From assembly GCF_000218685.1 (NCBI RefSeq), contig NW_006763292.1:186001-250000 (forward strand): DNA of 64,000 nucleotides, given 5' to 3'. Source of the DNA: Serpula lacrymans var. lacrymans S7.9. Lineage: Eukaryota > Basidiomycota > Agaricomycetes > Boletales > Serpulaceae. Of the stretch, positions 1 to 64,000 are shown in pieces (the stretch's first letter is position 1; every line of letters begins with the position of its first letter). A program made the position numbers and the translations under genes. A model generated the notes under the pieces. The model saw only the letters and a program-made list of their open reading frames with translations, was not told the origin of the DNA and did not search any database.

Positions 1-1573
1 TCATCAGGACATTTAATTGATAGAACAGCCCCAGTAGCAAAATCAGAAAAGTCGGTTTCTAGCCGGAACTCTTTGTCTAATTCTGGAAATGCTAATATGG
101 GTGCTGTTGTGAATGCCTGCTTAAGCTTATCAAAAGCTTCTTCTTCTTTGGCGCCCCAGTGCCAGACAATGTCCTTTTTTGTGAGATTGTTCAACGGTCT
201 CATTATTTTTGCAAAATTTTCAACAAATCTTCGGTGAAATTTGCCTAAGCCAAGGAAGGCCCTAACTCCTTTGACGCGAGTAGGTTCTGGCCAATCCAAT
301 ATAGCTTGAACTTTTTCAGGATCCATTCTGATTCTGTCCTGGCCAATTATCATACCGAGGAAGTCTACTTCCTTCACTTTAAAGTTACATTTTTTGGGTT
401 TGACAAATAGGTCCCGTTCCTGTAAGCGTCAAAGGACTTCTTGCACAATGCTGTTGTGCTCAGCCTCATTGTCTGACTTTGTGAATACTAATAAATCCTC
501 AATGTAAATAATGACACAGTCTTCCATATTTGCAAAGATCTTGTTCATCATGCTCTGGAAGGTTGCCAGTGAATTAGTCAACCCAAAGAATATGACAAGG
601 GGCTCGAAGAATCCCTAGTGGCATGTGAACGCGGCCTTCCAAGCATCGTCTTCCTTGATGCGTACATTGTTGTACCCCCATCTAAAATCCATCTTTGTTA
701 GGATCTTGGCGCCAGCCAATTTATCTACTAGCTGACTGATCAAAGGCAGCGGATATGCATTTTTAACTGTGTACTCATTTAAGTAACAATAGTCCATAAT
801 CATACACTTTTTACCATCCTTTTTAGGAATGAAGAACACCGGGGACATTATAGGGCTTTTGGAAGGTCTAATGTAACCCTTCCTAAGCTGTTCATCTATG
901 AAACTTGAAACCTCATCGCTTCCTGGAGCAGAGAGGGGAATAATGTGTCCCTTTCTAGGTCTGAATGTCTCTTTCAAATCTATAGCATGGTCCCAAGGCT
1001 TAGCCTCTGGGAAGTGTTCTGATTTATGTTTAGAAAAGACTTTCCAGAAGTCATGGCACTCGGGAGGTACCAGCCTCTTAATCTATTCCTCAGGTTTTAC
1101 CTCATCATTGCCATCGTCAATTTTATCCAAGGACCTAAGCTTGGCATAAACATGACCAGTGTTTATTCTTTCATCAAGCTTTGTTTGCCGGACGTGACAC
1201 AATTTACCCAAGTCATCACACTCCTGAGAACAATGTGACAATGTGACAACCCCTATCTGCCAGTCAATCTCAGGATTGTGTTTAAAAAGCCAGGTCCAGC
1301 CTAAGATTAAATTAATCTTCCCTAGTTGGGTAGCTTTGGCGGTGACTCGTTCTCTGTGTCCTTGGCACTCAACAACAAAAGAACATTTGTGCGTGATACA
1401 GCCACCCGCGTTAAGTGTACCGTCAATGTTATAGACAGGAATGAATACATCTAACTTGATGAGGGGGAGTCCAATTTGCTCTGCCCAGACCTGATTTATG
1501 AAGATACTGGTTGTGCCTGAATCAAACAGTGCGCTGGTTGGGTGTAGTATACCTCGGGCAAGGTTTTCCACGC
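1..1573 (-). pseudogene. Ty3/gypsy pol fragment: protease, reverse transcriptase, start of RNase H
   Basis: Read on the minus strand this gives an aspartic protease (about 1573-1083) with the active-site string LFDSGTTSIFIN, then reverse transcriptase (about 1010-200) with VFFIPKKDGK, MDYCYLNEYT and TKMDFRWGYNN, then the start of RNase H (FRLETDFSDFATGAVLSIKCPDD) running off the left edge. These would process the polyprotein and copy element RNA to cDNA. It is dead: a stop follows the protease near 1080, another lies at 615-617 and a further one near 430, with at least one frameshift. The catalytic box reads YIED where the family has YxDD. The first residues are missing because a 1,751-bp LTR sits at its 5' edge. 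The missing upstream part is at 10251-11052 on the other strand. The family call is secure; subfamily is not assigned. Confidence 0.9.
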
Positions 1574-3324
1574 TGTTGATGATGAGAACTGTTGTTAGAA
1601 AACCACACACAAAAACAAACTAACACACAATCCTCCCAGATTCCACGGAACTTGTTTATGGGCTTTGCCTCCTAGAACAGTGGGTGCTCTGGTTGTTCGT
1701 GGGGTGGTATGTATGAGGATCCTTCAAAGTAAAACCCAGAGATGTATGGGTGTGGGTTTTAAGGAGGAGGGATAGTTGGAATATAGAAAGATAGGGGCTT
1801 TGTGGCGAGTGTAGACAGGCACTACCTTGCTAATTGTAGCACAAGGTAGGTTTGAGAACGACAATATAACAAGGTTCCCAGTGATAGCAGGCTTGTGATG
1901 CACAAACTATAGTGCTCAGAAGGACTCTAATCAAAAGGGATGACAATAACTTCAAAAGTGGGAAGTGATGATGACAGCAGTTGACAGTGGTAGCAGTGGG
2001 AAGTGTTGTGACCACACTGGATCACAAGCAGCAGAGTAGTGAACTTGAAAATAGAGAAGAAGTCTGGAATTGAGTTTTTGTTCTTTACAAGGTAAAATAC
2101 AGGGGTTTATATAGTAAAAGAAAAGTAGGCTATGCACAGTATAGCTGTGCAAAAAGAATGAGAAAGAACATGAAGGAAGGAATGTACGCTGACAAATCCT
2201 GCATAGGTAGTACAGGATAAGGTTGTCAAAAAAAGGAAAAGAAAGGGATAGAACAATGAATGCTGTGAGTAATGTCACAGGTTTGTACAGCCATAAAGTA
2301 AAGTCCAATAGCAAAAAGAGAGCAGGAAAATCATGATGTCATGGGAAGATACAGGTAAAAAAAGGGCAAGGCAAAACACTATCAGTATCAACACAGTTCC
2401 TTTATTGGCAGTCAGGCATTCTAAAAAATATGTGTCCATAAAAATGATTCAAAAATCAAAAATAATCGCACTGTAAATGAATGTTCTACTGAAAAAAAAG
2501 AAACTGGAGCCACTGGTCCACCACCTAGTCCAAATCCGACAGTTCCATGGCCTCACCAATGGACTGGTTGTGTTGGACCACCTGGTCAAACAAGGGAGGG
2601 AGAGGAGTAGTCCCAATTTGGAACAAGTGAGTCCCAGGCAGCGTGTGGTAGGTGTAGCTGTAGCAAAGACGATGGACAAAAGATAAGTGTACCCAAGTGA
2701 ATGGGACAGCAATGAACATGGGCAACGCAAGGGGATGAACCTTCTCCAGCTCAAAAACTACCCACCCACGCTCCAACCAGGCAAGATGAGCGACCAATAT
2801 TTTGATAGTATATGATGGTAGATCGACATCATAAAGATGGACCTGTTGCCCTATTTGAACCAGCCGCCGGGGCTTTGCTGATATCAGCAGTGGCACATGG
2901 TAGTCAACGGATCGGCAACGGAAGCAGATAGGAAGTGGTGACATCAGAAATGGTGGGGGTGCAAATAAGATGAGGAGGAGGAGGGTGGAGGTGACGAAAA
3001 GGTGGATTAGAGTGGGGATCCAGAAACGACCATCAGGTGAGAATAAAAAGGAGAGGAAGGGGCCCATGGTGGGGCTAGGCAAAGGAAGGGAAGTGAAGGA
3101 AACAACAAAAACGAGGGCGCAATGCAATGTGTAGCCAGTGGCGACGCAAAAATTTGCCGAAATACCGAAATGCGGAAAGTACCAAATGGAAAAGCAAAGG
3201 TGAGCGTGACTGGATTGCTATTTCACGTGGCACTGTGCCTGTGTGGCGCAAAGGCGAGTTTTTTTGAATATTCGCTTCGTTATTGACACCTGTCCATGCT
3301 ACCAATCAACTTTGGTGCATGACA
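1574..3324 (-). repeat. 1,751-bp solo-LTR-like element, left copy
   Basis: It begins TGTCATGCACC and ends ATCATCAACA on the minus strand (TG...CA) and looks identical to 11053-12803 on the plus strand wherever I compared it, including every long open frame. It contains a TATA box (TATATAAACCC) and AATAAA motifs, as expected of a retrotransposon LTR, and no gene I recognise. The flanking tetramers are GCAA (3325-3328, read on minus) and GCGT (1570-1573, read on minus), which do not match each other but do match the flanks of the other copy. This is the signature of an exchange between the two copies. Confidence 0.8.
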
Positions 3325-3723
3325 TTGCAGCCCCCTAGAAATCGACTCACTGCGCTAGCGTATTGGCGGCTCCGAGAGATCTTAACACCATCATCTTCTT
3401 TCATGCGGAAAACCTCATGCAAGAATTTGAGCAAAAGTCCAGTGAGCCTGTTTATCAATTACATCTAAAATGACTTGTATTTTCTGCTGATTTGTTTTAT
3501 GCTGGGAACCAGCTCGAGGCATTGGCCTTGATGGTGTAGGTGTGTTGGGTTGAGTAAAGAATAGGGGGGGAGTTGATTGAAAGAAAAGGGGCAATGATTG
3601 AGACTCGGAGTGGCTACAAGCTGAGCTGATAGGGGTTGATGTTGGTGTCTGAGGGAATGGAGGAATACTAGAAAGATTAGGGACTGAAATTGTACGACCG
3701 AGATGATGAGCATTGTCCGCCAT
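3325..3723 (-). pseudogene. DUF6589-type gene, displaced N-terminal part
   Basis: From ATG at 3723 the frame gives a Pro/Ser/Thr-rich leader, then KIQVILDVIDKQAHWTFAQIL. A one-base shift near 3430 leads to HEVFRMKEDDGVKISRSRQY and then SRFLGGCN, ending exactly at the LTR junction. From memory this WTF...FLxxLF...RSxxHAxxVSxFL pattern is the usual start of large Agaricomycete DUF6589 proteins. The rest of the gene starts at 12804 on the plus strand. If the LTR and one GCAA are removed, the join reads LGGCNSHLPAHILQL in frame. It is non-functional because of the frameshift, the LTR and the displacement. The family name is from memory and needs a profile search. Confidence 0.72.
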
Positions 3724-3868
3724 ATTTTGTTATGAGAGTAGATTCTCTCAATAGGGGCTTGATCTCATAATCTTATTGCAGCGCCACATCAAAATTTTCA
3801 GCACATGTTTGTATTACTAAGGTAAAGTACATCATAAAACTGTTATCGCCGATGGCTTGAGACCAAAG

Positions 3869-3899
3869 GCCTGAGCAACGGTTGCACCCTCGCCAACCG
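3869..3899 (+). repeat. Terminal inverted repeat with hairpin, DUF6589-RecQ element (left end)
   Basis: GCCTGAGCAACGGTTG, seven other bases, then GCCAACCG. The same 16 + 8 bases with the same 7-base spacing occur at 18040-18070 in the same orientation as the sequence now stands, and inverted once the 3325-11052 inversion is undone. CGGTTG and CAACCG can fold into a 6-bp stem. It lies 146 bp upstream of the DUF6589 start codon, as an element end or promoter-proximal site would. Confidence 0.6.
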
Positions 3900-3961
3900 C
3901 GGCAGACCTTCTTTTCCAGAATTTCTCCCTTCCGGATCGATGGTCTGCTTATAGGAGACTA

Positions 3962-4300
3962 GTCATGAGGGATCACTGACTATCATATTAGTCAAATAAA
4001 GCAAACATGTCATGCTACTTGCATTTTTTTGTTGCTTGGGGCTTGGAAAGAGGAACCTATAGAATAAATCTTTATCCATCCAATAAGAATAATGGTTGAC
4101 TGCAAAGTCTTTCATTTTGTTCGCTACATCAGTCAGTTCATAGACTTTGAGTTCAATTCTAATAAGGTCATCTTTTTTCGGTAAATTTGTAGGCCTGTAG
4201 ATAGGAATCAGATACTTGCAAAATCTGCAACACCATTCTTCTTCACTGGGCAATTCAAATTCAGCTGTGGCAGTTGGACCTGCTAAGGGAGTGATGGCAG
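3962..4300 (-). pseudogene. Uncharacterised coding fragment
   Basis: A minus-strand frame of at least 96 codons reads PSEEEWCCRFCKYLIPIY and ends KQQKNASSMTCLLYLTNMIV. The same frame continues upstream of the first ATG to about 4300 (PTATAEFEL), then runs into low-complexity sequence. The CCRFC cluster and charged middle look like real protein, but I do not recognise the family. It lies just outside the DUF6589-RecQ element end and may be a fragment of the gene or transposon into which that element inserted. Confidence 0.3.
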
Positions 4301-4470
4301 TAAGGATGTCAAAGTTTGGTTTGGTTCAGAGGCCTTTTGTTCTGAACCCCAAACCAAACCAAGTAGATTCAGGGGTGAACTAAACCGAACTAGAACTGGA
4401 CCAAGTGAACCTGGTTCAGGTGGTTCTGGTTCTGGTTTGAATCAGAATTGAACCTCCAAACCACCTCATA
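4300..4470. repeat. Low-complexity GGTTT/AAACC-rich inverted repeat
   Basis: Runs such as TTTGGTTTGGTTCAGA are followed about 10 bases later by TTCTGAACCCCAAACCAAACC-like sequence, then by more AACC and GGTTC units. The two halves are complementary and could form a long imperfect hairpin. No coding potential is visible. Confidence 0.55.
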
Positions 4471-4503
4471 TTGTGGGATTTTTCCAAAAATAGTTCAATT
4501 TGT

Positions 4504-4745
4504 GTTCAGGCGTCATGACTGCATCATTCAATGTTATAAACTCCATGATAGTTTGAGCAGAGCTAGAAAGTAGTGGGTGCCTCCTAGCTTGTGTTTTCCT
4601 TTAAAGCCACAATATAGGCAACACCCATGCTTTCTATTGTGTCCTACTGGGCCATTTAGATACATCCCAGGCCATCTGCAGTTGCAAGTGCAAGGAAAGG
4701 CCTTGAGATGCATAGGTAGTCAACAATAATACATGGACTTATAGA
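4504..4745 (-). mobile_element. Tnp2/CACTA-like transposase fragment (copy 1)
   Basis: Homologous, in inverted orientation, to 23085-23335. In this copy the translatable core matches the family string around FLALATADGPGM and GHNGKHECCLYCG, which from memory resembles the Cys/His segment of long Agaricomycete Tnp2/Plavaka-type transposases (family pattern ADGPG...GHxGxxGCRLYC...HKPGGxHYYPALLK). Only about 240 bp survive and the frame is broken. It cannot encode an enzyme. Confidence 0.45.
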
Positions 4746-4878
4746 CATGGACCCATAATGAGACACTACTGAGGATAGCATGTGCAAGGCCTAAGTCAGC
4801 AATGGCAGTGTATTCTGCAAACATGATACTCACAGCTATACCACCTATTCCTCGCCTTCCAAGTCTTCTTCTGATGAA

Positions 4879-5223
4879 TCAATTACCTCTTACTTTTGGC
4901 GCCCTGCAACTTACTGTCTTTCTATTTGTGGTATGTTGTCCAATCTCCTTGTTAGGCTGGGACACCTGTTGTTGCTTTTGTGACAAACCTCCATCAGAGT
5001 GTTTTTTCCTCTTCTTGCGAGTCACCTCACCTGCATTCTGGCGTGCTTCAAGTTTGGCCTTGTATCTTCTTAACTGTGATGATGTCAGCTTGACCAAATG
5101 ACAAGTACCGTCTCTCCATGGTATGCACCACGAGGTTTCTGGATTTCTGCCACTGTCCCAATGATAGATAGATTGATAAAGGGGATGTTTGCAGGCCAGC
5201 TGGACAACTTTGACGCTATGCAA
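4879..5223 (-). CDS. Hypothetical protein, possible remnant
   Basis: A 114-codon open frame with a basic stretch VTRKKRKKHSDGG preceded by SSQLRRYKAKLEARQNAGE, a likely nuclear-localisation type region. I do not recognise the family. It sits between a transposase fragment and an AT-rich inverted-repeat element and may be the N-terminal part of a decayed transposon protein. Confidence 0.25.
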   Translation of the reverse strand: MHSVKVVQLACKHPLYQSIYHWDSGRNPETSWCIPWRDGTCHLVKLTSSQLRRYKAKLEARQNAGEVTRKKRKKHSDGGLSQKQQQVSQPNKEIGQHTTNRKTVSCRAPKVRGN

Positions 5224-5750
5224 AGCAACAATTTCTGTGTCATAATTCTGATAGTCTATCTTTGCTGTTTATCCTAAGACCTTACCTATGATTAAGTAGT
5301 CAATTACCATACTTCATCAATGTAAGATAGAACATACAAAGGCCGATCTTGCAGGCTCAGATACATTGACAACAACAGTTTTTGAGGTTGTCACGCTCTG
5401 CAGTTTTTACATGAACAAATCAGTGAAGAGGCACCACTGCTGAATTATGCACTGACTTTGATTTCTAGAACATCCCCGCTGCTCAAATAGCTGGGCAATC
5501 TCATCTGGCTCCCTGACAATAATGTCTTCCCAGAAATTGAGGGAGCTGTTGCTCCTGTATCAAGTGGCAGTGCCATAGTTATTGATATGTCCTCAGGTGA
5601 GGAAGAAGCACCCATATGAGCCTGTACAAAGTGCTAAATTGTTGAGCTCAAACACAGAAATAGGTCAGTTTACTAATACAGTAGCAATAATGGGATCTGA
5701 CCTCTTTTCCTATCCTGTCTGCTGTGCACAGAAGATCACAGGTGGCAGCG
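5224..5750. other. No gene recognised
   Basis: There are short broken frames on both strands and no motif, RNA or repeat I can name. It may hold degraded sequence from the N-terminal part of the KDZ element that follows at 6310, but I cannot show this. Confidence 0.4.
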
Positions 5751-6300
5751 CATCAGGAAAAACACTTTGGCTATATAGCAGAGGCAATACTATTTATGCT
5801 ATTATAGCTCTCATAGTACTGTAAGTTTGAGCACACATGTATAATATTATGTAGCTAGCCAAGGCATTATAATGGCTTTTATAGCTCTAATAGCCTATAT
5901 AGCTGTTAAGACCATAGTACATATTTATAGCAATGCTTTATCCAAGTATAAGCTGTGACAATGTGTTAAAAAATGACAAGTCCATGAAAGGTCAATATAT
6001 TACACATATATATAATATTTTGTAAGCCTTTGTGGTGTAGTGAATAAATGTGTGGTATGTGGCTGTAGATTAATTGGTCAGCAAAAAAGCGGACCAACAG
6101 GTTGAGAGTTCAAACCTTGTGTGTGTGATTATTTTTTAAAATCAGCCACAAGCTCTCTCATAGCTCATATAGTCAGCCATATGCTATAAGTGCTATAAGA
6201 GGCTATAGCCAACTATAAGAGTACTATAAGAGCACATTGTTTCTTAATAAATGTTGGGGTTTCTATTGCAGCTATGATCACTATAACAACTATATTTGCA
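5751..6300 (+). repeat. AT-rich inverted-repeat element with tRNA-like core (copy 1)
   Basis: Starts CATCAGGAAAAACAC and is rich in CTATA/TATAG words. Its middle (about 6030-6125) resembles a tRNA gene, with an A-box-like segment (GTGTAGTGAATAAATG) and a B-box-like segment (GAGAGTTCAAACC). It aligns over most of its length with 32849-33597, including GTGACAATG, the TATAAT block and the tRNA-like core. The right terminal repeat is not preserved here, so the right boundary is approximate. Confidence 0.5.
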
Positions 6301-6309
6301 ACTATACTG

Positions 6310-9300
6310 CTGTTCATCGCAGGTTCAGATGGGGGGGTTATTTGGACATCACAGAGGTCACACAAGCCGAGTTGGAGCTCTGCTCAGCACTATCAGTGGT
6401 TGGACATGATTTTGAGTGTGGCGCACCTGAAATTTTAGAAACTGAGATTGCAGTACCTTAGTAGAGTGTTGGGGAAAAGCTGTTGTAAACAAAATCTGGC
6501 ATAAGTTACTTAAAATACAACGGTAAAATGTGTGTTGAATCCTTCAAAGTGGATAACAAAGGTAAAGACTCCCAGAAAACTGGGAGTCTGGTCCTGCACA
6601 CCGGCACACCAGCCTCAATATCAAGTCTGTCACATAGACCAACAATTACAGCCACCTCCATAAAGTGGACTTACCATTGTAAGGAAGCAGGGGCTTGGGG
6701 ATTTCTAGTAGAGCAGAGGGCAAGTCTCAGCAACAACTTACCTGGAGGTTCAGGATTTGTCAAGGTTAAGGCAGTTGATGTAAATGGTAAGAGACTGAAT
6801 TCATTTCAGCACTCTGTGTTACTATTGTACAGACACCCAAACATTTCAACTCAACATCATTTCTAGCAATGCTTTTATTGTGTCAGCTCATGTTTGTCAA
6901 GGCGTCATGCCTTGTTCACCCATATCTCCATTTGTGGATGTTACAATCAACACACTGGAGCTGTATTGTGTGGCACATCTGCAAAATCCCCATTCCTCAA
7001 TCAAGGCCTGGGTGAAGACTCTTAGCAATTTGCAAGGGGTAGGTGTCTGTTCAATTCAACTGTATAGGTTGCATGACCATGTTTAACCATTATTCCAGGT
7101 TCAATATCAAAGGTATCTCACAAGACAGCTTTCTATTGCTTTTAACCTCTATCTCAAAGTCTGAGAGTGCGTCAATGAACTTGTACAACATCATCTTCAA
7201 TGTGATTCGCCCAAGTGAAGATTGAAGCATGTCTGTCTGCTATGTACATATAAACTAAAGACTCACTCAAGAAAATAATCAGAGGGACACCCTCCCCACA
7301 TGATGTAGGTGAAAAACCAGGACCTTCATCAGACCTCCCAAGCCCACAGCACATTTGCAGTGATCACTACTTGTCAAGCAAGTTTGTAGACAGATGGGTG
7401 CACAAAGCTTTTCAGAACATGTTGGGAGACACTCAATGCTTTTGTGATACACAATTTTTGGACTTAACAATTTTCTTTCTCCACTTTAACTTTCTTTATC
7501 ATTATCAAACACGTGTGCCCCACGGCACTTCCCTTTGTCCTTTCACTTTCTGGCGTTACACTGCTTTTCTTATTTTTAGCTACAAATCTCTCATGTAGTG
7601 GAGTGGGTCACACAGGCTGCACCCTATGACTCCTGTTGTTTACCCACAACTAACTTGGTCATGCCTTAAGGAGTTTATCCACTCCCACTTCCCTCACACT
7701 TGCCTGTTTGAGTTGTGCGCCAGAGTATCAAAACTTTGGTTGTTACAAATGCTGTATGAGCTGAATAATCTAGCTTTCATATTAATGTGAATGAATTACA
7801 GGACAACACTGAAGATAATCCATGTGCCAGACACTGGAAAAACATGAAGGATAATATAGTGAAGAAAATGTGTAGTGTATTTGATGAAACTAGTATCTTT
7901 TTGGCTCTTTGCCACCACAGTATCTCCCTTGTAGTTGCGGATATGGTGCAGAGTGGGGAACTGTAAATTTTTACCTTAACTAGACTATTTCAATGCTACC
8001 ACTCTGTTCATGTAGAGCCAAGTATCCTCTGGCTGTGGCCGCAGAACTGCCGGATGTGTTTGGTGAAGGGCTCACAGATGGCTTTGACATTAACTGCAAG
8101 TTCAAGACTATATTTTGGAACAGTCCTCTTGGTCCACGGGCCCACACACTCAACCACACATGTTTAGTAGGGGCATTCCACGGACACACTCACAGACACC
8201 TCTGTCAACTGGATCACTTAGCAACATACATTGAAGGTTTAGGCCTGGACTTAGAGGGATGCAAATTTGCACTCTCCAAGTCCAACATCTTGGCATTATC
8301 TGTGTGGTATGCCAGCATATTCCACCAAAAACAAGCCAACAACACATATTTTGAGCACAATGACTCATTTGAAGTCTACTATAATTTATATAAGTGACAC
8401 TCCTCTATGGACTTCAGCTAATATCTATTTTGACTGATAGCTACATTCTTATACAACAACCACAAGCAAGTGTTGAACATCTTGGCTACTGGACTGATTA
8501 ATCTTGCAAAAGCTATGCAAAAGCTTCAAATTGTTGATGAAGGGACTTTTTAGAGCTGGCTACAGGAGGAAAAAACTTGCCTAAACAGTTTATGCAAGGA
8601 GCCAATGGAAGAGACCAGCAAGTATGAAAAACTGCTATCCTGTAAAACTTACATTCTTATCCTCATTTTTACAGACAGTCTCTGGCGGCAGCAACTAATG
8701 TGTTCTCTTCACAGACTCCCACAACACTAGCTACACCAAGTGCAGATCCAACATGAAAGGCAAAAACAGCTCATTGTCATGCACAAGAGAAATATGAGAA
8801 GATATTGGAGGCTGTACAAGCATTAGAAGTGAAGCTCTGTGTTACACAACACTAGACAAATAGCTGAATGCTGGCAGACTGGTGGCCATGCAAAAATATC
8901 AGAGAGCCTTGGATCATCTGGAAGGGCTTGTCTTACCTCATATGTTTGAACTGAAAAAGATGAACTGGTCTCAGACGGGTAAGTAGTGTATTAATGGGTT
9001 TAATTATATTCTAACAAGGCCTCTAGGTTACACTCTATGCAAACATATTGGCAAGGCCTTACAAGCACAATTAGCAACTATTCAGACAGCACTGGACCAC
9101 TACAACCCCTCTGCAATGTGCGGCAGGATATATCATCCAGGCTATGGGCCACTCCGGCTGGCCATCTTGTGATGGACAAGCATTTTAAGATTTGCCATGC
9201 CCATGAAGAAATCAGGTGCCTCAATTTTGAGATCAGGCAGTTTGTAATGTGCCTGCGTGGTAAGAGCATCAAAACAGGACCAGGAGAGAGTACTAGCATA

Positions 9301-9477
9301 GCTCTGACGCACATCTTCTCAATGGTTGCTGTAGGTGTTGGCTGTTCAGTTGATGGGGAAATGGCCCAGGCAGCTGACACTCAAGAACACCTTAAGGACA
9401 AAGAACAGGATGAGGAGGACAATATCAAAATCTCTGCAACCTTTGAATGTATCGTACACATATCTGGAAATACCTGA
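6310..9477 (+). pseudogene. KDZ (Kyakuja-Dileera-Zisupton) family transposase, decayed
   Basis: Recognisable segments in order: GVMPCSPISPFVDVTINTLELY with SIKAWVKTLSNL (about 6900-7035), RLKHVCLLCTYKLKTHS (about 7220-7260), KYPLAVAAELPDVFGE and GFDINCKF (8020-8100), HTCLVGAFHGHTHRHLCQL (8155-8215), GLGLDLEGC with KSNILA (8240-8300), and a C-terminal segment KHFKICHAHEEIRCLNFEIR (9178-9240). These match the typical KDZ order. KDZ proteins are cut-and-paste transposases with an RNase-H-like core, to which the D of GFDINC is a likely contributor. An intron with a good donor and acceptor sits at about 7964-8019. The gene is broken by many frameshifts and by a solo LTR at 7440-7747, and LEGC is followed by K where the family usually has E. 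It is inactive. Confidence 0.85.
7440..7747 (+). repeat. Solo LTR of the ~415-bp gypsy family, internally deleted
   Basis: Aligns with the LTR at 9838-10250: GATACACAATTTTTGGAC at the left, CTACAAATCTCTCATG and GGGCTGCACCCTATGAC in the middle, GTGCGCCAGAGTATC and TTGGTTGTTACA at the right. About 100 bp around the TATA region are missing. The pentamer AATGC lies on both sides (7435-7439 and 7748-7752, the latter starting AATGC), consistent with target duplication inside the KDZ gene. Confidence 0.75.
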
Positions 9478-9655
9478 CACTTCACTCTAAGAATAAGCTT
9501 TTAGGGAATATGTTTGTTAGAATATACTCTAATATACCAATACTCCATAGGATAATACCTCTGATTTGTAAGCCAACCCAGCATGCAGCAGCTATACTAT
9601 GTAAGACGTCCGTGGTTGCATGTCATGTTTAAGATCCTATATTGTATATAACCTT

Positions 9656-9728
9656 GGCCATATAGCTCAATTGGTAGAGTAGCTGGCATGTATCCAGCAG
9701 GTTCCAGGTTCAATCCCTGGTCTGGTCA
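9656..9728 (+). tRNA. tRNA-like sequence, probably a pseudogene or SINE head
   Basis: Shows TAGCTCAATTGGTAGAG (A box), a perfect 5-bp anticodon stem GCTGG/CCAGC around CATGTAT, GGTTCAATCCC (B box) and an acceptor stem with six of seven pairs. The formal anticodon is TGT (Thr). However, position 33 is A rather than the near-invariant U, and it sits among dead transposons. A related sequence is at 48840-48913. Confidence 0.45.
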
Positions 9729-9837
9729 ATATCCAATTTTATCAATGTTTTGTATTGTATATACATATGTGTGTCTACTATACTATATGATAAGCCAGTT
9801 TTTATGGGAGCCAAGTCCCACATTGAAATAAGGAGAA

Positions 9838-10250
9838 TGTTACGATAACACATTTTTGGACCTTTATAATTTTCATTCTCCTCTTTAACCTTTTATTGTA
9901 GCTTTCTCACATTGGGCCATGCGGCACTTTCCCTTTTGTTCAAACTCCTCTTTCTCGCACTGTGCTGCCCTTCTTCTTATATTAGCTACAAGTCTCTCAC
10001 ACAGTGGAGCTAGTCACACGGGCTGTGCCCCCTGACATCATCAGCCACTGCTTTATCAACTGTATAGTACAACATGTACAAACAACCTGTAGTAGTATAT
10101 ATACCTCAATAGATCCAGGAGACTCCTCAGCGAGTCCTCCTGTTGTATCCTCACTAACTTGTTGCAGTCTAAATGGTAACCACTCCCTCATCATCTTTTC
10201 TATAGTTGGTTCTAGTTGTGTGCCAGAGTAACAAACTCTTGGTTGTTACA
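9838..10250 (+). repeat. 5' LTR of Ty3/gypsy copy 1 (413 bp)
   Basis: Begins TGTTACGATAACACA and ends CTCTTGGTTGTTACA. Carries a TATATATACC box near 10098 and AGACTCCTCAGCGAGTCCTCC downstream of it. This is the reference for the solo LTRs at 7440, 20576, 52734 and 56151, and the longer relatives at 27065 and 34155. It is followed directly by gag sequence, so it is the 5' LTR of the element whose pol lies at 1573-1. Confidence 0.85.
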
Positions 10251-11052
10251 TCAGGACTTGCTCTTCATACTCTCTTGCACATTGTGCAAACCCGGACTCC
10301 CATGGATATTGGCGCGGTCCAGGGTGGACAAAAGTGCAGATTCACCTGCTTCAGCTGTGGGCAGGAGGGGCACATGGCCCGAGATTGTACAAACAGAGCG
10401 CGGGCCGCTCAACAAAAAAATAATAACCAAGGGCGCCAGGCGCGCCAATGAGAAGCGGAAAAACCGGATGATCGGCTCAATTCTTTGGCTGGTCGTTCTT
10501 ACGACGAAATCCGGGCTTTCTTCTATGATCAACAGGTCAATGAAATGAAGGCCCAGGGAAAAGAATTTGGAGTGTAGGTCACTTGGGTGCCTTTGCTCCC
10601 CAAAACAATGAAGTAAACCACAACAAAGTGGACCCTGCTCCAGGGTGTTGCACGAGCAGTAATAGAAAGAAGGGGATGGCTCCCCAATTTGTAAATAGAT
10701 TCTTGAATTTGTTATCTGAAGTATGTACTTGTATGAGAAGTTGTGACTGTGGATTTGTCTTGGACCCTCCTGATGATATAGATGCTTTGAGCGCTGATTC
10801 AGTGGGTCAAGATGATGAAGGAGTTGATATTAAAAATACTTACAATACCACCGCTGCACCAGCGTCTCTTTTGGAGCGCAGCCCCGGCGAGACAAACAAT
10901 AGGGTGCTTAATTCTGGTAAAAATAAAATAGAAAAATATGTAGCTTTTGATACTTCTTCTTCTTCTTTGGAGTCACCCCTTCCCAAAATCCCAAGGTGTG
11001 TGTTGATGCGCACATATTTTTTCCAAAAAAACATCCATTTAGATGTTGGCAT
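10251..11052 (+). pseudogene. Ty3/gypsy gag zinc knuckle and gag-pol linker (copy 1)
   Basis: Frame 10206-10451 contains CFSCGQEGHMARDC, a canonical CX2CX4HX4C retroviral-type zinc knuckle (about 10358-10399) that would bind element RNA in the particle. It is preceded by TPMDIGAVQGG. Most of gag upstream of this is deleted, since the LTR end is only about 50 bp away. A second frame (10583-11071) gives the linker before protease, ending MRTYFFQKNIHLDVG at the LTR junction. The second gypsy copy continues this as LDIGVENLAHG, and here VENLARG is found at 1573 on the minus strand. Removing the 1,751-bp LTR and one tetramer rejoins them as DVGVENLAR in frame. Non-functional. Confidence 0.88.
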
Positions 11053-12803
11053 TGTCATGCACCAAAGTTGATTGGTAGCATGGACAGGTGTCAATAACGA
11101 AGCGAATATTCAAAAAAACTCGCCTTTGCGCCACACAGGCACAGTGCCACGTGAAATAGCAATCCAGTCACGCTCACCTTTGCTTTTCCATTTGGTACTT
11201 TCCGCATTTCGGTATTTCGGCAAATTTTTGCGTCGCCACTGGCTACACATTGCATTGCGCCCTCGTTTTTGTTGTTTCCTTCACTTCCCTTCCTTTGCCT
11301 AGCCCCACCATGGGCCCCTTCCTCTCCTTTTTATTCTCACCTGATGGTCGTTTCTGGATCCCCACTCTAATCCACCTTTTCGTCACCTCCACCCTCCTCC
11401 TCCTCATCTTATTTGCACCCCCACCATTTCTGATGTCACCACTTCCTATCTGCTTCCGTTGCCGATCCGTTGACTACCATGTGCCACTGCTGATATCAGC
11501 AAAGCCCCGGCGGCTGGTTCAAATAGGGCAACAGGTCCATCTTTATGATGTCGATCTACCATCATATACTATCAAAATATTGGTCGCTCATCTTGCCTGG
11601 TTGGAGCGTGGGTGGGTAGTTTTTGAGCTGGAGAAGGTTCATCCCCTTGCGTTGCCCATGTTCATTGCTGTCCCATTCACTTGGGTACACTTATCTTTTG
11701 TCCATCGTCTTTGCTACAGCTACACCTACCACACGCTGCCTGGGACTCACTTGTTCCAAATTGGGACTACTCCTCTCCCTCCCTTGTTTGACCAGGTGGT
11801 CCAACACAACCAGTCCATTGGTGAGGCCATGGAACTGTCGGATTTGGACTAGGTGGTGGACCAGTGGCTCCAGTTTCTTTTTTTTCAGTAGAACATTCAT
11901 TTACAGTGCGATTATTTTTGATTTTTGAATCATTTTTATGGACACATATTTTTTAGAATGCCTGACTGCCAATAAAGGAACTGTGTTGATACTGATAGTG
12001 TTTTGCCTTGCCCTTTTTTTACCTGTATCTTCCCATGACATCATGATTTTCCTGCTCTCTTTTTGCTATTGGACTTTACTTTATGGCTGTACAAACCTGT
12101 GACATTACTCACAGCATTCATTGTTCTATCCCTTTCTTTTCCTTTTTTTGACAACCTTATCCTGTACTACCTATGCAGGATTTGTCAGCGTACATTCCTT
12201 CCTTCATGTTCTTTCTCATTCTTTTTGCACAGCTATACTGTGCATAGCCTACTTTTCTTTTACTATATAAACCCCTGTATTTTACCTTGTAAAGAACAAA
12301 AACTCAATTCCAGACTTCTTCTCTATTTTCAAGTTCACTACTCTGCTGCTTGTGATCCAGTGTGGTCACAACACTTCCCACTGCTACCACTGTCAACTGC
12401 TGTCATCATCACTTCCCACTTTTGAAGTTATTGTCATCCCTTTTGATTAGAGTCCTTCTGAGCACTATAGTTTGTGCATCACAAGCCTGCTATCACTGGG
12501 AACCTTGTTATATTGTCGTTCTCAAACCTACCTTGTGCTACAATTAGCAAGGTAGTGCCTGTCTACACTCGCCACAAAGCCCCTATCTTTCTATATTCCA
12601 ACTATCCCTCCTCCTTAAAACCCACACCCATACATCTCTGGGTTTTACTTTGAAGGATCCTCATACATACCACCCCACGAACAACCAGAGCACCCACTGT
12701 TCTAGGAGGCAAAGCCCATAAACAAGTTCCGTGGAATCTGGGAGGATTGTGTGTTAGTTTGTTTTTGTGTGTGGTTTTCTAACAACAGTTCTCATCATCA
12801 ACA
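11053..12803 (+). repeat. 1,751-bp solo-LTR-like element, right copy
   Basis: Same element as 1574-3324 in opposite orientation. Upstream tetramer GCAT (11049-11052), downstream tetramer GCAA (12804-12807). GCAA pairs with GCAA at the inner side of the left copy. GCAT pairs, with one transition, with GCGT at the outer side of the left copy. TATATAAACCC lies at about 12264. The open frames inside are the same in both copies and show no retroelement domain, so I treat them as chance. Confidence 0.8.
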
Positions 12804-15564
12804 GCAACTCACATTTACCCGCCCATATCTTGCAACTATAGTTTGATCATCCTGATGGTTGTCCGAAACTTAATCAAGACATCAGCTCGAACACTATGTA
12901 CTCACCAGAGACTCCTTACCTTGAAATCAAGCCCGCCCGGCCTGCCTTGACTTCCTTTGCTGTCCAAATAGTAGATAAACAGCTCCGGAAGGAGCAGCAG
13001 AAAGTGTTGCAGCCTGAGACAGGACTTGCAGTGGGAAAACAAACATCTGAACCTCAATGGGCGGCAATAGGCAGGACAACATTAGCCAATGCCATGCAGG
13101 CCTTCAAGACTCACCAGCCTCTTCTATGGCACTACATCCTGTCGCTTTCTTCCCCAAGGATCTGTATTCGCAATGGAGTCTGTGTAATCCGCAAATATTG
13201 TCCCCCTGAACCGGTCAGTCATTTCTACAAATAACAGTAAGCGCACACACTTACACATATGCAGATCTGTGCGCATATTATATCAAGTATAGATTTCTCG
13301 CATACCGAGAACACTCGCATACTGCCAGCCAAGTATTCTATCCTCTACTTTGCTTGTGGTGCCCCTAAGACTCTGTTCACCCATGGTTCACGCATTGCAC
13401 ATACCATGGCCTATAGTACAACATATTCACTCCTACACCGGCTATCTGACCACAAAGCCACGTACCTTTTCAACCTGGGCAATGACGAGATACAGTGGCC
13501 AATTATCCAGATGGACAATGTGCAGGGTTACACCCACCAACGCAACTCTCGTATCGGACGAGAAGATATTATGATAACAGGGACTGCCGGAACTGTAATA
13601 GAAGCCCACAATTTTAGTCCTATGGCCCTTGATATAGATGACAAGTTGAAGCGAATATCTGAAAACAAGACATGATAGACCAAGCGCACCACCGGACAAT
13701 AATGTCCCTCCACTGGCTTCAGGTTCTGGTTTTCTATGTTCCTGAACTGGCTCATTACAAAACCGAAGTGTCCCAGCTTATTTGTACGAAAGCATTGAAA
13801 AAAAGACTTTCCCTGAAAGCGACAGTGGCCCATCCACTAGCTACAAACACTTTTAATGAAACTCGGACGACCGAGCTTAAGGAGGCCCTCCTGGATTTTC
13901 TGGCCCAAATCAATCAAACCCCAGACTTCTATAAACAAAGATTGGTCCTGGTGGGCGGGGATGGATTAAATGTATGAAAAATTGGTTCAGTTAAAGAGAT
14001 ACTTACAGTTTCACAGCAACACTTTCGAGCGTCTTGATATAATAGAGCCCATCCTTGAGCTGTGGCATACGGAGTGGACAAATCTCAGCCGTTTGTTTGA
14101 GACTCACTGGGGGGAAGGCATCAGCAATGATCCCTCAACGTTAGGCCACAGCGCTTCACAGATTGGTCGTAAAGCTCCAATCAACCTCAAAAAGGTTGAT
14201 TACTATCCGTGCTTCCACCTGGCGAACTTGGTTCTCGAGACTTGGCTTCTAGACTGCTGGAGGTATGTGGTGACTATTTTACGGGCCCCTGGAAGCATCC
14301 TTACTGTCAACAGGATTCATTTTGATGTCAACAACCTGTTCAAATACTTCTAAGAGCTTGACAAAACTGATTCTCTGCCAAGTCTATCGAGCCTGGAGGA
14401 GATGGCTGTAAAACTGCATCGTCAGTATTCAAGCATGTGGGCATATCATAATGCTATGACAAAACCACATCCTGCCGACCCTCACTTAGTACCTACTGGT
14501 TTGCAATGGGACCCTGGATCTGTACCAAACACAGTCCACACGAGAATTGTTGAAATGCGAGTATCTGTGAAGGTTAAGAAAAGTAAGAAGAAGACAGAAA
14601 AAGAAGTGGAGACTGGCGCACCTTTTGAAGGTGATCAATGCCTTGCTCAATCCATTCTTTTGATGCGAGACAGCCTCATAGCTCGCAAAATGGCCTATGC
14701 AGTGAGTGATGGGGATATTGGACGGGTATATGAATGTCTGAAGGTCAGTACAAGATCACTAGACAAATAAACGGATGACTTACACATGATTAGTTGATGG
14801 TTTTCACGTTTTCCGGGTCATTGCATACAAAGTACACGACTTATCTCCTAGAAATGATATGTAGTCTCAAATATGAATCCAGTGATGCTCTACGCAATGC
14901 AATCATGCAGAACTGGTTAGTAAATCTTGAAGGGACTGCTGGTTCGTTCTATGCTGGAGATCTGTTACAAGAACATCTTAATAACTCTCTACAAGAGTCC
15001 AGAGACCACAACGACGTACCTTGGGACAGTCATTTCATGCGAAACATTGTGTCGCATAATGTGCTGGAGTTCAGCCGGATCAAAAAAGATATGCTGGCAG
15101 AGCTTTCTTTGGCACGACGCAGCAACAAGCATGCTGAACCGCATAATCAGCCCAAAGTAAAGAGGCTGTTACAGACGTACCAGGAGCACAAGATCCATCT
15201 TTTCCGAAGTGGCCGACACTACAGTGGACGAGACAAAGACGTGGACGACTTCACAAGAGGACTGAACAAGCTACTACAAGGTACATTATCAAGATGGGTC
15301 AATTCTACCATGACAACAAGGGGACTCTCTTCGCCATCGGAAATGGAGGACCTGATTGAAGAGGATGACAAAGATGGTGTTGAGGAAATGTATGATACAG
15401 GCCCAAGGAGAAATGGGACCAGTTACATAGAAAACGGCGAGTTGCAAATTGAGTATGATGAGTTGGAAAGCGGGGAACAAGAGGCATTGTGCCAAATGGC
15501 CCAGGAGGAAGCAATCAGTGAAAGTGATGAAACAGAGGGAGAGGGGACCGACCAGGGCCTTTAA
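12804..15564 (+). pseudogene. DUF6589-type protein, main part (putative transposase-like partner of the helicase)
   Basis: Reads SHLPAHILQL, EIKPARPALTSFAVQIV, TGTAGTVIEAHNFS, LVGGDGLN, ILELWHTEWTNLSRLFETHWG, DCWR, then after an intron (about 14742-14792, GTCAGT...TTAG) FTFSGSLHTKYTTYLLEMI, NWLVNLEGTAGSFYAGDLLQ and an acidic tail. From memory these blocks fit DUF6589, a large Agaricomycete family of unknown function. I infer that the acidic positions in QMDNVQG, GGDGL and the WHTEW region could be an RNase-H-like triad, but this is untested. Broken by an in-frame stop at 12839-12841, frameshifts near 13675 and 13970, a TAA at 14351-14353 and the LTR upstream. Its 3' end faces the helicase 3' end about 230 bp away. 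Confidence 0.72.
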
Positions 15565-15791
15565 CACAAACGCTTCACAGCAGGGGGCATGTTCTCTTTC
15601 GCCTGTCAATGTTATCAGTCGCTAATACCAGCCATACCATGAGGCCAGATATACGTACAATTAAATGTTTACCACCATGCTGCTTCAGCATGGTTTGCTC
15701 AGACGCCGTGGCAGCACATTTACGTTTCATAGCATGTGATTGTACTGACTTGAAGTTTGAGGCCAATAGTGGTGTTTGCCACTCAAGGGAT

Positions 15792-17881
15792 CTAAAGGGG
15801 GAGTAATTCAGTATGAGCAAGGAGGCCAAGACAAGACCACTTACATATTTGTGGAGCTTTCTGGCCTACAGACAGCACTCTCCTGTTCAAGTTGGTAGCC
15901 GGGGGTGCTGCTGCATAGTCAATCAGGTAAGATCGGAGGTGTAGGCTTGAAGGCACGCACCTGCAACTCTCTGCTAACCCAGCCCTGATGACACCCATAC
16001 ATGCAGCCATACTCTCATCAGACTCTCCTGCCAGTTCATCGCCATTATCGTTACATTTTTGCCTTGTTTTTTGAGCGCGCAATTGACTTATCTGTCTCTT
16101 AATGTCAGCAACAGATTGCCACAGAAGATTGATATGAGGCACAAGGAGGTTGTTGGTTCCAGCCAAGACTAGAAGGTCAGCGGCTGATTGGAGCTCGTGG
16201 AGGTGGTCGAGAACCTCCTTGATGGTTCGATCAGGGAGAAACGAGGCCGGTGGGAAGATGTCGGTGGTGTCGAGGTCAACAGCCTTCCAGACCTTGTTGC
16301 GTGTCCCAATGAGCCAATCAGAGTATTGCTGACACATGTTTGTGGTAAGTCGATCTGATCGTGTGACTAGTTTCTTGATCACAGCAGGTAGAAGAGGAGG
16401 TGTGTCGGGGGAACACCCTGAGCAGTTGCACTGGGAAGTCTTGGTGATCTGTGGTGTCTTCTTGCATGTAGAACAGAGACATGGTACGTCGGAGGAAGGA
16501 TTACTGAAAAGGTTGTCTTGCTCAATAACTTTGCAGGGAGCCATAATGAACTTGGCTGTGTGGACGTTAAGTTGGTTCTTGATGGTAGCCGCACTGTCTC
16601 CACTGTTGGCCAAGTTGGCGGCTACCATTTCTGATCGGGTAACATACAAGATCCCTTGCAGGTCTTTCACTCTGTTTTTCTGACGTCCAGCTCTGCCTTG
16701 CTTTTGCAGGATAGTCGCAGGTGTCTGAGCTCCCGCTCCCAGGACCACAATGTCAGCTACATCAGGGGGATCAAAACCAACACAGATGGAGTCAGTGGCA
16801 GTGATAATTTGGGCCCTTGGATCCTCGTGAAAGAGACGCCGGGTCTCAGCATTGTACAGCGGTGAGTTGAGCAAGTTATACATGCGGATACGGATTTTCC
16901 GGTCACAATTGGCTGCCAAGGATGCATTATTCCACAGGTATGTGTGCACACGGAAACTAATGTTGATTGTTTCACAGAAGATCATTGTTTTGCGGCGGCT
17001 GTCAAGGATCCAGAGAAGGTCTGGGAATGAGTGGTTCCCTATCCCATGGGTGAGTTCTCGAATCACAATCCGCAAATCGGGACGGATATTTGATCTATGT
17101 ACTAAATGAAACCAGCCTGGTTTGAGCCCTAGAAAATTGCAGACCTGCTGCATTGGTGGGCCAGTGGGCAGTGTTGCTGTCAGGGCAATCATGACAACCC
17201 GGGATGGAAAATGTGAGGCCATATATCCAATTTGTTGGAAGACCTGACGAAAATCATTTCCCCAGGTGTCCAGGAGATGAATCTCGTCTATGGCCAGTGC
17301 ACATACTCGTGTCCGGAACATAGGATGATAGAGTAGCCGCTCAAATGGCTTTGAGCTGAGTTGTTCGGGCGACAGTAGTATCAGTGACACCTGCTCGCTG
17401 ACAATCTTCCACAGGTCCTTGCCTTGCTTTCGCGCTTCTCGTAAGGTATGTGAGTTGATGGCTATGGCATATTTTTTGAATTCAAGTTCCTATAGGCAAC
17501 ATGAGGTAAGTTATGTCATTTAAGCAAAACCTGGTCACTCACCATCTCCTCCTCTAGGCCGTTGGTTGGAAAAACGGCCACCATAGCTGGGTCTTTTGGT
17601 ACAATTTTCTTAGGCTGGCACAAAGCTGGATTATTGGCAAGGGCGGACATGATTAGCATGTACATAAATATGTATCCTGTTTTGCCTCCACCCGTTGGTA
17701 TGAGGGCCATCAAATCCTGGCCATCCAATGATCTACAAACTCCATCCACGATATAATCATGAGGCTCGAAGGGCAGTAGCGGTTTCAAAATTCTTCGAGC
17801 GAGTTCCCTGCCATCCGGTGTATCAAAAATAAACTCTTTCATTACTGTGGGATCTTCATTTCTGGTACGGATCCGAGACAT
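15792..17881 (-). CDS. RecQ-like DEAH-type DNA helicase, apparently intact
   Basis: Two exons, 17881-17543 and 17489-15792, joined by an intron with GTGAGT donor and CTATAG acceptor, give about 678 aa. Superfamily 2 motifs in order: Walker A IPTGGGKTG (about 62-69), AINSHT (motif Ia), AIDEIHLLDTWG (motif II, about 179-190), IALTATLP (III), TMIFCET (IV), TATDSICVGFD (V) and QKQGRAGRQ (VI, about 376-383). After the core comes a possible zinc site, CLCSTC...CNCSGC (about 450-472). RecQ helicases unwind DNA 3'-5'. This one lacks recognisable RQC and HRDC regions, so it is RecQ-like only. It is convergent with the dead DUF6589 gene and inside the same terminal repeats, so I infer it is element-borne rather than a host repair gene. 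The reading frame shows no stop or shift. Confidence 0.85.
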
Positions 17882-18039
17882 TCACAACAGGAAGTGGTAA
17901 GATGTTTTATTCACAATATTTGCTAGCTACATTTCTACATGTACAGTCGTTGTAATGTCCACATTGATCATTTTGTTGATTCATTGTACGCGACGCGTCC
18001 GATCACGTGTATAGGCTTTAAGGCTTGTAAGGCCGAAAA

Positions 18040-18070
18040 GCCTGAGCAACGGTTGACAGGGTGCCAACCG
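18040..18070 (+). repeat. Terminal inverted repeat with hairpin, DUF6589-RecQ element (right end)
   Basis: GCCTGAGCAACGGTTG, ACAGGGT, GCCAACCG; matches 3869-3899 at 24 of 31 positions outside the loop. The loop bases here (AGGGTG) are the reverse complement of part of the left loop (CACCCT). It sits 159 bp upstream of the helicase start codon, mirroring the 146-bp distance on the DUF6589 side. CCTCATGAC at 18081-18089 also occurs, reverse-complemented, at 3962-3970, and would be a direct repeat once the inversion is undone. Confidence 0.6.
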
Positions 18071-18360
18071 ATGTAGCCTACCTCATGACCAAGGTCGGGG
18101 GGTGTCAGTTTCAAGGTAAATTCTATATCTAGCAAGTAAATGTCATTTGCAGTGCAAGATTTTGGCCATTACTCTGCATGCCAATGATTATATTCTCAAC
18201 ATATACCAATTGCACACAAAACAAAAGCAAAAGCTCGGTCTAACCAAATTCACTACAGCAGGGTGCACTAAAACTAGTAGAAGGCGAGTCTATATTAACA
18301 TGGCACACATCACCCATCCCTACCTTCAGCTGGTGTTTATCCAGATCCTTTTGAAACAAA

Positions 18361-19647
18361 TCAAATGTTGGCTAAGAAGGGCATCAAACAACTCAGGTAC
18401 GACGAACCTCCGGAGTAAACCTTGCCAAACATCACCTGCTGAAGCTTGTCATATAGCGAGAGAACCCCAGCGCCGGCGACACCACGGAGAATATTAGCGC
18501 CTGCACCTTTGAAGAGAGATTTTGTGCCCTCTTTAGCTACTATCTGGGCACCTGCGTCAAACATAGATTTGTAATGAACACCAGCACCTGATGTCATCAT
18601 CATACGTCGACTGCGACAGGAAAAAATCTAAGCATTACAAAACTATTCTCAAATTGGCACGTACCGGATGGTATCCAAAGGATATGACGCTAGTCCAGCT
18701 CCAATAGTAACACCCCAACCAAGAGCGAACGACGCCAAAAAGGACCCTTCCAGCGCACCAACAAGAACCACAGGCTCTACAACATAATAAGATGAGGAGA
18801 GAATGGTGTGAAATTATGGAACGCACTTAATGAATCGTAAACACCAAAATAAAGCCCACGATAGACAACGATGCCAACAACGGAAGGGACAAAGCCGCGG
18901 TAAAGCCCAGCAATACCATCAGAAGCTAGAGTCTTCTTATAGACATCCACCAAGCCATTGAACTGACGGGCGCCTCCACCTTTCGCAGACTTGGCATCGT
19001 TCGCAAGACGAGTACGAGCATAATCGAGCGAATAAACAAAAAGCAAAGAAGAAGCACCCGCTGCTCCTCCAGATGCAACGTTGCCAGCAAACCATCGCCA
19101 ATAACCTTCCGATTTCTTGAACCCGAACAATGACTTGAAATAGTCCTCTGTTTGAAAAGGTGAAAAAAGGGTCACGAAAGACTGTTTAACTTCGCTTACT
19201 GAAGGCGAAATTAAGAGCCTGAGTAGGAAAGTATCTGATCACGTTAGCTGTGTTACCTCGCCACAACGATACCATGCCCTCATCCTTGTAGGTGCGAGCA
19301 AAGGCATCAGCAATACCCTTGTATGGTGTGGCCAGACGCCCTTGTTTAATCTAAGTCGCGCAGTCATTTGAATTTCAGTGTTTGGCATCATGCTATTGAC
19401 CTACCATCTCGTCCTGGTTCTGAACCAGGAGCTTGATCCGTTCTATAGGCGCGGCAGAAGTTTTGGCCACAGCCTAGAAACGAAAACATGAAAACAAAGT
19501 CATAATTCAGAAAGCAAACTTACAGCTGAGACACCGCCCATGAGGAAATCAACTGGATAAAATATTGAAAACTGAAAACGAATGAAAACTACATCTCGAC
19601 TAACTCATGAAATCCTGCGGTGACTTGACCCTCTTGGAATCGGCCAT
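18361..19647 (-). CDS. AAC: Mitochondrial ADP/ATP carrier (adenine nucleotide translocase)
   Basis: Seven exons: 19647-19605, 19552-19524, 19473-19405, 19350-19200, 19147-18827, 18776-18665, 18610-18361, all with GT-AG introns of about 50 bp. They sum to 975 nt, a frame-consistent 324 aa. The protein begins [20 protein letters not shown] and has three repeats of the mitochondrial carrier family: [14 protein letters not shown] (repeat 1), [11 protein letters not shown] (repeat 2) and YPLDTIRRRMMM (repeat 3). RRRMMM is the diagnostic ADP/ATP carrier signature. It exchanges cytosolic ADP for matrix ATP across the inner mitochondrial membrane. The tail after VYSGGS is about 14 residues longer than usual, so a last intron or alternative end is possible. 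This is a normal host gene that starts about 290 bp beyond the element end. Confidence 0.96.
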
Positions 19648-20415
19648 TTTGTAAAGGGGGAGGAAAGTAAGTGTTGGGTGAATAGAACGAGTGGATGAGA
19701 GGAATGGAAAAAAGTTCGCATCAAAAAGGATTTCGGAAGCACCCGGAGCATGTTATCTCCGTCTTACGCCGACCGTAGCGAAGTGCAGAGTGCAGCGGAG
19801 TCAAGTCACAACTGAACTGCCTCTAGTCTCTAGCACTGCGCCCCCCCCAGCAGGGTAAAAATCAACCAGGAATGCACCTTTTTCTTTTGCGAATAAACAC
19901 TCACCGCATCAAGTGAAAATTACCAGGTATTTAAGTAAGTTATTCGTTGAAATTGACAATTATCTAAGCTAAAGTGCTAAAGGGGGTTCGAGAGGGGTTT
20001 TCCGCTCGGCCAGCCAAGCCTGACTCCCAGTCAGAAACAGCAATGTTCCTACCAAATCAAACCTAATCGTATCTTGGTGAGTCTAGGTGGGATTCTTAAT
20101 TTTACCGTTTCTCAGGATTTCTCTCAACTCTCATTCATAGCTATATTTTTACAATGATAGTAAAATGGACATAGGATATGAATTGATATCAATCCATTTG
20201 ATTTCTTAATTATTGAATTATAGAAATAATGTTTAAAACCTTTCTCGTTGAATTATTAAAAAAATTGAATTACAAACAAATACACTGAATCACACTGAAA
20301 AACAATGCAAAAGAAACTGAGATACAAAGAATTATATGGAAAGTAAATGGGTTGCACAAAAAGCAAACAAATCATACTGAAAGAGAATGAAAAAGAGAGT
20401 GAATTAGAAAAAATC
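19648..20415. other. Intergenic: carrier 5' region then AT-rich sequence
   Basis: The first ~250 bp would hold the ADP/ATP carrier promoter and 5' UTR. From about 20100 to 20410 the sequence is strongly AT-rich with repeated TGAATTA/ATTGAATT-like words. No gene recognised. Confidence 0.5.
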
Positions 20416-21155
20416 CTACCAAAGCAAAAACAATACCTCTATAATACAACCAATCCTACTGAAAGGATGACTGATGTGCTTGAGAATGTGCATTAATTGA
20501 TTCTGCCTCACACAGTTGAAAAATTCATTCAGATGGTCTTGCTTGCAAAAGAGTATATAGTGGTCATCAATCTTGTGTAACAACCAAGAGTTAGTTACTC
20601 TGGCGCACACAGGAACACACTATAAAGGTAGTGAATGGGGAGTGGTTACCCCTTAGGCTGCAGAGAGTTTGTTGGTTAACAACAGGAGGACTCGCTGAGG
20701 AGTCTCCTGGATCTATTGGGGTATATATACTAATACAGAGTGTTTGTACTTATGTACTGTACAGTTGATAAAGTCAGTGGCTGATGATGTCATGGGGCCT
20801 AGCCCGCATGACCAGCTCCACTGCGTGCGAGAGTTGTATCTAAAAATAAGAAGAAGGCAACGCGGTGCGAGAAAGAGGAGTTTGAACAAAAGGGGAAGTG
20901 CCACGTGGCACCATGTGTGAAAGCTAAAGTATACAAGGTTAAAGTGGAGAATGAAAATGAAGGAAAGGTCCAAAAATTGTGTTATCGTAACATCTTGTGG
21001 GAACCTTGAGGTAAGTGCTCTTCAGGCTCAAGATTAGGAATAATTGCTTTCAGAGCATTGACTTGCACATAGATGATGGCCCTCTGAGATAAGTTGGCAT
21101 ATGGATTTGAATGTTGCTGGATTTCCTGTCCCAATTTGCCAATAGTGTGTTCCAT
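20416..21155 (-). pseudogene. Uncharacterised ~107-codon frame split by a solo LTR
   Basis: Minus-strand frame from ATG 21155 reads MEHTIGKLGQEIQQHSNPY, then LSQRAIIYVQVNALKAIIPN and EEHLPQG, and is interrupted at 20997. If the LTR and one TCTTG are removed, it continues in frame as SHKIDDHYILFCKQDHLNEF, NCVRQNQLMHILKHISHPFS and a stop at 20416-20418. I do not recognise the family. The clean rejoining shows that it was one frame before the LTR arrived. Confidence 0.45.
20576..20992 (-). repeat. Solo LTR of the ~415-bp gypsy family
   Basis: Complete 417-bp LTR on the minus strand (TGTTACGATAAC...GGTTGTTACA), flanked by perfect 5-bp target duplications TCTTG at 20571-20575 and 20993-20997. Confidence 0.92.
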
Positions 21156-21359
21156 GGTTTATAGGGATGGACAGATAGCTGGACCTGCACAAATAACCTC
21201 AGAAGCTTTCTTCTAAGATATTTTGTAATTTGCTTTTATGCTGGTGCATCAGTTGGACAGTGTGAACTTACTTGCAGAAGCTGGGCCAGTAGATGAAAAG
21301 CAAGATATTGTACAACAATGGAGGAGCAAAACCATAAATATAGAGCAGGTGTTCCCAAG

Positions 21360-21500
21360 CTTTGTAGCCGCTGGATATCTTTTTTGCTGGTAAATGACTG
21401 AGGTGTCTATAGTAGGATGAGTTCGCTTTTCTGTATCCTAATTAGGAAAGTTATATAATGTATCAAAATGTTGGATCAGTTCAATGAAAATGAATGAAAG
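21360..21500 (-). repeat. Copia LTR fragment
   Basis: Reverse complement of sequence in the copia 3' LTR at 23865-24112, sharing CCAACATTTTGATACATTAT, TTCCTAATT, GGATACAGAAAAGC and GACACCTCAGT. Boundaries are approximate. Confidence 0.6.
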
Positions 21501-21540
21501 GATGGAGCATCTGTAGTAATATCCATAATATGCCAACAGG

Positions 21541-22710
21541 TCTTTCATTATAACGACAAAGTCTATGTGCCTGAGTCTGCAAGGATCAAGGCAATAGACA
21601 TACATCATGATACACCAGTGGCTGGGCACCCTGGGTAGCAACAAACTATGGAGTTGATCTCCAGAAATCACATGTGGCCTGGCCTGGTCAAAGACATACA
21701 GGAATACATAAAATTCTGTCTTTGCTGTGCTATGGCTAAAGATTTTTCATCAACCGCTAGCCAGTAAACTTATGCCGGACCTGATACCAGCTGGTCCCTG
21801 GCAGCAAATATTGCTTGACTTCACAACAGACCTCCCCGAGTCAAATGGGTTTGATTCAGTGATGGTGGTTGTGGATTGATTCTCTGAAGAAGTCATATTC
21901 ATACCCACAAATAAAACTATTACAGCTGCTGGTACAACAGAATTATTTATAGATTTTGTATGGTCTATCCATGGGTTTCCAGAAATGGTAATTTCTGATA
22001 GGGTAACTCAATTCGCTAGCAAATTTACAAAAAGACATTGCCGGATACTGGGCATCAAACCCAAGTTATCAACAGTGTTCCATCCACAAACAGATGGACA
22101 AACAGAGAGACTCAATCAGGAATTGAAACAGTATCTTCGGATATTTATTAATGATACACAGACAGATTGGGCCAAGTGGCTAATGATAGCCCAGTTCTCT
22201 TACAATATCAAACAGTTGTTGGCTATGGACAGATGTAAAACAGGGCAGAGCAAAGATGCTTAAGCCCCTGACTACAAGGTTGGCAACCTGGTCTGGTTAG
22301 ATCCCAACCACTTAAAATTAGAAGATTGGCCATCTAGAAAACTGACCAAAAAGCAGATTGGGCTTTACGAGGTTAAGGAAGTCAAACCCAACCCAGTGGA
22401 ACTAGAACTCCCAAAATGAATGAGGATAGTACCTACGGTCAATATTAGCTGTGTGAAACCCTACAAAGGGCCACTGCCAAGACACCATGTAGACCGGTCA
22501 GGACCGGTTGTAGTCACCCAGGAAGGTGAAGAAGAGTTTGAAGTTGAACAGGTAGTGGATGCATGCTTGAAGCATGGAGTATTAGAATTCCTAGTCCTCT
22601 GGAAAGGCTATGGAGATGAGGACAGAATGTGGGAACCAGAAGCTTATCTTGACAATTCCTGTGATGCTGTTCGTGAATTCTATTCCAAGAATAAATTGGC
22701 TCCTAGGAAG
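21541..22710 (+). pseudogene. Ty3/gypsy chromovirus integrase with chromodomain
   Basis: Reads an HHCC zinc-binding start (HHDTPVAGHPG...CLCCAMA), then the integrase core with LLDFTTDLPES, VISDRVTQFASKF and HPQTDGQTERLNQELKQYL, giving the D, D and E positions. A C-terminal chromodomain (EFEVEQVVDACLKHG, LVLWKGYGDEDRMWEPEAYL) follows at about 22535-22650. Integrase inserts the cDNA, and the chromodomain directs it to marked chromatin. Stops at about 21645, 21766 and 21878, and a loss of frame between 22264 and 22420, make it inactive. It has the same orientation as the LTR remnant at 22795, so it is the 3' part of one element. Confidence 0.87.
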
Positions 22711-22794
22711 CTTAGAGGCATGGATTCAAATCTTTTTAATTCCCTTTTTCAACCTATGCCCAAAAATTTAACTACTACCTCTGGAACTCAAGCC

Positions 22795-23050
22795 TGGAAG
22801 TTGAACTTTCATTTTTTTATAGACACTTGTGCCATGCAGCACTGTCCTTTGTTTTCACAACTCCTATTATACTTTCGCTTCCTTGCACTACATTGTCTCT
22901 TTTATTGATAGCTACAACTCTCTCACGTGGTGGAGCTGGTTATAAGGGCTACACCCTATGACATCATCAGCCACCATAATTAGCAACTGTATAGTACAAA
23001 TAGTCTGTAGTAGTATTTTTAGATTTATCTTTACAGTCCCTTAGAGCATG
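22795..23050 (+). repeat. Degenerate 3' LTR of the gypsy family
   Basis: Follows the integrase by about 90 bp. It keeps GCAGCACTGTCCTTTG, AGCTACAACTCTCTCACG, GTGGAGCTGGTTA, GGGCTACACCCTATGACATC and AACTGTATAGTACAAATA. It loses similarity after about 23050, so its 3' third is missing. Confidence 0.7.
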
Positions 23051-23084
23051 ATATTGTTGATGTCATTAAATAGCTACAACTCTC

Positions 23085-23335
23085 TCAAAAACAAGGCCTT
23101 TGCATGTAAGATGCATTTCAAGGCCACATATTTACCTCAAGGCCTTTCCTTGCACTTGCAACTGCAGATGGCCCGGGAATGGATCTAAACGGCCCGGTAG
23201 GACACAATGGAAAGCATGAGTGTTGCCTATATTGTGGCTTCAAAGGAAAACACAAGCTAGGAGGCACCCACTACTTTCTAGCTCTGCTCAAACTATCATA
23301 GAGTTTATAACATTAAATAATGCAGTTGTGACGAT
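23085..23335 (+). mobile_element. Tnp2/CACTA-like transposase fragment (copy 2)
   Basis: The frame reads RPFLALATADGPGMDLNG, GHNGKHECCLYCGFKGKHK, LGGTHYFLALLKL and then stops. This Cys/His segment is recalled from long Tnp2/Plavaka-like transposases of mushrooms. The homologous copy at 4504-4745 is inverted relative to this one. Both keep the same ~240 bp, so the fragment probably spread inside another element. Confidence 0.48.
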
Positions 23336-23384
23336 CCACATGACCTACCTGATCCAAATAACTCTCCGGCCTATACCTGGCTAT

Positions 23385-23862
23385 ATTTTCCACATAGACG
23401 ATAGTGCTGTGTCTTGGAATAGCAAAACCCAGCCAATAGTTACTCTATCAACGATATAGGCCAAATACATTGCACTGATACATACAACAAAGAGGCAATC
23501 TGGCTCACAAATATATGGGCCGAAGTCACCAATAAATCACTGCAACCACCAGGCCCACTGCACAGCAACAACTGTGGTACTATAGAGCTAACAAAGAGAA
23601 TGTATACCACTTGAGGACCAGTACACATGTACAAATATTCTGTAGATGTATATAAACCCCAATAGATCAAGGGAGACTCCTTAGCGAAACGCATCAATAT
23701 TTGCTTTCAGTTCATTTGCCAAACTGTAGAAAACAAAGCTATTCAAATATTCTACTGTCCCACTGAAAATGCCTGCAGATTGCCTCACAAAACCACTGGC
23801 TTGACCAAAACTGGAATATTTTGTTAAAATGATGGGAGTAAGTTCAGTTTAGTTTAAGGGGG
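23385..23862 (+). pseudogene. Ty1/copia RNase H, interrupted
   Basis: Two blocks: HIDDSAVSWNSKTQPIVTLS and, in a shifted frame, EAIWLTNIWAEVTNKSLQPP (23385-23640). After about 50 bp of gypsy LTR sequence (23640-23690, with GATGTATATAAACCCCAATA) comes the C-terminal block RQTVENKAIQIFYCPTEN-like, LTKPLA and KLEYFVKMMGVS (23690-23850). RNase H removes the RNA strand during reverse transcription. A purine tract (TTTAAGGGGG) then precedes the LTR. Broken by frameshift, a stop at TCTATCAACGATATAG, and the inserted LTR piece. Confidence 0.78.
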
Positions 23863-23864
23863 TG

Positions 23865-24112
23865 TGTTGGCATATTATATACATTACAATAGATTCTCCA
23901 TTCTTGTAGTCACTTTCATTCAACTATTCCAACATTTTGATACATTATATAAGTTTCCTAATTGGGATACAGAAAAGCACACTCATCCTACCTTAGACAC
24001 CTCAGTTATTTACCAAAAAGGCTGAGGTACAGTAAGCATCATTATTATAGCCAATCCTATACTTACACATTCCTTTAGAGTCTTTTCATTTACAATTCTG
24101 GTTATCACATCA
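23865..24112 (+). repeat. Copia 3' LTR
   Basis: Starts TGTTGGCATATTATATAC right after a polypurine tract that follows copia RNase H, and ends near GGTTATCACATCA. The partial minus-strand copy is at 21360-21500. The right boundary is inferred from the CA dinucleotide only. Confidence 0.55.
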
Positions 24113-24839
24113 GTACATCCAAGCTGACTTACTCCGCAATCCTGCTTCCAGACTCATTTTTGCAAACTACAGTGAATTCACTGCAAACAACAAATATTAA
24201 ACTTAGAATGTGCAAACCTGGTAACAAAGGACTGGTTTGCTTATAGCTGGGTTTCAGATGTATGAAGTGTTTTGATAAGTCCACTTGTGAGTGGGTTTAA
24301 GATGTATTCTGAGTAAGGAGTTTTATCTGATGAATACCAAGTTACACTGTTGAAGTGTACAATTGTATTGAGAGATAATAACTACAATACAGGCATATAC
24401 TGTATATATAGTGCCTGTTTTATGGTAGGCTTTTGTGTTGAACAAGTAGTAACAGGTAGTGTTGGAATGAGTGTATGTATGTGGGAGAATATGGGTAAGT
24501 AGCAGTAGGTAAGCTATTAATGAAGAATAAGTAAAGTCCAGCAATATAACATAACAGTTTATAACAACAAATGTGTAGCTTCTGAGGGGCATGAGGGCAA
24601 TAATAGGAGGATTGTACTGGAGGATCTTCCTTCTGGAGACCCTACTTAGAAAGATATGCCTGACACTATCCTAGATCCTACAGTGCAAGATGAGGGCTCA
24701 TAGCCCCATGTTATTAACCTCAATGGGTATATGATCAACCTGATACTTGTGTATACTATTTTTAACCTTCATTATCCAAATGTTCAGGGAAACCAAACTA
24801 AATCAAAATTATATTCACAGGTTTAATCTGTTTAGGCTA
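24113..24839. other. No gene recognised
   Basis: AT-rich sequence with short frames only. Nothing on either strand matches the neighbouring elements. Confidence 0.4.
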
Positions 24840-27064
24840 CAACCAGGGTGGGGGACCCCTGTGGATATTAACATGGTCCAGATATCAGGCAATGAATATG
24901 AAGCTATATAACCACAACAACTGTCAGGTCAAGTTCTTGAAGGGCAAGACAGTGAAGCTGAGTATTGAAGTAGAACAGTATCAGTATAGGTGCAAATCCA
25001 AACTAATATTAAACTAAGGAAATAATACATCAAGTATCTACTCCTTATATAGTGAATAAAAAAGAGGGAAAAAATAAGAAAGTGGCCTGACCAGATGACT
25101 AACCAATAAAGAAAGAGAAAAAAATGGTATGGTTTATTATAACTATTAATTGTGTGGGAAAGGTCCTTAGTAAGGGATATGCAATTGGCTGGGTCAGTAA
25201 CCCCATGGGAAGGTGTTGAGTCACAGTCCATATTGCAAATTAATCTCTCACCAAAGTATTCCTGTGCACAGCTCTCAATCAGAGCTATGATTTTAGAATA
25301 CCTTTTTGTGAACGAGAGAAGAGCCTCGCATGTTGTAAGCACAATAGAATGTAAGAGGAGTAACTGGGAATATTTGAGACAGCCAAAACATAGTGGGAAT
25401 TTAATTAAAAAATATGATTCCTCACACCAGGGAGGACAGATTTGCAGATTCAAGGGGAACTGTTGCAGTTGTGGCCAAGAGGGACATATGTCCCGAGACT
25501 GTAAAAATGGAGTGCAGGCCGCCCAACACAGCAACAACATGTGGCACCAGGTGTGCTGATTAGAAAATGAACAGCCAGATTATCAGCTCAATACATTGGC
25601 TGATTGTTGGTATGATAAAATCTAGGCTTTCTTCTACAACCAGCAGGTCACTAAAATGAAGGCTTAAGGAAAATAATCTTGAGCTTAGGTAACTTGGGTA
25701 CCTTTGCTCCACAGAATAGTGAAGTAAACTACAACAAGGTGGCTCCTGATTTGGGGTATTGCACAAGCAATAAATGATATGGGGTGGCTCCCAACTCTGT
25801 CAATAGATTTTCTATTTTATCTGTACAATGTACATGTAAGCATCAATGTAACTGTTCTATGTATGATATTTTTGCTGCACCAGTGTCACCCCAAGAGTGT
25901 AGCCCTGGCAAGACAAATACTAGGGTGCTTGACTCTGGTAATGAAACAAATAAAAATATAGAAAATAAAAATATAGAAAATAATAAAGTAGGAAAACATG
26001 TTTTTTTTTATACTCTTTCTTCTGTGTCAGAGCCATGTCCTATAGAAATCCCAAAGTATATGTTGATGTGTACATATTTATTCCAAAAAGTGATCTGTTT
26101 AGACATTGGTGTGGAAAACCTTGCCCACGGCACAGTACACTAAACCTTGGGACCATGCTATAGATGTGAAAGACACCTTCAAACCAAGAAAGACACACAT
26201 AATCTCTAAAATAGATGGTAAGTAGCATATGATTATGGACTGTCAGCCAAAGACAGTGGATATGCAAATTAGCTAGCACCAAGATCTTAACAAAGATAGA
26301 TCTCACATAGGGTTACAACAGTGTATGCATTAAAGAATAAGATGCTTGAAAGGCCGTGTTCACATGTCACCGTGGATCTTTCAAAACAATTATCATGTTT
26401 TTTGGGTTGACCAATTTACCAGTGACCTTCCAGAGCATAATAAATGAAATCTTTGCAGATATGGAAAACTGTGTTGTTGTTTGCATTGCCAATTTGTTAA
26501 TATTTACAAACTCAAACAATGAGACTGAGCATGACAAGATTGTGCAAGAAGTCCTTCAATATCTACAGGAATGTGACCTGTTCATTAAACCCAAGAAATC
26601 TGATTTTTAAGTGAAGGAAGTAAACTTCCTCAATATGATAATTGGCCAGAATAGACCCTGAGAAAGTTCAAGTTATTTTGGATCGGCCAGAACCTACTCA
26701 CATTAAAGGAGTTAGGGCCTTTTTTGGTTTAGGCACTTCTACTGGGGGTTTAAAAATTTTGTAAAAATCATAAAACCATTAAACAATCTCACTAAAAAGG
26801 ACATTCTGTGGCATTAGGACCCCAAGGAATAAGAAGCTTTTGACAGGCTTAAAAAAGCATTTACAATGGCTCCCATATTAGTATTTCCAGAATTACACAA
26901 AGAGTTCCGGCTAGAAACCAACTTTTCTGACTTTGCTACTAGGGCTGTTCTGTCCATTAAATGCCCTGACAATATTTGGAGGCCTTGTGCCTACTTATTG
27001 CATAGTCTTTTGACTACAGAGCACAACTATCAAATTTATGACAAAAAATGCTGGCCATCATTAG
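24840..27064 (+). pseudogene. Ty3/gypsy gag-pol, copy 2, decayed
   Basis: Gag begins GTPVDINMVQ (24850-24880), is split by an LTR (24883-25426), and resumes as QGGQICRFKGNC and CSCGQEGHMSRDC, a CX2CX4HX4C zinc knuckle (25462-25503). The gag-pol linker ends LFQKVICLDIGVENLAHG (26070-26130), which proves the uninterrupted order at the site broken in copy 1. Protease is lost. Reverse transcriptase is partial (FFGLTNLPVTFQSIINEIFA, 26398-26457), with CIAN at the YxDD position. The start of RNase H (EFRLETNFSDFATRAVLSIK) runs straight into the 3' LTR, so integrase is deleted. Confidence 0.88.
24883..25426 (-). repeat. Solo LTR of a second retroelement family (LTR-3) inside gypsy gag
   Basis: Minus strand: TGTGAGGAATCATATTTT at the start, CACTATATAAGGAG promoter-like box, TTCATATTCATTGCCTGATA at the end. 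Aligns with 53236-53862 along its length. CCAG occurs at both edges (24878-24881 and 25427-25430), the next base differing (A/G), and the gag frame rejoins when the insert is removed. Confidence 0.78.
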
Positions 27065-27620
27065 TGTTACAATACACAATTTTAGACTTTGGACCTTCAC
27101 TCTCTGTTGTAACTTTCTTTCTCATAGTTTTCAAGCAATAGTGCCTTGCGGCATTTTCCTTCTCACTGCAGGCATTAGCTTATTTAAGCCCAGCTTATAT
27201 CCTAAAAACATGGGAGCTCTGGGTTCTGGTTGGCTAGAGAAAGCTAAAATTGAATGTTTTCAGCATATAAGCTGGGCTTAAATAAGCCAAAGCCCGCAGT
27301 GTTTATTCAGACTTTCACTTTCCTGCACCGCATTGCTTTTCTTTATTTTTAGATACAAGTCTCTCACACAGTGGAGCTGGTTACACGGGCTGCACCCTAT
27401 GACATTGTCAGCCACTGCTTTCATCAACTGTACAGTACATAAGTACAAACACTCTGTATTAGTATATAAACCTCAATAAATCTAGGAGACTCCTCAGTGA
27501 GCCCTCCTGTTGTTTACCCACAACTAACTTGGTCCTCCTCTAAGGGGTTTACCCACTTCTCTATCTATCCTCTTTGCTTGTCATTATGAGCGCCAAAGTA
27601 TAAAAACTTTGGTTGTAACA
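27065..27620 (+). repeat. 3' LTR of gypsy copy 2, carrying a MITE
   Basis: Starts TGTTACAATACACAATTTT and ends AAAACTTTGGTTGTAACA. The middle has ACAGTGGAGCTGGTTACACG, GACATTGTCAGCCACTGC and TATATAAACCTCAATAAA. A 138-bp inverted-repeat insert lies at 27164-27301. Without it the LTR is about 418 bp, matching the family. Confidence 0.82.
27164..27301. mobile_element. 138-bp MITE inserted in an LTR
   Basis: Terminal inverted repeats of about 37 bp: CACTGCAGGCATTAGC then TTATTTAAGCCCAGCTTATAT on the left, and the complement with four mismatches on the right (ending AAAGCCCGCAGTG). The interior is only about 65 bp and non-coding. A target duplication is not clear (the flanks are CTTCT and TTTAT). 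Confidence 0.78.
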
Positions 27621-27770
27621 ATCAGAGCAGTAGAGCACTGGTGGCACTACTTAGGAGGCGCTGGGCACTAATTTGAAATCTGAACCAATCTTAAAGATTT
27701 GGAGTATTTTATGATAGTCTGGGACATAAAATGAAGACAGGCCCACTAGGTGGTGTATTTGTCTAGATTT

Positions 27771-28121
27771 TGTTACAATACACAATGCTTGAACTTACAA
27801 CCTTATTCATCATTTTCAGATACTTGTGTTGTGTGGCACTTTCCTTTTATTTCAAACACTGTTCATCCTTCACTTTCTTATGCTAAATTGCCTCTATTTT
27901 TTATATAGTTACAACTCTCTCACATGGTAGGGCTGGTCACAAGGGCTGCACCCTATGACATCATCGGTATGATATTATTAGCCACCACCCTTAGCAACTA
28001 TTTAGTACACATATAAAATATGCCTTGCAGTAGTATATAAGCCCCAATAGATCAAGGAAACTCCTTAGCAAGTCCTCCTGTTGCTTACCCACAACTAACT
28101 TGGTCCTACCTTAAGGGGAGA
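27771..28121 (+). repeat. Partial LTR of the gypsy family
   Basis: TGTTACAATACACAATGC at the start, GGGCTGCACCCTATGACATC and AGTATATAAGCCCCAATA in the middle, CCTTAAGGGG at the end, where the repeat at 28122 begins. The terminal CTTGGTTGTTACA is missing. Confidence 0.7.
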
Positions 28122-28590
28122 AGTAAAAAATACTTGTGTTGGCTGTTGAGGCGCTTAAGTCCCTTGAGAATGAGGGACAACACCAATTTTGACATGCGTC
28201 TTTTCAGTGCCATTAATACCGTTTTGTAGTGTATGATTAGTACAATTTTTTGGAGTGAGTGATTAAATGAAAAAATATATTTCTTTCATCAGCAATGATG
28301 TAAATTAATTACAAAGCTGAAAGCTCACTATAGAATTTCAAAGACCTATCTCTGAACATGACCAATCAAGTGTGGTTAATGCTATTGGCTGGAGGTAAGC
28401 AATGACTCATCCGCAGTAGAAGGCACCATAATCACGCCCTAAGGTGTTGACCAATTGCATATATATCTCAAGGCACGTACATAATTACGTGACATTCCTT
28501 CTCAAACATTCCATAAGTGTGTGCCTATTTTGTTACCTACCATGGTCCAGGGTTGCCGGGCGCTAAAGTATTGATACTCAGCCTTATTTG
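28122..28590 (+). repeat. ~480-bp dispersed repeat, copy 1
   Basis: Inverted relative to 34525-35025, sharing GGGAGAAGTAAA, ACAACACCAATTTTGAC, TTTTCAGTGCCATTAATACC, CAGTAGAAGGCACCATAATC and GCATATATATCTCAAG, and ending near CAGCCTTATTTGCCGG. No coding capacity. Class not determined. Confidence 0.65.
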
Positions 28591-29149
28591 CCGGACGTTT
28601 TTTAATGCTTGTTCTTGATCTGCGGTCATCTGATTAGATCTAAACCTTATCTTATCTACCAGTCTGGTTTACATAGGTACCGGGGGTAGATAACCGTTCG
28701 GGTATCTTGATTTTGCTTGTCCTTAATTTGCCGGGGGACAGTATTGTCTTTGCCCCTAAACTAAAATCAAAATCCATATCTGAAACTAGGAATACCATAT
28801 GCCTTATTGCCAAACACCTGCCTTCCCTTTTTGGGTTTACTCACTCCTTCATGCACTCCTCTCTGCTTAACTTCTTTGTGTGGGAAAAGCAGATACTTTG
28901 TCTAAGATAGGACTCATGCAAATGTGACCACTATGTGGTGCTGTGACATTTGTGTGATAGTTAGGTTATCCGGGAGGATAAGTGTGCACTAAGTACATTA
29001 AGCATGGGAGTAGGTACAATCTACAAAGAAAAATATCATTAGGGTACAACAAGCTGTAAACAAAATGCTATATGACTGTTTAAAAGGACTGAATGGATTA
29101 GTAAAGTGTATTAGTATGTCAAGAAGTCACTTCAGAGGCCTGCTGCTGC
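28591..29149. other. No gene recognised
   Basis: Short frames only. The stretch separates a dispersed repeat from a transposase remnant. Confidence 0.4.
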
Positions 29150-29690
29150 AAGTTCTCCCATGATACCCATGGGTAAAGTTTGGTGTCCTCAATATCTCTT
29201 GGCCCACATTGCCTGCTTGCCATCAAGACCTTTTCTGTAAGCGTCCATAAAGCACAGTGATTGAGTAGCAAACCTGCGTGAATGTAGATTAAAAAAGCTG
29301 TAATTTACTGTTCTCGTGACACCACAAGTTTATGACTTACTGGTGCATTGTGCACAGTGGGACAGCATCAAGCGCGGCAATGACATTGTGCTCTAAATTG
29401 GCCTCGGAATTCAATGGTGGGAATTGACAGTAGGTGCATTTTATGTGACCCCAGCATTGCTCGGTAAAATTCAGCTCACAGTGGAACTTGGGGAGAAATA
29501 CGACCTGGAATCCTTGTGCCCTGCAAGTTACCTCGAGAAGGGACTCAACCTCTGCAAAATCAGGCTCATTATAGAGCATATGGCGCAAGCAGCAATGCGG
29601 GGTGTCTTTGAGGGAAAGCGGGGCATCATCAGCCCTGTCATCTTGTCTCTCGTTACACCCTCCTCCACCACCCTCACCCTGTCCGCCATC
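29150..29690 (-). pseudogene. DDE transposase C-terminal part (Tc1/mariner/IS630-like)
   Basis: Minus strand reads DDAPLSLKDTPHCCLRHMLY, then EVESLLEVTCRAQGFQVVFL, PKFHCELNFTEQCWGHIKCT and EHNVIAALDAVPLCTMHQ. An intron (about 29340-29273) leads to RFATQSLCFMDAYRKGLDGK and QAMWAKRY, a stop, and GHQTLPMG. LPKFHCELNxxEQCWGxxK is the third acidic motif of a DDE transposase very common in mushrooms. Only the C-terminal third remains and it has at least one stop. Confidence 0.8.
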
Positions 29691-29964
29691 CTCTTCTCAC
29701 CCGTAATTTACTCCCATGTCTTTGCCTCAACTTCCCGCTCTGTCCATGCCAGGCTCAAAGTTGAAGGTTATTTTGTTATCTCTGTGGGCCAGGAGGTAGA
29801 AATATTTTATACATGGTGAGTCTTTCAAGTTGGAATCATGTTATTAGCTAACAATACCTTTAATTGCAGGCATGATGTTGCATTGCAGATTCTTGGGCAT
29901 CTCAGGCAATATTCATAAACATATGAAACATTTCAAGAAGCACTATCATCATACACCGTACATT

Positions 29965-30064
29965 NNNNNNNNNNNNNNNNNNNNNNNNNNNNNNNNNNNN
30001 NNNNNNNNNNNNNNNNNNNNNNNNNNNNNNNNNNNNNNNNNNNNNNNNNNNNNNNNNNNNNNNN
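29965..30064. other. Assembly gap (100 N)
   Basis: Exactly 100 undetermined bases, the usual placeholder for a scaffold gap of unknown size. Sequence on either side may not be contiguous in the genome. Confidence 0.99.
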
Positions 30065-30399
30065 CTCTTCGATTCTCAAAGTAGACCAGAGGCCAGATAC
30101 TATGACGTAGAAAACAACCATTGTGTATATACATATGCAATATGATGGATTTCAGTGAGCTATATGTTGGCGTACTTTTTGTAATTATGACCCGCTGCTC
30201 AGCGCTCAGCCTTACTATGGCTTCTAAGTTCGAGTTAGTGATGTGGCGCGTTATTACACTGCGCTTGACATCCATGTTGCTATTACCCCCACCTATCACC
30301 CTACATCACAATTCTTCTGTTTGCATATTATTTTCATTTTATTCACAACTTGTTGTATAATTCTGCCACATCAGCCTTCAGCATAGATTCTTAACGGTA

Positions 30400-30657
30400 C
30401 TACATCGTACATAGCAAACACACGAAGGTTACAGCAAATGTGAGTTTACTATATATTGCCAAACTGGGGTATAGCAATACCATGTGCACACTTGACACTG
30501 GCACTTGTTTGTCTTGAAGTTCATCATGCTTATCAGATGGCTCCCACTCAGTCTGGTGAAACTTGTTGTAATGTCAAGCAAGGGTCTGCAATGCAGCGTT
30601 GGCTTGCAAAACCTGGGTAAGTCTTTCCATCAATTTTTGGATTTCTGACTCTGACAT
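30400..30657 (-). pseudogene. Uncharacterised coiled-coil-like fragment
   Basis: From ATG 30657 the frame reads MSESEIQKLMERLTQVLQAN and AALQTLA, a stop, then HYNKFHQTEWEPSDKHDE and further residues. The heptad-like start suggests a short coiled coil. Family unknown. Confidence 0.3.
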
Positions 30658-30929
30658 AGTGTGATTCAAAAGTGTTCATGCTAGGCAAAACAAAAAAGCT
30701 CGTATTTGCTCAGCAAAGTAATGTCTTATTTTTTCTATCTGTATAAATCTAGCTCACACTAACCAATACTACAGGAACCGTGAAAAGTAATAGCATCACC
30801 TTCTACGTACTAGATCCCTGACCATCATTTCTTGCAGGAGGAGGCTACTAGCTGTGGCCACCTGTGAGTCAAGCAATACCGTAGGATCTGCAGTTGTCCC
30901 CTCACCTGGTCCGCAACCATAAACAATGT

Positions 30930-31340
30930 CTGACTCCGGCACTCCTGCGTATTTTGATGAAAATAGTGTGGCATCACCACTGCCATTTTGTCTTGTGCGA
31001 GTTGGGATCATGGGCTGGCAAAAATAGTGGGGGCCGGAGAACACATGGGATAAAGTGTTTCATGAAAGGTTGCAGCTAGCTAGTGAAAAGGGCCAGGACA
31101 AGCTGGACAGCTATCTTGAGGAATGCGAGAACCATACTAAGGTTGGGCGCAGCATCCTCCAGCAATAAAAGTTTGTCTTGCATGCACTGTATACCAGTGA
31201 AGATGGTGACCTCAGCCAACTTAAAGATATATTTCTCCAGGGGTTTGATCTCATAGAGAAAATCATGTCAGAGGTCAGGTTTTTTGAGGTGAAGTTGGAC
31301 CAATATGCTCCTGTTATCCCCAGCTCCAGTATATGAAGTA
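30930..31340 (+). pseudogene. Uncharacterised coding fragment
   Basis: Plus-strand frame: GPENTWDKVFHERLQLASEK, GQDKLDSYLEECENHTKVGR, SILQQ, stop, KFVLHALYTSEDGDLSQLKD, FEVKLDQYAPVIPSSS and stop. Its residue use looks like real protein with two breaks. Family not recognised. The stretch to 32470 holds only shorter pieces of the same kind. Confidence 0.35.
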
Positions 31341-32471
31341 TTCAATGTTATAATGCCAACTTATAATATTTTACTCAGACTCATATTTTAATCTTGTATC
31401 ACTAGCTTAATGTTCTTCAGTGGTAGGGGTGTTTTCAAGTTGTCATTTTCTATACTGCACAGTCACAGTCTCGACTTGGACTCGGGAATCTCTGGACTGT
31501 GACCTCCCCAGACGTGTGGCAACTTGCTCAGAGGCAAATAGACATTCCTAATCAGGAAGTCTCAAGCTCTGGTCATTCCTTCTGAGTTGTGTGAGTCGTG
31601 TCTTGCGAGCAAATTGTAAGCTAACCACTGTAATGTATTATATAGGGTGCATTGTGCGGGCTTCTGTATTGCAGGTACTACTTGGTTTGCAAAACGAGTA
31701 GAAATGTGGTCAGTCATTGTCTTCACTCTCTACCTCAATATTAATACAAAGCAGGTAGGCGCTTGAGGCTTGTAGCATGCCTAGACTATCATTATAGTTT
31801 AAGGTGGAAAACCGGACGTCAAAGTTTTAGTTCTGCAATGACATGTTCTGTGAGTTGGCAGATGGTTGGCAAGAAATACCTTCGTGTGTGGGTGAAGCAT
31901 AGAGTGAAGCGGCATAGTATGCTGCTCACTTGTCATACTATTGAGTCTCCATCTAATTTTGTGTACATTTCTACCATTGTACATCTCTCACCCCTCTATG
32001 GTTTGTTTCTGAAATGCAGGAGAGCCTCTGTCCAAATTAATAGGTTGCTCAATGGCCTTGGAAGAGACGTCTGGGTAAGTTTCAATGTATATAATGTTGG
32101 ATAATTGTTGGTGACTACGCATTGCTAGGATACTTGGAACCTTGGTTGTGAATGCCTAATAACTCATGACAAATGACAGATTGTGTCCTCAACAACTTTG
32201 GACACTGGGTATGCTCTCGCCCACATTGTGTTCATTCCTTTGCGCCTAGACTACTGATGATATTTTAATATAAGTTGCTGTCTATCAGTTTCTGTCAGAA
32301 TGTCCAGCGCATGTCTCAACCTTTAGTGCAAAGTATAAAACATCACGTGATTACGGCATGGTTTGCAGCTAGACGTTTGCAAAATATGCAAGATTTTTGA
32401 AACAAATGGCGCGGGTGCTGGCGGTATTCCAATCAATAAACAATATTAGCATCATATATTGACTGGGAGTT

Positions 32472-32848
32472 GTGTTTCATACACGAATCCAGCCAACTTG
32501 TGGTCTATACTTTGCTCATTTTTGTTCACTCGCTAGGCAGCAGCTGGCTCATTTTTCAAAAATCATGTTTGACAGCCTTGCAGATATAAATCCATGTGAC
32601 TCTCCAAGATTCGAGGGGGGAGGTCACCTGACAGAAGGGGGACTTTCATGTGGTGACAGAACTCAAATATTGTCGGACAATCCAGTACCCAACTGTTGGC
32701 AGCCTTCACACCCCGATTACACATGGGGCAACAACTATGGCAGTAGGGGTACCCCTACTGAAACTCATCCATGGTATCCCTGTGGTGAAGTAACTCTGCT
32801 TGCATTCTCAGTTGTGCCACAACCTAGACAGGATGACAGATTCATCAA
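32472..32848 (+). CDS. Hypothetical protein fragment
   Basis: A 134-codon frame from ATG 32472, ending just inside the inverted-repeat element at 32849. Gly/Pro/Trp-rich middle (CWQPSHPDYTWGNNYGSRG). Family unknown. The insertion probably cut its original 3' end. Confidence 0.3.
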
Positions 32849-33597
32849 CATCAGGAAAAACCCTTTTGCTATATAGTGCTATATAGCCACCACCTATATA
32901 TATAAACACATTCATAGAAACTATAGTACTATCAGTGCAACCATAGCTCTTATAGCACAGTAGTAGGCAAAATTTTAACCAACGGGAGAAATATCTATAA
33001 TTCCCTTAAACTCTGGATTAATCTAGAAGTGTTTGGAGTCAAGTATATTATTATAGGCAAGGAACTATAAAGGCTCTTATAGCCTATAGCAGCCTACATA
33101 GCTCCTATAGCTGTAAAGATCATAGTTATAATATAGTTCAACGTGCTTAAAAGGGCTAATAAATCATACAGTATTAATTAATTATGTAGCCTGTAGTAGT
33201 GAAATAGTAGTTTGTATCCCTGATACTCACAAAATAAAAATAATGATTTATCCAAATATAAGTAGTGACAATGAGTAAAACAATAATCTAAGTCCATAAA
33301 AGGTCAATATATAACACCTGTATAATACATTTTATAAGCTCTCATTGTGTAGTGGATAAATGTGATGTGTAGCTGTAGGTTGCTTAGTCACCCAAGAGCT
33401 GACTAGCAGGTTGAGAGTTCAAATCCTGTCTGTGTTAATTTTTTTCAATCAGCCACACAACAATTTCCAACATCTATAAGAGCATTTATAGAGCTATATG
33501 AGGCTCTATAGATGGCAGAGGTTCTATAACAGGTTTGACCACTATAACATCTTTATGAGTACTTATAGTGCTATAGAGCTCCCCATTTTTCCTGATG
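32849..33597 (+). repeat. AT-rich inverted-repeat element with tRNA-like core (copy 2)
   Basis: Terminal inverted repeat CATCAGGAAAAA at the left and TTTTTCCTGATG at the right, about 749 bp, dense in TATAG/CTATA. The core at about 33340-33440 has GTGTAGTGGATAAATG and GAGAGTTCAAATCC, like pol III A and B boxes. Copy 1 is at 5751-6300. No protein is encoded. Confidence 0.65.
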
Positions 33598-33989
33598 AAT
33601 ATTGATTTGTATTACTTAAGAAAAAGTATTTTATTGGGAGTCCACTGTCATCATCCCCATCACCGTCACTGTGGCAAACCATTGTTTACTGATGTTATGT
33701 TCCAGCCATTATGGAGAGAGAGCGAGGGACGTTCAAATTTTCGAGTCATGTGATGTGTTTTATTTTTATTTTATTTTTGTATATCATCTCAACGTCAAAG
33801 CACTAGGATAAATCCCTCCTCTCTCGAAATAGAGGGTGGGTAGGAGACTGGTTCAGATTTGGCTTTAAGAAAAAATGCAAGCTGGCTAACTCAGCCAGAA
33901 ACTTGGCATACAGAAAATGTACTAGACATATGTTCCACATTTTTACTTAACAATTGGACTAGCAAGTTTGCATACCAAACAATCTGGTA

Positions 33990-34150
33990 GTATTAGTAGT
34001 GGATAAAATATCATTTTTATGACATGTATAGATCACTATAGGTCACTATAAATCAATATAAATCAATATAATGCACATTTTGCTATAGTTGCTATAATTG
34101 GTAAAAGTTCCAATTATATCTAATTATAGAAAAATCATGTTTTCCTGATG
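33990..34150 (-). repeat. AT-rich element end (CATCAGGAAAACATG family)
   Basis: Minus strand starts CATCAGGAAAACATGATTTT, CTATAATTAGATATAA; related to 55568-55760 and to the right part of 57270-57638. Only one end is recognised here. Confidence 0.45.
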
Positions 34151-34154
34151 TTAA

Positions 34155-34518
34155 TGTGACAACACCAACAAGACATAGTCTTGGGGCACTAGAGCACAAT
34201 GAAAACAACACTCAAAAGAGTAAAGAGAAGGAGGGATTTCCCCTCAAGGTGCGACCGAGTTAGTTGTTGGTAGACAATAGGAGGACTCGCTGAGTCCTTC
34301 CCCATGTATTGCTCCTGTATATATACTAAAATACATGAGGTACTGTACAGTTGTAAATAAAGTTTTAAGTCCGATGTTTAGCATGTGACCAGTCACATGG
34401 TGAGCCTAGACACTGGTCAGATGATGTGTCACATGACTGGTCATGTGACTTGGAAAAAGTAAAAGTAAAAAGTACAAAAAGCGAAGCATAAGTAGGTGCT
34501 GGTATGTCAATTGTAACA
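34155..34518 (-). repeat. Divergent solo LTR of the gypsy family
   Basis: Minus strand TGTTACAATTGACATACC...GGTGTTGTCACA. It keeps GGACTCGCTGAG and TATATATAC boxes (plus-strand view). Flanks TTAA (34151-34154) and TTAA (34520-34523) suggest target duplication. It abuts the element at 33990-34150. Confidence 0.6.
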
Positions 34519-34524
34519 CTTAAC

Positions 34525-35025
34525 CACATCCAGCAAATAAGGCCGAGTATCAATACTTAAGCAATCAGTGACCCCACATTATGGCACATGACCAAATAGG
34601 TGCACACTTATGGAATGTTTGAGAAGGAATGGCACGTGTTTATGCACATGACTTGAGATATATATGTGATTGGTCAACATCTTATAGTGTGATTATTGTG
34701 CCTTCTACTGCAGATAAGTCATTACTTACCTCTGAGCCAATAGCATTAACAACACTTGATTGGTAATAGTCAGAGATAGGTCATTTCGGCTTTGTCATGA
34801 TTTATGTCATTACTGATGAAAACAATTTACCTTTTGTTCTAATTCACTCACTCTATAAATAAATAAATAAAATTGCACTAATTATACATTACAAATGGTA
34901 TTAATGGCACTGAAGAGATGCAAGTCAAAATTGGTGTTGGACTTCAACTTTTCAGAGTCCCAAATCTGCCAATACCTTAAGCTCTCCTCAAGCCCACAAA
35001 GTATTGTTTACTTCTCCCTACATAT
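34525..35025 (-). repeat. ~480-bp dispersed repeat, copy 2
   Basis: Inverted copy of 28122-28590. Open frames inside are not conserved between copies, so it is treated as non-coding. Confidence 0.65.
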
Positions 35026-36106
35026 CCAGAGGCCCAGGAGTCACAGGGCCTTGTTGCATCAGCAGCATCCAAGCTAGTGGATGCTTATATAGTAGGCCAT
35101 ATAATATGTTTTCTATAATATATTTTTGCTTTCAATTTGCCTGTTTGTAGCCCACAGTTTGATCATGTTACAGCAGACTCCAGCAAATAGACTTGAACAG
35201 CTGGATGCAAACACCACTCCTCATCAAGAGGAACCTCCTGAGCTTTAAATATAAATAGATCCCCCCTCTCAGACCCTTTATCCAGGAAACCTAAGTCCTA
35301 CAAGCCATTTGACAAGGATAACCTCCTGATTACGGTGTGTCCAGTTATAGTTATGATCTCAATTAATGTTTTTGATATTTGCAATTTAGAAACACCAATT
35401 TTCTAGTCGTTTTTTTCATCTTGAATCCCTTTGGTATTATGAGGAAGCTGGAGCTAAAACACAAAAAAAAATGGAAGTAAGCATATAAATAGACAATGCA
35501 TAAAAATGTGGACTTACAATGATTTATTGTATGGCTGCCAGATCATCCTTCATTGGAATTTGTGGAAGGACAGTTAAAATACTGTTGTTGTCTGCAGACC
35601 TGGGAGTGCTACATATACAAAAATGTGCTGATCTATGTGGGACATGAGGCTTTGGAGAGTTTCCTAGGAAGTTAAAATGTGACAAGGCAGGCAGAGTCAG
35701 AGTTGAGGTCATGGTTTGTAGTACTGGCAAAGTGTTAAATTGAAAAAATACCATAGTACAACATTCAGGTTGAAGATAATTCAGAAATAATCAGTATCAC
35801 TTTAATGATTCAAGTGTTGTCATGATGAGTTTCCTTACAGGCCACGGCTGAAGCTCTCATATTGGATGGCTATGGTTTTGGTTTGAGGTATCCAAAACAA
35901 GCCTCATCATCAAGGAAATCAAGGAAGTCCATGCACAACTAGCATTGAAATTTAGCATCTGAATCTGTACATATTATAGTAATTCTAATTTCATAGTAGT
36001 GACTATTCAGTATCTGTTTTGGGCAGGTTTAGCTGAATGGCATTGAGGTGTTGGCTTGAAGAGAAAAAATTCAGTGCTTGCTATACACTCAGCAAGAGAG
36101 CCCAAC
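35026..36106. other. No gene recognised
   Basis: Short frames of no known family. A minus frame at 35524-35754 is Leu/Thr/Pro-rich and unsupported. Confidence 0.35.
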
Positions 36107-37415
36107 TCACATCCCCTTCCTCCATATAATCTTGCGTATTTGTTTTAATGTAGTCTTTTTGACTGCATCCCCTTTTATTTTTTGCAGGAGTTGTAAGGCG
36201 GCTTTATAGTAGACTCCAAGCATGTGCTTGGAGAATTTAGAATGCAAGCAAAAGCTTTTGACCCAGGAGCAGATTTCATACTCCACCTAAAAAGAACAAT
36301 GATGATTAGTGTTTGTGATTGTTTAAATATCAAACAAAAGTGCATACACAAGCAATGCACATAGCTAAAGCAGATGTGGGAATTCTCTTTTGTCCCTGTG
36401 GAGAATATATCAACTGGCGAGTAGCAGATTGGTATTGGGTGAATATTAAGAAATTGACACTGATTTTGACTAAGTCACTAGAGAACTCATGCATACTGCG
36501 TTCTTGTTCATGGAATCTCCCCAAGCAAACATCCTTGAGGTGTAGCTTTCAGCTTCTGATTTAATCCAAGATGCCTTAGTATTGGCCACAGTAGATCAAG
36601 ATAGTGAGCAACAAAATTGAGGTAGCTTTTGAGCTTACCTCAAAACTAGCAAGGGAAACTCTTAAAATGATGTTGTAAACACTAAAAATGTGTTAAGTAC
36701 AAAGCAGTGGCAAGGTGGAACTATTGTACCTCATATTTGCTATTACCATGTACTACTGCAAGTTGAACCAAAATTAGTGCTTATTAGTAAGGAACTACTG
36801 ACAAATGAGAATACAAACCATCATGAAACATGTCTATAGAATTCCCTAAAATGCCTTCTGCAGACTTCTCACATATTTTTTTTATGGGACCAAGTCATCA
36901 GAAATATACCAGGCTTTTAATACATCTTACCTAGTGTCCTTTAAAGCCCTGATGAATTCATTCTTGGACATGCATGCAATGAAAGCAAATGGAGCATAGT
37001 CATCAAGGTCCATCATGTGCTTAACCCCTAAGCCAGAGGGGACTGTCAATGGTGTAGCCTGATTATGCAGTACTGGCTTTGGTTCTACATGAATTGTGTT
37101 GGGTTCTTTCACTACTGACAGGAGGCCATTAGGGGGGTCACCATCTTAACTTGAGATATCTGTTAAAGGGGTGAGAGGGCGGTTAAAAAGGAGAAATGGG
37201 GATATTGAAGCAGAGTTGGGACTCTAGCAAACACCATGATTATCAACAAAAAATTCTGGTTCAGTTTTGATTAATGGCTCTGTACTTAGGCTAAGACCAT
37301 GACTATAGAGTTGGTCATTGTCTGTCCATGTTAAAACAGTGCCTTTGTCAGAGCCTTGCAGTGTTGAGGTTATGCCTGGGACTTGACTGAGAACAACAAG
37401 GAATGACCTTAACAT
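36107..37415 (-). pseudogene. Uncharacterised intron-bearing gene remnant
   Basis: One minus-strand frame runs 37415-36927 with two stops (37224-37226 and near 37146), reading TSTLQGSDKGTVLTWTDNDQ, SLSTEPLIKTEPEFFVDNHG, PPNGLLSVVKEPNTIHVEPK and LDDYAPFAFIACMSKNEF. After an acceptor (TTTTTAG), 36287-36107 reads VEYEICSWVKSFCLHSKFSK and LQLLQKIKGDAVKKTTLKQI before TGA. Another piece, 37873-37670, may belong upstream. The composition looks like protein, but I do not recognise any domain. Confidence 0.35.
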
Positions 37416-40400
37416 AGTTACTCTTCAATTGATTTCCTTTGTTTTTTGTGTGGCAATCATTTTACCATGAGGGTAGTAGAATTTCAATGCCTAAGATCAG
37501 AATCAGGATATGGTGGTGAGCATAAGGTCAGAAGATGGTCTCACCACTGAATTCTTGCTTATGTGACAGGTCAAGTATAGTATCCGTCACAGAATTTGGC
37601 CAACACACACAAATCCATATTGAATTGTAAGGAAGCTAAGAAATATAGTAAAATCAAAGAAGATCTTGCTCATACTTGTCTTACTGTTGAGTGCACTAGC
37701 ATACAACAGAAGCAATGCGTCAAAAATTCCAGGATATCCCGCTTTGTGCATATCTGGTAAGTGTCATTGGATCTAGAGTTCAAGTACGGGTTTAGATAGC
37801 AAAACCAAAACTTATAATAATCAATTGTCTGCTCTAAGTCTGCATACAGCTCCTGGTTCACACTGTGGTCCAAAATCTCTTAACTGGGTGGGCTGGTGGT
37901 TTGTGCTGGTGGTTGGATATGCAAATGCACTAGGGAATAGTTCTACAACTCACTGTCCATATACAACAATGTTCAACCCTTGTGGTGGTTTGTCCAAGCC
38001 GAGCCTGGCTAACAGGAGTATGAACTTCAAGTGTGGTTGCTGCCAGCAAGTAAGTCCGCAGTATTCATTAAGATAGCCTGTGTAGAGTCTGGTCTGACTT
38101 ATAATAAAAGTACCTACCAGGTTTTATTATACATATATATTTACTTATTCTCCATGTCGCCAAAATAATGTTCAATGAACTTACAGTATTGTTTTCTGAG
38201 CCTAAAAGCCATGTAGAGTGTGTTTTATTGATAAAGCAATATAGTCACTTGTTTTGTAGCCTGGGGTTCTACCATTTAAGGTCTTTTAACTCAGAAGCTA
38301 CTCTGCAAGCCAAATTCCTGGCATTTTTGTAAATATAGTAGCTACCGGCCATTTGTGGCCCTCAGAGCAAAAACTTAGGTAAGGGTGTGTACTATTGTGA
38401 TGTTTGTCAGTCATATTGGTAACATTTGTGCAGCCACACCTTGGTCATCAACTATGACCATGACCAAAAGCTGAACAACTCCCAAGTAGATGTTAAGATC
38501 AACATATGCTCAAAATGAAGATGTGCTATAATGCAGATGAGTAAATTCATTTTTGTGGTAGTGAATTAGCCATGGATCTGACATTTTGACTTTGTATGTA
38601 AAAGGATTACCTGGTTTGCAGCACTACTGTTTGAGCCATCTATTATAACTGCAGTATGATTGACACATATTTGATCACAGGAACTTCTATGCCAGAAAAT
38701 ATGATCTTGATTGAGTATCTGTGTTTTAGGACATTACATTTTGTTAAAAATGCAAAATTTGGCTATGGTTGGTCCTGGTGCATAAGGTATGAATCTAGCA
38801 GTTATACTAGATTCTCATCTGATTTCCTGCTTTTCTTAGTTTTTGGTTTGTTTAAATCAATACATTGTTGCTATTCTGTAATATCATAGTAGAGTACACT
38901 TTGTACATGTGATGATGTAATTGCCTTGTTATTACTGCAGTGCAAAGAAAAAGGTATGTTTGAAAATATCCCATGTGGCTAACACCTGGTGTCAATCCCA
39001 AACCTGATGATCTGTGAATATTCTTGGATCTCATTCAGCTCAACACAACTTGCCCTATCACATTCATGTTGTGCGGCTACAAGATGTTCGCCCTGGGACT
39101 TGGCCTTGGCATTTGCAGTAACTCCGTAAGTTATTCTTATTCTTGCATTTTTCACTGAATGCCCCACTAATCTCTCAAACTTATAGCTGTACCCACTGTT
39201 GTTACAGTGTATTAAGGATGCACAGGCACTCAACACAGTAAGTATTGATCCAACCCATGATACCTAACACTGCTGACACTGACCTTATCATTTTAGCCCA
39301 TAGCAAGTGCCAGGGTCTCTGGATAGTCAGTATATAATCTGTGTCTCATCATAGCCTGATTTTTCACCGGCATTTTTTGACACAGCCAATAATGCCATTG
39401 TAAAGAACACATTCAATGGGGTAGGTGGTAATTAGTACTACATTACCAACAGTATCATCAACAGTACATCACATACATGCGTGCCCAGAAAAATGTTAAT
39501 ATTGTGTCTGTGCAAGTAAAAGAGCAAGGGAAAAACATCAGATAAATAAATAAATTTCTTACAAGGCCTGACCTTGTAATGAACTATTGAGCTAATTTTC
39601 TACATATTTAAGCTAACAATATTCTAATCTTTAGTGGTATTTATTTACTGGGGATATAAATGCCAAGGATGTGCTCTTGGATTATACAACATTTACGGGA
39701 TCTCTGATAAATGCACAATTATGGCAATGTGCATTTTTACCGCCAAATGTGCATGACAACTGGATCTAGGTAGGCATATATCTAATTTTGCTAAAGGAGT
39801 AGCTAACTTTTATTTATAGATGCTTAGGTCAAGGAAAAACCATGTCAATTAGATTGGCCGGTAACTAATAGGCCTCCTGTATCTTTTTCCAGCCCCAGAT
39901 GAGCAGAACAGGAACTAGGGGGCAAGGAGCAACTCAAAAATACTTCTGTTAACCAGCAAATCTTTGTATTGTTGAATTGGCACAAAAAATCCTTTTGCAG
40001 ACATGGAGGTTTGCTCAACACAAACATGAAGATTCACATCATTTGCAGGCTGATTTTTTTTCAATTGTCTGCTTTGGGCTGGCCTGCTCTTATTTTGTCT
40101 GCTCTTTCTTTACTCTTTCCTCACTTGATCCAACTTCCTTAGCCTCTCCTATGATCCCACCCCTTTGGAATATAGAGTAAATCCTATGTATATTGTTTTA
40201 TTGATAACAATCTCTAGATGCAGATGATTCAAGGTGGAGGGCTCAAAAGAGCCTAGCATAGGCAGCCTGTATATGACACTTCATAGTAAGTAGTTTATGC
40301 TATGCACAAAAGGCATGACACAGATATATTCATTGGGAGATACCGCTGTCTTGTTGATACAGTGTTTGATATGGGATAGCTACCAAAGCTTCTTTATCCT

Positions 40401-42632
40401 AGGGTTACCGGAAGTTTACAACCTAAGCTAGACAATGTGTAATAACCTAGTTTGTTCGTGGGGTGGAAGTTAATTATCCCTTTTGTTGTGAGTATGTCAA
40501 TAGTCCTTGTGCTCTGGATGACTGACTAGCTTCAAGATATAGCCAACACTAGGTGTGGCAATGATAGTCCTCACTTGTTGAGAGACTAATAGAATAAAGA
40601 TAATAGTGTCCTACACTTGATAAATGACAAGCTATGATACACTGATGGTTGATAGAAGGGTGAAGCAATACTTCACTATGCTTCAGTGACTGACTGCAGA
40701 TGAGCTTACACCAGATCAATAGATGACTGATATAAGCTTGAGATGGACTATAGAATACTAGAGCTACTTGTGGCAAATAATAAACAATCACAGACTGTAA
40801 TCACACTTGGACTACTGTTATCTGTGACGGACGTGACTTGATGACTAGGCTTCCTAGGGTGGGCAATACCTCTTGTATGCTTCCTAGGCGAAAGCTAGTT
40901 GACTTCTGAGGGGTTGTCCACTTATGTGGGGACTGCTTGTAAGGATAAGCTTTTTTATTTTTATTAGGTGGAAAGTTGGCCTCCTTATATACTTTTTGGC
41001 TATACCTTCCTAGTTGGAAATTACAAATGGTAGTACCAAAATATCTAATGAAATTCAAAAGGCCAGAATCATCTATTGGGAATCTAGATGATTCTAGAGT
41101 GGTTTTTTTGAGACTAAGAAAAGAAAAGCAATTTGAAAATGTGGAGCAAAATATAACTCAGTCAGGCACAGTGTTCTATTTATAAGAAACAAATGCCAAT
41201 TCAGCCTTCTCCACAGTAAAACAACAATTTTGGAGAATTTCTTATTTGGAAGCCCTCCAAAAGTATCCAGACAGATAAGGGCGTGAAAGTATTACATACT
41301 CCCCAAAAACCGGAGTGATTGGTGAAGTGGTTATTGAGAAAAAGGCAGATTATTTTGTGGGAAATTCACTTTCCCTTTTCAGAAACTGACCATGTGTAAG
41401 CCATGTGGTCAGATTTCAGGGTGGCTGCCAGTGGCTGACAGTAAGCATGATACAAGCATTCTTGATTGGCTCATATCTCCAAAACTAGCGGTCATCAAAA
41501 TATAAAATTTTGTGACATAGTACTTTGGAATGTGTACTTCAAGATGAGGTACTTTTTGCGGGGTATAATATGTCATGGAATGCCATGTCCATACATGAAA
41601 CATTTTTCATGTATGACACTGCATACTGCATGTGTCCTATTTCTCATGCCTCTTTTATACCAGTCTGTACTTCAGGAAACAGATAATCCTGGAAATACAG
41701 ACCCAAAGAATGACATAATTCCTGGGTCGTTGAAGAAACAAAAAGGAAGCTTCTAAGGTGCTGACATATGTCCAAATTGTCCACTTCAGACTCAACAGGA
41801 GCTTTTGGAGATGGTCAGTGCTAGTAAGCATATTTGTAATAACACCATTTCCTCTGCACACCACTTGTGTATTTTATGCAGCATCTCCATCACCTCTCAG
41901 AATATGTTTTGAACTCTCACAAGGCTAGTCTTCATCAAAAGATATATACTCATTCCTGTTATGATAGTGAAGTTGTCAATATATATAATACCTTGTCTAC
42001 AAAGGAGCTTGCAGTACTGGTCATAATAATCCAAGTTGAGCCTCTCATGATCCATCGAGATCAATAGAATGCCAATGGAAGGATACTTGATGGGATGTAT
42101 CTTGATGTCTGGATACATGTCAGACAGACTCATTTTGGCACTGTAGGTTGTGTTGTACATTGCAGCTTTAGCAATGTAAGTCCAACCTTGATGTGTAAAT
42201 GATGGCAATGGCATGTGACCTCTCAAGTTCAAGTTTGTACTCTGTAGCATATGTCCCTCATCCTTCCTCCCTTCTGGTACATGGTGTTTTGCCTTATCTA
42301 TATATTAGGTTTGTCTTCAGCATTCCAAATTAAATGCTTACTATATTAACTGTGGAAGTGGCTTTTCTAGTTATGTTGCTCCTGAGAACTGATTCTCTCA
42401 ATGGCCAGAGCAAGTGGCTTTGATAGGAATAATATAGTCTCTGGAATGGATCAGAATTTTGGGGAAAACACAGAATCAAGTGCATCTTTACTTGCACCAT
42501 TTTCCAGCTCAGGAATATCCATTGGTACTTTTCTCCTGACTAATATACTCAGATTCAAACTCTATTACTAATCAGTCTTTATCAGTGGATGTCAGAAGTG
42601 CTCACTGGTACTTCCTTCTTATAGTATCTATG
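37416..42632. other. Long stretch without a recognised gene
   Basis: Contains scattered short frames. About 40390-41300 has LTR-like composition (promoter-like TATATAC boxes on minus, repeated short inverted words, GTTCGTGGGGTGG also seen in the 1,751-bp LTR), but I could not fix ends or a second copy. Nothing else is supported. Confidence 0.35.
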
Positions 42633-42899
42633 TAATAAAACTAAGTGAAACTACAATAGATGTTAGTTTAAGGTGATCTCTAATAAATGTAATGTAACAT
42701 ACCTCAGCCGCTGCCCGAGAGGCTATAGAAACGACTGAGGTATTCCTATACTAAACCCCCTACTACTTATAGTCGGAGGTGCTACTCACTACAGTATCAT
42801 GACTCCTAGGAGAACAATGGTTACTCCATGGAGTGGTGGCTATGCTCCATGGAGAACAATGGCTGCTTCGCCAGAGACCGGGTTTATCCGGTTTTGTCA
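42633..42899 (-). repeat. Copia 3' LTR (267 bp)
   Basis: Minus strand TGACAAAACCGGATAAACC...GTTTTATTA. Same as the 5' LTR except for an extra ~52 bp (about 42651-42702). Contains two CTCCATGGAG and one CTCCTAGGAG palindromes. Confidence 0.88.
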
Positions 42900-44600
42900 C
42901 TCCCACTCGAGTGCAACCATAGTCCCATAGCTTTAGAGAATTTCCAGTGTTTTTCATGAGTGAGGGGTTTAGTGAGAATGTTTGCAACCATATCTCCTGT
43001 AGGAACGTATCTGATTACTGCCTCTCCCTTTGATACTAAGTCATCTTGCATAAAATGATATTTCCGTTCAATGTGTTTTGTGCGAGCACGAAACTGTGGA
43101 TCTCGTGTAAGAATGATAGCTGCTTGATTGTCACAGTGCAATGTTGTAGGTCCATTTTGAGCATGTCCAATTTCTTCGAAGAATGTCCGAAGCCATGCAA
43201 GGTGTTGTCCAGCATTGCTCAATCCAATGTACTCTGACTCCGTGGAGGATAAAGCTACCATGCTTTGTCTTTTGCTTGTCCAGGAGATTGCTCCTTGGAT
43301 GGTGATAAAGACAAACCCTGATGTTAATCAAGACGTGTCTGGGTCTCCAGACCAATCTGCATCCGAATATCCATAGAAATCCATGTCCATGAAGACATCT
43401 GTGCCATCATATTGTAGTTCCATGTCCCTGGTTGCTTTCAGATATCGGAGGACACATTTTGCAGCTTCCCAGTAATGGCTCCTTGGAGCTGAGCTATGCC
43501 TGCTTAGTATTCCAACAACGTAGGCAATGTCTGGGCAGGTTCTGAGCATGGCATACATGAGGGAGCCTACAATTGAGAGGTATGACACTTGACGCCCTTC
43601 AATATGCATCTTGTGTTGCACAATATCTTCCTCTGGAGCATTTGCAAGGAGTTTTGATCCATGGGCCATTGGTGTCCATACTGGTTTGCAGTCCTTCATT
43701 CTAGTACGCTCCAGGACTCTGTCAATGTATTGGCGTTGCAATAGGGATATTGTTTTGTTTGAACGATCACGTTGGATTTCTATTCCGAGCATGTATTTTG
43801 CTTCTCCAAGGTCTTGCATTTTGAATATGGATTCGAGTTTGGCTTTTGTGATATCCATGAATTTTTGGGATGAAGCTCCTAGGAGGAGGTCATCTACATA
43901 GACAACAACAAAGCATATTTGTTTGTTGTCACGGAATACATAGAGACATGTTTCTGCATTTAGTCTTGTGAAACCGAGCTCCTGGAGCTTGCGATCAAAA
44001 GTTTTGTTCCATGTACGACCAGCTTGTTTTAACCCATAGATGGATTTCTTCAATCTCCAGCAGTATCCAGGTTGGATAGGAACACCCCCTGGAGGAAGCA
44101 TATACAGTTCTTCTTCAAGTTCTCCATTGAGATAAGCTGTGGATACATCCATTTGATCAAGTTCTAGGTTGTACTTTGCTGCCAGGGCTAGAATAATAAG
44201 GATTGACTCTAAGTTTGCAACCGGAGCAAAAACCTCCTGGTAATCAATCCCCTCCCTTTGAGTAAAACCTCATGCAACAATCTGGAGTTTGTATCTCTCA
44301 ATGTTTCCGTTTTGATCAAACTTGATCCGGAACACAGGTTTTGATGTGATGGGTTTTACTCCCTTCGGAAGTGGAACAGTGTCATATACTGCATTAGTAT
44401 TGAGACTTAGGAGTTCCTCCTCCAAGGCAGACTTCCATAATTCTCCATCCGGACGTGATAAGGCTTCCTTTAGTGTCCTTGGAAGGTCTGTGTTAGATGG
44501 ACCGGTACTTGCTATTCCAGCAAAGAATGTCTCCTCTGTATCAGATGTTTCTTCATGAACCTCAGGAGTGTTAGATTTCTCCATGGAGTTGTCATGCTGC
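42884..44600 (-). pseudogene. Copia reverse transcriptase and RNase H
   Basis: Reverse transcriptase spans 44584-44270 (ALSRPDGELWKSALEEELLS) and 44152-43328: DVSTAYLNGELEEELYM (first catalytic Asp), YGLKQAGRTWNKTFD, VVVYVDDLLLGA (intact YVDD, about 43895) and YSDADWSGD. RNase H continues as ALSSTESEYIGLSNAGQHL, DNQAAIILTRD and TKPLTHEKHW. Breaks occur between 44270 and 44152 and at 43328-43261. The catalytic residues are still present although the frame is not. Confidence 0.9.
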
Positions 44601-44941
44601 TCTTTTCAAGACTGTTCCTCGTCTAGAGTCCTTTGATAATCTTGGTTTTTGTCTGCAGGACGGGTCTGGCGACTGCTTCTGCGTACTCCTAGGACTTCAG
44701 CAGGCATGACTGCTCTTTTAGGAACTTGTGCAGGTACTCCAGGGAGTAGACACATTTGTGTATTTGTTGCCCCACTCACTCCTGAAGGTGTTAAATCACT
44801 CCTTGGAGGTGTTGGATGACTCCTTGGAGGTGTTGTATGCCTTCCAGAAGCTGATCCAATGGACAGGCTGTCTAGCTGTATTCGGACTTTTTCCACATCA
44901 GCTGGCTGTATGTTGAGGGGCTGTCCTCCCACTGACTGTAA

Positions 44942-46660
44942 CTATACTTTGGCTTTCTGTTCTGAAGATGGCCAGTGTTCAGGTCTTGGTTGTAGAGACT
45001 GTTGTGGAGGGTGTCTTAGCTGATCAGGTGCTCCCACTGCTCTCGGAACGTCTCCACGGAGGTATTGCCCCACTGCTCTCGGAACATCTTCATGCTGATA
45101 TGATTCCATTGCTTGTGGAATAACTCCTTGGAGATGTGGTTCCATTTGCAATTCATTTGGATCTCGGATCTGAGGGTCAGGATCATCCTCCTCCAATGTT
45201 TTTTGGTCTGGATAGTGAGCATTCTCTGGAATGAGTCCCTCCCACTGATCTGTGCTAGTGTCTGTGTTCCAGGGAGCAGTGTCATCCTTTTGTACCTTTC
45301 CGGATTCATTGAATATGACATGCCAACTGGAAAACACAGTCCGTTTTTCAGTGTCTAGGAGTTTGTAGGCTTGCTTTCCATGTGTGTAGCCAATCATTAT
45401 GGCTTTGCGCCCCTTGGAGTAAAACTTCCCTTGCCTTTTGTCTTTCAGAATCAAGGCATATGCTTGGCATCTGAAAGGGCAAAATAAAGTTGGATCAACT
45501 CTCCTTTTAAACAGTATTTCATATGGGGTCTTTCCATGGGGTCCTGATGCTGGGCTGTGTGCTGTAATATATGCAGCTGTTTGCATGGCATCTACCCGAA
45601 ATGACTTTGGGAGCTTGAAATCATGGAGCATAGTGGTTGCTAATGTAGCCAATGTCTAATTCATGCATTCTGCAATGCCATTTTGTTCCGGAGCATCTGC
45701 AGCTGTAGTTTCTTGGATGACACCATCTCCTCAGAGTTGATTTTTGAATGCATCGCCAGTATATTCTCCTCCCCCATTGCTCCAGAGGAATTCTGTGTAC
45801 AGTGGAGTGAAGTTTTCTTCTCCCAAATGAGTCTGAAAGAATGTTTGGACATCTTCTTTCCATTGCTTGTATCATTCCAGTGCCTCACTTTCATGTCCCA
45901 GGAAATACACCCATGGAAACCTGGAAAAACCACCCACAACGATAACCCAGCACCGAAAACCTCCGCTGGAAGTTGGCCTGATTGGTCCTCCAACATCCAT
46001 GTGCATAATTTGTATGGGGCGCTTGGCTTGGTTTTCTCCAGTGGACTTGAAAGGTAATTTCTTCATCTTTCCTAAAGCACAAGGTTCACAAAACTCCGGG
46101 GTTCCGGTAAGGGTGTCTATGTCCTGGAGCTGTCTTTTTGTAACCATTCGTTGCAAGCAGTCCATTCCAATGTGTCCCATTCTCCTGTGCAATAAATTTA
46201 CATCTACTGCTGCAAAAGCTGACTCCGGGTTGATTTTGGGTTTTGCTTGGATGTGATAAAGTCCTCGCTTGTGTAACGCAGTGAGGATAAGTTCCTCCTT
46301 TTTCCGAACTTCACAAGCATTTGACCCTGCTGGAAAAAGTGTTGATATCCCTGTTTTGGACAATTTGTGGACAGAGATGAGTGCTAACGTGAAGTTTGGC
46401 ACAAGTAAGACATTTGACAGTGCAATATTGTAGTCCTTTTTGCCAACAGTTGCTTGTAGGATTACTGTTCCAATGCCAATGGCATTTACAGAGGATTCAT
46501 CCCCAAAACTAATTGTCCTCAGAGGATGCAGAACATGGTATGTTCCTGGCTCAAACCAGGAGTGGTGAGGGACCATGTGGGATGTTGCTCCGGAGTCAAT
46601 AATAATTGTTGTTTTGGTCTTATCGGGTTCTGACACAAGGTAAGCTTGAATGCGTTTAGC
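44942..46660 (-). pseudogene. Copia protease and integrase
   Basis: Protease IIIDSGATSHM (about 46600), then the pre-integrase domain with HRRMGHIGMDCLQRM...CEPCALGKM (HHCC zinc site), integrase start IMHMDVGGPIRP (first Asp), NGGGEYTGDAF in another frame, NGIAECMNQTL (third acidic residue) and the C-terminal region PYEILFKRRVDPTLF, KAIMIGYTHGKQAYKLLD. At least two frameshifts lie between 45996 and 45621. The tail between 45300 and 44606 repeats motifs such as QAMESYQHEDVPRAVGQYLRG. Confidence 0.9.
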
Positions 46661-46799
46661 AAGGGGCTTGGAAATATGTACATGTTCCAATGCAATATGA
46701 CTCTGTTCCTCCTCGGAGTCAGATCCAGATGATTGCTCCGCTGTATTTGCCTTTTCCTTCTCTTTTCCTTTATCCTTGTTTCTTTCCTTTCCCTTCTTC

Positions 46800-47593
46800 C
46801 TTTGACCTTTTTCAGCTGACTGAAGTGTCCGACACTCTGAGGTGTTGTGTGATTTGGCTTTGTGGAAGTTACACCATTTCTCCTCGGATTTGAGTGCTGA
46901 TTTGGAACCTCCAGGGGCCTTCCCTGACTGTCGTGCAACTTCTGCAGTGATCCGGATCTCAACTGCATCAAAGGTAAGTTTATTTTCTTCAATCGTGTTG
47001 ATTACTGATGACTGAAATATTTGCCATTCAGGAGTGCATGGGAGAGATTGGAGAAGAGCGAAAGCCATGAGTTTGGTATCAACTCCTAGTTTCATTCTGG
47101 AGAGGTGTGAATCAATTGTCCGGATTTTTGCAATGTGGTCCTGGATAGGTGATGTCCCATCCTAGGACAATTTGGTGAGTTGCTGGAATGAATAGAAGGC
47201 CGAGGCAATGTTGGACGTTTGATGGAGTGAGACAAGTTTATCAAATAACTCCTTGGAGCTGGTGAGGTCTCCAGTCCTCATTAGGAGGGCATCAGAGATG
47301 TGGTCCTGGATGATTCCACGTGCCTTCTCATCCTTAAGTATCCAGGTGATTTCAGGATCCTCAGAGGAGGTAGGTTTTCCTGGTGAGGGCTTAAGCTCCT
47401 CTCCAGTAACAACCCGGAGAAATTTTTCCTGACGTAGCTTTGAGATGATCCGGAGTTTTCATATCTGAAAATTGTTGGGTCCAGTGAGAACTGGACATGC
47501 GGATGTATCGCGTGCTGTGGTCATGGTTCCGAGGTTGCCGTTTCAAATAAGAATTATTTCCTGCATAGCTTTTGCGCACCAGGGCTCATAACC
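46800..47593 (-). pseudogene. Copia gag
   Basis: Reads EITWILKDEKARGIIQDHIS, LTSSKELFDKLVSLHQTSNI, then a TAG at about 47163, then DHIAKIRTIDSHLSRMKLGV and ALLQSLPCTPEWQIFQSS, typical of the UBN2-type gag of plant and fungal copia elements. CNFHKAKSHNTSEC is a shortened zinc-knuckle-like motif. It would form the particle. The stop and an upstream frameshift break it. Confidence 0.82.
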
Positions 47594-47808
47594 TAATAAA
47601 ACTAAGTGAAACTCAGCCGCTGCCCGAGAGGCTATAGAAACGACTGAGGTATTCCTATACTAAACCCCCTACTACTTATAGTCGGAGGTGCTACTCACTA
47701 CAGTATCATGACTCCTAGGAGAACAATGGTTACTCCATGGAGTGGTGGCTATGCTCCATGGAGAACAATGGCTGCTTCGCCAGAGACCGGGTTTATCCGG
47801 TTTTGTCA
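47594..47808 (-). repeat. Copia 5' LTR (215 bp)
   Basis: Same as 42633-42899 without the 52-bp segment. Followed on the minus strand by TTATGAGCCCTGGTGCGC, where the primer-binding site would be. Confidence 0.88.
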
Positions 47809-47813
47809 CTATG

Positions 47814-48839
47814 TTCAACAGCATTTCTGACTTGATTGACAAATATGATCATTAAAGTGCACTTGGAGATGCTTCCATCAATGCTAATCAAAGTTTAAAG
47901 TAAACTCTTGTCATCTTATCATCCTTCCTCTTAATTCAAATAATAGCCACAGTTTTTTTTACAGAGAGTACTATCTTGATAGAGGATTCAAGAACTTGCC
48001 GAGTCCCTACCTTGGATTAGTCAAAAGATTATGGAGACTGAGCCACAGGCACTAGACAGTATTTGCAGAGAAGTAGCTATATTGATTTCATTATTTCCAA
48101 GCTTTTGATAGTAGTCATGGCTGTAGCTTCAAAAGGGTGCAGATGCATATTGTGGGAAATCTCAAACACGCCATTGTCAAGTGGCTGTTGTTATTGTTTT
48201 ATCCAATGGATCTGCCTGTTGATTTTAATACTAAAGGTGAACAAAGCCTACATCACAATATTACAGGGAAGCTCTTGTGTCCAATTGAATATGATTGGAA
48301 TTGTGTCATGTAAGTGTGCATAAATCCAGTCAATTCATACTGGATATTTGATATGTCCCTTAGTGTTAGAAAGAAAGTTTGCAAATGTGACCCTAATTTT
48401 CTTACTACAGTCAACTCCTGGCCTGTATTTCTCTATAATGTTTACCATGCCTCCAACCCTGATGATGTTGGAGATGGGTTGTTCAAATCAACTCTTTTAT
48501 TTAAAGGTTTATTCCCTTGTCATTCCTAGTAGTGACCATAAAATCTGATTCAGAATTCAGGTGTTCAAATTAATATCCACTTTTCATTCCTCTGTCTGTA
48601 CTATGGACAATAACATACCTACTGCCTCTGGTAATGCAAGGAAGAAAGGGACAACCAATAAATTGATACAATGCCATATTGCTTCAATTTTCTGGATGAA
48701 GACTGTCAAGCCTAGGGTCATCACTTATACAGCAATTTAGGTTTGTTTTATGTTGTCTCTGCTATTTGTTGTTGGAATTGTCAAGGTCAAAGTCTGGGCT
48801 TTGTTAGACAACATTGTGCAATCTAGTGTTGATATCCAA
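47814..48839. other. No gene recognised
   Basis: Short frames on the plus strand (48063-48548) with no known domain. Confidence 0.35.
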
Positions 48840-48913
48840 GGGCTAGTAGCTCAGTTGGTGAGAGCACCACCATATATAGGCAGGAGGTCCTGGGTTCAAT
48901 CCCTGGCTGGTCC
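48840..48913 (+). tRNA. tRNA-like sequence, probably a pseudogene or SINE head
   Basis: GGGCTAG/CTGGTCC acceptor stem, TAGCTCAGTTGGTGAGAGC D arm, GGGTTCAATCCC T arm. The anticodon arm is poor (three of five pairs, loop ATATATA, formal anticodon ATA), so a working tRNA is unlikely. It shares GGTTCAATCCCTGG and CTGGTC with 9656-9728. Confidence 0.45.
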
Positions 48914-51131
48914 AATTTGCTTTTCTGTACTCTCTGAGTCCCCTGTGGATTATTACATTTGTGTTCTCATTTTTTTGTAGCTTTGTTTCTCATTCTCCAA
49001 TTCATATTCATGGCTCAGCACCAATGGAGATTTTGACTCAGTTGACTTTTATAATAACATTGTCAATTTTTTCGAACTTCCTCCTGGCCCTACTACCAGA
49101 GTACTTGCTAATAATCTATTGTTGTGGTGGAATAAGTATATTTATATATTGGCCCTTCCATATACACCTTTTTGCTGATGTAGTATACTTTTAGTAAGGT
49201 GTTTGGTTTCAATTGTGAAATAACATTGGACGCTGTGTTTTGCCAAAACACTTCTGCCTCTTGCTTGGGTGTAGTGTCTGGCCAACAAACAATGTCAAGG
49301 GGCAGGTGCACAGTAAATCATTTCAGACCCTCCATATCATTTTCCCTAAATTATACCATATTGGGCAGTGGCTGTTATGTTATATTATCATTTTGTTTCA
49401 ATTTTCCAGTGATTTTTAATAAACTTTCCAAATTCACAAATCATGGCAGATTTGTGTATTATGTTGGAAATCAAATATTTTTTCAATTGAAAGGGCTAAA
49501 TATATCTTCTATTCTTGTATAAAAATGTCCAGATCAATCTACAACTTTCAACAGAGTATATAATCTGTCCAAATTAACAGCTAAAAGTTCAAAACCAGCC
49601 TAATTATTGAATCATTCTTAAGGTTTTTTTTTTTCATTCACCTAGCAAGAATATGTATTGTGCCACATTTGTTGACAATATTTCCAGTTGTAGAGATTGT
49701 GTTGGTTCTTTCTGTCATATCCATGCCACAGGCTATTGTATTTGGACCTCAGAACAGTCAGAAACCCCCAAGTCTGAAATCCTGAATCTTTGGGATTCTC
49801 AGAAGTATGCCCCTCGTGCTCTGCCGTTTGGCATAGCTCTGTACCTTGCTTCCATATGGTACTCTGGATGTCCACTCCAACTCTCCTGCCCCAGACTTCT
49901 AGTCTGCCATATGTTTTCCTCCACATATTCTCATATTCCTTATAGATTTTGTAATTAGACCTTATGGTATACTCCCCTCACATATAATTCCTGCTTGCTA
50001 GAGAGTTGTCCGCATGGAACTCCATATCTACATTATGAGTTACTCCTTACAAACTCCACTCCCTCTGATAGGATATAAGCTGTAGCTTCTGTACTCCATT
50101 CTTGCAGTTCAAATATCAATAAGTGTGACAACCAAAGTTTGAGTACTCTGGCACACACAGTGACAACCAAAGAAGAGATGGGAGGAGTGGAACACACAAA
50201 CTTGGAGATCAAATTGAGACTTTGCTTAGAATTAGAAGTACTTACCAGCAGCCAGGAAATAATGTGTAGCCTTGATCAAGTCTACATGAAAGGTGCATGT
50301 TCAGGAGATTGAGCAAAACATTGAGCTTGGTGGAGTGGATGTCGCCATGATCAATGTTGCTGAATAAGATAAAATTAGATACAAAGATAAGCGCACCACA
50401 CACCAATGTATTGATATAAATTTGGCAAGCAGGTAACATGCACTATGCGTGCAAATGGCAGGAAAAAGCTTGTCAAACATTGTGGCTGGTACTACATTTG
50501 GTGCAAACTTCGGAAACAAGGATGTACATTGCCTTGGCATTGTAGACAGGATGAATTACACTATATTACAATAGATTCTACAATTACATCAGACCTGGCT
50601 CATTCCAACAAAATCTGCACTGGGACTGAGTCCCAGTCAAAAACAACAAAATTCCCATAGATTCCTACCATTTGTACAATTTATATCCACACAGACCAAA
50701 TCACATCCATTTCCCAGAAGTTCCCACAGTTTATAATTGACAGTTTTTTGATTGATAGTCTATAATAGTCTTGTGGATTAGCCTAAATAATAAAAACCAC
50801 ATGCTCTGGGAACTTGGTCATGCAAAAGCATTCCTCTCTGTCTCTACTCCCTCTCTCCTACTTCCATGTCCAAGTCCGCAATGATTTCCTCATTCTCACT
50901 ATTGTGCTGATGCCATGGCACTGGTTCCTGAAATGGCAAGTACAAGAGTCACTTTTATTCTATATAATATTCATTTTATTTTAGCTAATACAATTTACTG
51001 TTAGTTTTGGGGATTCTGCACCTTTGTGCTACCTCTATATTTTCATTCCTTTCTCTATCTATTTCTTATCATTGAGTATATATTATGTTCTCTATTATTT
51101 CGCCTCTGTGGCATGCTCATGCTCAAGGCAG
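48914..51131. other. No gene recognised
   Basis: Scattered short frames. A small minus-strand LTR-end fragment (ACAACCAAAGTTTGAGTACT, CTGGCACACAC) lies at about 50126-50165. Nothing else identified. Confidence 0.4.
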
Positions 51132-51539
51132 GCAATATAAAGAGAATATTTTGTAGATAATATTTATAAAATTTTCCAAGGATCCATTCTAAATTGCATT
51201 ATCATTGATCCTAAGCATTTATTATGAAACATTTCAAACTCATATCTTCTTTATATTCAACCCTTATCCACAGTATTTTTTTGAAATTATTTCTAATTAT
51301 CTTCCACACTGTTTTCATCCTTGAACTGCAGCTTTGATTGTGATCTCGAGGGTCTATGACAGTTCTCCTTTGTTGTAAGTACAATAAAATATGAGTACGA
51401 AGGGAAAATAAGAAGAAGAAAGATAGAAGTAATAAAGTACTGGCTGTGATCTCTAGTCCAAGGGCAAGAGGAGTAACGGGGAGCGAGTTGGATAACCATG
51501 ACATGATGGGAATGCGATGAGAAAATTTGATTCTTGACA
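51132..51539 (-). repeat. LTR-3 family, diverged copy
   Basis: Minus strand TGTCAAGAATCAAATTTTC, then TCGCATTCCCATCATGTC and ATTTTATTGTACTTACAAC, aligning with 53236-53440. The remainder has diverged, ending near TATATTGCCTGCC. It lies just 5' of the Harbinger Myb/SANT gene. Confidence 0.55.
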
Positions 51540-52733
51540 CCTAGCCCAAGTCCCTTCACCAAAACAACTGTGCTGTTTTACCAGGATGAATCAAGACCTC
51601 CAGCCTGCTCAGGACATATCTACCAGGGTTGCAATGGACATTGAAGAAGGCAATGGCACAGGCGCCCAAGGTAGTAGTAGCAACAATGCCATTTGGACTG
51701 AAGCAGAAATGTTGGCCCTTATTCAGTTTATCACCACCAACAGTGCAGAGGGCTAGGATGGTTTGAATTTCAAGCCTGGGTTCTGGCCCAAGGTTGCGTT
51801 ACATTTAGTTCCTCTTCTTACCAAGGGAACAGCAAAAAGCGCCACTTCCTGCAGTTTGAAGTGGGGCAGGGTACATTATCTAATCTATCAATCACTGAAT
51901 ATTAACCTCAAGGTTTACAGCTTCATACAAAGTACAATTTAGTGAAGACTATCACCAACTTACCAGACATTCTTTGAGATGATGAGCTAGGTTTTAATAT
52001 ACTTGACAAAGGAGAAATGGTCTGGAAGGAACTCATTACAGTATGATGATACATTTTGGCTTCATAACTGATAGCTAATCACTACACAGAACAATCTGGT
52101 AGCAAAGAGCTTTTGGAAGAAGGGCTGGACCCATTTTTCTGCCATGCATGCCTTGTTGGGTGGAGTCCCAGCTAAGGGTCCCAATGTATTCTGTGTCCCC
52201 AAAGTCTCAAAGAATCCTAATGCCCCCCAAAGCACCCAAAGTGCCACCTTCCGTCAACATTCCCTCTAATCAGACTAACACCAGTGTCTCTGTAGAAAAT
52301 GCTAGCACCACCAGCCCAAAATCATCTGGTAGCATAAAAAATTAGCTTGGTGGTGTCAAGTCTCCAGTGTCTATCTGTGCTCCCACCACCTCATCTGTAG
52401 CAACTATCAGCAGCAAGCGCTCAGCACGGGATGCTGCACTCTCAGACAATGATGCCAAGAATGGTGCTACCATCATATCTCACACCAAGAGTGCAAGCAA
52501 TGCCAGCAGAGGCTCTAACAAGGCCACATGCAACACTGCTTCCAATGCTCTCAGTGGGTTGAACGACCAGTTGGGGGAAATCATCCCCATCTTCAAGGAC
52601 TTCAACTCCAAACCCAACATTAGCCTTGCTCCACCTGCCTCCCCAGTTATTGCCCCTTCTCAAACAGCTTTGGTGGAAAAACACTTCACCATGTCTACCA
52701 TTGTGCCGCCCATCACCACTACCTCACTTACTC

Positions 52734-53150
52734 TGTTACGATAACACAATTGTCGGACCTTTCCTTCTTTTTCATTCTCCGCTTTAACCTTGAACACTTT
52801 AGCTTTCACACATAGTGCCACGCGGCACTTCCCCTTGTGTTCAAAACTCCTCTTTCTTGCGCCGTGTTGCCTTATTCTTATTTTAGATACAATTCTCTCA
52901 CACAGTGGAGCTGGTCATGCGGGCTAGGCCCCATGACATCATCAGCCACTAACTTTATCAACTGTACAGTACATAAGTACAAATACTCTGTATTAGTATA
53001 TATGCCCCAATAGATCCAGGAGACTCCTCAGCGAGTCCTCCTGTTGTTAACCAACAAACTCTCTGCAGCCTAAGGGATAACCACTCCCCATTTACTACCT
53101 TTATAGTGTGTTCCTGTGTGCGCCAGAGTGACTAACTCTTGGTTTTTATA
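52734..53150 (+). repeat. Solo LTR of the ~415-bp gypsy family
   Basis: 417 bp starting TGTTACGATAACACAATTGT; the end has mutated to TTGGTTTTTATA. Perfect target duplication TACTC at 52729-52733 and 53151-53155. Confidence 0.9.
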
Positions 53151-53235
53151 TACTCCCCCTTCTGCAACTGGTGCCTTACAAGGCAGCTTATCCATGCAGC
53201 TGGCCCGTGCTCATTGTTGTGCCGCTATCGCATTC

Positions 53236-53862
53236 TGTGGGAATCAATTTTTCTTATTGCATTCCCATCATGTCGTGGTTATCCGATTTATTCCCTGTCA
53301 CTCCTGTCACTCTTGGACTAGAAATCACGGTCGGCATTCCATTACTCTTATCCTTTTTCTTTTTATTTTCCATTCATACTCATGTCCTATTGTATTTACA
53401 ATAAAGAAGGATGGTTGTAGACCCTCAAAAAGATATCCAGACAACATAGCAATGATCCAACACTGTGTCTGGGAATACTTTGGAGGAATATTGATAAGCA
53501 AGACAGGCTATGAATCAGCACCTTCTCATGGGCTTACTGATACAGCCTATCGTACACCTCTTACCAATACTCTCTCTCATGCAATTAGTAAGTACAATAG
53601 ATCAGACCACTTTCTCTCTCTTTTCTTATTGGTTAGTTGGTTGGTCAGACCACTTTCTCAACTCTTCCTTCTTTTGTTCTGACCGTTGCTGTTCACTATA
53701 TAAGGAAGTACATACTCGGTGTATTGTTCCTTAGTTCAATATTAGTTTGGATTTGTGCTTATACTGATACTCTTCAACCTCAGTACTCTCATTAACCACC
53801 CTCTTTAGGGACTTGACCAGACATCCGTTGTTGTTATATAGCTTCGTATTTGTTGCCTGACA
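53236..53862 (+). repeat. Solo LTR of the LTR-3 family (627 bp)
   Basis: TGTGGGAATCAATTTTTC...GTATTTGTTGCCTGACA, with CACTATATAAGGAAG promoter-like box. Perfect target duplication CATTC at 53231-53235 and 53863-53867. It defines the ends used for the copies at 24883 and 51132. Confidence 0.88.
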
Positions 53863-54206
53863 CATTCATGATGCAATATAACAACTACCTGGGAGTTGAC
53901 AGCTCTGTCAAGTTATTACATCTGTTTGAACAGGATGTCATAGCCATGGACACATACCTCAGTCTCCTTGAATCCAACAAACTTTGCAAGGCATATGTAA
54001 AGTCAAAGCTGGAGTAAGATAGACAATGTGGATGGAGTTACCTTACTGTATTGCTTGCCAATGTTTTTTTGATTGTGCACTGTGTCTTTAACAAATCTAT
54101 TGCTTTGTTTTTGTGCACTGAATCTGAATGGATTATCACACACAAATCATATTGTAAGGATACAAAAAATTGTAAACTAAAGCAGGCCCCTTCTACCTAG
54201 CTCCTG

Positions 54207-55447
54207 CTAATAATTAATCCACATAGCACAGGTAATCTGATCATGCCAATTATTGGCTGTAGTATGGTTTGCCTCCTTCGGTAGGGTGTGAAAAAGCTCA
54301 CCATTGTTAACCTCGGGAGTAGGGTTGAGGAGGTCAATGTCAGAGGGATTATGGGCCTTGATGAAGTTGTGCAGCATACAGACAGCTGGTGGAACCTTGG
54401 CTTGGATGGACATGTTGTACTCTAGTGACCCTCAGAATCCCAAATTGGCCCTTCAAAACACCAAATATTTGCTCCACAACATTTTGGGCAGATGCATGGC
54501 ATAGATTAAAATATTCCTCAGGATTTTGAGGTCTAAAAAACAATTTTTAGTCTACTGTAACATAGTAAATAGACACTGTACATTACCCACAATTTCCCAA
54601 TTATATTTGGCCAAATGATAGCAGACACCTCTGTAGGGGACCAGCAATTGGTTACATGAAGGAAAACCTGCATCAGTGAGATAGTAGCAATGATAAGGGA
54701 TGTGCAGGTTATGGGTCTGAGCATCATGGAACAGGCTGGTGTCTGCAACTGATCCTTCCAGCCGCTAAGCACATATATGAACTTCATGTCAAAGTCACAG
54801 CACATCAAGCAGTTCTAGGTGACTGAACCCATCCAATTGTGAGAGGCCGCACATTCTGCAGCAGAAGGACTGTAAACAATATGGGTGCCATCAATTGTAC
54901 CAATGGCACCCATGAAATGGCAAAGCTTTGGGTTATTGCTGTTGGCAAATAGTGTAGAGACATTAGCATCTGGTAGACATACACACACATTGTAGATATT
55001 AGGGCAAGTGAAAGCTTTGAGCATTCCCTTGAAGTATCTAGAAACTGTGTCATTGGAGCGCTGGGGATGTTTGGCAATGTGGCGGATGGACAATCCTGTC
55101 ACACATGTGTACAGAAAAATGGCAAGTTGTTCTTCAGTCAATACATGTTTTGAATCTGAGTATCCATTGGCCTGCAGTAAATCTAACAACTTTGAGCAAA
55201 CTTCCTGCCACACCCCAAGCTCTGTCCTGATATGATCAGAATGCCCATCTATCAATTCCCTGACCCATCTATAGCCTGTCAGGATTGAGTTGTGGTACAG
55301 TCTTGGTTTGGGCTGTTGCACTTGCTCTTCCACTATAGCCCAAGTAGTGTGTGTGATCAATTCAATGATGATAGAAGCTAGTTTTGACATCTGTAAACGG
55401 GCCAAGTACATCCATGTCAGAAAAATCCATTTCAGACATTGTGGCAA
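54207..55447 (-). pseudogene. PIF/Harbinger DDE transposase
   Basis: Reads RLYHNSILTGYRWVRELIDG, LTEEQLAIFLYTCVTGLSIR, QRSNDTVSRYFKGMLKAF (helix-turn-helix-like), then MGAIGTIDGTHIVY (first catalytic Asp), YYLTDAGFPSC (second Asp) and SAQNVVEQIFGVLKGQFGIL (catalytic Glu). This spacing is that of Harbinger/HARBI1-like nucleases, which cut and paste at 3-bp TWA targets. Frames change near 54815 and 54530, so the gene is broken although the catalytic residues are visible. It is convergent with the Myb/SANT gene 190 bp away, the normal two-gene layout. Confidence 0.88.
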
Positions 55448-55567
55448 CCTGAAGTAATCCTATGCCAGCTGACAATCTGATGAGTCCATGACCAGACTCT
55501 GATCATGAGAGATGAGGTAATTAGGCCTACCAGCAGAAGTGATAAAAGCAGAACAGCAGATCACCTA

Positions 55568-55760
55568 CATTAGGAAAACATGATTTTGCTATAGTTGGAT
55601 ATAGATAGGTAATTATGCAAATATAGCAATTGTGGCAAAAAGTGCATCTAAAATGATCTATATCAGTTTATAGTGAATCATATTGGAATAAATTTAGTAG
55701 CTGTGACACGTATAGTAATTAGTTCCACCTAAAGCATATCAGAGTGGATTAAAGCATTTA
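55568..55760 (+). repeat. AT-rich element end (CATYAGGAAAACATG family)
   Basis: Starts CATTAGGAAAACATGATTTT, GCTATAGTTGGATATAG; aligned in reverse with 33990-34150. Non-coding. The right boundary is unclear. Confidence 0.45.
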
Positions 55761-56150
55761 GTGACACTATACCAAATTTAATTATTTATTACCTAGAGTC
55801 ATAATTAATGAGGATGCTAGTTATATCAATCAACACTACAAAATATATCTAGTGTAAAATCTTGCTGGCTATCTTGTATGTACATGCTAAGTTAGCCAGT
55901 GTGAATTTATCCTTGAAGCCAAAATTTGAAGTGCTGACATATGTGAGCAAAGTGGCCGGCTCAACGCGTGGGAAAGCGTTCAATCGGAGCTTAAATGACC
56001 CAAAAAGCGGTCAAACCTCTCTATAGTGTTTTGTCAACTGTGGGAAAGTGCTACTGCACTGCAGCGCAGTTGCGCCTCCCTCCCTGTCACACAGTGCCAA
56101 CAATGCTGCACAAAATTTTAAGTCTTGCTATTCTACCAAGGTATCATTCT

Positions 56151-56567
56151 TGTAACAACCAAGAGTTAGTTACTCTGGCGCACACAAAAACACACTATAA
56201 AGAAGATGATGAGGGAGTGGTTACCCCTTAGGCTGCAGAGAGTTTGTTGGTACACAACAGGAGGACTCGCTGAGGAGTCTCCTGGATCTATTGGGGTATA
56301 TATACTACTACAGGGTTGTTTGTACATGTGTACTATACAGTTGATAGAGACAGTGGCTGATGATGTCATGGGGCCTAGCCCGCATGACCAGCTCCACTGT
56401 GTGAGAGAATTGTGTCTGAAATAAGAAGAAAGGCAACGCGGCGCGAGAAAGAGGAGTTTGGACAAAAGGGGAAAGTGCCACGTGGCACCATGGGTGAAGG
56501 TTAAAGTACAAGGTTAAAGCGGAGAGTGAAAATAAAGGAAAGGTCCGAAAATTGTGTTATTGTAACA
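56151..56567 (-). repeat. Solo LTR of the ~415-bp gypsy family
   Basis: Complete 417 bp on minus, nearly the same as 20576-20992. Perfect target duplication ATTCT at 56146-56150 and 56568-56572. Confidence 0.92.
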
Positions 56568-57269
56568 ATTCTAGCCTGGCTACTAGTAGAGAGTAGCCAG
56601 ACTGCAAAATCTTTCTCTCACCAGACTCAACTGCAAGTACCAGATGGAGATGGCTGCCACCCCAACACCGATGCCCTACAAACAGTTTGTAAGCCCCAGT
56701 ATGGTGTGTTATTGTTTGTTTATTCTGAATTACTATTCTGCTAGAGGCCATTTTTTGCTAATGACGACTTCTCCATCACCACCTCCTTCAACCTTCAACC
56801 CAACCTAGACAGCCCCAAATATGTCAATGCCAAAATAAAAAGGTCTTTCTTACTTATTCTACACTGATACATTACTATTTACAATTCCTAGGCTACTTCT
56901 GGAAGACCTAATATAAGAAAGATGATGATGTGGCATCATTTTTCTAGCTCTAGTAGCATGCATGGTAAGTGTTCATTTGTTCGTTTATTTATAAAATAAA
57001 CTAACAATCAAAAGTGTCTACCAGCTTGAATATGTTTTACTAGGTGCTGTCAATAATGCTATAATAGAATTCTCAGAGACGGCATTTTCTGCCAGGTACA
57101 TCACCTTAATCACCATAGATCTCTACTTATTATACTTTTATGAGATGGGATTATGATATGAAATGCTCTCCTATATACTTGGCAGAATATTTGATAATTT
57201 GATGAATATGTTTGGTAAGAGCTCACTACATATATATTGTAACATTTTCGTAACTTCAAGTATTTTTAT
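56568..57269. other. No gene recognised
   Basis: Short frames without known domains. Confidence 0.35.
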
Positions 57270-57638
57270 AGGAATAGTTGTAGGAATAATTGTACAGCAT
57301 TAGGGCAATCTGACGTTGTTTTATAGATGTTACTGCTGCAGCATTTTTTGAAATCAATATAATTTGCTTTAATATTGTTTTTTTTGGATATAATTGAGTA
57401 TGGATCGATATAATCCATTTAGAGTGAATTAGAGTAAATTATAGTCAAAAAGTACAAGGTCATTTTTGTTTTAACAACTGTGCTATAAACCACTTTTTAC
57501 AATATAGCAATACTCTAAACTGATATTTATTGATATTTATGCATTTAGAGTAGGGGACTGCGCAAGAATTGCACTTATAGATATAACAGATATAAATGCA
57601 ATTTATTGCATTTATATCCAAGTCATGTTTTCCTGATG
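57270..57638 (-). repeat. AT-rich element (CATCAGGAAAACATG family)
   Basis: The minus strand begins CATCAGGAAAACATGACTTG and is rich in ATATAA words and CTATA pairs. The other end is not identified. Non-coding. Confidence 0.4.
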
Positions 57639-59009
57639 TATCAGGCTGCCATTTCAGGCCTAACCAGAATATTGAGGAGAACATGAACAGGTCTAATCAG
57701 ATTAATATTTATACTGTTTATTGCACTGTACATCTTGTAAGTTCTGGCATATTTTTCAAGTAGCATAATTTCAATAAGATTGCTTGAGCTGTTTCTCGCA
57801 ACTGGCAAAGGACTCTCTTCAACTCTTGGTGTAGAATGGTAGTCATTGTAGGATCGCGGGTGAATTAGGGTGGTGAGCACTCATAATTACTAATCATGAT
57901 GTCAAATGCTCCACTGTGAGCCACCCAAACATATATACTCAGTGGGCAACACCTCTTTGAAACAACTGACCTCTGTTCAACGCCGCCAACACAGAGCTCA
58001 AGGAGGTTCAAGGCAATCTAAATGTACTATTTCAGTACTAGTACAAAGGTATATGTTTTTACATGGTCCTTGTTCTAGTTTTTGTTGCCTTATAGTTATA
58101 TTTAGCAGACAGTCATAGCCAACGACCTGATAGACTATCACACCAATTGGAACATAGTCTATTCCTCCTAGACAGGCCAGGATTCCAATGGAGTAAATGG
58201 TAAGTCCCATTTGTCAATCAGTTTTTACAGTATATACACTAAACATTGTGTTGTAGGTTTAACTTCATGCTCAAGTTATAGCTCACCCAACTCATAGCAC
58301 TACAAGTGTAGTGTAGTGTAGTGCATATATACAATACTTAATTTATTGTTAGCATCTGCAATCAATTTTTTCTTTTGGTTTCTGTCCTTGTGCACTGCTT
58401 AAGTTCAAAAGCTTTTAGTGGGAGAAGTTACTGGTGAGACCTTTTCACAGTGTTTTGTATCTAATCTGTTTCTGGCAGCCTTACCAGGTCACATTCGGCT
58501 GAATCATGTAAAATGGATTTTTCCGACACACTGTTGGCTGGTGATTAGCTGGTGATTAGCTACAGTATTCAAACCATCCTGCCCCTCTGCATCACAAGTA
58601 TCATCTCCTTCCATGCGAGTTGCAGGATTGGTGTCTGGGTTCATATAGGCGGTATAGCTGATAGCTGATAACATAGTGTCCTAGTAATATCTTATCGATG
58701 GGTCACAGAACTCTACATGATTGCGTCTCTGCTAGAGTGGCAAGGCTTTGGCCGGGGACGAAAATAAAAAGAAGGAAAAAAAGAAAAAAAAACCGATCCC
58801 GTACGGGCCCTTAAGAATCGGAAAAAATGGGCACAATTAGGTTGGATTCGGTAGGAAAATTGTCGCTTCCGACTGGGATTGAGTACTGGTGCCGGTTACA
58901 CAGTAGCCGGGGTCCTATAGTTGTCTAGGAATTTGCTCACACGATCACTAGAAGTCAGACCTCTCCCTTCTTGGCCTCTACTTGAATCTCATTCAAACGT
59001 CTCATTAAT
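57639..59009. other. Intergenic; Ras-GEF upstream region at its end
   Basis: No gene recognised to about 58700. The last 250 bp, less AT-rich and with pyrimidine-rich tracts, probably contain the promoter and 5' UTR of the Ras-GEF gene. A short GTAGT tandem (about 58308-58323) is present. Confidence 0.4.
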
Positions 59010-62000
59010 ATGGTTGTAGTCAATCCAGACTCACACCACGACCAATTTGATTATTCCTCGCATACTTCTCGAATCACGCCACAGTCCGCTGAGACTCCAA
59101 GGTTGTCGTCTCGAGCCTCTACCGCACTACCCCTTCTGGTGTCAGTGGATTCTCTGGTCCAACAACCTCCAGTTTCTCTAACGTCTCAAAACTCCAGATC
59201 AGAATCTAATCCCTTGTTGTCCATGGAAGTTCCACCCGTAAACTCAAAGCTCTTAGACCGCCAGTCTATTTTCCCTCCATATCGCGGTCTACGAAAATCA
59301 ACTTCCGTCGACTCTTTTATTGATTGTGAGCGGTCGGTTTTGGTAGAAGGCAGGAGTCGACGTAAACCTCAATTTAGTACTAACTTGGGCAATAATTTAT
59401 CTTCCTGTGGAGTGGAAGATTTTATTTCCCGTGATCACCATTCGTCGACTCGCCTTCGCCGTAGCTCTAGCGCCAGATATTCCCGTCAAAATAGTACCTT
59501 AACGACCGACACCCTAGAGCTTGAAGCATGGTATCCTGTTCACATGGAAGGAGACAGACAGGCTTCGGCGCAAAGTCAAGATTTTGATCGGCAACTGCCT
59601 CTCGGTGATCTCATACTTCCTCCCCGTGTCACTTTGCAGAACCCTGCGTCGAACTTATTCTATCCAACTGAGGTTTCTCCTCTGAGCGAGGAAAGTCATC
59701 CTCTTAGCTCCAAGATATTAGCACAAATGTCCCAACTTGCCCATCACTCGCTTGGAAGTAGCGGGAGCAAACGAAATCGCATCGGTAGCTGGGGTTTGAT
59801 CGCTAGTGGAGAAAGCAAACGGCCTTCGGTAGAGCTTTAACTCTCCCCATGAGCGTTGCACTTACTTATCACCCGCAAAAGTTCCGTAATGGATTGGAGC
59901 TGCTCATTGCTGTCATCGGCTCTCCCGGATGTGGTAAATCCACCGTAATCCACCAAGATGCCAGCACGTACGGATACTCCACGACCGAAATTTGTAGCTT
60001 ACCATTTGGTATACTATATCGCTGTGAGTCTTGTGGAATTGCTTTCGTGCTTGACGTTGATTTGCCACTTTGCAAGACGACCGCCGGTTGGAATGGCTTA
60101 GGCAAAGTGAATCTTCATTAAATATTCATCTACTCATCTACGAAATGGATATCACTACATTGGTTTCCGTTCCCCAAGTGGACGGAATATTTGTTTGTTA
60201 TGACGCATCGGATAATTCTTCTTTCGAGCCTGTGGCGCGATTTCTCCGTATGTATATCATAAATATCTCTGCATCAAAGTACACGGCTCATTACAACTTC
60301 TCTATCAATCGTCAGGGATGTCCCACCCTTTCAGACTTCCCACAGTTGGACTGGCCTGCAAATCCGATCTAAATACCACAGTCGACCCCCAAATTGCCTC
60401 AGAACTTTTTCAAGGTTTTGATTTAGGTCTCGTCGAAGTTTCAATTGTACAAGATGACGGGAAGACAAAGATGGGGAAATCATTCAATTGGATATTAAGA
60501 TCCATTTTACTTACACGCAGTAAGTTAATATATTCATCTTAGCGCATTCTACACATCTCTTTATCGTTATAGGCCTTCGACTCCCGACCTCACAGCCCGA
60601 CCAGCGGAATCCAGCATCTCCTGAATCTTTAGTATCTCCTCTCCTTTTAGATCATCCAAAAATGGTAGATGCTGTGATAATATATTTGCGTAGTAGTTGA
60701 CAAACAAATTTGTCCATCTCAGGTCACAGCACTTGAAATTCCAGTGTATTCCTTGCATTCTTCTACATCTCCGACGCGCACACCCCTGACCGCTGATCTA
60801 AACCGTAACACATCGACTATTCATCTCGATCCACCAGAAAAGAAACAGTCTAATCAATGGAATCTGACTGACTATGACCATGTGAACTATAAATCACCCC
60901 CCCCAAGTTTGGGAGCTCAGGTCGATAAAAAAGAGAAGCTCAGGTGATTCTCACCCTTGCAATCAATTGATGCATTAGCTGAGATCTTATTTAGTCGTCC
61001 TGTACAGTATGCCACTCTGGAAGAGCTTCTCGACAAACTTCTTTTCCTGGCAGTCAGCGGGGATGGTACAGTTATAAATCATCCTTGTTATTCGCAGAAA
61101 TTGTATTAATCTTTTTAATCACAGATCCGACATATATTTCGAATTTCTTGCTTACCTACCGGCGGTTTGCAACTCCTCGTAGTGTACTGTTAGCGATGCA
61201 AAAGCGTATGCGCCATCTTGATACCTCACCTGGTGATCCTATGTTGGCATGTTATGCTCAAATGAGGTGCAACTTATAATATATGCAGAAATAAACTCTC
61301 TCACATGTATTTTAGAATCTGTCACTTGCTTGAGTCTTGGATGGAAACCTATGCGCATGACTTCGCAGTGCCAGGCGCTTCGGGTGCACTCAACGCACTA
61401 GTGAAGTCGATCATCGCCAAAACTTATTTACTTCATTATGGCTCCGATTTCCTCCCTTTTCTAGAGCAAGCTTCTAGTCTCGTGGATAAGGATGCTGCCT
61501 GGGCACAGAAATGTGAGGTCCTAGCGGAAGAAAACGATGATCCCTATAGCCCATTCGGTGACGAAGACGAATTCCTCAACAGTCATGTTCGTTCGCCCAT
61601 CACCAGTTCTCCTTCACTCGTTCCTCTATACGATGACTCTATATTACCTTTTTACGCAGTCAGGGAACGTAAACTAAGTTTACCACTTAGTTCCCTCGTG
61701 CCGTCTATCCCATCCCCCACCAATCACCCAGATAGCCAGGAAATGTCAACGAAACAGCTCCTCAAAGAGCTTCTGAAGATATCGTCGGATATACAGAACC
61801 TGGATTCGGGAGATATTGCGCAGGAGATAACAAGGGTGGAAGTAGTGGCTTTCATGAGCATCGAGGTATTGCCTCCAGGACTGCTGTATATTTACCATTA
61901 CTTATCCTTTGAAGCCAAGAGATTGGCTTCACTATACACTTGTTACAGGGAAAAAGAGCTCGGATTCTGACACAATTTCGCGATTCAATGCAATATCTAG

Positions 62001-62835
62001 CCATCTCGCTGACTGGTGCGCTTAGATGGCGCTTGATTATAACTTGATCTTCTCACCATCATTTTCAGGGTAGTGTCGCTTATCCTTTGCCACGACAAAC
62101 CAAGGCATCGAGCCCGCCAGATCGAGAAATTTGTGGACATAGCTCATAAGTTGCGCGCTCTCAACAACTACTCGGCTCTGCGAGCTTTTGTGGCTGGTAT
62201 CAACAATTCCACCTTTCAAGGAGATGACACCATGGAAGTTTTCAGGACTAAGGCCCCAGAACACTTCAAAAACCTCCTATCGTGGGATGTCTTACTACAG
62301 CACAGAGGGGCTCACCAAGCTTACAGGATGGCTTTAAGGAACACGAAGGGTGCCTGCATTCCTGCCTTGTAAGTTATTATTACAATGTGAGGCTTGGCTA
62401 ACCGCGTTCGTATAGAGAGGTTCATATGTCCGACCTCATTCGCGCACAAGAAGGTAACCCTGATTATCATCCATCCGACCACGGTCAAATACATTGGGGC
62501 AAGTTCAATATGTTTGGAAAGTTCATCCAAAGCACAGCCCAATGTCAAGTGCAATGTGATACCTCCAGAGACTATGATTTTCCTGAGAGGCCTCGGATAG
62601 GGACTCTAATTTTTAATGAATTTCTTATGCCGGAAGACGTAAGTACCATCATCTTGTAAATAATGCTTTATGCCAAAACATGTCGGTACAGGTGCAAATG
62701 ACGCGGATGGCACCATTGCCCAACTCGGACACCGAAGAGCTTCATCGATTCAACACAGCCCGCTCCAGTTCTCGTGATCATTCAACATCTGCACAAAGGG
62801 ACGCAGCATTCATACGCAGAATTTTCCAATGGTAA
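59010..62835 (+). CDS. Ras guanine-nucleotide exchange factor with N-terminal Ras-like P-loop domain
   Basis: Spliced from about nine exons with short introns; exon 1 is 59010-59828 and the stop is TAA 62833-62835. The first ~273 residues are Ser-rich and low in order. A G-domain-like region follows: IAVIGSPGCGKSTVI (P-loop, about 59912-59950), DGIFVCYDASDNSSFEP and GLACKSDL (equivalent of NKxD), about 60345. Then comes the RasGEF N-terminal domain (TYISNFLLTYRRFATPRSVL, about 61126-61185) and the Cdc25 catalytic domain (61740-62680: AQEITRVEVVAFMSIE, RARQIEKFVDIAHKLRALNN, YSALRAFVAGINN, HRGAHQAYRMALRN). It would promote GDP release from Ras at membranes. The C-terminus FIRRIFQW is preserved. 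Exact splice sites for the middle exons are provisional. Host gene, no breaks seen. Confidence 0.88.
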
Positions 62836-63056
62836 CAACCGTGCTGAGATTGATTAACGTTTGCGAGAATTCATGATGCGAGCGAGATTCATGATAAGCA
62901 AGTAGATTGTTGTAAGAAGTGTATATTTCTGGTTACCATAGGGTACCAAGTCTGAATTACATATCATCATATTGATGCGTTGAAACTAGGTTCTATCAGT
63001 ACTGTAATAGAGATAAATAAGTTACTGTTATCGTAGTAGAAGACTGAAATAACATA
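62836..63056 (+). other. Ras-GEF 3' flanking region
   Basis: Probable 3' UTR and downstream sequence. No other gene. Confidence 0.4.
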
Positions 63057-63088
63057 CCCCTTCAGTAGATTCTGATCTACTGAAGGGG
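63057..63088. repeat. Perfect 14-bp hairpin
   Basis: CCCCTTCAGTAGAT, loop TCTG, ATCTACTGAAGGGG. No T-run follows, and it is about 220 bp after the Ras-GEF stop. Confidence 0.85.
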
Positions 63089-64000
63089 GAAATCGTAAGA
63101 ATTCTTATATATATAAAGGAGAGAAAGGAAGTCAGGTGTGTGATCTGATAGTATCGCAACTAGAATGTTAGTGTATTAACATTTCAACACTCCTCGATAC
63201 AAAGTTATTGGGGGGGAAAATAAAAATAAAAATGGGACAAAATTATCTTAAGCCCACACACAAGTATGTAGAGAAGAGAAAAGTTTTGTGGGAAGTGCCT
63301 TGGTGAATGTGTTGAGCAATATTGTGGTTTATAATGATATATTGAACTGAAAGTTTGTTGGATGTGACATGCTCACAGATGTAGTGAAAACAGATATAAA
63401 TATGTATATAATTCAATCAAATTACAGTTGCTTTACCTTATGCAAAGTATTATATTTGAGTACACAGTAACAGCTCATCCACATCTATATATCTATCTAT
63501 CCAGTTCATCCAATTTATCTATGCCCCACTGGAGGGTAAGTCTCTTTGACCACTCTCTCCAAGTCATTAAAACTCCGCTTCAATATGTACAATATGTTCT
63601 GCCATGTTGGAGCGGAGCTTGAAATATCTGTGCTTTACACTGTCCATGACAGTGTGCAAGGCTCTTCAAGAATGGATGCCGCCTCCCCTGCCTATCCCAC
63701 TCACTGTCTTGCATGACCTCAAAGCACAAGAAGAAAAATGTTATTGGCTGGATGGTGACTTGAAGTTTAGATAAGTTTTAAACACTTGTACAAATTTTCC
63801 AAACTAATATCAGTGTATTATCATAGGTTTGAATCATTTAAGAGTGCTCAATGCTGTCTATAATATTGTGTAAGGCTCTGAAAGGTGGGTGCTCACTGTG
63901 GAAGGATGACATTGCACTAGTATGGATAATTGTATGTAGTAAGTTTTGTTTCTGGTTTTTCAGTAGCATATTCAAGCTTTGTGTTTTAATAGTCATATAA
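63089..64000. other. No gene recognised
   Basis: Short frames only. The window ends in this stretch. Confidence 0.4.

Follow-up and report, generated by a model that had tools for sequence, protein, structure and literature searches.

What kind of element places a gene of the Pfam family DUF6589 beside a convergent RecQ-like helicase gene in the genome of the fungus Serpula lacrymans? The locus lies in a 64,000-nucleotide stretch of DNA, here called the window, and its features are given in Table 1. A sequence-only reading had proposed that the two genes form a mobile element, and that an inversion and an inserted LTR had since broken it up.

We reconstructed the element by turning round positions 3329-11048 and excising 11049-12805, so that 3329 adjoins 12806. 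The reconstructed order is 3961..3329 (minus strand) joined to 12806..18080, and the element is 5,908 bp long with the 7.7-kb inversion undone and the 1.76-kb LTR-like insert removed. The insert and its twin at 1572-3328 form an inverted repeat of 1,757 nt that is 100% complementary (99.9% in a second comparison). This repeat, a putative LTR, is present in high copy number, with at least 59 matches in the genome (40 of 988 candidates scored), and the inversion probably arose through its two identical copies in opposite orientation. Our reading of the inversion and the insert is supported by L039, a relative that lacks the insert and in which the window halves at 3329 and 12806 are only 3 bases apart (L039 307-912 and 916-998). 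The joined ends are flanked exactly, on both sides, by the 9-bp sequence CCTCATGAC. The inversion and the insert, as described in the sequence-only reading, were upheld. Insertion of the LTR-like repeat, and inversion between two copies of it, split the element at a later stage, and the transposase gene is now out of frame. The LTR-like repeat encodes a 180-amino-acid open reading frame (ORF) and also lies within several other DUF6589 loci that we fetched. The close relative of the window element spans L039 307-3138; most of its DUF6589 gene is gone and much of the helicase region is kept, the stretch missing from L039 being winB 84-2811.

Table 1. Coordinates of the window element and its parts (positions in the window)
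Feature	Position	Strand	Remark
Element left end, with the DUF6589 gene as far as the insert	3329..3961	-	Outermost base 3961; TAGTCTCC read inward
ORF opening the DUF6589 gene	3415..3723	-	Start codon at 3723
Subterminal 20-mer repeat, left copy	3865..3884	-	Within the stem-bearing end
Target duplication of 9 bp (CCTCATGAC), left side	3962..3970	-	In the inverted stretch
LTR-like high-copy repeat within the DUF6589 gene	11049..12805	+	Inverted twin at 1572-3328; 3329-11048, between the two, is inverted
DUF6589 (DDE transposase-like) gene beyond the insert, with its frame disrupted	12806..15564	+	ORFs and profile matches
RecQ-type helicase gene in three coding blocks, converging on DUF6589	15844..17881	-	Profile and protein record mapping
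Element right end	17882..18080	-	Outermost base 18080; TAGGCTAC read inward
Subterminal 20-mer repeat, right copy	18036..18055	-	95% identical to the left copy
Target duplication of 9 bp (CCTCATGAC), right side	18081..18089	+	Exact match to the left copy

The DUF6589 profile matched the plus strand of the window from 13672 to 15564. This copy of the gene is broken, since its pieces between 12806 and 15564 fall in more than one frame, but the codons for D, D, and E are still at the aligned places (13514-13516, 13960-13962, and 14971-14973). The profile gave no match on the ORF on the far side of the insert, which we take to be the gene's own start on the basis of its position and of L039. The helicase gene looks intact. 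A protein record from S. lacrymans (P0121, SERLA73DRAFT_69962) maps at 100% to 17881-17543, 17489-15963, and 15909-15844, and the motifs GGGKT, DEIH, and QKQGRAGR are all present. Among the 34 PDB chains matched by the helicase, 31 are named RecQ, Q1, Bloom, WRN, or Q5, and the other three are named just "ATP-dependent DNA helicase." The convergent 3′ ends, previously put at ~230 bp apart, are separated by 227 bp when measured by ORF and by about 280 bp when measured from the stop of DUF6589 at 15564 to record P0121.

We determined how often the two genes are linked within this one genome (42.6 Mb in 29 contigs). There were at least 108 matches to PF20231, clustered into at least 72 loci, and at least 47 matches to the window helicase, clustered into at least 32 loci. 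Among the helicase loci listed, 24 of 32 (the window included) had a DUF6589 locus no more than 8 kb away, compared to a chance expectation of 0.91; no DUF6589 match was found within 8 kb of the other 8. The linked pairs among the loci listed comprised 22 convergent, 1 tandem, and 1 divergent. Convergent linkage, claimed for the window from its sequence, was therefore seen within 8 kb at 22 of the 32 listed helicase loci of this genome. Using an iterated profile, we found a helicase downstream on the opposite strand in 14 of the 20 best-scoring DUF6589 loci outside the window, and found none in the expected place in the other 6 (L021 and L032 to L036). Since these loci also fed the iterations of the profile, drift may have contributed to its weaker helicase matches.

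Linked genes need not be a transposon; the helicases could be host genes, such as telomere-linked RecQ genes, that lie by chance beside a DUF6589 family. The accessible text of one study describes fungal RecQ helicases as often telomere linked (PMC4522978), but the loci found here include ones deep inside contigs, e.g., at 2.40 Mb of 5.73 Mb. Target duplications and insertion sites bear on the same question. We searched 21 loci (the window and the 20 best-scoring other DUF6589 loci) for an exact 9-mer outside ends starting with YARNCT, a motif derived from copies that had already been compared and applied equally in mismatched left-right control pairs. Exact 9/9 duplications were found at motif-bounded ends in 5 of the 21 loci and in 0 of 420 mismatched pairs. 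The five 9-mers all differ in sequence (ATTATGGTG in L028, GGGTCCTCG in L029, CCAGAAAGC in L030, GAATTGAAC in L038, and CCTCATGAC in the window), and all five bounded elements contain both genes, convergent, inside their ends. Near-duplications matching at 8 of 9 positions (L024 and L027) were not above controls (2 rows for the 21 loci versus 24 rows for the 420 pairs). L020 and L030 are 96.5% identical across 5,835 columns, after which their flanks diverge. The expectation that aligned flanks of such gene pairs would show target duplications thus held exactly at 5 of the 21 loci; at L020, the near-twin of L030, none was found.

We then joined the flanks of bounded elements, leaving one copy of the 9-mer, and searched them against the same genome. 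For L030, 11 of 16 other matches crossed the junction, 9 of them over 175 to 182 of the 182 bases. Several of these fell 8 to 10 bases short of the query length; the match to bases 54 to 182 lacks only 2, so the missing bases mostly precede base 54. The junction of L038 was crossed by 8 of 18 other matches. For L028, four matches ran from base 61 or 62 to base 181 or 182, which is weak support because they reach just 7 to 8 bases to the left of the duplicated stretch. The same genome search with the joined flanks of L029 and of the window found no junction-crossing site. The paralogous sites of L030 and L038 match straight through the junction in the way expected of unoccupied sites, which implies a single copy of the 9-mer in each. 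The duplications at bounded ends, the near-identical copies in unrelated flanks (L020 and L030), and the junction-crossing sites for L030 and L038 all argue against chance neighbors, and they bear out the proposal of a mobile element. For the five bounded copies the host-gene explanation is refuted, and overall we give it next to no weight.

In L038, the target is an interrupted repeat with many relatives in the genome; one strand holds a tRNA B-box-like stretch, GTGGGTTCAATTCCC, and a scan of the joined flanks with ARAGORN detected no tRNA. The right flank of L029, just past 9616, starts like an L030-type end (TAGTCTCAAACCAGATATTTTGGGAAGG read inward), so L029 seems to lie within the terminal part of a second element of this type.

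We next asked what kind of protein DUF6589 is. Searches with it returned 288 related proteins at an E value of ≤1e-5, and PF20231 was present in all 120 of these that were listed; viral contigs searched with the DUF6589 alignment yielded no relative. The predicted model (pLDDT, 90.7) had Hermes and the P element as its best fold matches in the PDB and also resembled RAG1, and a Foldseek search with the model gave no match at an E value of ≤0.001. The profile found no related chain among PDB sequences, with one chance-level match (E value, 0.89). Since no PDB transposase was matched by sequence, the link to transposases rests on the fold. The triad is conserved in the DUF6589 alignment: D281 in 60 of 61 sequences, D453 in 63 of 63, and E697 in 62 of 63. 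From the model and the conserved triad, the DUF6589 protein is most likely a DDE transposase whose RNase-H-like core carries a helical insertion, in agreement with the nuclease core that had been suspected from its acidic blocks.

The predicted fold resembles those of hAT (Hermes) and the P element in its RNase-H-like core and helical insertion, but these make 8-bp target duplications and, to our knowledge, have no helicase gene, whereas the elements described here have 9-bp duplications and a helicase. We set hAT aside on the length of the duplication. PIF/Harbinger elements share the plan of two genes between inverted ends; they make 3-bp duplications and their second protein is Myb-like, in contrast to the 9 bp and the helicase found here, and they too were set aside. 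The 9-bp duplications would fit MULE/MuDR. A Pfam scan of four pieces of the window found DUF6589 and did not find the MULE family; the list of fold matches held no Academ or MULE structures and excludes neither.

We also compared the element with AcademH, which reportedly goes back to Kojima in 2020. A RecQ helicase has been reported in Academ transposons (PMC3627910), and AcademH is described as having a helicase and target duplications of 9 or 10 bp, as opposed to 3 or 4 bp in AcademX (PMC10045372); both statements come from the portions of these papers available to us, as does the occurrence of AcademH in fungi, Basidiomycota among them. In our elements, a RecQ-type/SF2 helicase is encoded, the duplication is 9 bp in all five bounded copies, and a DDD/E transposase is present by prediction from the fold and the conserved triad. 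In the features that could be compared from these partial descriptions (a helicase gene beside a DDD/E transposase, duplication length, and fungal hosts including Basidiomycota), we saw no difference between AcademH and the window element. The claim that the element was undescribed, with no named transposon having this gene pair, was therefore not sustained. The kind of transposon is already known, and what may be new is the link between DUF6589 and the Academ DDE transposase. We infer that DUF6589 falls in the Academ clade, AcademH having been compared by descriptions in citing papers only. We conclude that the window element is very probably a decayed AcademH-type DNA transposon of the Academ superfamily, with DUF6589 as its DDE transposase.

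Alternatively, DUF6589 could be a non-Academ transposase that defines a separate, unnamed superfamily and acquired the RecQ helicase and the 9-bp stagger independently. Our literature search found no paper that mentions DUF6589, its nearest solved folds are hAT and the P element, and, from the available part of one report, RecQ helicases have been taken up by more than one superfamily, as in KolobokH (PMC9587614). However, the descriptions of AcademH, as far as those extend, agree with our elements in type of helicase, length of duplication, and occurrence in fungi, and we regard a separate superfamily as distinctly unlikely. KolobokH itself, a Kolobok transposon with a RecQ helicase, is a further candidate. 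Kolobok target duplications are TTAA, whereas those found here are 9 bp long and of five different sequences. KolobokH resembles our elements in combining a RecQ helicase with a DDD/E transposase in a fungal host, and in the excerpts available it is known only from fungi and carries the helicase downstream of the transposase domain (PMC9587614), whereas here the helicase is on the opposite strand; in one fungus, it is located at telomeres (PMC10989895). An assignment to KolobokH is almost certainly wrong.

Returning to the AcademH-type element, we examined its ends. The 20-mer repeats start 77 bp (left) and 25 bp (right) inside the element, and the distance from inner edge to start codon is 142 bp on the left (codon at 3723) and 155 bp on the right (codon at 17881). 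The sequence-only reading had given 146 and 159 bp. That reading had also taken the 20-mer for a hairpin-bearing terminal repeat; the ends can indeed form stems, but the 20-mer is subterminal, the true ends being at 3961 and 18080. Terminal inverted repeats, a further trait expected of AcademH, are present in L028, L029, L030, and L038 and weak in the window, where the outermost 20 bases of the two ends agree at 8 of 20 positions. The left end of L042 is near-identical to that of the window and has an unrelated flank. Eight further left ends were listed; their start points prove nothing, because the query itself begins at the terminus, and only flanking sequence, as at L042, is informative.

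In minimum-energy single-strand folds of the ends of the five bounded elements, which are diverged from one another, a stem segment opens at nucleotide 11, 12, or 14 in 9 of 10 ends, the exception being the left end of L038. Folding-energy z-scores were below -2 in 8 of 10 ends and above it at both ends of L038 (-0.70 and -1.43). A crude stem scan placed the best stem from nucleotide 11 or 12 in 8 of 10 ends, the window ends differing (14 and 1). By the crude single-stem score, 17 to 179 of 200 shuffles scored higher at 9 of 10 ends; only the right end of L030 was unbeaten. Because an element's two ends depend on each other, the stems amount to at most five observations. A stem opening 11 to 14 nucleotides inside 9 of 10 ends may be a new feature.

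In the mechanism that we propose, the DUF6589 transposase would bind the element at its stem-bearing ends, cleave there, and insert the freed ends into the target at cuts staggered by 9 bp, and repair of the gaps would yield the 9-bp duplications. This putative catalysis is suggested by the predicted fold and triad and the duplications, taken with what is established about the chemistry of DDE transposases. As for the helicase, it would act either on the structured ends, opening or resolving them, or on the junction once insertion has occurred, unwinding it; such a role is suggested by the stems and by the finding of a helicase gene in each of the five bounded elements. In a stronger version, the helicase would be obligate, extruding or unwinding the end stems so that the transposase acts on partly single-stranded ends; we think this rather unlikely, and we know of no helicase-coupled pathway described for DDE transposons. 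The analysis gives a Pfam family with no assigned function a probable identity, as the DDE transposase of an already named kind of transposon. If the Academ grouping is true, many fungal "hypothetical proteins" could be renamed, and the role of a transposon-carried RecQ helicase would become directly testable.

Estimates of dN/dS ranged from 0.18 to 1.34 over seven comparisons with few changes, several copies have stops, and these values are uninformative. L035 and L036 (on C5, 27 kb apart) are 98.2% identical across 9,276 columns and, by their sequence, resemble the products of a segmental duplication more than two separate insertions. A repeat of ~450 bp forms an inverted pair in the window at 9837-10279 and 20544-20993 (82% identical) and also occurs near many other DUF6589 loci.
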